Source of the DNA: Methylobacterium sp.
GTDB lineage: Bacteria; Pseudomonadota; Alphaproteobacteria; Rhizobiales; Beijerinckiaceae
Length of the DNA: 64,000 nucleotides
Reading direction: 5' to 3'
Assembly (NCBI GenBank): GCA_020253445.1
Contig: JADCBP010000005.1
Span: forward strand, 248,001-312,000
The notes below the pieces were generated by a model, which was not told the DNA's origin, made no database searches, and worked only from the letters and a program-made list of their open reading frames with translations. Position 1 is the first letter of the stretch. Each line of letters begins with the position of its first letter. The translations under genes and the position numbers were made by a program. Of this stretch, positions 1-64,000 are shown piece by piece.

Positions 1-285
1 GAGCGGCACCAGCATCTCCACTTTCGCCTTGGGATCGGGCAGGGCCTCCTCGATGAGATCCGCGCCCGTCAGGCCGAAATGCACCGAGCCGCGCGCCAGT
101 TCCGCGACGATCTCGCTGGCCGAGAGAAAGGCGATCTCCACGCCATCAAGGCCGGAAATCGCGCCGCGATAATCGCGCGCGCCGCGTGCCTGGCTCACAT
201 TCAGGCCGGCCTTCGCGAAGAAGGCGAAGGCATTTTCCTGCAGCCGCCCCTTGGAGGGCAGGCCGATGATCAGCGGATTGCTCAT
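1..285 (-). CDS. hisG: ATP phosphoribosyltransferase catalytic subunit HisG, N-terminal part
   Basis: The first 95 codons of HisG lie here; the gene runs off the left edge. HisG condenses ATP and PRPP in the first step of histidine synthesis. The reading begins [16 protein letters not shown], the usual start of the PRPP-binding catalytic domain. The start codon overlaps the hisZ stop by four bases (ATGA), so the two are translationally coupled. A hisZ partner implies the short form of HisG, which lacks its own C-terminal regulatory domain and works as a hetero-octamer with HisZ. That last point follows from family knowledge; the C terminus is not visible. Confidence 0.93.
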
Positions 286-1457
286 GGTGCGTCTCCCGCA
301 AGGCGTTCAAGCCAGATCGCGGCGCCGATGGCCGGCACCTCGTGGCCAAGCCGCTCGAAGAGCCGGTCGTAGCGCCCGCCGGCTGCCACCGGGCGATCCG
401 TGCCAGCCCGCCGCAGCTCGAAGACGAAGCCGGAATAATAATCGAGATTGCGCGCAAAACCGGCCGAAGCCTGCAACGTGGAAAGCGTGAAGCCCCTCGC
501 TTCGAGGAAGCCCGTGCGCAAATCGAAGCGTTCGAGCACCGCGGAGAGGTCGAGCCCCGCCTCCTCCGCCAAAGCGCGCACCGCGCGCGAGACTTGATCC
601 GGCTCGCCGGAAATCGAAAGGAAGCGCCTCAGGATCGCCTTCGGTTCCTCGCCCAGCGCCTGCGAATCCTCGCGCGCGCGATCAAGGAAGCGGCTCGCGA
701 TATCCTCCGCCGAACGCCCCCCCACGGCCGAGATGCCGGCGAGCGAGAGCAGGTCCTTCACGAAGGCCTTGGCCTCCCCGGGGTCGGCATCCTTCAGCGC
801 ATCCAGCACGCCGGAATAGCGTGCAAGACCCTTGGCCTCGGGCCTTCCACCGGCGAGCGGGGCCTCGAGCAACGCCTCGATCCGCCCCTCGCCGAGCGCG
901 AGGCTGAGGCGGCGCGCGAGAACGGGCGAGAGGTTCAACGTCTCGATGAGGCGCGCGAACAGCGCAAGATCGCCCACGCGAAGGGTGAGCCCCTCCGCGC
1001 CGATTTCATCCGTCACCGCGCCATGCACTTCCGCGAGGAGATCGGCATCCGCCGCCTCGCGATCCGTCCGCCCGAGGGATTCGGCGCTGAACTGCCAGAA
1101 CTCGGCGTTTTCGCCGGGGCGCTGGCGAAATACCGGGCCGAGGAAGGCGAGATCGGCCCGCCGTCCGACAATACCGGATTTCAGATAGGCCAGAGCGGCG
1201 GGAATGGTGAATTCCGGCCTGAGACACAATTCCTCGCCCTCGTCATCGGTTGTCACGAAGAGGCGGCGGCGGATATCCTCGCCAGAGAGTTCCAGAAACG
1301 GTTCGGCGGGCTGGAGCACCGGCACGTCCGAGGCCGCATAGCCAACGCGGGCGAAACGCGCGACGAGGCGCGCCCCCAGCGCATTCACGCCGTTTTCAGC
1401 CCAAGCGCCCCGCGCGAGGCGCGCCGTGCCGGAGTTTCGCCTTTGGTCCATCACCAT
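282..1457 (-). CDS. hisZ: ATP phosphoribosyltransferase regulatory subunit HisZ
   Basis: HisZ is a catalytically dead paralogue of histidyl-tRNA synthetase that activates short-form HisG and carries histidine feedback control. The protein (about 391 aa) has the class II synthetase core (segment [19 protein letters not shown], then [11 protein letters not shown] and [10 protein letters not shown] near the C terminus) but no anticodon-binding domain. I chose the start at 1457 because a GAGG lies about 8 bases upstream; ATG at 1451 or an upstream in-frame ATG at 1517 are alternatives. It sits between hisS and hisG in the same orientation, separated from hisS by a palindromic repeat, and overlaps hisG by four bases. 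Confidence 0.92.
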
Positions 1458-1556
1458 CCCCAAAACCTCGATTTTCGACCCGCTTCTACCAGCGCGCGCG
1501 CGACAAGGCGACGACAAGTTCGAAACGGGATGAATCGTTTTGGCGTGTTGCTGTCA

Positions 1557-1681
1557 TTCCCGACGCGGCGGAAGCCGCGAGCGGGAACCGACGGACTCAA
1601 CCGTCATGCCCGGGCTTGGGCCGGGCATCCACGCCTTCAGCTGCTGAGACGTGGATGGCCGGAACAGGTCCGGCCATGACG
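1557..1681. repeat. Intergenic palindromic repeat between hisS and hisZ
   Basis: Two palindromes fill the hisS-hisZ gap. The first (1557-1587) pairs TTCCC with GGGAA around GCGGC/GCCGC. The second (1602-1681) has outer arms CGTCATG/CATGACG, inner arms CATCCACG/CGTGGATG and GC-rich side stems, so it could fold as a cruciform. Elements of this type (GTCATGCCCGGG...) are common dispersed intergenic repeats in Hyphomicrobiales. It may act as an mRNA-stabilising or terminating structure inside the his operon. Confidence 0.75.
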
Positions 1682-1689
1682 CCCGTGGC

Positions 1690-3228
1690 TCAGCGATGCC
1701 GGGCGAGAACCTCGCGCACTTTCGCGACAACTTCGGAAACCGGCACGGCGAATTGCGCCTCGGCCTGTTTCGCGAGATATTCGGTGCGATCCTTGATGTC
1801 GGTGAGGGTCGCGCCGAGGATGAGGTCCTTCACCTGCACCTCGCCCTTCTCGCGCTCGTTCGAGCCTTGAATCAGCGCCACGCGGGCGTTGCGCTTGTCG
1901 GCATATTTCAGCTGCGCCTTCATGCCGGCGGAACCGAGATAGATTTCGGAGGGTATGCCGGCGCCGCGAAGGCTCGCCACGATCTGCTGATAGCTCGCCA
2001 TGGCTTCGGGGGTCTTGTCCATCGCCAGCACGATGACCGGGCCTTCGACTTCGCCGGTCTTCTCGCCGCGCATTTCCGCGAGCTTGTCGAGTGCCGCGCG
2101 CAGTCGCGAGACTCCGATGGAGAAGCCGGTGGCCGGCACGGGTTCATCGAGAAAGCGCGAGACGAGGCCATCATAGCGCCCGCCGCCGCCCACCGAGCCG
2201 AAGCGGATGGGCTTTCCGTCTTCTCCAGGAATGGAAAACGTAAGCTCGGCCTCGAAAACCGGCCCTGTGTAGTATTCAAGCCCGCGGACGACGGAAGGAT
2301 CGATCAGAATTCTGTCCGAATGGTATCCTGCTTTGTCGAACAGATTTCCCATGTCGCGTAATTCGGCAATGCCGCTCAAGAAAGTCTCATTGACTGCGAA
2401 TGGCAAGGACTCCGCATGCTTCATGGCATAGGTGCCGTCCTCGAATAGTTGGTGGCTAGCCTTCAGATCCATCAAACCAAAAATTGCGATGATCTGACGA
2501 TCATTTAGGCCAGCGCCCTTTGTGAAATCTCCTTTCCCGACGTCTCCTCCATCCCATCGTCCAGCGCCCAGAAGCTTTGATATTTCAACGCGGTCGAATT
2601 TGTCCGCCTTATCAATAGCTCGCATGACAGTGAGCTTTTGGCCGTCATCAATTCCAAGCGTTTCCATCACGCCGTCGAGAATCTTCCGGTTGTTGACCTT
2701 GATGACATATTGGCCGCGCGGGATTCCCAACGCCTCAAGCGTATCCGCCGCCATCATGCAGATCTCGGCATCGGCCGCGACCGAGCCCGATCCCACCGTA
2801 TCGGCATCGAACTGCATGAACTGGCGGAAGCGGCCGGGACCCGGCTTCTCGTTGCGGAACACCCAGCCCGCGCGATAGCTGCGATAGGGTTTCGGCAGGT
2901 TCTGCCAGTTTTCCGCGCAATAGCGGGCGAGCGGCGCGGTGAGATCATACCGCAGGCTCATCCATTGCTCGTCGTCATCCCGCAACGAGAAGACGCCGGC
3001 ATTGGGCCGATCCTGATCGGGCAGGAATTTTCCTAGCGCGTCCGTGTATTCGAGGAACGGCGTTTCCACCGGCTCGAAGCCATAGAGTTCATACACGCGC
3101 TGGATGACGCGCATCATCTCGTTCGTGGCGCGGATATCGGCGGGGGAACGATCGGGCAGGCCACGGGGCCTGCGGGCTTCGGTACGGGCGGGTTTCGGCG
3201 TCTCGGTGCCGGTCTTTTCGGTGCTCAT
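1690..3228 (-). CDS. hisS: Histidyl-tRNA synthetase
   Basis: HisS charges tRNA-His in the cytoplasm. The 512-residue protein shows class II motif 2 as [13 protein letters not shown], the histidine-binding segment [14 protein letters not shown] and the loop GGGGRYDGL, then a C-terminal anticodon-binding domain. These variants (FRQFMQ, LEYYTGP) match my recollection of the atypical alphaproteobacterial HisRS that does not rely on the G-1 base of tRNA-His. The N terminus is extended by about 25 charged, Pro-rich residues; no later Met fits. The middle of the gene (about 2225-2700) has clearly lower GC and different codon use from the flanks. A perfect hairpin lies just upstream of the start. Confidence 0.95.
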
Positions 3229-3232
3229 GAAG

Positions 3233-3248
3233 CGGGGCTTTAGCCCCG
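3233..3248 (-). promoter_or_regulatory. Hairpin covering the hisS ribosome-binding region
   Basis: CGGGGCT and AGCCCCG form a perfect inverted repeat with a 2-base spacer, ending 4 bases before the hisS ATG. No separate Shine-Dalgarno sequence is visible, so this stem would lie where the ribosome binds. It may modulate hisS translation or be incidental in a GC-rich genome. Confidence 0.35.
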
Positions 3249-3261
3249 TGCGCGGTTCTTG

Positions 3262-3489
3262 TCACGCCTTCCGCGCGGCCGCCTCGTAAACTTCGAGCAG
3301 CGCTTCGAGATCGGCCTCTTCCGGCGGGTGGCCATGGGCGGCATCGAAGCGGGCGGCGATCTCACGATTGGCGAGCAGCACGAGGATCGCTTCATGCGGG
3401 GTGTGCTGGGAAACGCTCGCGATCTCGGCCGCACTGATGGTGACGCCGAAGCGGTGGAAGGCCTGCTGCAAGCAATCGGAGCGTTTCAT
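3262..3489 (-). CDS. Small protein resembling the cap domain of phosphonoacetaldehyde hydrolase
   Basis: This 75-residue protein is not part of a longer frame. By eye it aligns with the helical cap of PhnX (phosphonatase): FHRFGVTISAAE, then REIAARFDAAHG, then PPEEADLEALLEVYE correspond to the cap helices that follow the first HAD motif. The HAD core with its nucleophile Asp is absent, and the stretch that carries the Schiff-base lysine in PhnX (GL-KxDH) reads SQHTPHEAI here, so no phosphonatase chemistry is expected. It lies 33 bases upstream of hisS in the same direction and 83 bases downstream of a class III aminotransferase. It may be a domesticated fragment or an unrelated helical protein. 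The homology is inferred from memory of the family. Confidence 0.6.
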   Translation of the reverse strand: MKRSDCLQQAFHRFGVTISAAEIASVSQHTPHEAILVLLANREIAARFDAAHGHPPEEADLEALLEVYEAAARKA

Positions 3490-3572
3490 AGCCCTATTCT
3501 AGAGGCGATTCCCGTTCCTGGGAATTCTGCAATCGGAGCATGGCCCCGATTGCAGCCAAAGCTGTCCCCGCC

Positions 3573-4928
3573 TCACGCCACGGCGCGGATGAGCTTGCCG
3601 AGCTTGTCCACGGTCTCGTCGATCTGCGCCTCCGAGATGACGAGCGGCGGGGTGAGCGCCAGCGTCTCGCCGGTATTGCGCACCATGAAGCCGTAATCCT
3701 CGAAACCGCGATGCATGGCGGTGTAGGCGCGCTTGCCGAAAGCATCGGGCATGGAGGCAAGGTCGATCGCCGCCGTGAGGCCCACGGTGCGGATATCCAG
3801 CACGTTCGGCAGGCCCTTCAGCGAGTGGATCGCATCGGCCCAGATGGGCTCGAGCCTTTTCGCGCGTTCGAAGAGATCCTCGTCGCGATAGACATCCAGC
3901 GTCGCCATGGCTGCCGCGCAGGCCAGCGGATGCGCCGAGTAGGTGTAGCCGTGGAAGAACTCCACCATATGCTCCGGGCCTTTCATATAGGCGTCATGGA
4001 TGTGCTTCCTCGCGATGACGCCGCCCATCGGCACGGTGCCCGAGGTGATGCCCTTGGCGAAGGTGATGAGATCGGGCGTAACGCCATAGCGCTCGGCCGC
4101 GAAGGAGGTGCCGAGACGGCCGAAGCCGCAGATCACCTCGTCGAAGATCAGCAGGATGCCGTATTTGTCGCAGATGTCGCGCAGGCGCTTGAGGTAGCCT
4201 TTCGGCGTGGGGAGCACGCCGGTCGAGCCCGCCATCGGCTCCACGATCACGGCGGCGATGGTCGACGCATCATGCAGGGCGACGATGCGCTCCAGATCAT
4301 CCGCGAGATGCGCGCCCCAATCCGGCTCGCCCTTGGTGAAGGCCTGCTCGGCGCGATTATAGGTATGCGGCAGGTGGTCGACATGCGGCAGGAGCTGCGT
4401 CGCGAAAGCCTTGCGGTTCGCCACCATGCCGCCGACCGAGATGCCGCCGAAGCCGATGCCGTGATAGCCACGCTCGCGCCCGATCAGGCGGCAGCGATTG
4501 CCCTCGCCCTTCGCCTGGAAATAGCCGATCGCCATTTTCAGCGCGGTATCGACCGCTTCCGAGCCGGAATTGACGAAGAAGACGTGATCGAGATCGCCCG
4601 GGGCCATCTGCGCGATGCGTGAAGCCAGCTGGAAGCCGAGGGGATGCGCGAACTGGAAGGGCGGCGAGTAATCCAGCGTTTCCGCCTGCGCCTTGATGGC
4701 CTCCACGATCGGGTCGCGGTTATGGCCGGCATTGCAGCACCAAAGGCCGGCGGTCGTATCCAGGATCGCGCGGCCGTCATAGGTGAAATAATGCATGTCC
4801 TTCGAGCGGGAGACGATACGCGGATTCTTCTTGAACGCGCGCTCGGCGGTGAAGGGCATCCAGAACGCCTCTAGGTCGTTCGGCTGGGAGAAGGTGGTGA
4901 TCGGCGTCGCGGCGCTGGATTTCGACAT
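3573..4928 (-). CDS. Class III aminotransferase, probable omega-amino acid:pyruvate type
   Basis: This is a PLP-dependent fold-type I enzyme of 451 residues, the usual length. Visible landmarks are the N-terminal LEAFWMPFTAERAF, the substrate-loop segment GLWCCNAGHN, the phosphate-cup SGSEAVDTALK, GYHGIGFGG, the PLP-ring aspartate in IFDEVICGFGR (D263) and the Schiff-base lysine in TFAKGITSG (K292). This pattern is typical of beta-alanine/omega-amino acid:pyruvate transaminases, which move an amine from a terminal position to pyruvate. Exact substrate cannot be read from sequence. A RidA-family protein, which often deaminates reactive enamines made by PLP enzymes, is encoded just upstream on the same strand. 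Confidence 0.88.
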   Translation of the reverse strand: MSKSSAATPITTFSQPNDLEAFWMPFTAERAFKKNPRIVSRSKDMHYFTYDGRAILDTTAGLWCCNAGHNRDPIVEAIKAQAETLDYSPPFQFAHPLGFQLASRIAQMAPGDLDHVFFVNSGSEAVDTALKMAIGYFQAKGEGNRCRLIGRERGYHGIGFGGISVGGMVANRKAFATQLLPHVDHLPHTYNRAEQAFTKGEPDWGAHLADDLERIVALHDASTIAAVIVEPMAGSTGVLPTPKGYLKRLRDICDKYGILLIFDEVICGFGRLGTSFAAERYGVTPDLITFAKGITSGTVPMGGVIARKHIHDAYMKGPEHMVEFFHGYTYSAHPLACAAAMATLDVYRDEDLFERAKRLEPIWADAIHSLKGLPNVLDIRTVGLTAAIDLASMPDAFGKRAYTAMHRGFEDYGFMVRNTGETLALTPPLVISEAQIDETVDKLGKLIRAVA

Positions 4929-5055
4929 GGAACTGTTTCTCCCCCATCAGGCTTGATCAAAGGGAAGGATACGCCGCCGCGCGCGCGAAACAACCCCGCT
5001 TGAGGGCCATGAGGCTGCAATTTCTCGCGGGGCTGGGTGCCTTGTGGCGTGGAAA

Positions 5056-5532
5056 TCACCGATCGGCCCGGGCGCCGGGCTGAAGCGCCGGCGGCAGCGC
5101 GAATTCCTCGTCCGATTGTGGAAGCTCGAGAAAAGCCTGGTCAGGCTCCTCGCAGACCGCTTCCGCCTCGATTTCAAACAGGAAACGAGGCGTCGCAAGG
5201 CCGGCCACCTCGAGGTAGGTCGCCGCGCAGAGATGCCCGCCGAGCCGCCGGTCGCGGATGCTGCGATACATTGCCACGGCGCCGGGAACCGAGGCGTAGG
5301 CACTGATCTTTACGAGATCCGTGATGCTCATTCCGGCTTCGGCGAGAATCGCGGTGAGGTTGTCCCAAGCGGCCTCCATCTGCTCGGCCAGATCATCCGG
5401 CACGGACCCGTCGAGACGCTGGCCGACCTGCCCGGAGATCACCAGCCGGCGGGCGCGGGCCGAATGCACGACGCCATGCGCATAACGCGACCCCGGAGGC
5501 GCGATGCCGCGCGGATTGATGGCTCTCGGCAT
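5056..5532 (-). CDS. RidA/YjgF-family protein with a C-terminal extension
   Basis: A 158-residue cytoplasmic RidA-like protein. The N-terminal part has the family pattern (RAINPRGIAPPGSRYAHGV, VISGQVGQ, AWDNLTAILAEAGMSITDLVKI, LGGHLCAATYLEVAGLATPRFLFEIEAEA split over the core). The last 25 or so residues are an acidic, Pro-rich tail absent from minimal RidA. I chose the start at 5532 because an AAGGAGGG ribosome-binding site lies a few bases upstream; a longer frame to 5631 lacks support. RidA proteins hydrolyse imine/enamine intermediates; the aminotransferase downstream on the same strand fits such a partnership, though the 127-base gap leaves co-transcription open. Confidence 0.85.
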   Translation of the reverse strand: MPRAINPRGIAPPGSRYAHGVVHSARARRLVISGQVGQRLDGSVPDDLAEQMEAAWDNLTAILAEAGMSITDLVKISAYASVPGAVAMYRSIRDRRLGGHLCAATYLEVAGLATPRFLFEIEAEAVCEEPDQAFLELPQSDEEFALPPALQPGARADR

Positions 5533-5729
5533 GATCAGCAATCCCTCCTTGTCGCAACAATCCCTTTTCGTATCGCGAGCGGTTGCCGTTCCAAAAGGTC
5601 GGCCTCGAAAATTTTTTCTCGTCAACCGCACTTTCCACAGCCGGTTGGCCGATTAGGCACTCGCCAGCGCCGTTGCGATTCAATAGGTTCATAAGAAGTG
5701 ATTCGCTGGGCTGGGGCGCACGCTTTCCG

Positions 5730-7166
5730 ATGGAATTTCGGTCTCTCCTTAAGGTCGTGACGGTCGCGGTTGCCGCTGCCGGTCTGACGTTTCTTGCGCA
5801 GCGGTACGATCTGCTGGCGCTCGTGGTGGCGGCTCTCGCCGTGGCGCTGGTCGCGTGTGCCTTCGCGCTGCGCTTCAGCGGCGTGTTCATGCAGGAGGAG
5901 CTCGCGCTTCTGCGCGATCACCTCGAAACCACGCGGCAACAGGCCGCGATGCTCGCCCGCATGACGCGGGAGATGCGCGATGCGGTTGTGCAACATGAGT
6001 CCGCGCCCGCACCTGATCGCGCGACCGAATGGGCTGCTCTCAGTGAAATCGTGTGCGACATCGCCGATGAGATGGCCGAACTCGATCGCCGCACCGAACA
6101 GGTGGAAGGCGAGCTTGCCGCCCTTCGGCGCGACGGAGCCTCGCCGCGCCCCGCCGCTTCGGCCTGGGCCATTCCGGCCGCCTCTGGTGCCTCGGCGCTG
6201 GCCTCTCACAACCCGCTGCATGATGACAAGATCGATCCGGGCTCGAACTCTTCCGCAGGTGGCCTGCGCGAGATTCCGGGCGTTCCGCATCTTTCGACCT
6301 TCGGCGAGCCTCCGCGCGCCGTGCGTCAGCTTGTCGCGGCGGCCATCGCGGCCGATCGCTTCGAGCTCTATCTCCAGCGCATCGTGAGCCTGCCCCAGCG
6401 CAAGACCCGCGCCTATGAGGTGAGCCTGCGCCCGGATGGCTGCGACCCGCACATCCCCACGAGCGAGATTCGCAATGCGGTCGAGCATGTCGGCCACCAG
6501 TTGGCGTTTGATCGCAAGCTGATGGTTCAGGCCATGCGCCTTGCCCGGATGTTCCAGCAGCGCCAGCGCGACGTGACACTCGTCGCGGATATTTCGCAGC
6601 GCTATCTTCTCAGCGAACCGGCTTTCGATGAATTGCGCGCGCTTGTCGCTGACGCGCCGAACGCGCCCCGCCGCATCGTGCTTTCGCTGCCTCAGCGCTT
6701 TTTCAAGAAGGCGATCGCGGTGGAGAATGAAGCGCTGCGCCAGCTTTCCGAGATGGGCTTCCGCTTCATGGTGCGGGAAGTGTCGGATTTCAACCTCGAG
6801 CTGCCGCGACTTCAGCAATCAAATGTCCGCTGGATGCGCATGGATGCAGCGCGTCTGCTCGAGGCAAGCCAGAGCGAGGAACAGGTCCTCGAAGTGGCTG
6901 CGGCTGATTTTGCCGCTCTTCTCGGTCGTCGCCAGATTTCGCTGCTCATCGAGGGCGTGAATGACGAGGCAGCCGTCGCCGAACTCATCGATTTCAACAT
7001 CGGCTATGCCCAGGGTCACGTCTTCGCGCCGCCGCAGGCGGTTCGCCCCGAAGCGCTGGATGATGGCGTTTCCGCAACGGCTGAGTCCGGGTCGCGTGTG
7101 AAAGCGGGCGAGACCCCGCCCAAAGCCGAGCGTCGCGGCCTGCGTGAAATTGCACGCCGCGCCTGA
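5730..7166 (+). CDS. TipF-like membrane protein with a degenerate EAL domain
   Basis: The 478-residue protein has two adjacent N-terminal membrane helices (about residues 7-24 and 27-46), a coiled-coil stretch (about 50-125), a Pro/Ala-rich linker and a C-terminal EAL-type domain from about 195. The signature EAL is YEVSLR (E230), the DDFGTG loop is replaced by SDFNLEL, and metal ligands are largely missing, so it should not hydrolyse c-di-GMP but could bind it. This architecture matches Caulobacter TipF, a flagellar positioning factor. The start at 5730 is preferred to an upstream in-frame ATG at 5583, which would add 49 residues of non-membrane sequence. A lone CheY is encoded nearby, consistent with motility. 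Confidence 0.75.
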   Translation: MEFRSLLKVVTVAVAAAGLTFLAQRYDLLALVVAALAVALVACAFALRFSGVFMQEELALLRDHLETTRQQAAMLARMTREMRDAVVQHESAPAPDRATEWAALSEIVCDIADEMAELDRRTEQVEGELAALRRDGASPRPAASAWAIPAASGASALASHNPLHDDKIDPGSNSSAGGLREIPGVPHLSTFGEPPRAVRQLVAAAIAADRFELYLQRIVSLPQRKTRAYEVSLRPDGCDPHIPTSEIRNAVEHVGHQLAFDRKLMVQAMRLARMFQQRQRDVTLVADISQRYLLSEPAFDELRALVADAPNAPRRIVLSLPQRFFKKAIAVENEALRQLSEMGFRFMVREVSDFNLELPRLQQSNVRWMRMDAARLLEASQSEEQVLEVAAADFAALLGRRQISLLIEGVNDEAAVAELIDFNIGYAQGHVFAPPQAVRPEALDDGVSATAESGSRVKAGETPPKAERRGLREIARRA

Positions 7167-7251
7167 AATTGGTCGCAGGGGTTGTTTCCGGGAAGGCGAG
7201 CCATTAGCGAGCAAGCCACGCTGCATATTGCCGTGAGGTTCCGCTTTCCCA

Positions 7252-8121
7252 ATGTCTGCCCGCATTCAGCCCATCGATCGCCTCTCCGACGTTCTCGATC
7301 GTTATGAGGCGATCATTTCCGATGTCTGGGGGGTGCTCCACAATGGCGTCATGGCCACGCCGGGGGCGCAGCAGGCGCTGGCCGGGGCGCGCCGTGCCGG
7401 CAAGCCGGTCGCGCTGCTGACGAACTCCCCGCGCCTGCCGCATCTGGTGGCGGAGCAGTTGCGTGATCTCGGCGTGGTCGAGCCCTGCTACGATGCCCTC
7501 GTCTCCTCCGGCGGCGTGACGCGCGAGCTGCTCGAAAAAGAGGGGCCGAAGACCTTCTACCATATCGGGCCGGCACGCGATTCCGGTTTGTTCGAAGGCC
7601 TGGAAGCGAGGCCCGCCCCGCTGGAGGCAGCCGAACTGATACTCTGCACCGGGCTTTTCGACGATGAGACCGAGACGCCGGACCAGTATCGCTCCATGCT
7701 GCAGTCTGCACACGCGCGAGCGCTCCGCCTCTATTGTGCCAACCCGGATCTGATCGTCGAGCGGGGGGACCGTTTGATCCCTTGCGCGGGTGCCATCGCG
7801 GATCTCTACGAGAAGATGGGCGGGTCGGTCATCTGGGTCGGCAAGCCCAAGCCGCTTGTTTATGAACGTGCGCGGCAGGCCCTGGAGACGGCCTTGGGCC
7901 GAACGCTCGCGTTAAACCGGGTGCTTTGCATCGGCGATGCGTTCCGCACAGATATTGCCGGGGCCAATGCCGAGGGGCATGACGTGATCATGACGATCGC
8001 CGGCATCCATGGGCATCAGATCGGGCTGAGCGGCAACAATTACGACCTTGCCCGGCTGGAACAGTTTGCAGCCGAGACGCGACTGAGGCCAACCTATTGC
8101 ATGGTCAGCCTTGTTGATTGA
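7252..8121 (+). CDS. HAD-superfamily class IIA hydrolase (TIGR01459-like)
   Basis: A 289-residue cytoplasmic phosphatase-like protein. Motif I is SDVWGVLHNG (nucleophile D24; the second Asp of the HAD motif is Trp, as I recall for this subfamily), motif II is LLTNSPR, motif III lysine lies in WVGKPKPLVYERA and motif IV is CIGDAFRTDIAGANAEG. A class IIA cap lies between motifs II and III. Relatives act on sugar phosphates or nucleotide monophosphates, but the substrate of this subfamily is not known to me. It follows the TipF-like gene by 85 bases on the same strand and is convergent with the CheY gene 22 bases downstream. Confidence 0.85.
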   Translation: MSARIQPIDRLSDVLDRYEAIISDVWGVLHNGVMATPGAQQALAGARRAGKPVALLTNSPRLPHLVAEQLRDLGVVEPCYDALVSSGGVTRELLEKEGPKTFYHIGPARDSGLFEGLEARPAPLEAAELILCTGLFDDETETPDQYRSMLQSAHARALRLYCANPDLIVERGDRLIPCAGAIADLYEKMGGSVIWVGKPKPLVYERARQALETALGRTLALNRVLCIGDAFRTDIAGANAEGHDVIMTIAGIHGHQIGLSGNNYDLARLEQFAAETRLRPTYCMVSLVD

Positions 8122-8143
8122 GCCTGCAGCACCTTCGTGAAAA

Positions 8144-8530
8144 TCAGCTCGTGCCGGCGACTGCGTCGATCTTGGCCTTCAGCGTCTGGGCGTTGAATGG
8201 CTTCACGATGTAGTTGTTGACGCCAGCCCGCTTGGCGGCGATCACGTTTTCCGTCTTGGATTCGGCGGTGACCATGATGAATGGCGTCGAGTGAAGTTCG
8301 CGGTCGGCGCGCACCTGCTTGAGCAGTTCGTACCCCGTCATCGGCTGCATGTTCCAATCCGAGATGATGAGGCCGTAGCGTTTTTCGCGCATTTTCGCGA
8401 GCGCTTCGGAACCATCGGACGCTTCGTCGACATTCTCGAAACCGAGTTGCTTCAAAAGATTCCGGATGATCCGGACCATCGTCTGATAATCATCCACAAC
8501 AAGAATGGACGTGCCTGCATCGAAAGCCAT
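8144..8530 (-). CDS. Single-domain response regulator, CheY-like
   Basis: A 128-residue receiver with no output domain. The acidic pocket is D13/D14 (ILVVDDYQ), the phospho-acceptor is D58 (IISDWNM), the conserved Thr lies in MVTAES and the lysine is K110 (YIVKPF). MQPMTGYELLKQVRAD is typical of motility CheY proteins that bind the flagellar switch. No chemotaxis kinase gene is adjacent, so it is either a stray chemotaxis CheY or serves another phosphorelay. The nearby TipF-like gene favours a motility link. Confidence 0.88.
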   Translation of the reverse strand: MAFDAGTSILVVDDYQTMVRIIRNLLKQLGFENVDEASDGSEALAKMREKRYGLIISDWNMQPMTGYELLKQVRADRELHSTPFIMVTAESKTENVIAAKRAGVNNYIVKPFNAQTLKAKIDAVAGTS

Positions 8531-8740
8531 GTTTTACTCCACCTGAGGCGATCCGCTCGGAATCCTCTCCGGGACCCGCAGCGAAGGCTTCTCCTGTCCT
8601 TTGAACCTGGAGTTGAGAACCCATTGGCGCAAACATTATGTCGCGGCCTCTTGCGATTATGTTAATGCGGCTCAACCGCGACCCAATTTCGTAATGCTTT
8701 CGGCATCCATGTTAACCCCTGCCTGCCCGACCGGACCAAA

Positions 8741-9703
8741 ATGATGGAGCCTTCCACCGGATCCCTGGCGATCAACCTGATTTTTCTCGGGAAAGATCGC
8801 GAGCCGCTTGTGCGGCCGGTTCTTGCCATCGGCAATTTCGATGGCGCCCATCGCGGGCATGAAGCGGTGGCGGCGGCGGCACGCACGCTGGCCGCCGGCC
8901 TGCGGCAGGCGGGTCCCGTGACGGCGCTGAGCTTCGAGCCCCATCCCCGCACCTTCTTCCAGCCCCATCGCCTGTTTTTCCGGCTGAATTCGCCGGAAGA
9001 GCGGCCGAAAAGGCTTGCCTCCATCGGATTTGAGGCTCTCGCCCTGCTCGCCTTCGATGCCCGGCTGGCCGCTACCAGCGCGGAAGATTTTGTCCAGCAT
9101 CTTCTTGTTGAGCGCCTGGGCGCGGCTGGCGTGGTGGTGGGGCATGATTTCCACTTCGGGAAGGGACGGCAGGGCACGCCGGAATTCCTGGCGGAAGCCG
9201 GCCGACGCCATGGCTTTGCCGTTCGTTTTGTCGAGCCCTATCGCGACGAGACCGGCGCCATTGTCTCCTCCAGCGCCATCCGGCAGGCCTTGTCCGAAGG
9301 GGATGTCGCAACGGCCAATCGCATGCTCGGCTATGCCTATGCGGTTGCCGGTGAGGTCATTCACGGGGCGAAGCGGGGTCGCGAACTCGGCTACCCCACC
9401 GCCAATATCGCGCTTCCTTCCGGCAACGGCCTGCGCCATGGCATCTATGCCGTGCGGATCGAGATCGACGGCGAACCGCGCGCCGGTGTGGCGAGCTTCG
9501 GCCGCCGTCCGATGTTCGATAACGGCGCGCCGCTGCTGGAAGTTTTCGTGATCGACTTTTCGGGCGATCTCTACGGCAAGCGCGTGACGGTCTCTTTCGA
9601 GGGCTTCCTGCGCGGCGAGGAACGCTTCGACAGCCTCGAGGCGCTGATCCTGCAGATGGATGCCGACCAGACCGAGGCGCGACGGATTCTCTCGCAGCAT
9701 TAG
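8741..9703 (+). CDS. ribF: Bifunctional riboflavin kinase / FAD synthetase
   Basis: RibF phosphorylates riboflavin to FMN and adenylates FMN to FAD. At 320 residues it has the normal two-domain layout: an N-terminal nucleotidyltransferase domain ([12 protein letters not shown], then [36 protein letters not shown]-like segment [14 protein letters not shown]) and a C-terminal riboflavin kinase domain ([47 protein letters not shown]). It lies upstream of ileS and lspA in the same direction, an arrangement common in many bacteria. The start could be ATG 8741 or ATG 8744. Confidence 0.95.
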
Positions 9704-9891
9704 CGCTTTGCGCGGAAGCCGCCGCTTGCTATAGGCCGAGGCATGACGAGCGCCGTTTGGTCACGCACGCGAATTACGACCCCGGTCGCCCCGCGCTGAA
9801 GCGCGAGGCGCGGCCGGTTTGTTCATCCCTCAGCTTGCGCCAGCCCGCTTGTTTCTTCCAGCCGTATCGTGAGTGCCAGATCGTGAGTGCC

Positions 9892-12800
9892 ATGAGCGCC
9901 GAGAACGCCCCGTTTGATTATGCGCAGACCCTGTTCCTGCCCGAAACGCCCTTCCCCATGCGCGCCGGCCTGCCGCAGAAGGAGCCGGAAATCCTGAAGC
10001 GCTGGGCGGAGATCGACCTCTACGCCCGCATCCGCAAGGCTTCCGCCGGCAAACGGAAATTCGTGCTGCATGATGGCCCGCCCTACGCCAACGGCAACAT
10101 CCATATCGGGCATGCGCTGAACAAGATCCTGAAGGACCTCGTGACGCGCAGCCAATCCATGCTCGGCTTTGATTCCAACTACGTGCCGGGCTGGGATTGC
10201 CACGGCCTGCCGATCGAATGGAAGATCGAGGAGGAATATCGCGCCAAGGGCAAGGCGAAGCCGGAACTCACCTCGGGTGCGGCCATCAACGCCTTCCGCG
10301 CCGAGTGCCGGGCCTATGCCACGCATTGGCTGAACGTGCAGCGCGAGGAATTCAAGCGCCTCGGCATCACCGGCGACTGGGACAATCCCTACCAGACCAT
10401 GACGTATCCCGCGGAAGCGCAGATCGCCCGCGAGATCATGAAGTTCAAGGATAATGGCCTGCTCTATCGCGGCTCGAAGCCCGTGATGTGGAGCGTGGTG
10501 GAGAAGACCGCGCTGGCCGAAGCCGAGATCGAATACCACGATTACCAGAGTGATATGGTGTGGGTGAAGTTTCCGGTGAAGGAGTTCACGAGTCTTTATG
10601 AAGTTGATTCAACCTATCAAGGCAAGCAAAGGCGATATGAAAGCGCCTCCATCATCATCTGGACGACCACGCCTTGGACATTGCCGGGCAACCGGGCGAT
10701 CTCCTTCTCGTCGAAGATCAACTACGGTCTCTATGAGGTGACCGCGAACGAGCGCGATTTCGGGCCGAAAATCGGAGAATTTTTTATCATTGCTGACAAG
10801 TTAGCGAAGGCCATTGAGGGCTCCGCAAAAATCTCTCTACTCAGGCGAGATAATGTTCCACCGGGACAACTTGCGTTGACAACCTGCTCCCACCCCCTCG
10901 CGTCGCTCGGCTACACCTTCGATGTCCCATTGCTCGACGGTGACCATGTCACCGACGATGCGGGGACAGGCTTTGTCCACACGGCGCCCAGCCATGGCCG
11001 CGAGGACTTCGAAATCTGGACAAGTAAAAGCCGGTGGCTTCAGTCTCGCCGCATCGAGACCAAGATCCCCTTCACCATCGACGATGACAGCGTCTACACC
11101 GACGAGGCCCCCGGCTTCACGGGCAAGCGCGTCATCACCGAAAAGGGCGAGAAGGGGGATGCGAACGAGGCGGTCATCAAGGCGCTGATCGACGCCAATG
11201 CGCTGGTCGCGCGCGGGCGGCTGAAGCACCAATATCCGCATAGCTGGCGCTCGAAGAAGCCGGTCATCTTCCGCAACACGCCGCAATGGTTCATTGCCAT
11301 GGACAAGCCCTTCCGCGTGGAAGGCATTCCGGGTGAGGTCTCCCTGCGCCAGCGCGCCTTCGAAGCGATTGCGAAGACCGAATGGGTGCCGGCCTCCGGC
11401 GAAAACCGCATCCGCGGCATGGTGGAGAACAAGCCCGATTGGGTGATGAGCCGCCAGCGCGCCTGGGGCGTGCCGATCACCGTCTTCGTGCATCATGAAA
11501 CGAAGGAAATGCTGCGAGACGCCCGCGTCGACGAGGCCATCGCGAAAGCCTTCGAGACCGAGGGCGCCGATGCCTGGTTCGCGGATGGCGCGAAGGAGCG
11601 CTTTCTGGCTTTTGCATCGCCTGCCGTCGTTCCTTCCGACTACGAGATGGTGACCGACGTTCTCGACGTCTGGTTCGATTCCGGTTCCACCCACACCTAC
11701 ACTTTGGAAGACCCCGTGCATTTCCCCGGCCTCGCCGGCGTGAGGCGCGTCATCGATGGCGGCGAGGACCGGGTGATGTATCTCGAAGGCTCCGACCAGC
11801 ATCGCGGCTGGTTCCAGTCGAGCCTGCTCGAAAGCTGCGGCACGCGCGGCCGCGCCCCCTTCGATGTGGTGCTGACCCACGGCTTCACGCTCGACGAGCA
11901 GGGACGGAAGATGAGCAAGTCGCTCGGAAACGTCACCGCGCCGCAAAGCGTGATCGAGCAATCGGGTGCCGATATCCTGCGCCTCTGGGTCGCGAGCTCG
12001 GATTACGGCGACGACCAGCGCATCGGCCCGGAAATCCTCAAAAGCATGGCCGAGAACTATCGCAAGCTCAGGAACACCATCCGCTGGATGCTCGGCGCGC
12101 TGGCGCATTTCGATGGCAAGCCGGTGGCGGAAAAGGACATGCCGGAGCTGGAGCGGCTGATGCTGCACCGGCTCGCGGAACTCGATCCCGTCATCCGCAA
12201 GGCTTACGCGGAATATGATTACAAGCGCGTGGTCTCGGAGCTGGCTTTGTTCCTGAACACCGATCTCTCGGCTTTCTATTTCGATATCCGGAAGGACACG
12301 CTCTATTGCGAACCGGCTTCCAGCCTGAAGCGCCGCGCGGCGCTGACGGTCGTGGATCGGCTTTGCGATTGCGTGCTGCGCTGGCTCGCGCCCATCCTCG
12401 TCTTCACGGCGGAGGAAGCCTGGCTCGCGCGCCATCCGGGCACGCCGGGCTCCATCCACGAGGAAGGCTTCGCGGTGGTGCCGGAGGCGTGGCGCGATGA
12501 GGCGCTCGCCGCGAAATGGGCGATGATCCGCGATGTGCGGCGCGTCGTCACCGGCGCGCTGGAACTGGAGCGCGCGGGCAAGCGCATGGGTTCCAGCCTG
12601 GAGGCCGTGCCGCAGGTCTTCATCGCCGATGGAGCGATCGCGGCCGCGCTTGCGGGCATCGACATGGCGGAAATCTGCATTACTTCCGGTTTCCAGAGCG
12701 CCGCTGGCGAAGGGCCGGCGGAGGCGTTCCGTCTTGCCGAGGTGAAGGGTGTCGCCGTGGTTCCGCAGCTTGCCAGCAACAAGGGCCTCGTGAAATGCGC

Positions 12801-12903
12801 CCGCTCCTGGCGCTATTTCGATCCCGCAACCGCCAACCCGGCCTACCCGGACATCACGCCGCGCGATGCGCAGGCGATGGCCGAATGGAAGGCGCGCGCG
12901 TGA
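9892..12903 (+). CDS. ileS: Isoleucyl-tRNA synthetase
   Basis: IleS charges tRNA-Ile and edits Val-tRNA-Ile. The 1003-residue protein contains the HIGH motif ([12 protein letters not shown]), the CP1 editing domain with [16 protein letters not shown] and [16 protein letters not shown], the WMSR-type segment [13 protein letters not shown] and KMSKS ([10 protein letters not shown]), followed by the anticodon-binding helices. I chose ATG 9892 ([13 protein letters not shown]); an upstream in-frame start at 9757 would add 45 unlikely residues, and GTG 9883 is possible. Within the editing domain (about 10585-10640 and 10770-10880) the DNA turns AT-rich and codon use changes. The stop overlaps the lspA start. 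Confidence 0.95.
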
Positions 12904-13415
12904 GCGAGACGAACCTTCCAGCCGAGCCCGGCCGCTTCCTGCGGCTCGGCCTCACGGTCGCTCTGCTGCTGCTCGCGGCCGATCAGGCCTCGAAGCTGTG
13001 GCTCATCTTCGGCACCAATCTGCGGCTCACCTGGCCGTGGGAGATCACCCCGTTTCTCGATTTCACCGTGGTGTGGAACCGGGGCATCTCCTACGGGCTC
13101 TTCCAGCAGGAGACTGACACCGGCCGCTGGATCCTCACCAGCGTGAAGCTGGCGGCGGCCGTGGTGCTGTTCTTCTGGCTGAAGCGCGCGGAGACGCGGC
13201 TCGAGGCCGTCGGCATCGGGCTCATCATCGGTGGCGCCATCGGCAACGCGATCGACCGCATCTGGCATGGTGCGGTGTTCGATTTCGTGCATTTCCATGT
13301 GGGCGATTTCAGCTGGTATGTGTTCAACGTGGCCGATGCGGCGATCGTGATCGGCGTGCTGGCGATGGTCGCGAGCCCGCTCTTAACCTTCCGCCGCGGC
13401 GCGGATGCCTCTTAA
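12900..13415 (+). CDS. lspA: Lipoprotein signal peptidase (signal peptidase II)
   Basis: LspA is an inner-membrane aspartyl protease that cleaves prolipoproteins before the lipidated cysteine. The 171-residue protein starts with GTG that overlaps the ileS TGA (GTGA), so it is coupled to ileS. It has four membrane helices and the two catalytic aspartates in [10 protein letters not shown] (D119) and VFNVADAAI (D146), plus the NRGISYGLF segment. It would process the three lipoproteins encoded near 50-52 kb. No unusual feature seen. Confidence 0.95.
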
Positions 13416-13486
13416 TTGCCGCGATCTTTCGCCAAAAGGCGATCGGTGCTAGAGAACGCCGTCTCGCGTGGAGGGAAGAGGTTCCG

Positions 13487-14134
13487 ATGGGGTTCCATTC
13501 GACAAAACTGATGATGCGTGCTGCCCTGGCGGTCTGCGCGCTTGGCCTGTTGCCGCTTCTGCCCGCTTCTGCCCAGGATGGCATAGGCATGCGACAGATT
13601 CTCGGATCAATCGGCATCCTGCCGGGGATCGACCGTGAGCCGATCGAGTATCGCGACCGTCCGACACTGGTTGTCCCGAGGGATACAACCCTCCTGCGCA
13701 ACCCCGAAGATCCCGAAGCGCATGAGCGCAAACCATCCTGGCCGGTCGATCCGGACGTCACCGAGCGGAGGAAGGAACAGGCTCGCCGTCGCGCCCCTGC
13801 GCCCGAACTGCTCGCCGGCCAGTCGGTGGATGGTCGCCGCGTCTCCATGGAAGAGATCCGCGCCGGTCGTGCGCCGGCCGGTGCCCGGATGACCGAGGGC
13901 AACTGGGGCAACGACAAGACCGGCATTCGCCTTTCGCCGTCCGAATGGGCCGCGGGGACGCCGGTCAACCAGCCGACCTATGCGCCCGGCACCGAGCCGC
14001 CGCGCCGCTATCTCACGGATCCGCCGAAGGGGCTGCGCCAGGCCGCGACCGGCGCTCCAATGCGCCGGACCCAGGAAGCCCCGCAGGGTTTCGACAACAA
14101 CCGGCCTGAAGATACCTGGCGCCGCCTGGACTGA
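13487..14134 (+). CDS. Secreted Pro/Arg-rich protein of unknown function
   Basis: A 215-residue protein with a clear Sec signal peptide (basic MGFHSTKLMMR, hydrophobic core, PASAQ cleavage site near residue 30). The mature part is low-complexity, rich in Pro, Arg and Glu, with no recognisable domain, and looks largely disordered. It lies between lspA and the M16 peptidase genes in the same direction; I recall poorly characterised exported proteins at this place in related genomes but cannot name a family. Periplasmic location is inferred. Confidence 0.75.
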   Translation: MGFHSTKLMMRAALAVCALGLLPLLPASAQDGIGMRQILGSIGILPGIDREPIEYRDRPTLVVPRDTTLLRNPEDPEAHERKPSWPVDPDVTERRKEQARRRAPAPELLAGQSVDGRRVSMEEIRAGRAPAGARMTEGNWGNDKTGIRLSPSEWAAGTPVNQPTYAPGTEPPRRYLTDPPKGLRQAATGAPMRRTQEAPQGFDNNRPEDTWRRLD

Positions 14135-14262
14135 TTGCCGCCGGGTTTGCGGGAAGCATCCGGCCGGGGCTTGTTCCCGGCCTTTTCTTTGCCCATCTTG
14201 GGAAGAGACGGCTTTGGCCACCGCCATCCCCTTTTTGCGGCGCCCGCAGGAGATTTGACGAC

Positions 14263-15540
14263 ATGTCCACGCTTCCCGCCTTCGGGCATTTCCATCTCGA
14301 GAATGGCCTGGAGGTTGTCATCATACCCGATCATCGGGCGCCGGTGGTCACCCACATGATCTATTATCGGAATGGTGCCGCGGATGATCCGCCAGGCAAG
14401 TCCGGGATTGCGCATTTCCTCGAGCACCTGATGTTCAAGGGCACCGAGACCAACCCCAAGGGCTCGTTCTCGAAGATCGTCGCGGATGTGGGCGGGCAGG
14501 AAAACGCCTTCACCTCCTATGATTACACCGCCTATTACCAGCGCGTGGCGAAGGAGCATCTCGGGCGGATGATGGCGCTCGAATGCGATCGCATGATGGG
14601 CCTCGTGCTCGAAGGGCCGGAGGTGCTCTCGGAACGGGATGTCGTGATCGAGGAACGCAAGATGCGCACCGACAGCGACCCCGCCGCGCAGCTCCAGGAA
14701 AGCCTGATGGCGACCCTCTACGTGCACCATCCCTACGGCACGCCGGTGATTGGCTGGGGGCACGAGATCGTGGAACTGGGGCGCGAGGATGCCCTCGCCT
14801 ATTACCGCCGGTTCTACCGCCCGGACAATGCGATCCTGATCGTGGCGGGCGATGTGGAGGAGGGGGAAGTCCGCCGCCTCGCCGAGGAGACCTATGGCAA
14901 GGTGCGGCCCGGCAATGGCGGCAAGCCGGAGCGCCGTCGCGTGCGCGAGCCGGAGATCAAGGCCAGCCGCTTCGTGAGCCTTGCCGACCAGAAGGTCGAG
15001 CTGCCCATGACGCAAAAGCTTTTCATCGTGCCGAATTACATTCGAGCGCCGGAGAATGATGCGCCGGCGCTTGAGGTGCTGAGCCAGATCCTCGGCGGCT
15101 CGCAAACGAGCCGGCTCTATCGCTCGCTGGTGGTCAACCGGTCGCTCGCGGTCTCGGCGGGCTCGTGGTACTGGAGCGATGCGCTCGATATCGGCCAGTT
15201 CGGCCATTATGCGGTGGCAATGGAGGGCGTGGCTCTGCCGGATCTCGATGCCGCCGCGGAGGAGGTCGTCGCCGAATTGCGCAACACGGATGTGGGCGGC
15301 AAGGAACTGGCGCGCGCACGCACGCGCCTCATCGCCGACATGGTCTACGCGCAGGACAGCCAGGCCCATCTCGGAAGGATGGTCGGGTCGACGCTGACGA
15401 CCGGCGGCAAGATCGACGATCTCGCCCAATGGTCCGACCGCATCCGCAGCGTGGAGGCCGCGGATGTTCGCCGGGTCGCGAACCGCTACCTGCTGCCGGG
15501 CAAGGCCGTGACCGGGCATCTCACCAAGGCCGCGGCCTGA
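14263..15540 (+). CDS. M16-family zinc metallopeptidase, catalytic subunit
   Basis: A 425-residue pitrilysin-type peptidase with the inverted zinc motif HFLEHLMFKG (H51, E54, H55) and the downstream segment ENAFTSYDYTAYY typical of the family; the C-terminal R/Y segment is present in LLSQILGGSQTSRLY-like form. No signal peptide is visible at the chosen start, so cellular location is uncertain. The neighbouring gene encodes the inactive partner, so the two probably form a heterodimer like the mitochondrial processing peptidase. Ten or so bases separate the gene from the partner's frame. Confidence 0.9.
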   Translation: MSTLPAFGHFHLENGLEVVIIPDHRAPVVTHMIYYRNGAADDPPGKSGIAHFLEHLMFKGTETNPKGSFSKIVADVGGQENAFTSYDYTAYYQRVAKEHLGRMMALECDRMMGLVLEGPEVLSERDVVIEERKMRTDSDPAAQLQESLMATLYVHHPYGTPVIGWGHEIVELGREDALAYYRRFYRPDNAILIVAGDVEEGEVRRLAEETYGKVRPGNGGKPERRRVREPEIKASRFVSLADQKVELPMTQKLFIVPNYIRAPENDAPALEVLSQILGGSQTSRLYRSLVVNRSLAVSAGSWYWSDALDIGQFGHYAVAMEGVALPDLDAAAEEVVAELRNTDVGGKELARARTRLIADMVYAQDSQAHLGRMVGSTLTTGGKIDDLAQWSDRIRSVEAADVRRVANRYLLPGKAVTGHLTKAAA

Positions 15541-15571
15541 TTTTTTCGCTTTGTTCGATTGGTTCCTGACG

Positions 15572-16837
15572 ATGACGTCTTCCTCGCATCGCACGCGGGT
15601 CTCCCGCGTCACCTCGCCGGCCGGCTTCGACATCTGGCATGTCGAGGATTACACCGTGCCGCTCGTTTCCATGGAATTCGCCGTGATGGGTGGCGCGGCA
15701 CAGGACCCGGCCGGGCGCGCGGGGCTCGCCAGCTTCCTCGCCGGGCTGCTCGATGAGGGCGCGGGCGCGCTGAAGGCGGAGGCCTTCCAGGAGGCGCTCG
15801 AGGAGAAGGCGATCGAACTTTCGTTCGGCGCCTCGCGCGACCGTCTCACCGGCTCGATGCGCACCCTGACGGAACATGCCGATTCCGCCTTCGAGCTTCT
15901 GGCGCTCGCCATCCGCGAACCGCGTTTCGACCCCGATGCCGTCGAACGCGTGCGCTCGCAGATCATCTCCGGCCTGAGACGCGACGAGACCGATCCGCAA
16001 AGCCTGACGCGCGACGCGCTGAACCGCCTCGCCTTCGCGAACCATCCCTACGGGCTTCCGACGGATGGCAGAATCCCCGATATCCAGGCGATCACGCGGG
16101 ATGAGCTGGGGAACCAGCATGCGCGCCTTTTCGGGCGCGACGTGCTGCGGATCGTCGCGGTGGGCGCGATCTCGGCAGAGGCCCTCGCTGCCGGCGTGGA
16201 TCGCATCTTCGGTGATCTTCCGCCGGAGGCCAGGCTGGCGCCAATCCCCGAAATCGTGATGCAATCGGCCGGGCATACCGAGATCATCGATCTCGATGTC
16301 CCGCAATCCACGCTCTATCTCGCGCTGCCCGGCGTTTCGCGCCGCGACCCGGATTTCATGGCGGCCTATCTTTCCAACCACGTGCTGGGTGGCGGCGCCT
16401 TCACGTCGCGCCTCTGGCATGAGGTGCGCGAGACGCGCGGCCTCGCCTATTCCGTGTGGAGCAGCCTGCGCTGGTCCGCGCATACCAAGCTCTTCATGGC
16501 CGGCACCGCCACGAGCAACGAGCGGGTGGCGGAATCGCTGCGCGTGATGCGCGCCGAGATCTCCCGGATGGGTGCCGAAGGACCGACCGAGGAAGAACTC
16601 GCAAAGGCGAAGAGCTACCTCACCGGCTCCTATGCGCTGCAATTCGATACCTCGCGCAAGATCGCCGATCACCTGCTCTCGCTGCGGGTGGATGGCCTGC
16701 CGATCGACTATATCGACCGCCGCAACCAGGATGTGGAGGCTGTCACACTCGACGCCGTGAAGGCTGCCGCGCGGCGGCTCTATGCGGATATCGCGCCGCT
16801 CGTGGTGGTGACCGGCCGGCCGCAGGGCCTCGCCTGA
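15572..16837 (+). CDS. M16-family peptidase, non-catalytic partner
   Basis: A 421-residue M16 homologue in which the HxxEH zinc motif is replaced (GLASFLAGLLDEGAG), so it should not bind zinc. The C-terminal part keeps the substrate-binding segment (HVLGGGAFTSRLWHEVRE, then TRGLAYSVWS). Pairs of one active and one inactive M16 protein are the usual bacterial arrangement. ATG 15572 is preferred; an upstream TTG at 15551 is in frame. It follows the catalytic gene directly and precedes sppA, so this is a small proteolysis cluster. Confidence 0.88.
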   Translation: MTSSSHRTRVSRVTSPAGFDIWHVEDYTVPLVSMEFAVMGGAAQDPAGRAGLASFLAGLLDEGAGALKAEAFQEALEEKAIELSFGASRDRLTGSMRTLTEHADSAFELLALAIREPRFDPDAVERVRSQIISGLRRDETDPQSLTRDALNRLAFANHPYGLPTDGRIPDIQAITRDELGNQHARLFGRDVLRIVAVGAISAEALAAGVDRIFGDLPPEARLAPIPEIVMQSAGHTEIIDLDVPQSTLYLALPGVSRRDPDFMAAYLSNHVLGGGAFTSRLWHEVRETRGLAYSVWSSLRWSAHTKLFMAGTATSNERVAESLRVMRAEISRMGAEGPTEEELAKAKSYLTGSYALQFDTSRKIADHLLSLRVDGLPIDYIDRRNQDVEAVTLDAVKAAARRLYADIAPLVVVTGRPQGLA

Positions 16838-16928
16838 CCGACAAGAACGAACGCATGAAAACACTTGCCGGGGTGCTTTTGGCATGGCACCCCACCCGCC
16901 GAACAGCAACCGACAGGGCGGGGTCCTG

Positions 16929-17909
16929 ATGGCCCCGGAAAGCGCGATGACCCTCACCTCGGACATGCTTGTGGATCGACGCCGGCTGCGTCGCCAGCTC
17001 ACCTTCTGGCGCGTGGCGAGCGTTCTGATCCTCGTTCTCGCGCTGATCGGCGCGGTCATCGCTTCTGGCCAGCTCGGGAAGCCGACCGGCCGCAGCCATA
17101 TCGCGCGGATGAGCATCGAAGGCCTGATCACCGGGCGGCAGGAAACGCTCGACCTGCTGCGCGAGATCGAGAAATCGCAGGCGAGCGCGGTCATCCTGCG
17201 GATCGATTCCGGGGGAGGCACCACCTCGGGTTCGGAGGCGCTGCACAATGCCGTGAAGGCACTGGCCGCGAAAAAGCCGGTCGTGGCCGTGATCGACGGG
17301 ATCGGCGCCTCGGGTGCCTACATGACCGCGCTTGGCGCCGAGCGAATCGTCGCGAATGGCAGCGCGCTCGTCGGATCGATCGGCGTGATTGCGCAGGTTC
17401 CGAATGTCTCGAAGCTGCTTGAAACGCTGGGCGTGAAGGTCGAGGCCGTGCGATCCACGCCGCTGAAGGCGATGCCCTCGGGCGTCGAGCCTACCACGCC
17501 TGAAGCGCGCGCGGCTCTGGAAGCGACCGTGGCCGATACCTATCGCTGGTTCCGTGATCTCGTGGGCGCGCGCCGCGACCTGCAGAACGATGCCCTGAAT
17601 GCGGTGGCCGATGGCCGGGTCTTCACAGGCCGGCAGGCGCTTGGCCTGAAGCTGATCGACGAACTGGGCGGCGAGAAGGAAGCCATTGCCTGGCTCGAGC
17701 GCGAGAAGAACGTGACGCGCGACCTCGGCGTGGTGGATTACAAGCCGAAAAGCCAGCGCGGAAGCCTGCCAGCCCTGGGCTCGCTGCATCGGGCCCTGCG
17801 CCTGCTGGGCCTGCCGGTGCCGGAAGCGGTGGATGAAGCAGCCTATCGCCTGCTGGGTCCGAAGGCCCTGGAGGGGCTGGTTTCGGTCTGGCAAATGCCG
17901 ACGGAATAG
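16929..17909 (+). CDS. sppA: Signal peptide peptidase SppA, short form
   Basis: SppA degrades cleaved signal peptides in the inner membrane. From ATG 16929 it is 326 residues with one N-terminal membrane helix (about 27-47) and an S49 peptidase domain. The Ser/Lys dyad is S128 in GIGASGAYM and K180 in STPLKAM; RIDSGGGTTSGSEAL is the conserved preceding segment. In-frame ATGs at 16884 and 16947 are alternatives. It is the single-domain (about 36 kDa) form rather than the tandem E. coli form. It lies upstream of ihfB, a neighbour pair I recall from other Hyphomicrobiales. Confidence 0.92.
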   Translation: MAPESAMTLTSDMLVDRRRLRRQLTFWRVASVLILVLALIGAVIASGQLGKPTGRSHIARMSIEGLITGRQETLDLLREIEKSQASAVILRIDSGGGTTSGSEALHNAVKALAAKKPVVAVIDGIGASGAYMTALGAERIVANGSALVGSIGVIAQVPNVSKLLETLGVKVEAVRSTPLKAMPSGVEPTTPEARAALEATVADTYRWFRDLVGARRDLQNDALNAVADGRVFTGRQALGLKLIDELGGEKEAIAWLEREKNVTRDLGVVDYKPKSQRGSLPALGSLHRALRLLGLPVPEAVDEAAYRLLGPKALEGLVSVWQMPTE

Positions 17910-18038
17910 GAAACCAAGGCCGGCAACGCGCGTTTCCTCCTTTCGGCGAGGTCAATTCCGGTCTATCCTTGTTGAAAGGATCGTCGGATTCATGCTTTGG
18001 AGCGGCGGTCGGAAAGCGGACAATGTGAGGCGGGAATC

Positions 18039-18350
18039 ATGATCAAATCCGAACTCGTTCTGAAGATGGCGGAAATGAACCCGCATCTCTATCAGCGCGA
18101 CATCGAAATTCTGGTCAACGCCATCCTGGATGAGATCACCACCGCGCTCTCCCGCGGCGATCGCGTGGAATTGCGCGGCTTCGGCACCTTCTCGACCAAG
18201 GAACGCGATGCGCGCCTTGGCCGCAACCCGCGTACGGGCGCGAAGGTCGACGTGACCGAGAAGCGCGTGCCCTATTTCAAGGCCGGCAAGGAAATCCGCG
18301 AGCGGCTGAACGTGAAGCCCGTGAAGGGCAAGGCCAGGGCGAAGGCCTGA
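18039..18350 (+). CDS. ihfB: Integration host factor subunit beta
   Basis: A 103-residue HU/IHF-family DNA-bending protein. It begins [12 protein letters not shown] and carries the family signature [21 protein letters not shown] with the DNA-intercalating RNPRTG turn; the short Lys-rich tail is typical of the beta subunit. IhfB pairs with IhfA (not in this window). I chose ATG 18039; the frame is open upstream to 17997 without support. A LapA-like gene follows by 19 bases. Confidence 0.93.
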
Positions 18351-18369
18351 CGCCGGAGGCCGGACGGGC

Positions 18370-18702
18370 ATGATGCGCTATCTGAAGCTCCTGCTGCTTG
18401 CCCCGGTCGCGGTTGTGCTCGTGCTCCTCGCGGTGGCAAACCGGCAGATCGTGACCTTCGTGTTCGACCCGTTCTCGCGCGGTGCGGAGGCCTCGAGCAT
18501 CACGCTGCCGCTTTTCGTGTTTGCCTTCGTCGTGCTGTGTATCGGCATCGTGCTGGGTTATTCCGCCGCCTGGCTCGCGCAGGGCAAGCATCGCCGCGCG
18601 GCCCGCAGCTACAAGCGCGAATGCGAGAAGCTTTCGGCCGAGCGGTCCGAACTGCGCGCTGCCCTGCCGGTGACAGCCCCGGCGCTCCTCAGCCAGAAGT
18701 AA
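18370..18702 (+). CDS. LapA-domain (DUF1049) membrane protein
   Basis: A 110-residue inner-membrane protein with two membrane helices (about 5-22 and 45-68), the second ending in LGYSAAWLAQGKHRR, followed by a cytoplasmic basic/coiled-coil tail. This matches the lipopolysaccharide assembly protein A domain family; E. coli LapA works with LapB in controlling LpxC turnover, but no LapB is encoded next to it. Its place right after ihfB is a commonly seen arrangement in proteobacteria. The start may be Met1 or Met2. Confidence 0.82.
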   Translation: MMRYLKLLLLAPVAVVLVLLAVANRQIVTFVFDPFSRGAEASSITLPLFVFAFVVLCIGIVLGYSAAWLAQGKHRRAARSYKRECEKLSAERSELRAALPVTAPALLSQK

Positions 18703-18711
18703 GCGTCTGTC

Positions 18712-19662
18712 ATGCGCGTCATTGATCGCAAGGGCGTGGATGCGGCGCTCGATTTCCCCGCTTTGATCGCGGCGATCGAGGATGCTCTCTGCGCCGAAAT
18801 CACGCTGCCCGTGCGCCATCACCATGCGATTCCACGCGCCGATGGCGATGCGACGCATCTTATCATGCCGGCCTGGCACACAGGTTCGGGCGGCTTTCTC
18901 GGCGTGAAGATTGTCAATGTCTTCCCCGGCAATGCGGCACGATCCCTCCCTTCCGTCATGGGCACCTATGTGCTGATGAATGGCGATACCGGCGCGCCGC
19001 TGGCGGTGATGGATGGCACGCGGATCACCTTGTGGAGAACCGCTGCGGCTTCGGCCCTGGCCGCGCGGTTCCTCGCGCGGCCGGATGCGAGCGTGCATCT
19101 CATGGTGGGGGCCGGCGCGCTGGCGCCGTTCTTCATCCGCGCGCATCGCACGGTGCGGCCCATCACGCGCACGCTTCTCTGGAACAAGACGCGCGGCAAT
19201 GCGGAGAAGCTCGCGACCGAGCTTTCAAGTGAAGGCCTCGCGGTCGAGGTTGCGGACGATCTCGAAGCGGCCGTGCGCGAGGCGGACATCATCTCCACCG
19301 CGACGCTCTCTACCGCCCCTCTCGTGCGCGGGGCCTGGCTGAAACCGGGCGCGCATCTCGATTGCGTCGGCGCGTTTTCGGCCAGCATGCGCGAGACGGA
19401 TGACGAGGCGGTGCAGCGCGCCCGCCTCTTCGCCGATGTGCGCGCGAGCGTGCTGAAGGAGGGTGGGGATTTCGTGCAGCCCATGAAGGCGGGGCTCGTG
19501 CCCGTGACGAAGATCGAGGCCGATTTGTTCGATCTTGCGCGCGGCAGCATCGCGGTTGCTCGGATGCCCGAGGACATTACCTTCTACAAATCCACCGGCA
19601 GCGCGATCTTCGATCTCGCGGCGGCGGCTTTGGTGGCGAAGGCTTCGGGCGTTTCGGCATGA
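18712..19662 (+). CDS. Ornithine cyclodeaminase / mu-crystallin family oxidoreductase
   Basis: A 316-residue NAD(P)-dependent enzyme of the OCD/mu-crystallin family. The N-terminal half has the substrate domain (VRHHHAIPRADGDATHLIMPAW, GGFLGVKIVNVFPGN split) and the middle has a Rossmann fold (LMVGAGALAPFFIRAH, then LLWNKTRGNAEKLA). Members act as ornithine cyclodeaminase, pyrroline-2-carboxylate reductase or other imine reductases; which one cannot be told here. Its stop overlaps the trpF start (ATGA), so it is coupled to the tryptophan genes, an unusual place for this family. Confidence 0.83.
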   Translation: MRVIDRKGVDAALDFPALIAAIEDALCAEITLPVRHHHAIPRADGDATHLIMPAWHTGSGGFLGVKIVNVFPGNAARSLPSVMGTYVLMNGDTGAPLAVMDGTRITLWRTAAASALAARFLARPDASVHLMVGAGALAPFFIRAHRTVRPITRTLLWNKTRGNAEKLATELSSEGLAVEVADDLEAAVREADIISTATLSTAPLVRGAWLKPGAHLDCVGAFSASMRETDDEAVQRARLFADVRASVLKEGGDFVQPMKAGLVPVTKIEADLFDLARGSIAVARMPEDITFYKSTGSAIFDLAAAALVAKASGVSA

Positions 19663-20324
19663 GCCTGCTGGTCAAGATCTGCGGTCTCCGGACCGTCGAG
19701 AGCATCGAGACCGCGTTGGCAGCCGGCGCGGACATGATCGGCTTCGTGTTCCACCCGAAAAGCCCGCGCTTCATCCCAACGGTGCTGGCGGCGGGGTTGG
19801 CCGACGCTGTGGCTGGCGGCGCGACAATCGCGGCCCTTGTCGTGGATGCGGGCGATGCCCAACTCGCGGAGATCAATTCAGCGATCTCGCCCGATCTCTG
19901 GCAGTTCCACGGGCAGGAGCCCTACGAGCGCATCCGTGACGTGCGCTCGATCTACGGCCTGCCCGTGATGAAGGCCGTGGGCGTGGCGGAAGCGACGGAT
20001 CTGCCCGGCGTCGCGGCCTATGCGCGGGTTTCGGATCGCATCCTGCTCGATGCCAAGCCGCCGAAGGAGGCCGCCTATCCCGGCGGGCATGGCCGCGTGT
20101 TCGATTGGGCTGTTCTCTCCGCGCTTTCCCCCGATTTGCCCTTTCTGCTCTCCGGTGGCCTCACGCCGGAGAATGTCGGTGCCGCGATCCGCACCATCCG
20201 GGGCATGGGCCTCAACCTTGCCGGCGTCGATGTCTCCTCTGGCGTCGAGAGCGCGCCCGGCGTAAAGGACCTCGGAAAGATCAGGGCCTTCATCGCTGCG
20301 GCCCGCGAGGCGGAAGCGGCGTAA
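19659..20324 (+). CDS. trpF: Phosphoribosylanthranilate isomerase
   Basis: TrpF converts phosphoribosylanthranilate to CdRP in tryptophan synthesis. The 221-residue (beta/alpha)8 protein has the family landmarks KICGLRTVESI, GADMIGFVFHPKSPRFI, WQFHGQEPYERI, LLDAKPPKEAAYPGGHG and FLLSGGLTPENVGAAI, with the catalytic cysteine in KICG and aspartate in GVDVSSGVES. It overlaps the upstream OCD gene by four bases and precedes trpB by 12 bases. Confidence 0.95.
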   Translation: MSLLVKICGLRTVESIETALAAGADMIGFVFHPKSPRFIPTVLAAGLADAVAGGATIAALVVDAGDAQLAEINSAISPDLWQFHGQEPYERIRDVRSIYGLPVMKAVGVAEATDLPGVAAYARVSDRILLDAKPPKEAAYPGGHGRVFDWAVLSALSPDLPFLLSGGLTPENVGAAIRTIRGMGLNLAGVDVSSGVESAPGVKDLGKIRAFIAAAREAEAA

Positions 20325-20336
20325 CGGAGTAACGCA

Positions 20337-21584
20337 ATGACCCTACAGGAACGGCCGAATTCCTTCCGCTCCGGCCCGGACGAGAACGGCCGCTTCGGCC
20401 TGTTCGGTGGCCGCTTCGTCGCGGAAACGCTGATGCCGCTGATCCTCGACCTGCAGAAGGCCTATGAGGACGCGAAGGCCGATCCCGCTTTCGCCAACGA
20501 AATGAAGCACATGCTGACCGATTATGTGGGCCGGCCCTCGCCCCTTTATTTCGCCGAGCGCATGACCGAGCATCTTCGCGAGGTTTCGACGGCCTCCGGC
20601 CTGTCGGGCGGCGCGAAGATCTACTTCAAGCGTGACGAATTGAACCATACCGGCGCGCACAAGGTGAACAACGTGCTGGGGCAGATTCTGCTCGCGCGGC
20701 GCATGGGCAAGAAGCGCATCATCGCCGAGACGGGCGCCGGCCAGCATGGCGTCGCCACCGCCACGCTCTGCGCGCGCTATGGCCTCGAATGCGTCGTCTA
20801 TATGGGCGCGGTGGATGTGGAGCGGCAGAAGCCCAATGTCTTCCGCATGAAGATGCTTGGTGCGGAAGTCATCCCCGTGCAATCCGGCTCGAAAACGCTG
20901 AAAGACGCGATGAACGACGCGCTCCGCGACTGGGTGACGAATGTCGAGAACACCTTCTACTGCATCGGCACGGCGGCGGGTCCGCACCCCTATCCGATGA
21001 TGGTGCGCGACTTCCAGTGTGTGATCGGCAACGAGACGAAGCAGCAGATGATGGAAGCCGAGGGCCGCCTGCCGGATAGCCTCATCGCAGCGATCGGCGG
21101 TGGCTCCAACGCCATCGGCCTGTTCCACCCGTTCCTCGATGATCCCTCTGTGGCGATCTACGGCGTGGAAGCGGCGGGCCACGGGCTTTCGAGCGGCCTG
21201 CATGCCGCCTCGCTCACGGGCGGGCGGCCGGGCGTGCTCCATGGCAACCGCACCTATCTGCTGATGGACGAGGATGGGCAGATCAAGGACGCGCATTCGA
21301 TTTCTGCCGGCCTCGATTATCCGGGCATCGGGCCGGAACATTCCTACCTGCACGATATCGGCCGCGTGCAATATCTCTCCGCCACCGATGACGAGGCGCT
21401 CGCCGCCTTCCAGCTCTGCTCGAAGCTCGAGGGCATCATCCCGGCGCTTGAGCCGGCGCATGCGCTGGCGAAAGTCATCGAACTTGCGCCGAAACTGCCG
21501 AAGGACCACCTGATGGTGATGAATCTCTGCGGCCGCGGGGATAAGGACATCTTCACCGTCGCCGAGCATCTCGGGGGGATGTGA
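20337..21584 (+). CDS. trpB: Tryptophan synthase beta chain
   Basis: TrpB joins indole and serine using PLP. The 415-residue protein has the PLP lysine in [11 protein letters not shown] (K109), [37 protein letters not shown] and the C-terminal [13 protein letters not shown]. All are standard. The stop codon overlaps a possible GTG start of a small AT-rich membrane gene that separates trpB from trpA, where normally the two genes are adjacent. Confidence 0.97.
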
Positions 21585-21589
21585 ACGCT

Positions 21590-21985
21590 ATGCTCGCGTC
21601 GATGCATGCATTTTTTCCTGATTGGACGACTGCATCAATTGCGGCCTTGTATAACTTTGCGGCCTTTGAGAGCCAGCGATGGATACGAGCAAGACTAAAC
21701 GGCATCCGAGGAGCTTCGGAGCGCATTGGTCTGTTTGTTGATACGACAGGAACTATCAAACTGATTTTCTTGATAGTTTTCATGGTAGGTTATATCTATG
21801 ATTTTGGGTTCGTTCTTGCGATCAAGCTTTTCCTTATCATGGTGCTCATACCCCTGACGGCGGTTGTTTTTCTATCCATCGTTAGGCTAGCAGATAGTCC
21901 GTTATTCTGGATTTTGGGTACGGTCTTCGTTTGGCCCCTCATGTATCTTCTCGGAAAACGAATATCTTGGTTCGGCTTGGCATAG
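21590..21985 (+). CDS. Orphan AT-rich membrane protein inserted between trpB and trpA
   Basis: A 131-residue protein (134 if GTG 21581 is used, overlapping the trpB stop as GTGA). The N-terminal 60 residues are soluble-looking (FPDWTTASIAALYNFAAFES and a basic stretch), followed by three hydrophobic helices (about 58-75, 78-100 and 105-125). No domain is recognised. Base composition and codon use are far more AT-rich than the trp genes on both sides, a sign of transfer. It keeps the frame of the operon tight: trpA starts 13 bases after its TAG behind a good ribosome-binding site (CAGGAG). Function unknown; it may simply be tolerated or may encode a small membrane effector. Confidence 0.72.
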   Translation: MLASMHAFFPDWTTASIAALYNFAAFESQRWIRARLNGIRGASERIGLFVDTTGTIKLIFLIVFMVGYIYDFGFVLAIKLFLIMVLIPLTAVVFLSIVRLADSPLFWILGTVFVWPLMYLLGKRISWFGLA

Positions 21986-21998
21986 CCAGGAGTGAAGA

Positions 21999-22835
21999 AT
22001 GTCCCGCATCCCCACCCGCTTTGCCGCCAATGCCGCGCTAGGTCGCGCCACCTTCGTGACCTTCATCACGGCCGGCGATCCCGACCCTTCGACCAGCCTC
22101 GCGATCCTGAAGGCCCTGCCCGCCGCCGGGGCCGATATCATCGAACTCGGCATGCCCTTCTCGGACCCCATGGCCGATGGGCCGGCGATCCAGTGGTCGT
22201 CCATGCGGGCGCTGAAAGCCGGCATGACGCTGAAGAAAACGCTCGCGATGGTGCGCGACTTCCGTGCCGGAAACAGCGAAACCCCCATCGTGCTGATGGG
22301 CTATTACAACCCGATCTACGTCTACGGCGTGGAGCGCTTCCTGGCCGATGCCAAGGAAGCGGGCGTCGATGGCCTCATCGTGGTGGACCTGCCACCGGAA
22401 GAGGATGCCGAACTCTGCCTCCCGGCGATTGATGCCGGGCTGAACTTCATCCGCCTTGCCACGCCGACCACCGATGACAAGCGCCTGCCTGCGGTTCTCG
22501 CGAACACCTCGGGCTTTGTCTATTACGTCTCGATCACCGGCATCACCGGCACGGCGACGCCGGATTTCTCGCGCGTTGCGGGTGCCGTGGCGCGCATCAA
22601 GCGGCATACAAACCTGCCGGTCGCGGTCGGTTTCGGTGTGAAGGCACCGGAGCATGCCAGCGCCATCGCGGCCGGTGCGGATGGCGTGGTGGTCGGCTCG
22701 GCTCTGGTGGAGGCGATCCGCACCTCGTTGGATGCGGAAGGAAAAGCCACGGAAAAGACCGTTTCGGCTGTCACCGATCTGGTTTCGAGCCTGTCGCAGG
22801 CGGTTCTGGCCGTGGCGAAGCAGGCGGCGGAGTAA
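21999..22835 (+). CDS. trpA: Tryptophan synthase alpha chain
   Basis: TrpA cleaves indole-3-glycerol phosphate and channels indole to TrpB. The 278-residue barrel shows [16 protein letters not shown], the catalytic Glu in [29 protein letters not shown], the catalytic Asp in [14 protein letters not shown], and the phosphate-binding [12 protein letters not shown]. It is separated from trpB by an AT-rich orphan gene and followed by accD after 9 bases. Confidence 0.96.
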
Positions 22836-22844
22836 GGATATCCC

Positions 22845-23699
22845 ATGAACTGGATCACCAATCTCGTCCGCCCGAAAATCCGCTCGCTCCTGCGGCGCGA
22901 GGGCCCGGAGAACCTCTGGATCAAGTGCCCGGAATCGGGCCAGCTCGTCTTCCACAAGGAGGTCGAGGACAACCTGATGGTGATCCCCGGCTCCGAGCAT
23001 CACCTGCGCATGGGCACGAAGGAGCGCCTCGCACATATGTTCGATGGCGGCATTTATGACCTCGTGCCGCTGCCGGAAGTTCCGCTCGATCCGCTGAAGT
23101 TCAAGGACGAGAAGCGCTACACCGATCGCCTGAAGGATGCGAAGGTAAAGACCGCCCTGCAGGATTCCGTCACCATCGCCACCGGCGCGCTCGATCACCT
23201 GCCGATGACCATCGCCGTGCAGGATTTCGCCTTCATGGGCGGTTCGCTCGGCATGGCAGCCGGCGAGGGCATCATTCTCGCGTTCGAAACAGCCCTGGCG
23301 CGTTCCACGCCCCTGGTGCTGTTCGTGGCTTCAGGCGGTGCCCGCATGCAGGAGGGCATTCTCTCGCTGATGCAATTGCCCCGCACCACCGTGGCCCTGC
23401 GCCGCCTGCGCGCGGCCGGCCTGCCCTATATCGTGGTGCTCACGAACCCCACGACCGGCGGCGTAACCGCTTCCTACGCCATGCTCGGCGACGTGCATAT
23501 CGCGGAGCCCGGCGCTCTGATCGGCTTTGCCGGCGCGCGCGTCATCGAGCAGACCATCCGCGAGAAGCTTCCCGAGGGCTTCCAGCGCGCTGAATATCTG
23601 CGCGACCACGGCATGGTGGACATGGTTCTCCATCGCAAGGAGATCCGCCCCACCGTGTCGCGACTCTGCCGCCTGCTGATGAAGCGCGAAGCCGCGTAA
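22845..23699 (+). CDS. accD: Acetyl-CoA carboxylase carboxyltransferase beta subunit
   Basis: AccD and AccA transfer the carboxyl group from carboxybiotin to acetyl-CoA. The 284-residue protein has the carboxyltransferase core ([49 protein letters not shown]). The N-terminal zinc ribbon of E. coli AccD (four Cys) is degenerate: the segment reads [17 protein letters not shown] with a single Cys28, then [11 protein letters not shown] where the second Cys pair should be. Loss of the ribbon is, as I recall, general in Hyphomicrobiales. Transcribed with trpA and folC. Confidence 0.95.
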
Positions 23700-23791
23700 T
23701 CTGCCAACTCGTTTCGTTTGTCGCATTTTCTTCACGCGAACCGGGGAGCAATTCGCTTGAAAATGTTCCACCTTCGGTTTTCGAGGGCCTG

Positions 23792-25093
23792 ATGCGCACA
23801 TCGGAAGCCTATCTCGAACGCTTTCTCGCTTTGCATCCGAAGCTGATCGATCTCAGCCTCGGGCGCACCGAGCGCTTGCTCGCGAAACTCGGCAACCCGG
23901 AGGCGCGCCTGCCGCCGGTGTTCCATGTCGCGGGCACGAATGGCAAGGGCTCGACCATCGCCTTCCTGCGCGCCATGCTGGAGGCGGCGGGCAAGCGCGT
24001 GAATGTCTATACCTCGCCGCATCTCGTGCGCTTTCACGAGCGCATTCGTCTTGCCGGCACGCTCGTCAGCGAGGCGGAACTGGTGGCGGCATTCGAGCGG
24101 GTGGAAGCCGCGAATGCCGGTGAGCCCATCACCTTCTTCGAGATCACCACCGCTGTCGGCTTCGATCTCTTCGCCCGCTCACCGGCCGATGCCTTGCTGC
24201 TGGAAGTGGGCCTCGGCGGAAGGTTCGACTCCACGAACGTGATTACGAAACCGGCAGTCAGCGTCATCACGCCCATCTCGATGGATCATCGCGAATTCCT
24301 GGGCGATACCTTGGAAAAGATCGCCTTCGAGAAGGCCGGCATCATCAAGCGGGGCAGCCCGCTGGTGATTGCCCAGCAGGATGAGCGTGCGGTGCAGGTC
24401 TGTCTGGAAGTGGCGGAAAAACTGCGGGTCGAGGCGCTCATCGGCGGGCAGGATTTCCAGGCCTTCGAGGAGAATGGCCGGCTCGTCTATCAGGATCAGG
24501 ATGCGCTGCTCGATCTGCCGCTGCCGCGCCTTCTGGGCCGCCACCAGCATGGCAATGCCGCCACTGCGATTGCCGCCCTGCGGCGTGTCTTCGGCGAGAG
24601 CATACCGGTTTCGGCGATTGAAACCGGATTGCAGAATGTCGAATGGCCCGCGCGATTCCAGCGGCTCACCGGCGCGTTGACGAAGCTCGCACCGGCTGGC
24701 AGCGAACTCTGGCTCGACGGCGCGCATAATGCCGATGGCGCAAGTGTCCTCGCGGAGACCCTCGCTTCGCTGGAGGAGAGAAGTCCGCGCCCGCTGATCC
24801 TCATCATGGCGACCATGGCACGGAAAAACCCGAAGGAATTGCTGCCGCCCTTCGTGGGGCTGGTGCAGGAATTCTACGCGGCCCGCTTTGATCAGGATGG
24901 CGCGCGCCCGGCGGCCGAACTGATGGCAGAGGCCCGCGCCCAGGGCCTGCTTGCCGCTTCGGCCGGCACGGTGGAGGAAACCTTGCGCTTCCTCTCGGCG
25001 AGGGACTGGCCCACGCCGCCGCGCATCGTCATTGGCGGCTCGCTCTATCTCGCGGGCGAGATGCTCGCGGCGGATGGCTCCCTGCCGAAATGA
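23792..25093 (+). CDS. folC: Folylpolyglutamate synthase / dihydrofolate synthase
   Basis: FolC adds glutamate to dihydropteroate and folates. The 433-residue Mur-ligase-family protein has the P-loop HVAGTNGKGST, the omega-loop region with SPHLVRFHERI, LLLEVGLGGRFDSTN, ITPISMDHREFLGDT and, in the C-terminal domain, LWLDGAHNADGA. The order accD-folC is widely conserved. It ends 52 bases before the convergent trxA gene, with a hairpin between. Confidence 0.95.
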   Translation: MRTSEAYLERFLALHPKLIDLSLGRTERLLAKLGNPEARLPPVFHVAGTNGKGSTIAFLRAMLEAAGKRVNVYTSPHLVRFHERIRLAGTLVSEAELVAAFERVEAANAGEPITFFEITTAVGFDLFARSPADALLLEVGLGGRFDSTNVITKPAVSVITPISMDHREFLGDTLEKIAFEKAGIIKRGSPLVIAQQDERAVQVCLEVAEKLRVEALIGGQDFQAFEENGRLVYQDQDALLDLPLPRLLGRHQHGNAATAIAALRRVFGESIPVSAIETGLQNVEWPARFQRLTGALTKLAPAGSELWLDGAHNADGASVLAETLASLEERSPRPLILIMATMARKNPKELLPPFVGLVQEFYAARFDQDGARPAAELMAEARAQGLLAASAGTVEETLRFLSARDWPTPPRIVIGGSLYLAGEMLAADGSLPK

Positions 25094-25095
25094 AG

Positions 25096-25120
25096 CGGCC
25101 CGCATTCCAGGCGCGGGCCG
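25096..25120. terminator. Bidirectional hairpin between folC and trxA
   Basis: CGGCCCGC and GCGGGCCG form a perfect 8-bp stem with a 9-base loop, 3 bases after the folC stop and 24 bases from the trxA stop. There is no strong T-run on either side, but the location between convergent genes suits a shared terminator. Confidence 0.6.
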
Positions 25121-25144
25121 AGACTTATGCCGGCAAAGGAAAGT

Positions 25145-25471
25145 TCAGGCCGAAGCCTGGATCCACTTCACGAGATCGCCCTTCGAGCCCGCACCCACCT
25201 TGGTGGCCGCAAGCTTGCCACCCTTGAAGAGCATCAGCGTGGGAATGGAGCGGATGCCATATTGCGCGGCGACATCCTGGTTCTCGTCCACATTGACCTT
25301 GGCGATCTTCACCTTGCCGGCCATCTCTACTGCGATCTCCTCGAGCGCCGGGGCGATCATGCGGCAGGGACCGCACCACGGCGCCCAGAAATCGACGACA
25401 ACCGGCTCCGCGGAATTGAGAACGTCCGTCGAGAAGCTCTTGTCGGTGACGGCGTGGGTATTCGTGCCCAT
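25145..25471 (-). CDS. trxA: Thioredoxin
   Basis: A 108-residue thioredoxin, the usual length, with the active site [10 protein letters not shown] (C33, C36), the cis-proline segment [14 protein letters not shown] and the buried Asp in VVVDFWA. It reduces protein disulphides in the cytoplasm. I chose the start at 25471 ([13 protein letters not shown]). It lies downstream of addA in the same direction with 89 bases between. Confidence 0.95.
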
Positions 25472-25560
25472 GGGTCTGGTTCCTGACTTCTGTGAATGGA
25501 AACGGATGACAGCGAACCTAGTGACCGAGAGTGCCGGAATCAAGGCAGCTGCAGCCCCGC

Positions 25561-28500
25561 TCACAAGCTGGTGAAGGCCGCGTCAAGCTGCGAATCGACA
25601 AGCGTCTCGACGCGCCGCAGGCGGGGCCAGCCAAGATGGCAGCGCACCTCGGTGACGCCGAAAAGATCGGCCAGCAAGGCGCGGTAGAGCGCCATCTGCG
25701 TGAGAACCTTGGAATCGGGGCCATCCGGCGGGCGAAAGCCGGTCTTGAAATCCAGAAGCTCGATCGCGCCACCCTGCCAGCGCAACCGATCAATGCGAGC
25801 GGGCACGAAGCGCCTTTCGCCGGAAGGCAGGCGGACATGGCCGGCCAGCGCGACCTCGGCCCGCCAATCGGCGGTGAGGAAAGGCGCGAATTCCGGGTGC
25901 GCAAAGAGCGAGAGCACTTCATCCACCAGCTTGGCCTCGCGATCTCTGGCACCATCGCCGAATTCCTGCCGCAGCAGATCGAGCGCCAGCGATCGCCGCT
26001 CGTTCTGCGAAAAACGCGGCAGGAACTGGAGCAGGCGATGGATGAAGATGCCCTCGCGCCGGGCATCGGCCCGCTGGTCTGGCGTGGCAAGGCCAGGTTC
26101 GCGCGTGGCAGTGACCGCATGGCTCGGCACGACCAGGGCCGGCCTGGTTTCGCTTGCCAGCCTCTCGAGCACCCAATCCGGGGCAGGGAATGCCGGGCGA
26201 GGCAGCTTCTTGGCCGGGCGTTCCGGACGCTGGTCGCGCGGCCTCGGTGGCCAGCGCAGGGCGGTCACTGTGCCATCCTGGCCGGTGAGGCGCTGGACGA
26301 GGTTCTTGCGTTCTGAAAGGCCCGCGGCCACGAGCGCGTGCCATGGCCATTCCTCCACGGGCTTGTCATTGGGGGGGGCGTCCACGGGCCGGGGATTGGT
26401 GCCCTTCGCCAGATGGCCCGTGACATAGAGCCGCTCGCGCGCCCGGGTGAGGCCGACATAGAGAAGCCGGCGATATTCCTCGTATTGCCGGGCCTTCCGG
26501 TTCTGACGCTCCAGGGCCAGTGGCTCGGCTTCATCCTCCTTGCGCGCGGTCCAGAGAAAGAAGCGCCCGGATGGGCCCTTCTCCTCGCGGATATTCGTGT
26601 CCTTCCCGTCGGATGGCGTGATGCCGGCCTCGGTGAGGAACACGATGGGTGCCTCGAGGCCCTTCGCGCCATGGACGGTCATGATGCGGACGCGATCGCC
26701 CCCCGCCTCGGGATCGCGCTTGATCTCGTGGGAGCGCGCTTCCTGCGCGGCGAGGAACAGGGCCAGCGAGGCGGGGTGGCGCTCCTCGAAGGCAAGGGCA
26801 TCGGTCAGGAAGGCGTCGAGCGCATCCGCCGCATCCGCCCCCAGCCGCTTCATCAGGGCCATGCGGCCGGAAAGGCCTGCAGCGGCGGCGCATTCTTCCA
26901 GCAGCAGCCGGGCGAAGAAATCATGCGGGCTCGTATCGAGCGCCCGCGCCTCGCAGCGGGAAAGTGCCGAGTCGATCCGGGCGAGAACCGCGTCTTCGCC
27001 GGCGCGCCGCGCGATCTCTGCCCGCAGGCTGCCCTCCCGTGGCCGGCAGAGGCGCTCCAGCGCGGGCTCGTCGAGGCCGAAGAGCGGCGTTTTCAGCGCC
27101 GTCGCCAAGGTCAGGTCATCCAGTGGCAGCAGGGCGGCCTGCGCGATGGCCAGCAGATCGCGCACGCCGATCTCGCTCTGGATGTTGATGCGGTCCGCAC
27201 CAGCCACCGGCACGCCCGCCGCCGAGAGCGCCCGCATAAGATGGGCGAAGAACGAGCCGCGCGTGCGCACGAGAATGAGGATATCCCCCGGCCGGATGGG
27301 CTCGCCTGTCACATGGCTTGTTTCGCCATCGCGCAACCAGCCCGCGATTCCGCGGGCGATGCGATCGGCGAGGCGCTGTTCGGGATGGGACGGATCGCCA
27401 TCGGCCTTCGCCTCTAGTGCCCAGCATTCCACCAGCCCGGGCCGCAACGGAAAGGCCGCATGGTGGGTTTCGGCGATCCCCGTGCTGGTGAGGCCCAGCC
27501 GGCGCCGTGGATCGGCGAACACCGCATCCACCGCCTCCAGCACCTCTTCCGCCGAGCGGAACGACACGTTGAGCTGCACGGGATCGGCCACGAGATTGGG
27601 GCGCGCGATGATCCTGCGGGCGAATTCCACGCGCCGTTCCTCGAAGACCCGCGGCTCGGCCCCCTGGAAGGAGAAGATCGACTGTTTCTGGTCGCCCACG
27701 ACGAAAAGGCTGCGCGGGCGGTTCACCTGTCCCTCGCCGGAGAAGAAATCATCCGCGAGTTGCCCCACGATGTCCCACATGGCCGAGGACGTATCCTGCG
27801 CCTCATCGACCAGGATATGCTCGATCGCGGCATCGAGCTTCAGCATCACCCAGGAGGCATGGCCCGACAGGAGCAGCCGGCGCAGGCGGTCGATGAGATC
27901 GTCGAAATCCAGCGCCCTGCGCTCGGCCTTCAACGCCTCGTAGGCGACCAGCATGGCGCGGCTGAAATCGCCCAGCGCGCGGGATTGCCGGGCCGTGCGC
28001 AGGGAGCGGCGGTTGGCCATGAAGATCACCGCCTGCTGCGTCCAGTCGGCAACGAACCGTTCGAGGCCGGGAATGGCATCCATGATTGTCCTGGGAACGG
28101 CAGGCTTGCGTGCGGTCAAATCCTTTTTCAGCACGAAATCCAGGGCATGTTGCAGTCGCAACGGGCCCGAGCCCCGCGCGTAGCCATCCAGCCTCCGAGC
28201 GGCATCGATCGCTTGCCTGCCTGCCCCTTTTGTCGTCTGGATCGCTGCGGCGAATGCCTGCGCCTCCTGCGAGGAAGGCAGCGAATCGAGAAGGCGCTCC
28301 TCCAATGTGCGTTCGTCGAGATCGACCGAACAACCGAGCACGCGCTCGAGTTCCACATCAAGGCTTTCGGGCGGGGCCAGTTCGCCTTCCTTGGAAAGCT
28401 TTCGCCAGGCGCGCATGCCCGCTTCCGCCGCCGGGCCGAAGGTTTGCGTGGTCAGCACATCGGTGAGCGTCGCGAAACTCTGCGCGAGGCGCGAGCGTGG

Positions 28501-29034
28501 CTTGCGGCTCGCTTCCAGCACCACCTGCCGGCGCGCCTCCTCGCAAAGGCTCGCATGTTCGGCATCATCCAGCACCGTGAAATGGACCGGCACCCCGGAT
28601 TCCACGGGCAGGAGGTGAAGCAGCCTTTCCGCAAAGGCATGGATGGTCTGGATCTTCAGGCCACCGGGTGTTTCCACCGCCTCCGCGAAAAGCTGGCGGG
28701 CGCGCGCCTCGCAGGCGTGCCGCTGGGCCGCACTCGCATCCTTGCCCAGCAATTCGCCGATGCTCTCGCGCAAGGCGGGCGCGCTGGCCGAGACCCAAAG
28801 GGAAAGCGCGTCGAAGATGCGGCCCTGCATTTCCGCTGCCGCTGCCTTGGTGAAGGTGAGGCAGAGGATGCGGTCGGGCGGCACTCCCTCGAGCAGCAGG
28901 CGCAGCACGCGGTCTCGCAGCAGCGAGGTCTTCCCCGCGCCGGCATTGGCCGCCACCCACGCGCTTTCCTTCGGCTGGATGGCGAGCCAGCGGCGGCGCT
29001 TCAGTTCTTCGGAGATGATGGGCTGCTCGGTCAC
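25561..29034 (-). CDS. addA: Double-strand break repair helicase/nuclease AddA
   Basis: AddA is the UvrD-type helicase and nuclease subunit of AddAB, which processes DNA ends for RecA. The protein (1157 residues) has Walker [12 protein letters not shown], Walker B-type DEAQDTS, the UvrD-like segments [13 protein letters not shown] and [25 protein letters not shown] and, at the C terminus, a RecB-type nuclease with LLDFKTG and [10 protein letters not shown] chose GTG 29034, which overlaps the addB stop as GTGA; an upstream in-frame ATG at 29076 is inside addB and less likely. Confidence 0.94.
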
Positions 29035-32000
29035 GCCTCGTCTCCGCCCTCGTCCCGCGCTCCGGTGATCAACCATTCGCCCAGCCGGGCGAGATGATCG
29101 TAAATCCCCTCCTCCCCGCGATTGCGCTTGGGTCTCAGGGTCGCGTCATAGCCCTTCTGGCCCGTTGCCAGCGCATCGAGTTCCGCGACCAGGCGAGGCA
29201 GGATGGCCTCCACCAATGCCGCGAAGTCGGCCGGTGCCTTGTCGGCATGCACCGGAAGCACGGGCTGCCGGCCCCCGATCGGCAGGTAGGCGATGCCGGA
29301 GACTCCGGCGATATCGGGCAGCCCCGCGAAGGCCCTGTCCTGCAGCAGGCGGGCCGTCAGCGTGAGCTGCGGGGATGTGTGGGTCTCGATCGCCGACCAG
29401 TTCGGCGGCGTGCCGGTCTTGTAATCCACGATCCGGGCGAAGCCCCGCGCATCGATCTCGATGCGATCGGCCTTGCCGGTGAGCGTCAGCCGCGCGCCGG
29501 AGGGCAGATGCAGGACCTTCTCGGCGCGCGCCTCCGGGATGACGAGCTGAGCGCGCGCCCGCGCCTCGGCCTCATAGGCCAGGAAGCCCGGCAGCATGGC
29601 TTCGAAGGCGCGCTCCCAGAAGAGCTTCAGTTCGGGCTCCGAGGCGAGCATCCGCAGCTCGTCGGCAGCCATCGCGCGCAGCCGCTGCGCGGCCTGCTCG
29701 GCATCGGGGGCGGGAAGCTCCCTCGTGAAGCGTTCGAGCACGCGATGCAGGATCGTGCCGCGATCCCGCGCATCCGGCGGCGGATCGATGGCCCCCAGCG
29801 GTTCGAGTTGGAGGATGCGCCGGGCATAAAGCGCATAGGGATCGGCAAAGAGCGTTTCGACCTCGGTGATGCTGATGCGCTGAGGAATGCGCCGCCCCCC
29901 GGGCACCGGTCGCGGCGGCGGGGCTGGCACACGCGCCCCGGGATCATCCAGCGCGCGCAAGGCCTTGAGGCAGGCTTCGCCCCGCGCCACCACCTCGCCC
30001 TTCCACATATCCGGCCCGGCAAAGGCTGCGAGCCGCAGCAGGAAGCGCGAGGGCAGGCTCGGCGCCGTGCCCACCCTTTTCGCGCGGGTCAGCACGAGAT
30101 CCGTCGTGCCGGCCAGCATCGTCACGTCATGCGCGGCCTGGCCGATGCGGCGCTCGCCGGGCTGAATGCCGAGCCCGAGGCGCATCGAGCGGTTCAGGAA
30201 CGGATCGCCCGCCACCGCCGGCGGTACGGAGCCCTCATTGAGGCCGCCAAGAATGACGCGATCGGCGTGCAGCAGGCGCGCTTCGAGAAAACCGAGAATG
30301 CGCGCCCTCGCACCCCTTGGCTGCTCCGGTGGCATGGGCGTGGCACCGAGGCGCTGCTCGATCAGCGCGAGGAGCTCGCTTGACGTCACGCGCAGGTCTT
30401 TGCCGAAGCGGATCAGCGTCTCGAGGGCATCCTCCAGCCTTTCTGCGCCGGAAAAGGCCTCGTTGAACGCCTGGGATACATCATCGATGGTCGCGCGGAG
30501 ATCTCGCACCATATCCGCCAGCGGGCGGGTGCCGGCTCGCGGAAGGAAGGGCGCGAAGGCCCGGTCGAGCGTGGCGGCAAGGGTGGCGAGCGGTTCGAGT
30601 TCCTCGCGCATTGCGGGCTTGCCCCAGGGCCAGAGGGGCGGCTGGCCCTCCATCACCGCACGCACGCGCCCGGCCCAGGGCAGAGCCGGATCGAACCGAT
30701 GTTGCCGGGCGACAACAATCTCCAGCCGATGGACGAGGCTGCGCAGTTCCTCGAATTCGAATCCGAAGCGGCTGGCGGGGTGCCGCAACAGGGCCAGAAG
30801 CTCCGCCGAGCGGCCGCCTTCCGCCGCGGCAAGGAACAGCCTCGCGAAGAGCCCCGCCTCGCTGCCGGCCAGTGTGGCGCCATCCGAGATATCCGGCATG
30901 ATGCCGAAGGTTTCGAGCTCCAGCGCCACGCGCCGGGCGAGCGCGCGGTCGGCGGTGACGAGTGCCGCCTGCGCATCCGGCGTTTCCAGCGTCTGGCGCA
31001 TCAGGATGGCGATCAGCCGGGCCTCCTCGCGCTCGTCATGCGCTTCGGCCAGCGTCATTCCATCCAGCGCCTTGGCGATGGGCACATGGGCGCGGGTCTC
31101 GAGCCAGCGCGCGGAGGTTTCAGCCGGGCGCATGGCCTCGGAAAGCAATGCGTTGCGCGCCGCCAGCGCCGAGGGTTCCTGCCCCAGCGGCCGCACATCC
31201 TCGCGGTTGAGGCCCAGCAGCGCGAGCGTGCGCTTCAGAACTGCCTGCGGATGCGCGAAACGCGTCGGCAATCGCGCCTCATCCGAGCCCACCAGCGCCC
31301 AGGATTGCGCATCGAGCCGCTGGTCGAGCCCCGGCAGGATCACCGCGCCCTGCTCGAGCCGGCTCACCACGCGCATCAGCTCGGCCGTGGCGCGCACCGA
31401 GCCGGTCGAGCCGGCAACGAGGACGGGCCGGCCCTGCTCCTGCCGCGCGAGACGCCGCGCCTCCTGCCGGATGCGCCGCAGGCGCGCGGCCATCTCGTCT
31501 TCCACCGAAAGCCGGGCGCAGATCTCCGGCCAGTCACGCGCTGCCACGCTGAGGAAGTCGCGGGTGAGCGACCAGTAATCGTCAAACCGGGAGGGATCAT
31601 ATTCATCCGGCGTGATGGTGGCGAGACGCGCGAGATCCTGCCCCTCGATCGCCATTTCGTCGATCAGCCGCCCCAGCGCCTCGGCGAGGTGGAGCGTTTC
31701 TGCCAGTGCGGGAGGTGGCGCATTCTCCCCATCCGCCCGGCGACGCTCGACAATCCGCGCCTGCCATTCCGCCACGGCCGGCCGCAGGCGGAAGGCCCGC
31801 TCCAGCGGGGTGATGCGGCGATTCTCGCCCGCGATGAACCCGTCATCACCTGCCTCGGCGAGCAGTTGTTCGAGGGCATCGCCCGGCTCGGCCAGAGGGC
31901 GGATTTCCGGCAGCACCACCGATTGCCGCCCCCCCAACGCGAGAAAAGCCTGCTGGAAGGCAAGGCCCGCGCGCCGGGTCGGCACGTAGAGGACGAGATC

Positions 32001-32129
32001 CGCGAGGTGGAACGGGTCGCTCTGTGAACCGAGCGGAAACAGATGGCCCGCGAGCAGGGCCTCCACCGTGACGCGCGCAAAATCGAGCCCCGGCGGCACC
32101 GTGAAGACATTGGGCCGCGCACGAGCCAT
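29031..32129 (-). CDS. addB: Double-strand break repair protein AddB
   Basis: AddB (1032 residues) is the partner of AddA: an inactivated helicase fold with a C-terminal RecB-type nuclease. Visible features are the N-terminal VFTVPPGLDFARVTVEALL, the middle ARLLHADRVILGGLNEGS, and the nuclease residues in ARIVDYKTGTPP. No canonical Walker A is present at the N terminus, as I recall for the alphaproteobacterial AddB. It is coupled to addA by a four-base overlap and follows the murU-like gene by 12 bases. Confidence 0.93.
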   Translation of the reverse strand: MARARPNVFTVPPGLDFARVTVEALLAGHLFPLGSQSDPFHLADLVLYVPTRRAGLAFQQAFLALGGRQSVVLPEIRPLAEPGDALEQLLAEAGDDGFIAGENRRITPLERAFRLRPAVAEWQARIVERRRADGENAPPPALAETLHLAEALGRLIDEMAIEGQDLARLATITPDEYDPSRFDDYWSLTRDFLSVAARDWPEICARLSVEDEMAARLRRIRQEARRLARQEQGRPVLVAGSTGSVRATAELMRVVSRLEQGAVILPGLDQRLDAQSWALVGSDEARLPTRFAHPQAVLKRTLALLGLNREDVRPLGQEPSALAARNALLSEAMRPAETSARWLETRAHVPIAKALDGMTLAEAHDEREEARLIAILMRQTLETPDAQAALVTADRALARRVALELETFGIMPDISDGATLAGSEAGLFARLFLAAAEGGRSAELLALLRHPASRFGFEFEELRSLVHRLEIVVARQHRFDPALPWAGRVRAVMEGQPPLWPWGKPAMREELEPLATLAATLDRAFAPFLPRAGTRPLADMVRDLRATIDDVSQAFNEAFSGAERLEDALETLIRFGKDLRVTSSELLALIEQRLGATPMPPEQPRGARARILGFLEARLLHADRVILGGLNEGSVPPAVAGDPFLNRSMRLGLGIQPGERRIGQAAHDVTMLAGTTDLVLTRAKRVGTAPSLPSRFLLRLAAFAGPDMWKGEVVARGEACLKALRALDDPGARVPAPPPRPVPGGRRIPQRISITEVETLFADPYALYARRILQLEPLGAIDPPPDARDRGTILHRVLERFTRELPAPDAEQAAQRLRAMAADELRMLASEPELKLFWERAFEAMLPGFLAYEAEARARAQLVIPEARAEKVLHLPSGARLTLTGKADRIEIDARGFARIVDYKTGTPPNWSAIETHTSPQLTLTARLLQDRAFAGLPDIAGVSGIAYLPIGGRQPVLPVHADKAPADFAALVEAILPRLVAELDALATGQKGYDATLRPKRNRGEEGIYDHLARLGEWLITGARDEGGDEA

Positions 32130-32141
32130 GCCCCGCGCCTC

Positions 32142-32855
32142 TCAGAAAACGCCGAGGCGCAAGGCGGCTTCCGCCTGGACCAGCGCATCCGGCGTCCCCA
32201 CATGCATGAAGAGCCCGTCGAGCCTCATTCCGTAAAGCCGCCCCGCCTCCTGCGCCTCATCGAAGAGGCGGTTGAGCGAAAAAACCTCCGGGCGATCCGC
32301 GAGGAGTGCGGGCTTCAGGATCGCCACGCCGCAATAGGCGAAGGGCACCACCTCATGGCGGCCGGCGCGTTCGAGCCTTCCATCCTGCAGCAGGCGGAAA
32401 TCGCCGCGATTGCCCCAGCCGATCGTTGTCACCGTGGGCGCGACCATCAACAGGATATCCATCCGTTCCGGGTCGAAATGCTCCATCATCCGCAAGAGGT
32501 TCGAGCGGGGTCCATCGAGCCAGATCGTATCGGCATTGAGGCAGAAGAAGGGTGACTTGCCGAGCATCGGCAGAGCCTTTCTCACGCCGCCCCCCGAATC
32601 GAGCAGGGCCGCCCGCTCGTCCGAGATCAGGATCTTCGGCGCGGTGCGGGCCGCGCAATGCGCCTCGATCTGCTCGGCGAGATAATGAACATTGACGATG
32701 ACGGTTTCGATTCCGGCCTCGACGAGCTGGTCGAGATTATGGTCGAGCAGGGTCTTTCCGCCCGCGCGGATCAGCGGTTTCGGACGGTCATCCGTCAGCG
32801 GGCGCATCCGCGTGCCGAGACCCGCCGCCAGCAGCATCGCGTGGGTGATCCGCAT
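32142..32855 (-). CDS. murU: MurU-like nucleotidyltransferase (N-acetylmuramate 1-phosphate uridylyltransferase)
   Basis: A 237-residue sugar-1-phosphate nucleotidyltransferase. The N-terminal signature is MLLAAGLGTRMRPLTDDRPKP; FCLNADTIWLDG holds the metal-binding Asp and the C-terminal LFMHVGTPDAL closes the fold. Next to an AmgK-like kinase it fits the cell-wall recycling pair AmgK-MurU, which turns MurNAc into UDP-MurNAc without de novo synthesis. Start at 32855 (MRITHAM) is preferred over 32867. The start region lies about 68 bases inside the upstream tsaE-amgK gene in another frame. Assignment rests on context; other NDP-sugar syntheses are possible. Confidence 0.82.
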   Translation of the reverse strand: MRITHAMLLAAGLGTRMRPLTDDRPKPLIRAGGKTLLDHNLDQLVEAGIETVIVNVHYLAEQIEAHCAARTAPKILISDERAALLDSGGGVRKALPMLGKSPFFCLNADTIWLDGPRSNLLRMMEHFDPERMDILLMVAPTVTTIGWGNRGDFRLLQDGRLERAGRHEVVPFAYCGVAILKPALLADRPEVFSLNRLFDEAQEAGRLYGMRLDGLFMHVGTPDALVQAEAALRLGVF

Positions 32856-34404
32856 CGTTCCGTGCATGCATCGCCTCGGGAGGGGGCGCGAATCCGGGAA
32901 GATTCACTTCATACCACCTCCTCAGCTTTGCCAAGGCCGGATGCGCAAGGCAACGCTTGAGATAGGTCTCCACGCGCGGCAGATGCTTCATATAGGCCGG
33001 CTTGCCATCACGCCGGTCGAGGCGGATGAAGATGCCGAGGATCTTGGTCGCGCGCTGGGCGCCGAGCAGGGCATAGGCGGCCGTGAAGCCTGCGACATCG
33101 AAAGCCGGTTCGGCCATGCGCCGGGCGCGGACATAGGCCGCGATCAACTGCAATTCGAGTGCCTCCGGAACCGTGACGCGCGCATCCTGCGTCAGCGAGA
33201 CGACATCATAGGCCGGATGACCCAGCACGCAATCCTGATAGTCGATCAGCCCCACCTTGCGGTGCCCCTCGCGTTCCGCGAGCCAGATGAGGTTGGGCGA
33301 ATGGAAATCGCGCAAGGTCCAGGTCTTCGGGCCCGATACCACCGGTTCCAGCGCCGAAACCCATTGATCCACGAAGGAGAGGCGCACGCTGGCATTGGGC
33401 GAGCGCTTCGCGGCATAGGGAAAGTACCAGTCGAGCAGCAGTTCCGCCTCGATGGTCAGCGCCTCGAGATCATAACCCTGAAGCTTGTGCTGCTGGCCCG
33501 GCTCGACAGGCAGGATCGCGGGCAGTTTGCGCCCATGGAGCGCTGCCAGCATCTCCACCGCCGCCCGGTAGCGCTCGGGGATCGGGCCATTCGCGTCGAC
33601 GACCCCTTCCAGGCCCAGATCCTCGATGACGATGAGGCCGGCATCCAGATCAGCGCCATAGATTTCCGGCGCGGAGAAACCCTCGCGCCGAAGCGCCTCG
33701 CCCACCGCCACGAAGGCGTGGACGCTTTCGGCCAGATGCACGAGTGTCGAATAGGGCTTGCCGAGGCGGATCGGCGGGCCATCCGGGCGGCGCGGCGCGA
33801 TCATCAGAATGCCCTTGCGGCCCGTGGCCTCGTCAGTCAGCCTCTCATAGGCGCGGACGGAGGCATCCCCCAGCATGTAGTCGCGGCGCGCCTCGCCGAA
33901 GCCGGAGCGGTCGAGCACGGCCTGGATCTGGCGCGCGCGAGCGAGGCGCCCCGCAAAACTGCCATGGCCCGTGAGGGTGAGCCGGCGGCCGGCCCCGGTG
34001 GGGCCGGTTGTGGCGAGATGCACCTCAAGGCGATCCGTCGCCAGGATTTCACCGGCGCGCTCGGCCCATTCCACCAGAACCAGCGCGTTTTCGGCCGCAT
34101 CCTCCCAGCCCAGTTCGGCCAGCTCGGCAGGGTCCGCGATGCGATAGAGATCGGCATGGACGATGTTGAAGTGCGGGCCCTCATAGGTCTGCAGCAGGGT
34201 GTAGGTGGGGCTCGGCACCTCGGCTTCGGGATCCCCCAGAACGGACCGGATCAAGGCGCGGACAAAGGTCGTCTTTCCCGCGCCGAGATCACCGCCGAGC
34301 GTCACGAGATCGCCGGCGCGCAACTCGCCCGCGAGCCGCGTCGCCGCCTGGATGGTCGCCGCCTCGTCCGGCAGGTCGATCACCCATTGCGCTGGCCCGT
34401 TCAT
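32788..34404 (-). CDS. Fusion of TsaE (tRNA t6A biosynthesis ATPase) and AmgK-like sugar kinase
   Basis: One 538-residue frame holds two domains. Residues about 1-150 are TsaE, the P-loop protein of tRNA N6-threonylcarbamoyladenosine synthesis (LGGDLGAGKTTFVRALI with K44, PSPTYTLLQTYEG, HADLYRI, LVEWAERAGE). Residues about 180-515 are an aminoglycoside-phosphotransferase-type kinase with the catalytic-loop segment LRDFHSPNLIW and metal-binding LIDYQDCVLGHPAYD, like the MurNAc/GlcNAc kinase AmgK. The C terminus ends in a charged, Gly-rich tail that overlaps murU by about 68 bases. The start overlaps the divL-like stop (ATGA). The fusion is, to my recollection, usual in Hyphomicrobiales. Confidence 0.9.
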   Translation of the reverse strand: MNGPAQWVIDLPDEAATIQAATRLAGELRAGDLVTLGGDLGAGKTTFVRALIRSVLGDPEAEVPSPTYTLLQTYEGPHFNIVHADLYRIADPAELAELGWEDAAENALVLVEWAERAGEILATDRLEVHLATTGPTGAGRRLTLTGHGSFAGRLARARQIQAVLDRSGFGEARRDYMLGDASVRAYERLTDEATGRKGILMIAPRRPDGPPIRLGKPYSTLVHLAESVHAFVAVGEALRREGFSAPEIYGADLDAGLIVIEDLGLEGVVDANGPIPERYRAAVEMLAALHGRKLPAILPVEPGQQHKLQGYDLEALTIEAELLLDWYFPYAAKRSPNASVRLSFVDQWVSALEPVVSGPKTWTLRDFHSPNLIWLAEREGHRKVGLIDYQDCVLGHPAYDVVSLTQDARVTVPEALELQLIAAYVRARRMAEPAFDVAGFTAAYALLGAQRATKILGIFIRLDRRDGKPAYMKHLPRVETYLKRCLAHPALAKLRRWYEVNLPGFAPPPEAMHARNDADHPRDAAGGGSRHADAPADG

Positions 34405-36887
34405 GCCGAAAGCCGTCCGCTTTGTGTCTCGACGGGGCCCAGATCGGGCAATGTGACAATTGTCACCTGCCCGCCGCGCGGATCATCCGCGAAGGCAATG
34501 CTGCCGCGATGGAGCTGAACCAGCGCTCGCGCCATGGAATAGCGCAGCGCATTCTGCCGCTCGATGCCCGGTTGGCCAGCCATGTCACCGAGGCCCGGGC
34601 CGCGCCCGGAATCCGAGACCTCGATCAGCGTCCGGCTGCCCTCGCGCCGCACCGCGAGGCGCACGGTGTCGCCGGTCGCCGAATAGGAGATGGCGTTGGC
34701 GATGAGGTTGAACAGGATATGCGTCACACGTTTCGGGTCCGCGACGATGGGGGGCAGGTCATTGGCCATGTTGAGCGCCACGCGCACCCTGGCCTCACCG
34801 AGCCGGTCCTTCAGGCCCTCCATCGCATCCTGGATGGCCCGCGCCATATCCACGGGCTCCAGGGCGAGTTCGATCGATCGTTCCTCGACGCTGGCAAGGT
34901 CGAGGATGTCATCGGTCAGCGCGAGCACGGCGTCGGCGGCCTGCGCGAGCGTCTGCGCATAGCCCTGCTGGCGCTCGCTGAGCGGCCCGAACACGCCGCC
35001 TGCCAAGGCCTGCGCATTGCCCACCACCACCTGCAGCGGCGAACGCAATTCGAAGGACACCGAGCGGATGAACTGCGTGCGCAGGCGCGCGGCATCTTCC
35101 AGCGCCTGATTGTGCTCGCGCAGGCGCTTTTCGGCCTCGACCGTGTCGGTCACGTCACTTGCGGCCACGAGGGTCGCGCGGTCGGGCAGCGGGGTCGTCG
35201 TCACGATCAGGGTCCGGCCCTCCGCGGTCAACACCTCGGCCTGTTGCTCGGAACGCGCATCGGCGAGACTGCAGACCTGCGCCGCGATTTCCTGCCACAG
35301 GCGCGAAAGCCCTGCCTCGCCGGCGCGGGCGACCTCCTCAATGTGCGGATTGCCCTGCAGAACCTCGGGCTGCATGCGCCAGAGCCGGGCGAAGGCGGGG
35401 TTCGAGAGTTGCAGGCAGCCATCGGAACCAAATACCGCCACACCTTCGGAGAGCGCCATCAGTGTCTCCCATTGGGCATCCTTGAGGCGATCATAGGAGG
35501 CGGCGAGCGTGAAGCGCTCGGTCTCGTCCTCGAACAGGTAGGTGACGCCGCCTTGCGGATTGGGCGAGATCACCACCCGCAGGGCCCGGCCATTCGGAAG
35601 GACCCAGGCATGGGTGACACTTTCAATATTTGCGAATTGCGCGAGGAGTTCCGATTTCCAGGCCTTGTAATCCGTGGCCTCGGGCAGGCGCCCGTTGAGG
35701 CGCAAACGATCAAGGATCTCGCCATTGGTCGGCTCGGTCGCGAGATAGGCCGCGTCAAGCGCGAAGAGATCGCGGAATGCCTTGTTGGAATAGGTCAGTT
35801 GCTGGCGCGGATCGAACATCGCGACGGCGGTGGGCAATTCATCCAGCGTGCGGACATGCGCATCCATCTGGCGCCCCAGCGCCTCGCGCGCCGCCTCCAG
35901 ATCGGTGATGTCCAGGGCAAAGCCGCCGCCACCCTGCTCGCCACGCACTTCCACGACATCCAGCCGGCGGCGTTCTCCCGCCAGGACAGCGGTCAGCCCG
36001 CCGCGGAACTGGCCGCGGCGCCCGGTCTCCTCGCGGATGGCCGCACGATCCGCGCTGTCAAGCAGTTCCACCTGCCGTTCGAGCACTTCGGTATCGTTGC
36101 GGGCATCCACCGCACGCGCATAGGCCGCGTTGATCCAGAGCAGCCGGCCCGCCGCGTCGCGCAGCCAGGCAGGCTGGGGAATGGCATCCAGCATGCCGCG
36201 CATCTGGGAGAACATCCGGTCGAGTGCCCGGCGCTCATCCTGAAGCTTCGCGATCTGAAGGCCCTCGCCCCGCAGCAGGCGGATGACCATGATCGCGCGC
36301 CCCGCGACCGGGCGTCCCTCGATCTCGACGCGTTCCCCGCGCAGGGTGCGCAAGGTGGTGCTGAAGGAATGCCCCTCCTGCCGCAGCCGGAAGGCATCGC
36401 GTTCGAGGTTCTGCGCATCCTCGGTAGTGAGCCATTCCGAGAAGGCCAGCACGCGCGAACTCGCATTGGCCTCGAGCAGAACGCCGGGATCACCTTCGAT
36501 CTCGGGCTCGCCGGAAGGACCGCCCCACGCGATCATGATCTGCCGGTCGGCGGCGAGGAAGGTCGCGAGCCGTGTCGCCTGTCCCTGCGCCTCATGCAGG
36601 GCGCGCGTGGCCTCCACGGCATGATCGCTCCAGGCCTTGCGCGCGCGGATATGCAGGATGGAAATGAAGGTCGCATAGATCGCCACGACCATCAGCGCGA
36701 AGGAGAGCGCCACCGCGGCGCTGGTGAGATCCAGCCGGTTGTTCGAGAGGCCGGACAGGCGCAGGCCCGTCGCCGCATCCGGGATGGCGAAGGCTTGAGC
36801 GGGAAGGGCCATCAGCAGCGGACCGGCGCTGGCCAGCCGGCGCGCGAAAACGCCCGACATTCCGCGCTGCGCAGACGCCTCATGCAT
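34401..36887 (-). CDS. divL: DivL-like PAS-domain sensor pseudokinase
   Basis: The 828-residue protein has an N-terminal membrane helix (about 58-80), at least three PAS-like domains (about 225-330, 345-455, 470-580) and a C-terminal kinase core. In the dimerisation helix the phospho-acceptor is Phe612 (IRSVSFELRSPL) where kinases have His and Caulobacter DivL has Tyr. The ATP domain keeps an N-box (HILFNLIANAISYS) and a G1-like VSDSGRGPGLGDM. Architecture, pseudokinase site and position next to tsaE support DivL, the cell-cycle regulator that acts on CckA through protein contact. It starts about 200 bases from the ahcY stop on the same strand. Confidence 0.78.
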   Translation of the reverse strand: MHEASAQRGMSGVFARRLASAGPLLMALPAQAFAIPDAATGLRLSGLSNNRLDLTSAAVALSFALMVVAIYATFISILHIRARKAWSDHAVEATRALHEAQGQATRLATFLAADRQIMIAWGGPSGEPEIEGDPGVLLEANASSRVLAFSEWLTTEDAQNLERDAFRLRQEGHSFSTTLRTLRGERVEIEGRPVAGRAIMVIRLLRGEGLQIAKLQDERRALDRMFSQMRGMLDAIPQPAWLRDAAGRLLWINAAYARAVDARNDTEVLERQVELLDSADRAAIREETGRRGQFRGGLTAVLAGERRRLDVVEVRGEQGGGGFALDITDLEAAREALGRQMDAHVRTLDELPTAVAMFDPRQQLTYSNKAFRDLFALDAAYLATEPTNGEILDRLRLNGRLPEATDYKAWKSELLAQFANIESVTHAWVLPNGRALRVVISPNPQGGVTYLFEDETERFTLAASYDRLKDAQWETLMALSEGVAVFGSDGCLQLSNPAFARLWRMQPEVLQGNPHIEEVARAGEAGLSRLWQEIAAQVCSLADARSEQQAEVLTAEGRTLIVTTTPLPDRATLVAASDVTDTVEAEKRLREHNQALEDAARLRTQFIRSVSFELRSPLQVVVGNAQALAGGVFGPLSERQQGYAQTLAQAADAVLALTDDILDLASVEERSIELALEPVDMARAIQDAMEGLKDRLGEARVRVALNMANDLPPIVADPKRVTHILFNLIANAISYSATGDTVRLAVRREGSRTLIEVSDSGRGPGLGDMAGQPGIERQNALRYSMARALVQLHRGSIAFADDPRGGQVTIVTLPDLGPVETQSGRLSA

Positions 36888-37017
36888 GCCCCGGTATCCC
36901 CTTCGCGTTCATCCGCCCAAAAACGCGAGACCAGGAAGCGAATCAATTTCAGCGCCCCAATGCCGGGCACTTTAAGCAGGAGGAGAGTCCGGCTGGAAGA
37001 GGTTAGCAAACAATTAA

Positions 37018-37041
37018 CGCGCCCGTTTTGAGGCGGGCGCG
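37018..37041 (-). terminator. Likely rho-independent terminator of ahcY
   Basis: CGCGCCCG and CGGGCGCG form an 8-bp stem with an 8-base loop about 47 bases beyond the ahcY stop. Read on the minus strand the stem is followed by TTAATTGTTTG, a moderately T-rich tail. It separates ahcY from the downstream divL-like gene. Confidence 0.6.
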
Positions 37042-37087
37042 TCGAGAAATTTTTTCATGGTCTCACGCTGCGGGAGCCAGCGCGGGA

Positions 37088-38509
37088 TCAATAGCGGTAA
37101 TGATCCGGCTTGTAGGGGCCCTGCTCCGGAACGCCGATGTAATCGGCCTGTTCCTTCGACATCTTCGTGAGCTTGACACCAAGCTTCTCGAGGTGGAGCG
37201 CCGCGACCTTCTCGTCGAGGAATTTCGGCAGGGTGTAGACCTTGTTCTGGTACTTGCCGTTACCACGGTTCTGCCAGAGTTCGATCTGCGCGAGCGTCTG
37301 GTTCGAGAAGGACGAGGACATCACGAAGGAGGGATGGCCCATCGCGTTGCCGAGGTTCACGAGGCGCCCCTCCGACAGCAGGATGATGCGGTTACCCTTG
37401 GGAAACTCGATCTCGTCCACCTGCGGCTTGATATTCGTCCACTTGAAGTTCTTCAGGCCCGAAACCTGGATCTCGTTGTCGAAGTGGCCGATATTGCAGA
37501 CGATGGCGCGATCCTTCATCTGCCGCATGTGGTCAACGGTGATGATGTCCTTGTTGCCGGTGGCGGTGACATAGATGTCGGCGCGTGGCAGCGCATCCTC
37601 GATGGTTGCCACTTCATAGCCTTCCATCGCAGCCTGAAGCGCGCAGATCGGATCGACTTCCGAGACGATCACGCGGGCGCCCGCCTGGCGCAGCGAGGCC
37701 GCCGAGCCCTTGCCCACATCGCCGAAGCCCGCGACGAAGGCGACCTTGCCGGCCATCATCACATCCGTGCCGCGGCGCAGCGCGTCGACGAGCGATTCAC
37801 GGCAGCCATAAAGGTTGTCGAATTTCGACTTCGTGACCGAGTCGTTCACATTGATTGCCGGGAACAGGAGCTTGCCCTCTTCGGCGAGCTTGTAGAGGCG
37901 ATGCACGCCCGTGGTGGTTTCTTCCGAAACGCCGCGGATCGACTTCGCGACCTCCGCGAACCAGCCCTTCGGCTTCACGGCCAGGAGTTTCTTGATGAGG
38001 TTGAAGAAGATCACTTCCTCTTCCGAGCCCGGCTTGTCGAGGAAGGCCACATCGCCCTGTTCGGCCCTGAGGCCGTAATGCACGAGCATGGTGGCATCGC
38101 CGCCATCGTCAAGGATCATGTTCGGCACAAGGGTTTCGCCGTTCTTCGCGCCCTGCCAGTCGAAGAGCTTGGCGGTGAATTCCCAATACTCTTCCAGCGT
38201 CTCTCCCTTGTAGGCGAAGACCGGGATGCCCGCAGCCGCGATGGCCGCAGCGGCATGATCCTGGGTCGAGAAGATGTTGCACGACACCCAGCGCACTTCC
38301 GCGCCGAGCGCCACGAGGGTCTCGATCAGCACGGCGGTCTGGATGGTCATGTGCAGCGAGCCGGCGATGCGCGCGCCCTTCAGCGGCTGCTTCGAGCCAT
38401 ATTCGGCACGGATGGCCATCAGGCCCGGCATTTCGGTTTCGGCGAGTTCGATTTCCTTGCGACCGAAGGCGGCCAGGCCCATGTCGCGGACGAAGTAATC
38501 GTGTTGCAT
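37088..38509 (-). CDS. ahcY: S-adenosylhomocysteine hydrolase
   Basis: AhcY splits SAH into adenosine and homocysteine, relieving inhibition of methyltransferases. The 473-residue protein shows [14 protein letters not shown], the NAD-binding [43 protein letters not shown] and the C-terminal [10 protein letters not shown]. The length with the insertion near residues 150-190 is the proteobacterial/plant form. The start at 38509 (MQHDYFVRD) has GAGGAAC just upstream. An inverted repeat and four 16-bp tandem repeats lie in the upstream region. Confidence 0.96.
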
Positions 38510-38617
38510 CGAAGTTCCTCGGATGACGGCGCGAAAATCGCGCATGACGCGTCGCAGGCCCCTGCCCACGCGCGGACGGGCGGCCTATAGCAGAGCCTCG
38601 GAGGCTAGGCAATAAAG

Positions 38618-38638
38618 ACATAAAGATTTCTTTATATG
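38618..38638 (-). promoter_or_regulatory. Inverted-repeat operator upstream of ahcY (candidate SAH/SAM-responsive ArsR-family site)
   Basis: A 21-base imperfect palindrome with arms ACATAAAGA and TCTTTATATG lies about 110 bases upstream of the ahcY start, in an AT-rich pocket of a GC-rich region. I recall similar CATATAAAGA-TCTTTATATG sites assigned to ArsR-family regulators of methionine/SAH genes in alphaproteobacteria. The match and the target gene fit, but the regulator is not in this window. Confidence 0.55.
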
Positions 38639-38702
38639 CCTTGAGCCGGATATGCCTTGAGCTGGATATTCCTTGAGCCGGCTATTCCTTGAGCCGGTCT
38701 TG
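38639..38702. repeat. Four tandem 16-bp repeats between ptsH and ahcY
   Basis: Units at 38639, 38655, 38671 and 38687 each begin CCTTGAGC(C/T)GG and are exactly 16 bases long; unit 4 diverges at its end. They abut the palindrome upstream of ahcY and end 22 bases from the ptsH stop. No spacers separate them, so they are not CRISPR repeats. Confidence 0.9.
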
Positions 38703-38724
38703 GGCGGGCGGTTCGCGCTTGCCT

Positions 38725-39042
38725 TTATTCATCCTCGCCGAAGCGGCTCGCCAGCAGGGCGGAGAGCGCGTCGAGCGCTTCGCGCGCCTGCGCGCCAGAG
38801 GCGTGCACCGTGATGGTCGTGCCCTGCGCCGCCGCGAGCGTCAGCAGGCCCATGATGGAGGTGCCACCCACGGTTTCCCCGCAGCGGGTGACGCTCACAT
38901 CGGCATCGAAGCGCTCGCAGCACTGCACGAACTTCGCGGAGGCCCGGGCATGAAGGCCCTTGCGGTTGATGACCGGCAATTCCCGCGCAAGCGCCCCGGC
39001 GATGACCGGCGGCGGCGGACAGGGAAGCTCGGTGCCGTCCAT
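38725..39042 (-). CDS. ptsH: HPr-family phosphocarrier protein
   Basis: A 105-residue HPr with the phosphorylated histidine in NRKGLHARASAKFV (H31) and the regulatory serine in GGTSIMGLL (S62), the HprK target. An N-terminal extension of about 15 residues (DGTELPCPPPP) precedes the fold. With EIIA-Man and HprK next door and no sugar permease, this is the regulatory nitrogen/carbon PTS of alphaproteobacteria rather than a sugar transport system. It starts one base after the EIIA stop; a longer frame to 39123 overlaps the EIIA gene and is not favoured. Confidence 0.92.
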   Translation of the reverse strand: MDGTELPCPPPPVIAGALARELPVINRKGLHARASAKFVQCCERFDADVSVTRCGETVGGTSIMGLLTLAAAQGTTITVHASGAQAREALDALSALLASRFGEDE

Positions 39043-39043
39043 C

Positions 39044-39445
39044 TTATTTTCCTGCGAGGATGTGGCTGGCGACATTGATGTATTTGCGACCGGCATCCTG
39101 CGCCTGAACCACCACTTCCGCAAGCGGCAGGCTTTCGCGCACTTTCGCGAGCTTTACCAGCATGGGCAGGTTGATGCCGGCGACGACCTCGACATTCTCG
39201 CCGTTCATCGCCGAAATCGCAAGGTTGGACGGCGTGCCGCCGAACATATCCGTCAGCACCACGACGCCCGAGCCGGTATCAACATCATGGATGGCGCCGA
39301 TGATCTCCTGCCGGCGCGCATCCATGTCGTCATCCGGCCCGATGCAGACCACCGCGAGCTGGGTTTGCTTGCCGACCACATGTTCCATTGCCGCGCGAAA
39401 CTCCGTCGCGAGCTGGCCGTGGCTGACCAAAACCAATCCGATCAT
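39044..39445 (-). CDS. PTS EIIA component, mannose family
   Basis: A 133-residue EIIA-Man domain with the phospho-histidine at H9 (IGLVLVSHG), VLTDMFGGTPSNLA and a dimer-interface C terminus. EIIB, EIIC and EIID are not encoded nearby, so it acts as a phosphorylation-state signal, fed by HPr. In rhizobia the same gene sits between hprK and ptsH as here. The gap to hprK is 142 bases. Confidence 0.92.
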   Translation of the reverse strand: MIGLVLVSHGQLATEFRAAMEHVVGKQTQLAVVCIGPDDDMDARRQEIIGAIHDVDTGSGVVVLTDMFGGTPSNLAISAMNGENVEVVAGINLPMLVKLAKVRESLPLAEVVVQAQDAGRKYINVASHILAGK

Positions 39446-39587
39446 TCAAGATCCTGACTGTTCGCCTGAGCCGTTACGCGGATATCGCCCGCGCCCGGAA
39501 TGTCGCTTCGCCAGCGCCTGGCCCAGCCAGAGGGACTGGAGGGGACAGAAGCCGCGAAGGCGGCCGCACGAGCGGCAACTCGCTCAT

Positions 39588-40037
39588 TTATGGCGTCAGC
39601 GCCGCAACAACAAGAGGAAACAAGCGTTGCGCCTGCGGTTGTTCCCCGGTCGTGATGCGGTTGAGGAACAATCCCGGCAACCGCTCCACCGAGTTCCGTG
39701 CCGGTTCGGCCGGCCCGGCGGGGTCCAGCGCGATCTCCAGCAGCAGCTGCGCCTCCGGCCGATGCGGGACCGGCAGGATACCCGTGCCGCGCCGCTCGAT
39801 CAGCCCGGCAATCGCCGGATGGGGCAGCACGAGTATATGGCCTTCCTCAGCCACGAGGCCAACGCGATCATCACCCACGAGCGCACTCGGCAAGCCATGC
39901 GCGATACCCTCGGCGATGAGCGCCTCGGCCAGATGCGATTTTCCGGCCCGGGACCGCCCGGAAATCAGCAATCCGACATCGCCGATCACCAGAGCGGTGG
40001 CATGAACATAGAGGGGATCGCTTCGCGTGCCCTTCAT
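39588..40037 (-). CDS. hprK: HPr kinase/phosphorylase, short form (C-terminal domain only)
   Basis: A 149-residue protein consisting only of the kinase domain; the N-terminal domain of Firmicutes HprK is missing, as usual in alphaproteobacteria. The Walker A is GRSRAGKS (residues 27-34), different from the common GxSGxGKS but still GX4GKS, and the catalytic acid lies in LVGDDRVGL. It phosphorylates HPr on serine. The start overlaps the chvG stop (ATGA), tying PTS regulation to the ChvG-ChvI system. Confidence 0.87.
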   Translation of the reverse strand: MKGTRSDPLYVHATALVIGDVGLLISGRSRAGKSHLAEALIAEGIAHGLPSALVGDDRVGLVAEEGHILVLPHPAIAGLIERRGTGILPVPHRPEAQLLLEIALDPAGPAEPARNSVERLPGLFLNRITTGEQPQAQRLFPLVVAALTP

Positions 40038-41830
40038 CGGGCGCCCGTGAAGGCGGGCAGGGTGACGATGAAGCGGGCGCCGCCGCTGGCACCCTCGGCG
40101 CCCGGCCGGTTCTCGGCCCGCAACGTGCCGCCATGCGCCTCCACGATCTGCCGGGAAATGGCGAGGCCCAGGCCGGAATGCTGCCCGAATCCCTGATCCG
40201 GCCGGTCCGTGTAGAAGCGCTCGAAGATGCGCTCGAGCGCGTGATCGGGAATCCCCGGCCCCTCGTCCTCGACCACCACCTCCACCCTTCCGCCCCGCCG
40301 CCGGGCCGTGACGGTAACCACGCCACCGGGCGGAGAGAACGAGAGCGCATTCTCGATGAGATTGTCGAAGACCTGCACCAGCCGGTTGTCATGCCCACGC
40401 ACCATCAGCCCGCGCGCGGGCCTTTCCTCGGGCACGAGCACCAGCTCCACGCGATGCTGGCCCTCGTCGGCCACCTCCTGCCGCATATCCACATGGGTGC
40501 GCAGCAGGGCCCCGATATCGACCGGCTCGGCCTCGCTGCGCTGCAATTCGGCATCGAGGCGGGAGGCATCCGAAATGTCGGTGATGAGGCGGTCCAGGCG
40601 CTTCACGTCGTGCAGGATGACGGCGAGCAGACGCTCCCGGCTTTCCGGGTTGCGGGCCAGCGGCAGCGTCTCCACCGCGCTGCGGAGGGATGTCAGCGGG
40701 TTCTTCAACTCGTGGCTCACATCCGCCGCGAAACGCTCGATCGCATCGATGCGGTGGTAGAGCACGTTCGTCATCTCGCGCAGCGACAGCGACAGCTGCC
40801 CGATCTCATCCGAACGATCGGAGAAATCGGGGATCTCGTGGCGGGCACGAATGCCGCGGCGAACGCGATCCGCCGCTTCCGAAAGCTTGCGCACGGGCTC
40901 GGCGATGGTCCCCGCGAGCATGGCCGAGAGCAGCAGCATCACGACCGCGGCGATCAGGAAGACGGTCACGAAATCGCTCCGCTCCTCGGCGATGATGCGA
41001 TCGACGTCGCCCTCCTGCGTCGAGAGCAGCAGCACGCCGCGCACATGCCCCCCCTGCTGGATCGGCGCTGCCGCATAAACCAGCGTCTGGCCCTCCGTGG
41101 ATACACGCACGACCGAACTCGCGAGGCCCTGCAGCGCCCGCTGGACTTCCTGGAACTGGCGGGGGCCGGGGCCCTCTTCCGGCGGGGAAAGGTCGACGCG
41201 GCCGAAGCGCTGCTTCACGGTGTTCCAGGTGCGCGAGAAGAGGGTCTGCTCCTCATCGCTCGCGGCCGGCGCGGTCGTCGTATCTCCCAGAGTGCCGGGC
41301 GCATAGAAAGCGCGCGTATCGAGCAGCGGGAATCCATCCGAATCGAAGATGCGGGCCCGCGTCCGCGTTGGCGTAACCAGCCGTTTCAGGATGGGCGCGG
41401 CCCGCGCCGGGTTGATCGAGAACTCGAACCAAGGCGCAGCCGGCACCTCGCGCGCGAGACCCTCGTTCAATTGCTGCTGGAGGAACTTGTCGGGATCGAA
41501 AGCCCCGGTATCGTTCTCTGTGGTGAGAGCACCGGCCACCGCTCCGGCGATGAGTTCGGCCTGAAGCGAGAGCGATTGGCTGCGGGCATCGATCACCCCG
41601 AGCCGGGTCTGGTTCATCCAGAGGAACCCCAGGAACAAGGCCGCGAGCCCCGCGAGATTGAGGATCGCGATCCGCCGCGTCAGGCTCGACGAGAACCGCC
41701 GCGCCACCGTGAGCCGCGCGCGGAACGTGAAGCGCCGGAGGATGCCGCGCAGGCGCAACAACAAAGTCGGCGGGTCGATCGACGCCGCCGACGCTTCCAA
41801 TCGGGGATCCGGACGCTTCCGGTCGAGCAT
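40034..41830 (-). CDS. chvG: Sensor histidine kinase ChvG (ExoS)
   Basis: A 598-residue inner-membrane kinase. Two membrane helices (about 50-70 and 285-308) flank a periplasmic sensor domain; HAMP follows, then HisKA with H373 (ADVSHELKNPLTSL) and an ATPase domain with N-box NRLVQVFDNLIENALSFS and G-box DEGPGIPDHALERIFERFY. ChvG responds to acid and envelope stress and phosphorylates ChvI, governing exopolysaccharide and motility in rhizobia. Followed by hprK with overlap and preceded by chvI with a 33-base gap. Confidence 0.92.
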   Translation of the reverse strand: MLDRKRPDPRLEASAASIDPPTLLLRLRGILRRFTFRARLTVARRFSSSLTRRIAILNLAGLAALFLGFLWMNQTRLGVIDARSQSLSLQAELIAGAVAGALTTENDTGAFDPDKFLQQQLNEGLAREVPAAPWFEFSINPARAAPILKRLVTPTRTRARIFDSDGFPLLDTRAFYAPGTLGDTTTAPAASDEEQTLFSRTWNTVKQRFGRVDLSPPEEGPGPRQFQEVQRALQGLASSVVRVSTEGQTLVYAAAPIQQGGHVRGVLLLSTQEGDVDRIIAEERSDFVTVFLIAAVVMLLLSAMLAGTIAEPVRKLSEAADRVRRGIRARHEIPDFSDRSDEIGQLSLSLREMTNVLYHRIDAIERFAADVSHELKNPLTSLRSAVETLPLARNPESRERLLAVILHDVKRLDRLITDISDASRLDAELQRSEAEPVDIGALLRTHVDMRQEVADEGQHRVELVLVPEERPARGLMVRGHDNRLVQVFDNLIENALSFSPPGGVVTVTARRRGGRVEVVVEDEGPGIPDHALERIFERFYTDRPDQGFGQHSGLGLAISRQIVEAHGGTLRAENRPGAEGASGGARFIVTLPAFTGAR

Positions 41831-41863
41831 CAGCCTCCCTCGGATCAGGCGGTTTGGCCGGCC

Positions 41864-42562
41864 TTACGCTTCCTTGAAGCGGTAGCCGACGCCGTAGAGG
41901 GTTTCGATCATATCGAAATCGTCATCGACAAGCTTGAACTTCTTGCGCAGGCGCTTGATGTGGCTGTCGATGGTGCGGTCATCCACATAGACTTGGTCGT
42001 CATAGGCCGCATCCATCAGGGCGTTGCGGCTGCGCACCACGCCGGGGCGCTGGGCCAGGCACTGGAGAATGAGGAACTCGGTTACCGTCAGCGTCACCGG
42101 ATCGCCCTTCCAGGTGCAGGCATGGCGCTCGGGGTCCATTTTCAGGTTGCCACGTTCCAGAGCCTTCGCATCCGAGTCCTTGCTCGCGGGCAAATCCTTG
42201 GCGCCGGCACGGCGCAGGATGGCCTTGACGCGCTCGACCAGCAGGCGCTGGGAGAACGGCTTCCGGATGAAATCATCCGCGCCCATCTTCAGACCGAACA
42301 ATTCGTCGATCTCGTCATCCTTGGAGGTGAGGAAGATCACCGGCAGGTCCGATTTCTGGCGCAGGCGGCGCAGCAGTTCCATGCCATCCATGCGCGGCAT
42401 CTTGATGTCGAAAATGGCGAGATCGGGCGGGTTCTGCTTCAGCCCGTCAATCGCGGAGGCACCATCCGTGTAGGTCTGGATGCGGAAGCCCTCGTTCTCG
42501 AGCGCGATCGAGACGGAAGTGAGGATGTTGCGGTCGTCATCGACCAGCGCAATCGTCGGCAT
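41864..42562 (-). CDS. chvI: Response regulator ChvI
   Basis: A 232-residue OmpR/PhoB-type regulator. The receiver has D8/D9/D10 in ALVDDDRN, the phospho-acceptor D52 ([13 protein letters not shown]) and the lysine in FIRKPFS. The winged-helix domain carries [16 protein letters not shown] and [18 protein letters not shown] and ends VGYRFKEA. It is the first gene of the chvI-chvG-hprK run and is divergent from the HugZ-like gene. Confidence 0.93.
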
Positions 42563-42770
42563 AATCGTTTTTTCCTGTCACAGGCGCGGCGGGAAGACCT
42601 CGCCATCATGGAACCTGTGGGTCAGATGGGGTCGAATTGCTCCAAATTCCAGAGGAAAATCAGACCCAATTGTGACAAAAGCGACGGAGGCCCGGAATTT
42701 CTTGCCACCGGCCCACGAAAAGCGATGGTATCGCACAAGAGATGACGCACCATGGAGCTTTGATGCCGTC

Positions 42771-43547
42771 ATGACGACCTCGCCTGTCGACATCCCCCGT
42801 GACCCGCGCCAGCCGGCGGATTTCGACCCCGTCGCGCTGGGGCGCCACCTGTTGCGCGCGATCCGCGTCGGCGCTCTGGGCACCCTCGATTCCGCCTCGG
42901 GCTTTCCCATCACGACGCTGACATCGGTTGCGACCGATCTTGATGGCGCGCCGATCCTGCTTGTCTCGGGCCTGTCGCATCACACGAGGAACCTGAAGGC
43001 CGATCCGCGCTGCTCGCTGCTTCTCGGCGAGGGCGGGCGCGGCGATCCCCTCGCCCATCCGCGCCTGACGCTGGTGGCGGAGGCGAGGCTGACCGAAGAC
43101 CCGGTGATCCGCCGGCGCTTCCTCGCGCGGCACCCGAAGGCGAAGCTCTATGTGGATTTCCCGGATTTCGCCTTCTTCCGGCTCGAACCGATCCGCATGC
43201 TGCTCAATGGCGGTTTCGCGCGCGCCTTCGATGGCGAGGCGAGCCATATCCTCTCGCCGCTTGAGGACCGCGCAGCTTATGCCGAACTGGAGGAGGGTGC
43301 CGTGGACCACATGAACGAGGACCATGCCGAAACCCTCGAACTCTATGCCCGCCTGCTCTGCAAGATGCCGGGCGGCGCCTGGCGTGCCACCGGCCTCGAC
43401 CCCCATGGTCTCGACCTCGGGCTGAATGATCGCACGGCCCGCATCGCCTTCAATCCGCCGATCCAGGATGGCATCGCCTTGCGGAAAGCACTGAAGCAAA
43501 TGGCGGAGATGGCGCGGGCCGCCGAACGCAAAGACCCGAATGTCTGA
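42771..43547 (+). CDS. HugZ-like FMN-binding split-barrel protein
   Basis: A 258-residue protein with an N-terminal pyridoxamine-5-phosphate-oxidase-like split barrel (VGALGTLDSASGFPITTLTS split, LLVSGLSHHTRNLKADPRCSLL split) and a C-terminal DUF2470 domain with DHMNEDHAETLELYA. Proteins with this pair of domains include the haem-degrading HugZ; others are of unknown role. The start at 42771 (MTTSPVDIP) is the first Met after which the sequence looks coding; the frame is open to 42480 over chvI. It lies between chvI and pckA, which are adjacent in many rhizobia. Confidence 0.8.
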   Translation: MTTSPVDIPRDPRQPADFDPVALGRHLLRAIRVGALGTLDSASGFPITTLTSVATDLDGAPILLVSGLSHHTRNLKADPRCSLLLGEGGRGDPLAHPRLTLVAEARLTEDPVIRRRFLARHPKAKLYVDFPDFAFFRLEPIRMLLNGGFARAFDGEASHILSPLEDRAAYAELEEGAVDHMNEDHAETLELYARLLCKMPGGAWRATGLDPHGLDLGLNDRTARIAFNPPIQDGIALRKALKQMAEMARAAERKDPNV

Positions 43548-43566
43548 ATGTATTGCTACTGAAAAA

Positions 43567-43581
43567 TGTAGCTTAACTACA
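43567..43581. promoter_or_regulatory. Inverted repeat upstream of pckA
   Basis: TGTAG-CTTAA-CTACA is a perfect 5-bp-arm palindrome in the 190-base gap before pckA, within an AT-rich stretch. It could be an operator for pckA; the protein that would bind it is not known. Confidence 0.35.
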
Positions 43582-43737
43582 AACAATCCGCGACATGTCC
43601 TGTCTCTTTTGTCGTAGATTGACCTTGTTTGTCAGGAAAAACGCCAGAGAGGCGTTGCAACAGCGGCATTTCGGTTCTAATCGCTCGCGCAATTCCCCTT
43701 TCGGTAGTCCCGCAGTCACTGAGGAAGGACCTCGACC

Positions 43738-45348
43738 ATGAATGTGATCGGCCGCTTCAACCCGACGCTTGGCCCCAACACCTTTGGCTTCGAGACCCCT
43801 GCGGGCTTTTTCCTGAACCTGGAAGCGCCGCAGCTCTATGAAGAGGCCCTTGCCCGCCGCGAGGCACGCGTGACCTCAGGCGGCGCTTTGCTCGCCGATA
43901 CGGGCCAGCACACCGGCCGTTCGCCGAAGGACAAGTTCGTTGTCCGCGATGCCTCGACCGAGAACCAGGTGTGGTGGGACAACAACAACGCGCTTTCGCC
44001 CGAGGCTTTCGCGACCCTGCTGGCGGATTTCAGGGCGCACGCCAAGGGCAAGGAACTTTTCGCGCAGGACCTTTATGGCGGCGCGGACCCCGCGAACCGC
44101 GTGAAGGTGCGGGTCTATACTGAATATGCCTGGCACTCGCTCTTCATCCGCAACCTGCTGATCCGCCCGGAGGCGCATGATCTCGCGAATTTCCTGCCGG
44201 AAATGACGATCGTGGATCTTCCCTCCTTCAAGGCGGACCCGAAGCGCCATGGCTGCCGCACCGAGACGATCATCGCGGTGGATTTTGCCTCCAAGACCGT
44301 GCTGATCGGCGGCACTTCCTATGCCGGCGAGATGAAGAAGAGCGTTTTCACTTATCTCAACTACGCGCTCCCCAGTGTCGGCGTGATGCCCATGCATTGC
44401 TCGGCGAATGTCGGCCCGGCGGGGGATTCGGCCGTGTTCTTCGGCCTTTCCGGCACCGGCAAGACCACCCTTTCGGCTGACCCCACCCGCACGCTGATCG
44501 GGGATGACGAGCATGGCTGGTCGAAGGCCGGCATCTTCAATTTCGAGGGCGGCTGCTACGCCAAGACCATCCGCCTCTCGGCCGAGGCCGAGCCGGAGAT
44601 CTACGCGACAACCCAACGCTTCGGTACGGTGCTCGAGAACGTCGTGGTCGATCCGAACAACCGCCAGCCGGATTTCGACGATGGCTCGAAGACGGAGAAT
44701 ACGCGCTGCGCCTATCCGCTGCATTTCATCCCGAATGCCTCGGAAACCGGCCGTGCTGGCCACCCCAAGAACATCGTGATGCTGACCTGCGATGCCTTCG
44801 GCGTGCTGCCGCCCATCGCGAAGCTCACGCCGGCGGAGGCGATGTATCACTTCCTCTCGGGCTACACGGCGAAAGTCGCGGGGACCGAGAAGGGCGTGAC
44901 GGAGCCGGAAGCGGTGTTCTCCACCTGCTTCGGCGCGCCGTTCATGCCGCGCCACCCGGCGGAATACGGCAACCTCTTGCGCGATCTCATCGCGAAGCAC
45001 CATGTCGATTGCTGGCTCGTGAATACGGGCTGGACCGGTGGTTCCTTTGGCACGGGCCGGCGCATGCCGATCCGCGTGACGCGCCGTCTGCTCTCGGCCG
45101 CGCTCGATGGCAGCCTCGCCAAGGCCGATTTTCGCCGCGACCCCTATTTCGGCTTCGCGGTGCCGTCGAGCGTGCCGGGCGTCGAGCCGCACATCCTCTA
45201 TCCGGTCAAGACCTGGCAGGACAAGGCCGCCTTCGCCAACACCGCCAAGAGGCTCGTCAGCATGTTCGAGGCGAATTTCAAGCGCTTCGAGGCACATGTG
45301 GATGCGGATGTGAAGAACGCCGCCCCGAAGAACCAGATGGCCGCCTGA
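43738..45348 (+). CDS. pckA: Phosphoenolpyruvate carboxykinase (ATP)
   Basis: PckA makes PEP from oxaloacetate and ATP, the entry to gluconeogenesis. The 536-residue protein has the N-terminal [20 protein letters not shown], the arginine/lysine active-site segments, the kinase-1a P-loop [16 protein letters not shown] and kinase-2 LIGDDEHGW, then [16 protein letters not shown]. In rhizobia pckA neighbours chvI and its expression is tied to ChvG-ChvI and carbon source. The gene has a clear GAAGGA-type ribosome-binding site before ATG 43738. Confidence 0.96.
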
Positions 45349-45913
45349 TCGGGGAATGCGCGGGAAGAGGGGGAGAAGTTTTTCCGCCCGCGCATGGGCG
45401 TTGATCTCGCCATGGCACATCCCGGCGCTGCGCATGCAGAATGCCATCCGGAATCCGCCGATGGCCCAGTGGCCGACGGGCGTTCTGCCTGCGGCTCCTG
45501 CTCGGGAACGGCGCCAGGAATGCCCATGCCGCCCCGCTCTCGATCCGCGAAAGATTGCAGCCTCCTGAGGGCTCATGGCATCGCCTCGATGCCGATTGAG
45601 ATCGAAAACACCTGCAAATGGCTGGCGCAAAACGGCCCTGCTGAAATCCGGCAAATCCTCGAACAGCCACCCGGGCGTGTCTATCGGCGCCCGGTTCCGC
45701 CCGCCGCCGGAGCCCGATGAGCCCGTTCCTCAACATTGGCAATTGGCGCATGCAGTTTAACCATATCTGCCAATAATGTCCCCTTTCGCGCATAAAAACC
45801 GCCTGTTGACGCATGGTGCACTGCAAAAATGCATTGACAGGGAGGTGCCGAATTCTCATGATGCCATTAACGAATTCTTTACTTATTGAAGTTGCGGAGT
45901 CGGGGAGCCGACC
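45349..45913. other. Intergenic region, no supported gene
   Basis: Frames here have no recognisable product and look like chance openings. A long-loop inverted repeat, ATGCGCGGG with CCCGCGCAT, lies at about 45356-45402 after pckA. The last 150 bases before the sugar transferase gene are more AT-rich and probably contain its promoter; no convincing -35/-10 pair was fixed. Confidence 0.6.
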
Positions 45914-47329
45914 ATGTATTTGGGAGTAGCGTATGGGTTTGCTGGTATCCGGAGGCGGCTGGCCAAGCGCCTTTCCCCTTTCACCGAGTTCCCCCTCCTG
46001 CGCCGCCGGCCTGGCCTTCTCGCATTTTTCGAATTCTTGCTGATCATCCTCGCCTGGATGGCATTTGGCTTCCTGACGCAATCGGGCAGCCATTGGCTTT
46101 CGGCTGACCCATGGAGCTTCGGCCTGTCTGGTCTGTTCTGGGGTTCTTCCTTCACGCTGATGGGCCTGTTCGATTTCACTTATCGCGCGGCTTTGCTGCG
46201 GTCGGGCTTGCGGGTGGAGCGTGCACTTCTGAACTGGCTGCTTGCTTGGGCCCTTCTCGTCACGCTTGCTGCTCTCCTGCATCCTGCCGACGCCACTGTG
46301 CGTGTGCTTGCGCTGACCGCTTTCCTTCTTTGCCTGCCGGTTGTTCTGGCTGTGCGCCACCAGGTCATCCGGCTCTTCTGCATGTTGCCAGGCCTGGCCC
46401 GGCGCGAGCGCATCGGCCACCTGCAGATTGGCGATGGGGAAGGGGTGTCTCGCGATCAGGGCAGCCGCCACCGCCTCGTTCATGCCCGGAAGCTGACGGC
46501 TGCCGAATGCCTCGAACTCCCCCATTGGAAGGTTCAGGATTTCATCGCACAGGCCTTGAGCGCCGATGCCAGTCCTTTCCTCGTCACGGCGGGCCGGGGC
46601 GACACGCCAAAGATCGACAACCTCGCTCCGATGTTCCGTGACCAGCCCAAGCCCGTGACATTCATCCTCGACGGCGCTTCGCGCTCGCTTTCGGTCCGCC
46701 GGGGGGAAGGCCAGGATGGCGGCGTCACCAGTCCTGCCGCGCATGATTTCGGCAAGCGTTTGCTCGATGTCGTGGTTTCCACGAGTGCAATCTTCTTCCT
46801 GTTGCCGGTGCTCGTGCTGGTCGCGCTCGCCGTATGCTTGAGTTCGCCCGGCCCCATCATCTTCCGCCAGTCACGCAATGGCCTCCACGGCCGCGAATTC
46901 ACGATCTACAAGTTCCGCTCCATGCGTGTGGAGGAAAACGGTTACAATTTGCGGCAGGCGACACGCAATGATGACCGCGTGACGGTTGTCGGCCGGTTTA
47001 TCCGGAGGACCAGCCTCGATGAGCTTCCCCAGCTCTTCAACGTTCTCATGGGAGATATGTCGCTGGTCGGGCCGCGACCGCACGCGATCGCGCATGACCG
47101 GCAATATCGCAAGCTGATCCCCGGCTACACCCGCCGCTGGGCTGCGAAACCGGGCATTACGGGGCAGGCACAGATTTCCGGCCTGCGTGGGGAAACCCCC
47201 GAGGTCTCGATGATGGCGGCGCGCATCGAGCAGGATCTCTGGTACGTGAAGAACTGGTCGCTGATGCTGGACATCAAGATCCTGTTCGCGACGCTGGTCT
47301 GCCTCATCCGCCACCGCGACATTTACTGA
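45914..47329 (+). CDS. Polyisoprenyl-phosphate hexose-1-phosphate transferase (WcaJ/GumD-like)
   Basis: A 471-residue inner-membrane initiating glycosyltransferase. Four hydrophobic helices occupy about residues 35-170, a soluble linker follows, then another hydrophobic segment (about 285-310) and the catalytic bacterial-transferase domain: KRLLDVVVS, SSPGPIIFRQSRNGLHG, FTIYKFRSMRVEE, RRTSLDELPQLFNVLMGDM, VGPRPHA, KPGITGQAQISGLRGET. It transfers a sugar phosphate to undecaprenyl phosphate and starts a surface-polysaccharide repeat. The linker retains little of the usual nucleotide-binding CoA_binding-3 domain. It heads a cluster of envelope genes. Confidence 0.88.
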   Translation: MYLGVAYGFAGIRRRLAKRLSPFTEFPLLRRRPGLLAFFEFLLIILAWMAFGFLTQSGSHWLSADPWSFGLSGLFWGSSFTLMGLFDFTYRAALLRSGLRVERALLNWLLAWALLVTLAALLHPADATVRVLALTAFLLCLPVVLAVRHQVIRLFCMLPGLARRERIGHLQIGDGEGVSRDQGSRHRLVHARKLTAAECLELPHWKVQDFIAQALSADASPFLVTAGRGDTPKIDNLAPMFRDQPKPVTFILDGASRSLSVRRGEGQDGGVTSPAAHDFGKRLLDVVVSTSAIFFLLPVLVLVALAVCLSSPGPIIFRQSRNGLHGREFTIYKFRSMRVEENGYNLRQATRNDDRVTVVGRFIRRTSLDELPQLFNVLMGDMSLVGPRPHAIAHDRQYRKLIPGYTRRWAAKPGITGQAQISGLRGETPEVSMMAARIEQDLWYVKNWSLMLDIKILFATLVCLIRHRDIY

Positions 47330-47409
47330 CAGGCGCCCCTTCGGCCGATTGCGTGACAGGCGTGCTGTGATGCAGAGCGGCTTGCAGGCCGGCAATCCTT
47401 CAGGCAAGG

Positions 47410-48816
47410 GTGTTTTCCCATGAATGGGGCTTCCTGTTGGATGCTCCTGAAGCCGGCTTTGCGCGTGCGGGAGTGACGCCATTGCTTGACAAGGCAGGTT
47501 CAACCACTGCCGGCGGATTGAAGAATCGGCGGCCGGAGTTGTTTCGGCCACCGCAAGATTATTTGTATTTCATCAACGCCGCTCTCTTCGCCATCACGAT
47601 CTTTCTGTCGATCGCCCTGGTGAAATTCGGGCCGCCGGGCCTGCCGTTGCGCGCGCTGACGGCCACTCTCATCCTGATCACCACATTCGTGGCGAGCCCC
47701 TGGATTTTCGGACAGGCCGTGCGCGCCGCGCTCCCGATCCTCGTCGTGATCCTTGTTTGTGCGCTGATTGCCCTGCTTTCGAGCACCCTGAACGCCTCGC
47801 CACCGGAAGTGATCCTCCGCCAATTACTGGAAATCCATGTCCAGGCGGCAATCGGCACGGTGGTGGGAGCTTGCCTCTTGCGCACCTGCGGCGCAGGCGT
47901 CGTGGTCAAGATCCTGGCCATGGGCGTTGCGCTCACCGTGTTCGTGGCCTTTTTCCAGTTTCTCGGCGTTTCGCCGGCCTGGGCGCTGCGCGAATTTCTG
48001 GATCGCATCCAGCCGGCGGATCTCAACCCCGATAGCATCTTCCTGACCATGCGCATGCGGGCCATGGGCCTATCCTACAGCCCGGTCCATGTGGGAACCC
48101 AGATCTGCCTCGCCTTTGCCGGCTGGGCCGCCTATGTCTTCGCCAAACTCGGGGCTGCGGCGAAAGAGCAGCTGAGCTGGCTCATCCTGGCGGGAGCGGT
48201 TTGCGTGCTCTTCGCGAGCCTGATCAGCGGAAACAGGTCGCCGATCCTCGGGATTGTGGTCTTCTGCATCGGCTATCTCTTTCTGGTGCGGCCGGCGATC
48301 GCCATCCTGCTGGCTCTTGCGATGGTGCCATCACTCTTCATCCTTGATGATATCATGCAGGATCTGGCCGAAGCCGGCCTGCGTGTGGCGCGGACGGATG
48401 ATGGCTCCTCCAGCAACCGGAGGGTCTTGCGGGCCTTCGGGTTCATGCTTTTCTTCGATCGTCCCTATGGCTATGGCCTATCTTTCAACAGCGTCGAACA
48501 CTGGTCCCATTATTGGGAGAAGCTGAAGCATTATCCAAATCCAATGGCGATCCAGCTGCACGCACTTCACAATTATTACATGATGATTCTGAACAAATAT
48601 GGTGGTCTCATTCTATTTGTATTTGCCTATGTGGTGGTGCTGCTGGTCAAGAACCCGATAGCGCTGCTCTGCCTCACGCCCTACATCATTCATATCTTTT
48701 TTCACAATGATGGACCGCTGCAGGCGGACTTCCTTATCTGGTACATGTTGCCGTCCCTGATTTACCTTACCGGGCTCTCCGAGCGTGGTTTGTCCCAGGG
48801 CCTCCCCCGAGGTTAA
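47410..48816 (+). CDS. O-antigen polymerase/ligase-like multi-pass membrane protein
   Basis: A 468-residue protein with about ten to twelve membrane helices and a large periplasmic loop before the last third (from about 300 to 390, containing RTDDGSSSNRRVLRAFGFMLF and ALHNYYMMILNKYGG). The R-R and H-N-Y pattern in that loop resembles Wzy polymerases and WaaL ligases. It follows the initiating transferase by 80 bases, so it probably polymerises or attaches the glycan made there. The frame begins with GTG 47410; the true start could be further in, and the first 45 residues are non-membrane. Confidence 0.75.
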   Translation: MFSHEWGFLLDAPEAGFARAGVTPLLDKAGSTTAGGLKNRRPELFRPPQDYLYFINAALFAITIFLSIALVKFGPPGLPLRALTATLILITTFVASPWIFGQAVRAALPILVVILVCALIALLSSTLNASPPEVILRQLLEIHVQAAIGTVVGACLLRTCGAGVVVKILAMGVALTVFVAFFQFLGVSPAWALREFLDRIQPADLNPDSIFLTMRMRAMGLSYSPVHVGTQICLAFAGWAAYVFAKLGAAAKEQLSWLILAGAVCVLFASLISGNRSPILGIVVFCIGYLFLVRPAIAILLALAMVPSLFILDDIMQDLAEAGLRVARTDDGSSSNRRVLRAFGFMLFFDRPYGYGLSFNSVEHWSHYWEKLKHYPNPMAIQLHALHNYYMMILNKYGGLILFVFAYVVVLLVKNPIALLCLTPYIIHIFFHNDGPLQADFLIWYMLPSLIYLTGLSERGLSQGLPRG

Positions 48817-49062
48817 GGCGAGCGGCATCAATCTGTTGGCTCCGGGCCGCGGCTGATTGCTGATTCCACTGCTTGCATCCCGCCCTGTGGCTTCCGGACC
48901 ACAGTCCTTTTGCCCAGTGGACTAGTCCATCCCCCAGTTTGCTCCCGGGAAACGCGGCTGCTTATCTCCGGCCATCGAAAAGGTGACCTTCTGCTTCGCT
49001 CACGGATTCGGCGAAAATGCCTGGCAGTCAGGATCACGGCAATGGGCTTGGGGGTTCTTCTG

Positions 49063-49983
49063 ATGCGGTTGACGCTTGGTGTTCTTGTGGCTGCGGGAAT
49101 GTTCGCGGCGCCATTCACGGCGACGGGCCAGACCCGGTTCAGCAATGCTGGGCTGCCCAAGCTTGAGGATGTCCGGACGCTGCAGCTGCCTGGCGTCTTT
49201 CTGGATGATCCAAACCGTGGCTTCCTGCACAGCTTCAAGCTTTCGGTAGATTTCGGTGTAGCCCTTACAGAAAAGCGTCGACAGCCCACGCAATTGAAGC
49301 AGAACAGCTACGGCACGCAGCTCGGCCTCAGCTTTGGCATTGGATCGATGGGTTTCGCCGCGATTTCCGGCAACTATTCGCGCGAGAACATCAAATCGAC
49401 CATCCTCGCCTTCCCGCTGTCGCTCGATGCGAATTCGGATGCCGGCGGAGGCGATATTGTGCTCGGCATTGCGCCGCTGCCGTTTCTGCGTGCCGGCGTG
49501 CTCGGCGGCTTCGGCGTTGGAAACAACGCCTACCAGTTCGTTGGCGTTCCGGCGGCGCCTGTGGGCGCAGACAGCTCCGGCTACCGCTTCGGCGGGTTCG
49601 TGGGCGCATCCTATCCCGTGGGGCCGGTGCTGCTTTCGCTCGATGCGACCGTCATCACCATTCGCAACCGGCAATATTATGGTCCGTCCAACTCCACGCC
49701 TGTGGCGCATTTCGGCTCCACGATCGGTCTGCTGCATCTCAACGCAATGTACAACATCACCGCGCGCCTGCGCCTGAATGCCGGCATCGTGCTGAACCAG
49801 GTGTTCTCGGAGAAGATCGCCCCGGCCGAGCGCGGTCTCGATCGCAGCTGGTTCACGCTGCAATCGGGCCTGACCTACCAGCTGAACGACCGCTGGGAAA
49901 TCTCGGTCAAGGGCCTGACCTGGCTCTCGAACCAGCGGATGCGTTACAGCCGGGCCTCCATCGGCGCCGCCTACCGGTTCTGA
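49063..49983 (+). CDS. Outer-membrane beta-barrel protein
   Basis: A protein of 306 residues from ATG 49063 (GGGGG lies a few bases upstream; ATG 49042 is in frame). It has a signal peptide (MRLTLGVLVAAGMFAAPF, cleavage near TATGQ) and a mature part of alternating amphipathic strands separated by Gly/Asn turns, ending in AAYRF with a C-terminal Phe, the usual barrel signature recognised by BamA. No named family is recognised. It lies 12 bases upstream of three lipoprotein genes, so an envelope complex with them is plausible. It could be a polysaccharide-secretion channel or a structural barrel. Confidence 0.72.
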   Translation: MRLTLGVLVAAGMFAAPFTATGQTRFSNAGLPKLEDVRTLQLPGVFLDDPNRGFLHSFKLSVDFGVALTEKRRQPTQLKQNSYGTQLGLSFGIGSMGFAAISGNYSRENIKSTILAFPLSLDANSDAGGGDIVLGIAPLPFLRAGVLGGFGVGNNAYQFVGVPAAPVGADSSGYRFGGFVGASYPVGPVLLSLDATVITIRNRQYYGPSNSTPVAHFGSTIGLLHLNAMYNITARLRLNAGIVLNQVFSEKIAPAERGLDRSWFTLQSGLTYQLNDRWEISVKGLTWLSNQRMRYSRASIGAAYRF

Positions 49984-49995
49984 GGAGCAACCGCC

Positions 49996-50724
49996 ATGCG
50001 GATGTTGCAACTTTCCAGGGCCATCCGTTCAGCGGTTGTCGCCTCGATGCTCGCCCTGTCCGTGGCGGGCTGCCTTACCCCTGACATCATGGTCACGTAT
50101 CTGCCCACCTTCCTTGCGAAAAGCGATGAGGAGCGCGCTTCCGAAATCAGGTCCCTGAGCAAGCCCAATAGCGATATCAACGACAGCTACTGGTCCGGAA
50201 TGCTCGGCAATTCCGTGATCTACCTGCCCGACAATTACCGGCAGGAATTGACCAAGGACGAGGATACCTTCCTCAAATATGCTATAGGTCCCATGCTGAA
50301 CCGGTTCGAAATCACCTATGACGAACTGGCCGACAAAATGCGTGAACGCGGTCATGCGGTGACGATCACGCGGGAAACATTCAATTACTACAAAGGTTTT
50401 GGCGCGGCTTGGGAAGCTGATCTCAAGCGTCGCAACCGGGGCATGACCGAGCGTTTCGAGTTGTTCAGAAAACGCGTTGGCAGCCGATACGCCGATTTGC
50501 TGCTGTTCAAGCCCGACATGGTCCGCACGCTCCTGCGCGATGATGCGAGTTTCGAGAAGTTCCTCCGGGATGATGGTTTCGCCACAGATTGGATGTTCGG
50601 CGCGATGGATCGGGGCTTCGGTATACACACGTTATTCGGCGGAAACCTCGCGGATGCCATGGATAACCCGGCCACGCTGCTCGCGCCGGTCACCATCGGT
50701 GTTCTTCCCGGCCTCGCCAGCTGA
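49996..50724 (+). CDS. Lipoprotein, paralogue 1 of a tandem triplet, unknown function
   Basis: A 242-residue protein with a lipoprotein signal (LALSVAGC, lipidated Cys26). The mature part is helical and charged, with conserved blocks shared with the next two genes: SDEERASEIRSLSK, GNSVIYLPDNYRQELTKDEDTFL, EITYDELAD, ITRETFNYYKGFG, LFRKRVGSRY, MVRTLLRDDASFEKFLRDD, and the end LLAPVTIGVLPGLAS. It is the most divergent of the three. I do not recognise the family. It starts 12 bases after the barrel gene and is likely transcribed with it. No sorting Asp at position +2 (Leu27), so outer-membrane delivery is expected. Confidence 0.8.
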   Translation: MRMLQLSRAIRSAVVASMLALSVAGCLTPDIMVTYLPTFLAKSDEERASEIRSLSKPNSDINDSYWSGMLGNSVIYLPDNYRQELTKDEDTFLKYAIGPMLNRFEITYDELADKMRERGHAVTITRETFNYYKGFGAAWEADLKRRNRGMTERFELFRKRVGSRYADLLLFKPDMVRTLLRDDASFEKFLRDDGFATDWMFGAMDRGFGIHTLFGGNLADAMDNPATLLAPVTIGVLPGLAS

Positions 50725-50736
50725 TCCTAGACAGGA

Positions 50737-50753
50737 GGGTCGGTTGCCGGCCC
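50737..50753 (+). repeat. Hairpin between lipoprotein genes 1 and 2
   Basis: GGGTCGG-TTG-CCGGCCC followed by TTTCC forms a 7-bp stem (one G-U pair) 12 bases after the stop of gene 1. A near-identical copy lies between genes 2 and 3, as part of the duplicated unit. Confidence 0.6.
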
Positions 50754-50779
50754 TTTCCGCAATTCCCAGAGGTTTTTCC

Positions 50780-51532
50780 ATGCCCAGGCGAATGTCCCTC
50801 GTTTCCCGGTTCCTTGCTGCGGCCAGCCTCTTCGCCGCACTGGTTGCGCTGCCCGCCTGCACAAATGTCGATCCTGGCGTCCTTCAGGGCGCTCTCCATT
50901 CGCATTTCGGCAAGAACTCAGAGGAACGGAAGGCGGCTCTTGAGGCACTGGCCAAGAACGAGAACTGGATCGCCCAGCAAGTTTTCAACACCGCCCTTGG
51001 CGATGCGATCTTCTATCTTCCCGACAGCTATCCGCGGGATCTGACGAAGAACGAGGATGTTTTCCTCAATCACATCGTCGGTGCCTACCTCGCGCGATTT
51101 CCGGAAGTAACCTACGAGATGATCGACACCTACGTGGCCGGTCTCGGCATTGACAACGTTCTCGACAAGGCCGGCATCACCCGCGAGCGTTTCGAATATG
51201 CCAGAGGGTTTGGCCGCGTCTGGCTGAAGAGTATTGAGGACGATCCCAAGAACAAGGCGATGAAGGAGCGTATTGCGCTCTTCCAGAAGAGGTTCGGGAG
51301 CCGAAATCCGAAATATTACACCAGCATCTTTTCGCCGCATAAAATTCGAGCCCTGCTGCGTGATGACAAGGCGTTCGAGGCCTTCCTGAAAGACGACAAT
51401 GCGGCTGCAGCCTGGGTGGATGCCAACCAGGATAGCAACAAAACCGTGCGGGATGGGACATTCCGGGATTTCTCGATCCGCGAGCTGCTCGCGCCGGTCA
51501 CCATCGGTGTTCTTCCCGGCCTCGCAAGCTGA
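50780..51532 (+). CDS. Lipoprotein, paralogue 2 of a tandem triplet, unknown function
   Basis: A 250-residue lipoprotein (VALPAC, lipidated Cys near residue 26) closely similar to the next gene over its whole length, including the start MPRRMSLVSRFLAAA, the blocks NSEERKAALEALAKNE, LPDSYPRDLTKNEDVF, EVTYEMIDTY, GITRERFEYARGFGRVWLKS, KIRALLRDDKAFEAFLKDD and the end RELLAPVTIGVLPGLAS. The start is ATG 50780; the frame is open further upstream, overlapping gene 1, without support. The near-identity with gene 3 extends into the upstream non-coding DNA, which argues for a recent duplication of an 809-base unit. Confidence 0.8.
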   Translation: MPRRMSLVSRFLAAASLFAALVALPACTNVDPGVLQGALHSHFGKNSEERKAALEALAKNENWIAQQVFNTALGDAIFYLPDSYPRDLTKNEDVFLNHIVGAYLARFPEVTYEMIDTYVAGLGIDNVLDKAGITRERFEYARGFGRVWLKSIEDDPKNKAMKERIALFQKRFGSRNPKYYTSIFSPHKIRALLRDDKAFEAFLKDDNAAAAWVDANQDSNKTVRDGTFRDFSIRELLAPVTIGVLPGLAS

Positions 51533-51545
51533 CCACATGACAGGA

Positions 51546-51562
51546 GGGCCGGTTGCCGGCCC
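51546..51562 (+). repeat. Hairpin between lipoprotein genes 2 and 3
   Basis: GGGCCGG-TTG-CCGGCCC followed by TTTCC is a perfect 7-bp stem 13 bases after the stop of gene 2. It differs from the copy between genes 1 and 2 by one base that keeps the stem paired. Confidence 0.65.
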
Positions 51563-51588
51563 TTTCCGCAATCTCCAGAGGTTTACCC

Positions 51589-52335
51589 ATGCCCAGGCGA
51601 ATGTCCCTCGTTTCCCGTTTCCTCGCTGCGGCCGGCCTGCTGGCTTCCATGACGTTGCTGCCTGGCTGCAGATTGGATCCGACCACCCTTCAAGGTGCTC
51701 TCAATTCGTATTTCGGCCAGAGCTCAGAGGAACGGAAGGCGGCTCTTGAGGCACTGGCCAAGAACGAGGACGGGGTCGGCCAGGCAATTTTCAATACGGC
51801 GCTTGGCGATACGATCTACTATCTTCCCGACGGCTATCTGCGGGATCTGACGAAGAACGAGGATGTTTTCTTCAACTATATTGTCGGCGCCTTTCTCGCG
51901 CGCGCTCCGGAAGTGACCTACGAGATGATCGACACCTTCGATGCGGGTTTCGGCATTGACAACGTTCTCGACAAGGCCGGCATCACCCGAGAGCGTTTCG
52001 AATATGCCAGAGGATTTGGCCGCGTCTGGCTGAAGAGCATTGAGGATGATCCCAAGAACAAGGCGTTGAAGGAGCGTGTCGCGCTCTTCCGCAAGAGGTT
52101 CGGAAGTGGAGACAAAAAGTATTACCGCATCTTTCCGCCGCATAGAATTCGAGCCCTGCTGCGCGATGACAAGGCGTTCGAGGCCTTCCTGAAAGACGAC
52201 AATGCGGCTGAAGCCTGGGTGTTTGCCAATGCGGACCGCAGCAAGACCGATCAGGAAGGGACATTCAGTTACATCTCGATCCGCGAGCTGCTGGCGCCGA
52301 TCACGATTGGTATCCTTCCCGGCCTCGCAAGCTGA
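51589..52335 (+). CDS. Lipoprotein, paralogue 3 of a tandem triplet, unknown function
   Basis: A 248-residue lipoprotein (TLLPGC, lipidated Cys near residue 26). It is the near-copy of gene 2, with small differences concentrated in the early mature region and in a segment near residues 180-220 (SGDKKYYRIFPPHRI against the SRNPKYYTSIFSPHKI of gene 2). It ends RELLAPITIGILPGLAS. ATG 51589 matches the start of gene 2; an upstream TTG at 51553 is in frame but inside the hairpin. The invariant C terminus in all three suggests a shared contact or localisation signal. No domain assignment is possible by eye. Confidence 0.8.
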   Translation: MPRRMSLVSRFLAAAGLLASMTLLPGCRLDPTTLQGALNSYFGQSSEERKAALEALAKNEDGVGQAIFNTALGDTIYYLPDGYLRDLTKNEDVFFNYIVGAFLARAPEVTYEMIDTFDAGFGIDNVLDKAGITRERFEYARGFGRVWLKSIEDDPKNKALKERVALFRKRFGSGDKKYYRIFPPHRIRALLRDDKAFEAFLKDDNAAEAWVFANADRSKTDQEGTFSYISIRELLAPITIGILPGLAS

Positions 52336-52348
52336 CGGGAGGGTTTGT

Positions 52349-52379
52349 GAGCCCCCGCCCCGCTCCCGGGCGGGGGCTC
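52349..52379 (+). terminator. Hairpin ending the lipoprotein operon
   Basis: GAGCCCCCGCCC and GGGCGGGGGCTC form a perfect 12-bp stem with a 7-base loop, 14 bases after the last lipoprotein stop. The T-run after it is weak (TCATTC), but stem strength and position fit a terminator. Confidence 0.7.
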
Positions 52380-52450
52380 TCATTCGCGGCGCCTCCGAAC
52401 CAAAAAGGAACCGGCCTTCGCCGGGTAGCCCGGAGGGTGGCCCAAGCCGG

Positions 52451-53092
52451 TCAGCCGGAGATCAGCGCCTCTATCGTCGGCCGCACGGAGAGCAAGGCGA
52501 GGACAAAGAACAACCCAGCGACGATACGTGACCATGCTGGAAGCGCGGATGCTATCCGCCGGCGCATGGGAGCATGAGAGAACACCGCCGCAACCGCAAG
52601 CGAATTGGAAAGGGCGAGCGCTGCGGTCGCGAGTATGAGCGCAAGCGCGGGCAGCCAGGGCAGGTCACCGGCGGGACCGATGAACTGCGCGGCAAAGAAC
52701 ATGCCGCTCATCGGATTGGTCGAGGAGGTGCCGAAACCAACCGCCAGGTCGGTGAGGCGACCGGCGGGTCCCTTGGCCGAGGCTCGGGTGTCAGCGCAGA
52801 GCCGCTTGGCTGACTTCAGGATGCGCCAGCCCATCATCGCAAGCAGGAAGGCCGAGAGGCCTCGCCCGATCACCTCCCAGGAATCGCCACCAGGCAGGAG
52901 GCCGGCACCGACGAAAAAGACGAAAGCCTGGATCGCCGCTCCCAGGCCGACACCCATCGCGAGGGGAAGCGTCGCGGTGAAACCGTGCAAGGCTGCGAAG
53001 CTCCCGGTAGCGAGCATGTTCGGCCCGGGCACCGCCAGGAGCAGGATATAGTTCATGAGATATGCGGCCAGAAACGAATATGAAATCAGCAT
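52451..53092 (-). CDS. LysE/RhtB-family exporter
   Basis: A 213-residue inner-membrane protein with six helices. The family hallmark is the N-terminal LLLAVPGPNMLATGSFAALHGFT with the PGPN motif, and the middle GFGTSSTNPMSGMFFAAQF matches the conserved NPK/NPM loop. Members export amino acids such as lysine, threonine or homoserine lactone; the substrate is not readable. It is transcribed toward the lipoprotein operon, convergent with it. Confidence 0.87.
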   Translation of the reverse strand: MLISYSFLAAYLMNYILLLAVPGPNMLATGSFAALHGFTATLPLAMGVGLGAAIQAFVFFVGAGLLPGGDSWEVIGRGLSAFLLAMMGWRILKSAKRLCADTRASAKGPAGRLTDLAVGFGTSSTNPMSGMFFAAQFIGPAGDLPWLPALALILATAALALSNSLAVAAVFSHAPMRRRIASALPAWSRIVAGLFFVLALLSVRPTIEALISG

Positions 53093-53223
53093 TATTGAAG
53101 TTTGCCCTTTCTGGCGGTGCGGATCAGATATCCACGCGGCTGCCCTGGCGGCGATGATGACCCGCCGGTTGCGCTCGGCCTTGGTTCATGCGTCCGCCTC
53201 GCGGCGTCACGCCGACGGCGACC

Positions 53224-53463
53224 TCATCGAAATCGGTGGGTCGCTTCACGCAGGCAGCCGCGGAGGCGGAACAGGTTCAGCGGCAGCAGCAGGCCATGCA
53301 GGATCAGGATGGGGACGAGGCCGAGCAACAACCCGTAGGCGATGAACAGCAGATTGGCCGCGATGGCCCAACAGCGCAGCGCGAGAATATGCCGACATCT
53401 AAAGGCGGCGACCGTCATGCCGCCGGCCAGGAAGCCGACGAGATCCGCGATGTTGCCCCACAT
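53224..53463 (-). CDS. Small multi-helix inner-membrane protein
   Basis: A 79-residue protein with two to three hydrophobic helices (MWGNIADLVGFLAGGMTVAAF, LRCWAIAANLLFIAYGLLLG, LILHGLLLPLNLFRL). The pattern recalls YgjV-type small inner-membrane proteins, in which a helix ends in a NxxR motif (here LNLFRL). Function unknown. It lies upstream of the LysE gene on the same strand with 131 bases between. Confidence 0.6.
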   Translation of the reverse strand: MWGNIADLVGFLAGGMTVAAFRCRHILALRCWAIAANLLFIAYGLLLGLVPILILHGLLLPLNLFRLRGCLREATHRFR

Positions 53464-53677
53464 TTGCTAACCCTCTGCCCCCTGGCGCCGGTCAGGCCCG
53501 CCTTTTCTTCAACGGAATGCGCGTCGCCACAATGGCTTTCGGGGCGAAAGCGTCGGACTAGTCCAACGCCGAGGCTATGCGTCGAGATGCCCTCTGGATG
53601 TATTGCGCCATCCGGTTTGTGATGATCATCCTCGCGGGTGAGCCCCGGATGTCGTTTTCGCGGAAGGCATCACTCGG

Positions 53678-54277
53678 GTGTATCGAATGCGTCGGTTGAA
53701 CATCCTGATTGTCGATGATCATCCCCTGGTTCGGGTAGGCCTGCGGACAGCCTTGCAGGCTGCCTTTCCTGGCGTGTTGGTCGAGGAATGCGCCGCTTTG
53801 GCCGAAGCGAGGGCGAGGCTGCTGGCTGGCCCTCTCGATGCCTTGATTCTCGATCTCGCCCTGTCGGATTCAAGCGGAGCCGAGACCTATCTGGCGCTCC
53901 AGCACCTCTGCCCCGGCCTGCCGGTCATCATCATGACGGGCACCGATCCGCGCGATCTTCTGGCCTTGCCGGCCTTCGAAGGGGCCGCCGGTGTGCTTTG
54001 GAAGGCGGATGGTCCGGAGGCCATCCTTTCTGTTCTGGCAGAGCTGATGAGTTGCGAGGCGGAAACGCTGGACGGCACGAGCCGCCCTGTTCTCACCGCC
54101 CGCGAGCGGGATATCCTGGTTCTCTGCGCACGCGGCCTTCAGAACAAGGTGATCGGCCGCAGCCTTGGAATCAGCGAGAATACCGTCCGCGCGCATCTCG
54201 CCAGCGTGTTCAAGCGCTTTGGGCTCGCGCATCGCGGCGAGGTCAGGGACTTTCTGGAGCGCGCGCGGATCGGCTGA
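53678..54277 (+). CDS. LuxR/NarL-type response regulator
   Basis: A 199-residue regulator (196 if ATG 53687 is used instead of GTG 53678). The receiver has ILIVDDHPLVRVGL, phospho-acceptor D59 (ALILDLALSD), MTGTD and the switch lysine in GVLWKADG. The C-terminal helix-turn-helix is LTARERDILVLCARGLQNKVIG and ISENTVRAHLASVFKRFG. It is convergent with the hybrid kinase gene and the two coding regions overlap by 35 bases at their 3' ends, so they are probably cognate partners. Confidence 0.88.
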   Translation: MYRMRRLNILIVDDHPLVRVGLRTALQAAFPGVLVEECAALAEARARLLAGPLDALILDLALSDSSGAETYLALQHLCPGLPVIIMTGTDPRDLLALPAFEGAAGVLWKADGPEAILSVLAELMSCEAETLDGTSRPVLTARERDILVLCARGLQNKVIGRSLGISENTVRAHLASVFKRFGLAHRGEVRDFLERARIG

Positions 54278-56015
54278 GCAGAAACGCCTCGTCGAGCTTC
54301 TCGCGCAGGTCGTGTGCGCCCACCGGTTTCTGCAGCACGAGAATGTTCTCCTCCGGTTTCGGCGCAGCCGGGTCCGCCGTCACCAGCAGGGCGGGGATGG
54401 GAAAGCCGGCACGCGCCCGGATGGTGCGGATCAGGTCGAGCCCGTCCATCGCGCCCGGCAGGCGAAGATCCGACACGATGACATCCGGCAGCGCGCCGCC
54501 GGCATCCAGATCCGCCAGCGCCTGCCCGGCCTCGGCGCTGGTCACGACCGCATAGCCCCAACCCGCCAGCAACTCGCGCAGGATGTCGCGCGCCGGCGCG
54601 TGATCCTCCACGAGCAGCAGGCGGCCGGCGGCAGGTCGCGCTGGCGTTTCGAAGACCCGTATCTTGGCCATCACCTCGATATGGGGCAAGGCCGCAGCGG
54701 CCGGAAGCGTGATCGCGAACATCGAACCCTGGCCGGGCCATGAACGCACCGTGACAATTCCCCCGATCAGCTCGGCCATGCTGCGCGCGATGGTGAGCCC
54801 CAGGCCATGCCCGCGCCCGGCTTGCCTGCCGGGATTGGCGAGCTGGTGAAACGGCTCGAAAATGCGCGTCAGATCCTCCTCCGCGATACCGGGCCCGGTA
54901 TCCCAGACCTGCAATTCGAGCTTATCCCCACGAAGCCGGACGCCGACGAGAACACGCCCCCTCTCGGTGTATCGCACGGCATTGCCGACAAAGTTCCGCA
55001 GGATCTGCGTGAGAAGGGTCGTTTCGCCCAGCGCCCAGCGGCTTGTTCCCACGAAGCAGAGATCGAGCGACTTGTTGGCCGCCTCGACCGCGAATTCCAC
55101 CCCGACCTGACGGAAAACCGTGGCGAGCTCGACCGGCGCAAGGCGGGGTTCATAGCCCTTCGAGCTGGCCCGCGCCGCTTCGAGCATGCGCTCCAGCAGA
55201 TCGGAGATCGCATTGACCGATTCCCCGATGCTCGCGATCCGTTCGGCCCGGAGGTCCTTGCCGTCATTCCCGAGGGAATCGAGCAGCAGGCGGATCGCGT
55301 AGAGCGGCTGGCGCAGGTCATGGCCCGCTGCCAGCAGGAAGCGCGTTTTTTCGCTGTTCGAGCGCTCCGCACGGTCGCGCGCCTCGGCCAGTTCTCGCGA
55401 GAACGCCTTCTCCTGGTTCCGAAGCCGGATGAGATCCCGCATCGTCCGGTTCTGCAGCATCGAATAGCCGAGATGCGTGACGAGAAATACAAGCCCCAGC
55501 AAGGCCATCCAGCGACTGGTCTCGTCGTCGGCAAGCGCGAACCGCGCCACGACCGGGCCCATCGCGCTGAGCGCGAAGGCGGCATAGACAAGCCGATCCG
55601 CCGAAAGCGAGGCAACGGAGCCCGCCGTGAGGCCCACGAGCATCATGATGATGAAAAGCATCAGGGGCGCATCGCCCGAGCCGGTCACCACCCAACCGAA
55701 CCAGCCGAACAGGCTGCCGGAAGCAAGGCTGCCCAGCGTGAACCCGGTGCGCCAGATCCAGAGCGGCATATCGGTGCGCAAGCGCCAGTAGGCCAGCACG
55801 AAAAGCCCGCGCAGGGCGGCGAGCACGATTGCTGCGATCAGCCAGTTCCAGGCCAGCGCGCTGGGGCCGAGGCGCAGGCCATGCACATAGGCCGCCGTGG
55901 GGGCCACCACCAGCACGGCGCCAAGAACGATCGGCATTTGCCGGGCCAGCAGCTCGAGCAGTTCGCCCGCGTCATCCGACCCGCCAATCTGCGCCTTCGA
56001 TGTCTGGCCTGTCAT
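54243..56015 (-). CDS. Hybrid sensor histidine kinase with C-terminal receiver
   Basis: A 590-residue inner-membrane protein. About six helices fill residues 28-190 with no sizeable periplasmic domain, followed by a short coiled coil and HisKA with H232 (LAAGHDLRQPLYAIRL, the HDLRQP subtype). The ATPase domain has NFVGNAVRYTERG, WDTGPGIAEEDL and RGHGLGLTIAR. A receiver at about 465-580 has DD-type acid in LLLVEDHAPA and D516 (IVSDLRLPG). The kinase would pass phosphate through its own receiver or to the LuxR-type regulator. It is divergent from the Amt-MCP gene, so a link to nitrogen sensing is possible but not shown. Confidence 0.9.
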   Translation of the reverse strand: MTGQTSKAQIGGSDDAGELLELLARQMPIVLGAVLVVAPTAAYVHGLRLGPSALAWNWLIAAIVLAALRGLFVLAYWRLRTDMPLWIWRTGFTLGSLASGSLFGWFGWVVTGSGDAPLMLFIIMMLVGLTAGSVASLSADRLVYAAFALSAMGPVVARFALADDETSRWMALLGLVFLVTHLGYSMLQNRTMRDLIRLRNQEKAFSRELAEARDRAERSNSEKTRFLLAAGHDLRQPLYAIRLLLDSLGNDGKDLRAERIASIGESVNAISDLLERMLEAARASSKGYEPRLAPVELATVFRQVGVEFAVEAANKSLDLCFVGTSRWALGETTLLTQILRNFVGNAVRYTERGRVLVGVRLRGDKLELQVWDTGPGIAEEDLTRIFEPFHQLANPGRQAGRGHGLGLTIARSMAELIGGIVTVRSWPGQGSMFAITLPAAAALPHIEVMAKIRVFETPARPAAGRLLLVEDHAPARDILRELLAGWGYAVVTSAEAGQALADLDAGGALPDVIVSDLRLPGAMDGLDLIRTIRARAGFPIPALLVTADPAAPKPEENILVLQKPVGAHDLREKLDEAFLLSRSARAPESP

Positions 56016-56340
56016 GGAGCTGCCTGCTCAGCGCATCATGGATCGATCCTGCCCTTTGCGGTTTACCGGGCCGGTGTTGAGCCTGCAAGTCCGGCGCGCG
56101 GAAGTGTTCGACCTCGAGGCAGAACAGGCAATTCCAGAAATCTGCGCATGATCCGGCTGCCAGAGAACGGAAAAAACATGCGATTTCTGCTCAGGAACCA
56201 GCAAGCATATTGTCTTTTGCATTAATGCATGTGAAGGCAGGCTGATTTTTGCGCAGTTTTCACCGCTCGTTTACCGAAAAACTGCATCTTCTCCTCCCGC
56301 GAGGTTCCGAAATCGAACCATTCCGGCGTTGGGAGGCAGA
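56016..56340. promoter_or_regulatory. Divergent promoter region between hybrid kinase and Amt-MCP genes
   Basis: This 325-base region separates two divergent genes and should hold both promoters. A 12-base perfect palindrome, TGCATTAATGCA, lies at 56218-56229 in an AT-rich stretch about 110 bases before the Amt-MCP start. GGGAGGCAGA directly precedes ATG 56341 as ribosome-binding site. No sigma-54 site with correct spacing was found. Confidence 0.5.
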
Positions 56341-58779
56341 ATGCCCGTCCGTCTGTTCAGCCGTTTTGCGGTTTCAAGCTCAGCGCTCGTCGTTCTGGGT
56401 GCTTCCAGTGCTTTCGCCGCTGCTCCACCGGATCTCGCGAAACTCGCGGGCGATGTCGAGCAATTGCGCGCGCATCTGAACCATGTCTGGGTGATGACCG
56501 CTGCCGCCCTCGTGTTGCTGATGCAGGCCGGGTTTCTTCTGCTGGAAGCGGGCATGGTCCGCTCGAAGAACTCCATCAATGTGGCGCAGAAGAACGTCGC
56601 GGACTTCTTCGTCTCCGCTGCCTGCTTCGCCGTTTTCGGTTTCATGATCATGTTCGGCCCCACGGTCATGGGGCTGTTCGGGTCGCCGGGCACGCTCTGG
56701 GGCTATTCCGGCCTCGATGAATGGACCTATACCTTCTTCGTTTTTCAGGTGGCCTTTGCCGGCACGGCCGCGACGATCGTCTCCGGTGCCGTGGCCGAGC
56801 GCATGAGCTATGCGGCCTATATCGTGCTGGCGTCCGTCGTCGGCCTGCTGATCTATCCGGTTTTCGGCCATTGGGCCTGGGGCGCGGGCCTCGTGACGGA
56901 GAACAAGCCCTGGCTTGCCGCCAGCGGCTTCATCGATTTCGCCGGTTCCACCGTGGTGCATTCCGTCGGTGCATGGATCGCGCTGGCCGGCATCATCATC
57001 CTGGGACCGCGCATCGGCCGCTTCGATGCCAATGGCAGGGCCTTGCCGATCCATGGCCATTCGCATGTGCTGAGCGCCATGGGCGCCATGCTGCTCCTGG
57101 TGGGGTGGATCGGCTTCAATGCCGGCTCCACCGCAGTGGCCAGTGGCGCGGTGGGCAAGATCGCTGCGAACACGCTGCTGGGTGCTTCCTTCGGCGGCAT
57201 CGTCGCAATGCTGATCGGCCGCGCGAAGGATGGGACCTACCTGACCAATCGCCTCGTGAATGGCCTGCTCGCGGGACTTGTCGGCATCACCGCCGGTTGC
57301 GATGCCGTCGGTCCCAAGGGCGCCATCGCGATCGGCGCGATCTGCGGAGCATCGGTGGTCTTTGTCGAGGATTTCGTGCTCCACCGGATGAAGCTCGACG
57401 ATGTCGTCGGCGTGGTGGGCGTGCATGGCGTTTCGGGGGTGCTCGGCACGTTGCTGGTGCCCTTCTTCGCGATGCCCGAGAAGCTGAACGGGCTGACTGT
57501 GATGGGTTCATTTCTTGTTCAGGCGAAGGGGGCAGGCGCGGCCTTCCTCTGGGCCTTCGGGATGGGTCTCCTGACATTCTGGGTGATGAAGGTGACCATC
57601 GGCATCCGCCTTTCGGAAGAGGACGAGATGCGTGGCCTGAATGCCGCCGAGCACGGGGCCGCGATCGGCACGGGTGCCCTTCAACAGGAACTCTACCGCA
57701 TCACCCAGCTCGAGCGCGACCTCACCCGTCGTCTTGATGCGGCCTCGGGTGACGAAGCGGCGGAGATCGCCCAGATCATCAATCCGTTTCTGGATGAGTT
57801 TCAGCGCGTGCAGGCGGACATCGCCCGGCATGCGACCCGCATCAACAAGGCTTCCAGCGTGATCGGCGGGCTCTCCGACCAGTTCCTGCAGGATTCGAGC
57901 GCCGTTTCCTCCACCTCCGGCAAGATGGCGGTGGCCGCCGCCTCGCTCAGCGGGCGGGCCAGCGCGGCGGTTGGCCAGGCCAGCGGCCTGCGCGAGGGCG
58001 CCGAGCGCGTTTCCCTTGCCGCGCGGGACATGACCCTGCGTATCCAGGAACTCGCCGATCGCATGGGCCAGCTCTCCCTTTCGGTGAGCGACGTGGCCCA
58101 TGCCGCCCGCAACGGGCGCTCGGTCTCGCAAAGCGCCAATGCGGTGATCGGTGAATCTGAAAGCCAGATGGTGAACCTCGTCGCGGCCTCCAATCAGATC
58201 AACGAGATTGCCGAACTCATCGAGGGCATTGCCTCCAGCACCAACCTTCTCGCCCTCAATGCCACCATCGAGGCCGCGCGTGCGGGGGAGGCTGGCAAGG
58301 GTTTTGCCGTGGTCGCGTCCGAAGTGAAGGCGCTGGCAAACCAGACCCAGCGGGCCACAGCCGATGTGAAGGCCCGGGTGGCGGCGATGCGTGCCGGCAC
58401 CGAGCAGGCGACCCGAGGCTTCGCCATGCTCAGGGATGTGCTCGGCGACATCAACCGGACGATCGGCATCATCGCCGACACCGCGGAAGCGCAGGCCTCG
58501 CTTGCCCGCCACGTCAATGACGACGTGCAGGAAGTGGCCGGGAAGGTCGAGGTCGTGGCGCAATCCGTGGATCGGATGTCCGGCGAAGTCGGCTCGATCT
58601 CGAACTACATGAACGATGCGAACCAGGCCATTTCATCCGCCGCCAACGATGCAGAGGCCGTGAACCAGGTGGCGGCGAAGTCACTCGATTCCGCCGGAGC
58701 GCTGGATGACCGAGCGAAGGAACTGGGCTCGATTTCCGATGAGCTTCAGCGATCCGCGAGGCGCTTCAAGGTGGCGTGA
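56341..58779 (+). CDS. Ammonium transporter fused to a methyl-accepting chemotaxis signalling domain
   Basis: One 812-residue frame. A signal peptide (to about residue 27) precedes a full Amt/MEP channel (about 45-425) with the twin pore histidines H207 ([12 protein letters not shown]) and H362 ([13 protein letters not shown]), the [12 protein letters not shown] segment and the C-terminal AEHG signature. After a coiled linker, residues about 500-810 form an MCP cytoplasmic domain with the conserved tip [21 protein letters not shown] (in part) that binds CheA and CheW. No HAMP and no separate periplasmic sensor are present, so the channel itself is the likely ammonium sensor. The frame is intact and base use is uniform, so this is a real fusion, not an artefact of a missing stop. 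Confidence 0.93.
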
Positions 58780-59667
58780 GCGCGGGCGGCCCGGCTGAAA
58801 CTTCTCGCTCGGCCTGCTTGCGGAAACCCGGCAAGGCCGGGGTGCAGGAGAGCGAGCGGTTTTGCGAGCAACCTTGACTGTTTGCTCAAAGCCGGTCGTT
58901 CCGGCACTGCCCCAACTGCCTGCCCCAGGCACCTCTTCCATGGGCATCTTCCATGGACCTCTTCCTGACTGCCGCCTTCCGCCATCGGTTGATCCCGCAG
59001 GTTTGAGCGCAGCACCGTTGCGGACCTTATCGGGCGGCGCATGGCGCGCCTGAGCCGAGGCAGCAGAGGATGCCGTTCCGCGCGCTCCGGTCATCGACCT
59101 TCGGCACGCCATGCGCCGTTTTGGGATGACCGGGCCTGATCGCCTCCCACCCGAATTCCAGGAGGCGCGGCTGCCCGCTGCGAAGCTCCCGAAAAGGAGC
59201 CTCAACCACGATGGCCACGGGGCGCTTATCCGGCAGGGAGCGCCTCTCCGGAGCAGCGGGAGAGATCGACGCTGGCGGCCGAACGCAAACCTTGACGCGG
59301 GAGACTCCTCGACATTGAAGCAATAGAATCCAGCTGAAAACTCTCAATGAAAGACAAATAGACAAGAGTCGAGCGACGAGACTAGAAAATATAAAGCGTA
59401 AAATTTATAGCAAAAACAAAGCGAGACGTAATTATTTGGGAATATATAAATGTATATTTATTAATTATAAATTTTAATAGAAATTTTTTATTTATTTTTA
59501 TGCAGATTATGAGGTTGTGTTTATGTTCCGAGTGGGTGAATGCATTTTATTTGGCCCAAACAACAAGTGGAATGGATAGATTTAAGACTTGATTAAGGAT
59601 AAGAAGCGGGCTAACGGGTTGGGGTGCCGCTTGATGTCGGTTGCGTGGGGCTTGGAGGTAAAAGAAC
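58780..59667. other. Long intergenic region with an AT-rich leader before the RTX gene
   Basis: No supported gene is seen in this 888-base stretch; short openings on both strands have no recognisable product. From about 59340 to 59580 the DNA is extremely AT-rich, with long A/T runs, in sharp contrast with the genome. It lies directly upstream of the RTX gene and likely carries its promoter and perhaps an H-NS/MucR-type silencing region. Some of it may be residue of an acquired element. Confidence 0.6.
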
Positions 59668-60720
59668 ATGTTTTTTAATCGAATCTTTGGCAACGACGGC
59701 TCGAACAGGATTATCGGAACCGCCCGCAATGATATGATTTACGGTTATGGCGGAGACGACACCCTCGATGGCGGCGAGGGCAATGATGTGCTCTATGGCG
59801 GCGCTGGCAGCGATCTCCTTATGGGTGGCGCGGGCGACGACCAGCTGTCGGGCGGTGAAGGCGCCGACATGATGTATGGCGGCACTGGCAACGACACCTA
59901 TTTTGTTGATGATGTTGGCGATATGGTTGTTGAGCTTGGCGGGGAGGGCATAGACACGGTTGTGTCGACCTTCAGCTACACATTGGGTGCCAATCTCGAG
60001 GTCCTGCGTCTTTCTGGAACCGAAAATATCTTCGGCCGGGGCAATGAGCTGAACAATACAATCCACGGCAACTCGGGCAACAACAACCTCTACGGTGCTG
60101 AGGGGGACGACAGCATCAGCGGCTGGGATGGCAATGACATCATCGGCGGTGGCCCGGGAAATGACTGGCTTTCCGGCGGCAACGGCATCGACCTGCTGAC
60201 CTACAAGGTTGGCACGATGACCGGCGTGAACGTCGATCTGGCGGTCACCGCCCGGCAGGATACCGGCGGCGGCGGCAAAGATCTGGTTTTCGGCTTCGAA
60301 AATCTTGAGGGCACGTTCTTCAACGATCGTCTCTTCGGCGATAGCGGCGACAACAAGATTGCTGGACTCTCGGGCAATGACTACATCCGGGGCCGCGCGG
60401 GCAACGATGACATCACGGCAGGTGATGGGGCTGACACGGTTCGTCTCGAAGCGGCTGGGGCGGCGAATGGTGTGGATCGCATCCGCGGCTTCGAGTCGGG
60501 TGTGGACAAGCTTGAATTCAGCGCTGCCGAGTATCATTCCTCCGCCGGCTTCACGTCGGGCAAGGTAGCGGTTGGTGCCGGAGCGCAGTTCATTTTCGAC
60601 ACCCAGCTCGATACGCTTTCCTATGATGCGGATGGCGCGGGTGGTTCGGCTGCGGTTCTGATCGCCAACTTCGCGACGCTCTCTGCGGACATTCAGGCGA
60701 CGGACCTCGTCTTTGTCTGA
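59668..60720 (+). CDS. RTX-type calcium-binding protein, probable type I secretion substrate
   Basis: A 350-residue protein without an N-terminal signal peptide, made of glycine-rich nonapeptide repeats of the GGxGxDxL type ([49 protein letters not shown], then further blocks from 115 to 165 and 225 to 270). Such repeats fold as a parallel beta-roll on binding calcium outside the cell. The C terminus ([16 protein letters not shown]) resembles the uncleaved secretion signal of RTX proteins. No catalytic domain is visible, so it may be an adhesin or matrix/S-layer protein. The transporter and adaptor genes follow immediately, and a terminator lies after the stop. Confidence 0.88.
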
Positions 60721-60744
60721 TCCTGATCCCTGCGGCGATTGTGG

Positions 60745-60773
60745 CGGGGCGCCTTGTGCGCCCCGTTTTTTTT
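60745..60773 (+). terminator. Rho-independent terminator after the RTX gene
   Basis: CGGGGCGC and GCGCCCCG form an 8-bp stem with a 5-base loop (CTTGT), directly followed by eight T residues. It would allow more RTX transcript than transporter transcript from one upstream promoter, or separate the two units. Confidence 0.88.
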
Positions 60774-60970
60774 ACGCTTTGCGCAGGGTGACCGGGCGCA
60801 TGAGGGCCGGGTGAAGTCTGATGCGCCATGCATTCCAACGGTGAATTCTCCCCCAAGAGGACCTGTCGTCACATCTTAAGAATGTTTTGATTTTTCGCTG
60901 CGGTGCGGCAGTGGACCTGTGCTAAGATTATTTTGCAGGCAATCATGCTTGCACCAGAGCAGCCATTCCG

Positions 60971-62728
60971 ATGACTTATTTTTCGCCCCTGGCACGCACG
61001 TTTCTCAAGGGTCATTCCAGTACGATTTCCTACATTGTCGGCCTTTCAGCCGCAGTGAACTTTCTCGCGCTGACTGGCGCGGTTTACATGATTCAGATCT
61101 ACGATCGCGTTCTCGTTTCAAAAAGCGGCGCGACCCTGGTCTATGTCACGCTGATCATGCTGGTTCTGTATGGTTTCTATTATTTGTTTGATCTTTATCG
61201 CTGCAATGTCATGTCGCTGGTTGGTCGCCAATTCGAGGAAACCTACACAGAGCAGGTGCTTGCGCGGACACTCTCCATGCAAGTCGAAAGTGCGCAGCGT
61301 GAGCGAAATTCCAACGCGATGCGTGATCTGGAAGAGGTCGGGCGGTTTATTTCAAGCAGCGCCCCGATCGCCGTGTTCGATCTGCCGTGGATTCCGATCT
61401 TCATCGTCGTTTGCTTTCTTTTCCATCCCATCATTGGCGCCGTTACATTATTGTTTCTATGCCTCGCAATCGCGCTGATGGTCATCGGCGAGCGCCAGAT
61501 CCGTGCGGCCTCGGACGGAGCAGCCGACGCCCTTCGATCGCGCGCCGTGGCGGTCGACACGGCGGTGCGCAATGCTGAAGCCATCGTCGCCATGGGAATC
61601 GGGCAGTCGATGCAACATCGCGTCCTGCGTTTCACGCGAAGCTATCTCAATGCGGCCTCGCCGATGGCTCGCAACATGATCCGTATCTCGGGCATGACAC
61701 GCACGATCCGGCTCATCATCCAGTCGCTCTTGCTGGGCATTGCCGCCTGGCTCGTGGTGATCGATCAGGCGACTCCGGGTGTCATGATCGCCTCTGCGGT
61801 CGTGGCTGGGCGGGCGCTGGCACCCATTGATGCCATTGTTGGCCGCTGGCGGCAATTCGTGCAGATGCAGGAATGCTGGCGGCGGCTGGAGAAACTCCTT
61901 CTGAACGACGCTCAGGGCTCCGACGTGGTGCAATTGCCCCCACCCACGCGGATCATCACGGTCGACGATGTTTCGGTGGGACCGCTCGGTTCGCCGAAAC
62001 CCTTGGTGCGGAATGTGACCTTTTCACTCCGGGCCGGCGATCGGCTCGGGATCATTGGCCCCAGCGGTTCGGGCAAGTCGACTCTGGTGCGTGCCATCAC
62101 GGATGTCTGGCGTCCCTGCAACGGTTCCGTGCGATTTGACGGCGCCGAACTTCGCCAGCATGCGCCGGAACAACGCGCCCGGATCATCGGCTATCTTCCT
62201 CAGGACGTGCAGTTGCTGCGCGGAACCGTTGCCGAGAATATCTGCCGCTTCGATCCTCATTCGACAGCGGCGGAGATGGTGGCGGCTGCGAAGGCGGCCG
62301 GCGCACATGAAATGATCCTTTCGCTGCCCAATGGGTACATGACGGATGTGGGCGAGAATGGTTCGAACATCTCGGGGGGGCAGCGACAGCGGATCGGCCT
62401 CGCGCGTGCTCTTTATGGAGATCCATTCCTCGTCATCCTCGATGAGCCGAACTCCAACCTCGATGCCAATGGCGAGAAGTCGCTCAACATGGCCATCCGG
62501 GGGGTCGCTGCGCGAGGTGGTATCGTGATCATCGTCGCGCACCGGCTGAGTGCCTTGAAGGATACCAACAAACTGCTCCTGCTGGTGGATGGACAGGTGC
62601 AAGCCTTCGGCACAAGCGACGAGGTGATGGGGCTTCTCTCCGGTGGCGTGAAGCCCGAAGCCAAGCCGCAAGTTTCGAATCTGCCACCGGAAAAAGGCGC
62701 TTCCACTCAGGATAAGCAATCCGCATGA
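60971..62728 (+). CDS. Type I secretion ABC transporter (PrsD/AprD-like)
   Basis: A 585-residue inner-membrane half-transporter: six membrane helices (about 20-310) and a C-terminal ATPase with Walker A GPSGSGKSTLV (about residue 365), Q-loop LPQDVQLL, signature SGGQRQRIGLARAL, Walker B FLVILDEPNSNLD and the switch histidine in IIVAHRLSAL. It lacks a C39 peptidase-like domain, as expected for the PrsD/AprD/LipB group that exports RTX proteins. The stop overlaps the adaptor start (ATGA). The outer-membrane TolC partner is not encoded here. Confidence 0.93.
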   Translation: MTYFSPLARTFLKGHSSTISYIVGLSAAVNFLALTGAVYMIQIYDRVLVSKSGATLVYVTLIMLVLYGFYYLFDLYRCNVMSLVGRQFEETYTEQVLARTLSMQVESAQRERNSNAMRDLEEVGRFISSSAPIAVFDLPWIPIFIVVCFLFHPIIGAVTLLFLCLAIALMVIGERQIRAASDGAADALRSRAVAVDTAVRNAEAIVAMGIGQSMQHRVLRFTRSYLNAASPMARNMIRISGMTRTIRLIIQSLLLGIAAWLVVIDQATPGVMIASAVVAGRALAPIDAIVGRWRQFVQMQECWRRLEKLLLNDAQGSDVVQLPPPTRIITVDDVSVGPLGSPKPLVRNVTFSLRAGDRLGIIGPSGSGKSTLVRAITDVWRPCNGSVRFDGAELRQHAPEQRARIIGYLPQDVQLLRGTVAENICRFDPHSTAAEMVAAAKAAGAHEMILSLPNGYMTDVGENGSNISGGQRQRIGLARALYGDPFLVILDEPNSNLDANGEKSLNMAIRGVAARGGIVIIVAHRLSALKDTNKLLLLVDGQVQAFGTSDEVMGLLSGGVKPEAKPQVSNLPPEKGASTQDKQSA

Positions 62729-64000
62729 ATCCGAACAAGCTGCTCCCCGGATCCGGGACCTCTTCTGACGACAGCAACACGTCTGCCGAGATCTCTCGCA
62801 TCAAGAAAAAATCAGCCCTGACAATGCTGTTCTTTTTCATGGTGTTTGGCGGCTGGTCTGTTCTTGCCTCGATTTCCGGCGCCGTTATCGCCAGCGGTTT
62901 CGTCGTTGTCGAGACCAGCGCGCGCAGCATCCAGCATCTCACGGGCGGCATCGTCGAGAGAATCCTCGTCACCGAAGGGGAGCGCGTCAAGGCGGGCAGC
63001 CTCCTGGTGAAGCTCAACGAAACGCAGATCCGGGCCCAGCTTCAGATTCAGGCGAACGAGGTCGACGAGTTGCTGATCCGGCAGGCGCGGCTGGATGCCG
63101 AGCAGCTCGGCACCTCGGAAGTGGTTCTGCCCGCGGCTCTGCTGCCTCGCGAAAACAGTCCTGCGATCAGGCGGTTGCTTGAACTCGAGCAGATCATCCT
63201 CGCCAGCCGCATTCGAGTCTATGAAGGACAGCGAGCGCAGCTTCGCGAGCGAATCGTCCAATCCGAGATGGAGGGGCGCGGCAATATCGAGCAGCTCGAA
63301 TCCCGGAAAAATCAGGCTGACTTGATCCAGAAGGAAATCACCGAACTGGCACCGCTTGTCGAACGCCAGCTGGTGCCACGCACCCGCATCCATGCCCTTC
63401 AGCGCGACGCAGCCCGCATTGCCGGCGAAATGGGGGCGATCGCGGGCGACATCGCGCGTGGACAGGCGCGGATCTCGGAGACGGAGCTGCAAATTCTGCA
63501 GTTGGAGCAAGTGCGGCGCAACGAGGTGACCCAGGAAGCGCGTGACACGGCAACGCGTCTTGCCAGCGCCACCGAGAAGAAGATCGCCTTGGAAGATCAG
63601 CTGAACCACATCGAGATTCGCAGTCCGGTTGATGGCCAGATCCTGCAACTCTCCGTCTTCACGGTCGGTGGCGTCGTGCGTGCCGGCGAAACGCTGATGC
63701 GGATTGTGCCGGATAATGAACGCCTTGAATTCGACGTGCGCATCCTGCCGCGTGACATCGATCAGGTGCATATCGGCCAGAAGGCCTCCATTCGCCTCTC
63801 TGCGGCGAACCAGCAGAGCACGACCACTTTGGAAGGGCATCTCTATACGGTTTCGCCGGATCTGATCCTCGAACCGGCAACGCAGTTGCGTTATTTCTCG
63901 GGAAGGGTGCGGCTGGCACCGAGCGAGGTCGGGCGGCCGGAAGCCGGTCGCCTCAAGCCGGGAATGCCGGTAGAGGTTTTCATCCGCACCGAGGAGCGGA
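62725..64000 (+). CDS. HlyD-family periplasmic adaptor (PrsE/AprE-like), C-terminus cut by the window
   Basis: The visible 425 residues form a membrane-fusion protein. A short cytoplasmic N terminus (MNPNKLLPGSGTSSDDSN) leads to one membrane helix (about 33-55), then a lipoyl-like half (GGIVERILVTEGERVKAGSLL), long coiled-coil hairpin (about 100-300), the second lipoyl half (IRSPVDGQILQLSVFTVGG) and the beta-barrel region. It bridges the ABC transporter to TolC. The frame is still open at the last base, so the final 10-30 residues are missing. Confidence 0.92.
   Translation, partial: MNPNKLLPGSGTSSDDSNTSAEISRIKKKSALTMLFFFMVFGGWSVLASISGAVIASGFVVVETSARSIQHLTGGIVERILVTEGERVKAGSLLVKLNETQIRAQLQIQANEVDELLIRQARLDAEQLGTSEVVLPAALLPRENSPAIRRLLELEQIILASRIRVYEGQRAQLRERIVQSEMEGRGNIEQLESRKNQADLIQKEITELAPLVERQLVPRTRIHALQRDAARIAGEMGAIAGDIARGQARISETELQILQLEQVRRNEVTQEARDTATRLASATEKKIALEDQLNHIEIRSPVDGQILQLSVFTVGGVVRAGETLMRIVPDNERLEFDVRILPRDIDQVHIGQKASIRLSAANQQSTTTLEGHLYTVSPDLILEPATQLRYFSGRVRLAPSEVGRPEAGRLKPGMPVEVFIRTEER

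Follow-up and report, generated by a model that had tools for sequence, protein, structure and literature searches.

Why should neighboring lipoproteins, one of them well diverged from the others, end in nearly the same fifteen residues, and what might a barrel gene immediately upstream have to do with it? The locus lies in a 64,000-nt stretch of a Methylobacterium sp. contig (JADCBP010000005.1), hereafter the window. A sequence-only reading had described three consecutive genes of 242, 250 and 248 amino acids, and the gene models bear this out: the frames are open, the proteins align over their full length, and all three carry the tail LLAP[VI]TIG[VI]LPGLAS. The barrel gene precedes gene 1 by 12 nt, as reported, its frame ending at 49983 and gene 1 starting at 49996 (Table 1). 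For genes 2 and 3, mechanical ORFs start farther upstream at TTG codons (50477 and 51553). We prefer the ATG codons at 50780 and 51589, which are plausible because signal peptides come next. The promoter scan found 0 candidates, with 1.3 expected by chance. The two intergenic hairpins were considered as attenuators and rejected, since they fold no better than shuffled sequence (z = −0.14 at 50737–50763 and −1.10 at 51546–51572). The hairpin 3′ of gene 3 is a possible operon end; it has no T run, and the terminator scan did not report it.

Table 1. Features of the barrel and lipoprotein locus, in window coordinates
Feature	Position	Strand	Basis and remarks
Beta-barrel protein gene, outer-membrane	49063..49983	+	ORF; 306 aa, signal peptide, C-terminal Phe, ~12 predicted strands
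Lipoprotein 1, divergent copy, 242 aa	49996..50724	+	ORF, alignment; Cys aligned in 15/15 members
Lipoprotein 2, 250 aa	50780..51532	+	ORF, alignment; AlphaFold pLDDT 79.8, all-helical
Lipoprotein 3, 248 aa	51589..52335	+	ORF, alignment
C-terminal tail of lipoprotein 1, LLAPVTIGVLPGLAS	50677..50721	+	Alignment, pattern scan; 49-nt block in common with copy 2
C-terminal tail of lipoprotein 2, LLAPVTIGVLPGLAS	51485..51529	+	Alignment, pattern scan
C-terminal tail of lipoprotein 3, LLAPITIGILPGLAS	52288..52332	+	Alignment, pattern scan
Duplicated unit, copy 1 (gene 1 tail-coding block, intergenic DNA, gene 2 body)	50676..51483	+	Repeat analysis
Duplicated unit, copy 2 (gene 2 tail-coding block, intergenic DNA, gene 3 body)	51484..52286	+	Repeat analysis
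Short GC-rich hairpin region, first intergenic stretch	50737..50763	+	Copy at 51546-51572
GC-rich hairpin, 12 pairs, 3′ of gene 3	52349..52379	+	Folding versus shuffles z −2.33; 8/200 shuffles equally stable
LuxR-type response regulator	53678..54277	+	Near main-locus cassette in 7/7 cassette-bearing genus genomes
Hybrid histidine kinase	54243..56015	-	Near main-locus cassette in those 7 genomes, and present in 2 cassette-free genus genomes

The lipoproteins could not be assigned to a family from the letters alone, and our searches agree: none of the profile searches gave a significant match to a curated family, and no solved fold matched significantly. A cysteine following the signal peptide, the sole cysteine of each protein, aligns in 15 of 15 family members. 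The strict lipobox pattern matches eight of them, and the other seven, including window genes 2 and 3 (LPAC and LPGC), have proline at −2. Family members are probably lipid-anchored and would sit at the outer membrane. Predicting structures singly had been suggested as a check. AlphaFold returned a fair, all-helical model for the body of lipoprotein 2 (pLDDT 79.8), with the tail as a weak extended end, and a low-confidence model of 12 strands for the barrel (pLDDT 47). The helical body may be a fold without a PDB relative.

We found 15 members of the family in eight genomes, namely 7 of 17 from the genus and one genome of another family (G471). The window genome holds three (a search at E up to 10 returned only these copies), Rhizobiales bacterium PAR1 two, Methylobacterium sp. 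DS2.3.33 one, G117 two, G166 four, and G153, G192 and G471 one each. A pattern-based contig scan had pointed to two of these loci, both in MAGs: DS2.3.33 (L004) and PAR1 (L005). A protein query detected relatives in 7 genomes out of the 298 sampled from the family; the window genome is one of them, and all belong to its genus. A 14-row lipoprotein profile again selected these seven of the 17 genus genomes; run on a sample of 397 genomes from the order, it matched the window genome and G471. Once G471 was added, the profile matched 1 of 136 genomes of that organism's family (G471 itself) and 1 of 385 genomes of the class (the window's own); these genome searches score only the best first-look candidates, and misses are possible. 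No relative was seen in viral contigs with the lipoprotein profile, in phages with lipoprotein 2, or in plasmids with lipoprotein 2 or the cassette DNA. Across related genomes, a comparison proposed at the outset, one to three lipoprotein genes follow the main-locus barrel.

Within the window, part of the tail's constancy has a mundane source. Genes 2 and 3 had been described as copies of an 809-base unit that includes their upstream DNA, and the repeats indeed recur at start-to-start spacings of 803–809 nt. A 49-nt block recurs at 50676, 51484 and 52287, in each case at the tail-coding end of a lipoprotein gene (genes 1, 2 and 3 in turn). Between genes 1 and 2, tail-coding DNA is identical at 44 of 45 nt and body DNA at 49%, and the similarity extends from the tail block across the intergenic DNA into the following gene. 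Because the duplication edge falls inside the tail-coding block, the match between the first two tails is in part a trace of duplication or conversion, which weakens it as independent evidence of selection. The simplest reading is that unequal crossing-over between two tail-coding blocks duplicated a unit of tail block, intergenic DNA and gene body, with later conversion at the tail block possible. The block shows 1 change in 49 nt, where evolution at the pace of the rest would predict 15% (p = 0.003), a shortage of changes that may reflect conversion or constraint.

The duplication itself therefore stands, but "near copies" and "recently" overstate it. Genes 2 and 3 are 78% identical as proteins, 87% in tail DNA and 85% in body DNA, with a dS of 0.28–0.30, and by these measures we read their duplication as not very recent. 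The gene 1 protein is 40–41% identical to the other two. The lipoprotein tree joins genes 2 and 3 with good support; its deeper forks are weak and the branches very long, and we derive no order of older duplications from it.

Since duplication partly explains why divergent gene 1 keeps the tail, the tail was tested on other genomes, where its conservation holds up. Fourteen aligned proteins give 91 pairs, and we used the 61 with body identity below 45%, comparing 15-column segments and excluding those in which gaps exceed 20%. Among 188 segments the tail comes first, with a mean identity of 63% against 31% for the body; window gene 1 against gene 2 or 3 accounts for two of the 61 comparisons, and duplication contributes there. 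The runner-up, LLRDDKAFEAFLKDD, is nearly equal at 60%. By comparison, the linker block right before the tail region is mostly gapped and hypervariable, with 7% identity.

These numbers bear on a reading in which the tail serves the lipoprotein's own fold or its homodimerization, the barrel being a functional neighbor without contact. The almost equal conservation of LLRDDKAFEAFLKDD speaks for it, as does the fact that a barrel–tail interface is something we infer. However, a tail that comes after so variable a linker looks poorly placed for an internal role, and the lipoprotein 2 model positions it at low confidence (mean pLDDT 62 over the last ten residues, from six sequences only). We consider a purely internal role rather unlikely, and docking on the barrel likelier.

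Within the genus genomes, the strict tail pattern is also confined to this family. We scanned 17 genus genomes for the DNA encoding G-[VI]-L-P-[GA]-L-A-S-stop, with no mismatch allowed. All 12 matches end genes of this lipoprotein family, as judged by coordinates; the 10 cassette-free genomes gave 0, and so did a reversed-pattern control. Two of the 14 genus lipoproteins escape the strict pattern, an orphan in G117 (ILPSLAS) and the member of a third pair in G166 (ALPNASP), and the G471 lipoprotein ends in VSPGTAS. Relatives lacking the motif had been named as grounds for doubt. Two of the 15 members, those of the third G166 pair and of G471, are indeed strongly altered, but they accompany the most divergent barrels, at 41% and 36% identity to the window's.

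What kind of signal could the tail be? The earlier suggestion was a binding or sorting signal. The tail is the most conserved segment among divergent members. A sortase-type signal is unlikely, because the last 40 residues contain no membrane-spanning stretch (19-residue hydropathy −0.25 to 1.47 in 15 of 15 members) and the last 15 carry only 0–1 K/R, again in all 15. Likewise, the NCBIfam matches at E up to 10 for window lipoproteins 1–3 include no CTERM model. Periplasmic C-terminal processing proteases of the Prc/CtpA type are said to read small nonpolar C-terminal residues, and the tail, which ends in -LAS, might be such a turnover signal. We give this very little credence: fifteen conserved residues are probably more than such a signal would require, the strict pattern occurs on no other protein in the 17 genomes, and the barrel would be left unexplained.

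The barrel is, in fact, the lipoproteins' regular companion. A 10-row barrel profile found the same 7 of 17 genus genomes as the lipoprotein profile and none of the other 10. The seven joint matches arise by construction, as both profiles were built from those genomes, so it is the 10 joint absences that make up the co-occurrence test; genus members are close kin, and the counts represent few independent events. Gene order points the same way. In the eight genomes, 10 of 11 barrel genes have a lipoprotein gene next to them on the same strand, 11–96 nt downstream, including two extra divergent pairs in G166 and the pair in another family (G471). The exception is a second-locus barrel in G117, which has no lipoprotein gene behind it and one 1.7 kb off on the opposite strand. 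G166 thus has three barrels in three pairs, plus a fourth lipoprotein alone. Some ORFs near the G166 loci read as transposase-like by eye.

A search of the class with the barrel matched 3 of 385 genomes, the window's own and two with distant barrels (G888 and G1052). No family lipoprotein lies within the 15–18 kb read around these two, and none was found in their genomes at E up to 0.01, an empty answer that alone shows little. The barrel type therefore also exists without this partner. Genes beside the two distant barrels read as LolA- and FtsK-like. In Pfam, 6 of the 11 barrels match OMP_b-brl (PF13505) at E up to 1. Among the barrels scored against its curated cut-off, those of G471, PAR1 and the second G166 pair lie above it, the third G166 barrel and a distant one (L049) lie below, and neither the L019 barrel nor the window's own matches. 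Matches of two barrels to NtrZ (PF20841) were below the cut-off, covered a short stretch and were disregarded.

Barrel and lipoprotein identities also vary together. Over 45 comparisons among 10 cognate pairs, the rank correlation of barrel identity is 0.85 with tail identity and 0.93 with body identity; common descent alone could produce both. Within PAR1, the two tails are 80% alike, against 67–73% to their window counterparts, and the two bodies are 29% identical. This fits a common partner, or conversion.

Taken together, these observations suggest that the locus is an operon-like cassette for a barrel/lipoprotein complex, with the tail as a barrel-docking element common to divergent bodies. 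We put the probability of this reading at roughly 0.5. Against it count the G117 barrel with no lipoprotein gene behind it, the distant barrels in G888 and G1052, the near-equal conservation of LLRDDKAFEAFLKDD, and a barrel identity that tracks the body as closely as the tail. The genes, their joint occurrence in the genus, their order, the duplication, the conserved tail and the variable linker are observed; lipidation, outer-membrane location, transcription as one unit, a physical complex and contact through the tail are inferred. A barrel of ~12 strands would be placed in the outer membrane, and the helical lipoproteins would be anchored there via their N-terminal lipid. The constant C-terminal tail, on its variable linker, would then dock on or in the barrel. 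One barrel could thus serve one to three lipoproteins, whose bodies would be free to diverge while the common partner kept the tail constant. The pattern of joint inheritance, near-constant gene order, a variable number of lipoproteins per barrel, a constant tail behind a variable linker, and bodies that change faster matches what tail-mediated sharing of a barrel would be expected to produce. A more elaborate version, in which a small barrel reads a 15-residue hydrophobic, proline-bounded tail, helical lipoproteins of a novel fold are loaded or exported, and the set has grown by tail-block recombination, is one we consider rather unlikely.

The bodies do change faster than the barrels. For the lipoproteins, the gene 2/gene 3 comparison gives a dN/dS of 0.43 and four between-genome comparisons give 0.23–0.30 (0.23–0.43 over the five), versus 0.10–0.17 in four comparisons of barrels. 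Fast change of the body would also fit surface exposure, and with it a different role for the barrel, that of an export channel for which the tail is a transient address. Delivery to the surface would then resemble Slam/type 11, with an unrelated channel and signal, and one barrel accompanied by several lipoproteins alike at a C-terminal element and different elsewhere is what such a route would look like. A folded helical domain, however, may not fit through a barrel of ~12 strands. The barrels here have no type 11 family match, and there is little room for a domain before the barrel, whose low-confidence model places the first strand at residue 56 of 306. Furthermore, the lipoprotein 2 model lacks the C-terminal eight-stranded barrel that PMC12282271 ascribes to cluster 1 cargo. 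We regard export as doubtful and favor docking over it, given a barrel that looks small and lacking in any extra domain.

The neighborhood of the cassette adds context. In all seven genus genomes that carry it, the main-locus cassette has a LuxR-type regulator and a hybrid kinase nearby; in the window, a LysE-like gene and a small ORF come between. The kinase is present at E ≤ 1e-100 in 9 of 17 genus genomes, among them all seven with the cassette (Fisher p = 0.002). Dedicated control of the cassette by this pair was considered and set aside, as linkage and shared descent explain the co-occurrence equally well. One cassette-free genome with the kinase (G179) has PEPCK DNA that is 94% identical, and its PEPCK–regulator interval is ~2.8 kb versus ~8.2 kb. 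No cassette match was found in that interval, only a LysE-like stretch at 31% identity. The region is therefore variable, the cassette having been lost in G179 or gained elsewhere.

Upstream in the window, on the same strand, lie a sugar-transferase gene (45914–47329) and a Wzy-like gene (47410–48816). This adjacency could place the cassette in exopolysaccharide export, a reading we think most improbable. The link is not general: in six genus relatives, the ~2 to 8 kb read upstream of the main-locus cassette showed neither gene.

How, then, does a barrel-docking tail compare with what is known? OMP_b-brl, which 6 of the 11 barrels match at E up to 1, is a generic barrel family for which a lipoprotein partner is not defining. 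Among the titles listed by literature searches, none concerned a barrel paired with tailed lipoproteins, a result that says little about what has been published. If the tail reading is true, a docking or display system of this kind might conceivably be previously undescribed, a suggestion we make with little confidence.

The Slam/type 11 systems (DUF560) likewise have a barrel gene adjoining genes of lipoproteins that have a C-terminal element in common and are otherwise unlike one another. DUF560/SlipAM was not among the seven Pfam families listed when the 11 barrels were searched with hmmscan at E up to 1. According to PMC12282271, type 11 cluster 1 cargo carries a C-terminal eight-stranded beta-barrel domain, and cluster 3 cargo does so only rarely. 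The lipoprotein 2 model, by contrast, is helical throughout its body and ends in the 15-residue tail. LptD/LptE, a widespread pair, is similar in that a lipoprotein works with an outer-membrane barrel. LptE and LptD are absent from the Pfam families listed for our lipoproteins and barrels. PMC4353691 describes LptD as a 26-strand barrel around an LptE plug, whereas the barrel here has ~12 strands, is rare in the samples searched and is accompanied by up to three lipoproteins. LPXTG, PEP-CTERM and GlyGly-CTERM tags share with our tail a conserved C-terminal position on secreted proteins and a many-to-one pairing with a membrane protein. Such sorting tags are tripartite (motif, transmembrane helix and basic cluster) and sit on proteins that are usually alike only there, according to PMC3237569. 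The tail described here has neither helix nor basic cluster and is carried by one family.

Overall, the locus may represent a barrel-paired, unnamed family of helical lipoproteins in which a near-fixed 15-residue tail lets several variable proteins dock on one barrel. To our knowledge, the barrel/lipoprotein pairs that can be named use whole domains. If the tail binds the barrel, a short and perhaps transferable peptide would dock lipoproteins on an outer-membrane barrel. Set beside such whole-domain pairs, an address of 15 residues would lend itself to simple tests and offer a useful comparison for how lipoproteins are recognized at the outer membrane.

The stretch between the PEPCK gene and the LuxR-type response regulator gene is variable. 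In G179, a genome of the genus whose PEPCK DNA is 94% identical to that of the window, this interval spans ∼2.8 kb and the cassette is absent. At L017, a locus in another genome, ORFs surrounding the cassette genes appear transposase-like by eye, which suggests that these genes have moved or been rearranged. Two members of the lipoprotein family, at L017 and at a further locus, L020, have no barrel gene directly upstream, and both carry a twin-arginine SRRFIL stretch ahead of the Cys.

The distant homologues of the window barrel (at loci L049 and L050) are flanked by genes that are LolA- and FtsK-like by eye, and no lipoprotein of the cassette family was found with them, either in the surrounding 15–18 kb or across both genomes at E values up to 0.01.

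Locations of the features discussed
Location	Feature
window 45350-53517	PEPCK-to-response regulator interval
L017:10867-18004	two barrel/lipoprotein pairs, one lone lipoprotein gene
L017:14313-14990	lipoprotein without barrel directly upstream
L020:6758-7435	lipoprotein without barrel directly upstream
L049:7718-8680	distant barrel homologue
L050:4054-4956	distant barrel homologue
window 56329-58779	816-aa ORF; ammonium transporter domain (PF00909) with chemotaxis-receptor signalling domain (PF00015)
window 59668-62728	350-aa protein with RTX calcium-binding repeats, then ABC transporter ORF

For the 816-aa ORF elsewhere in the window, a literature search turned up no title on a protein fusing PF00909 to PF00015. 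The ABC transporter ORF that follows the RTX protein looks like part of a type I secretion system.
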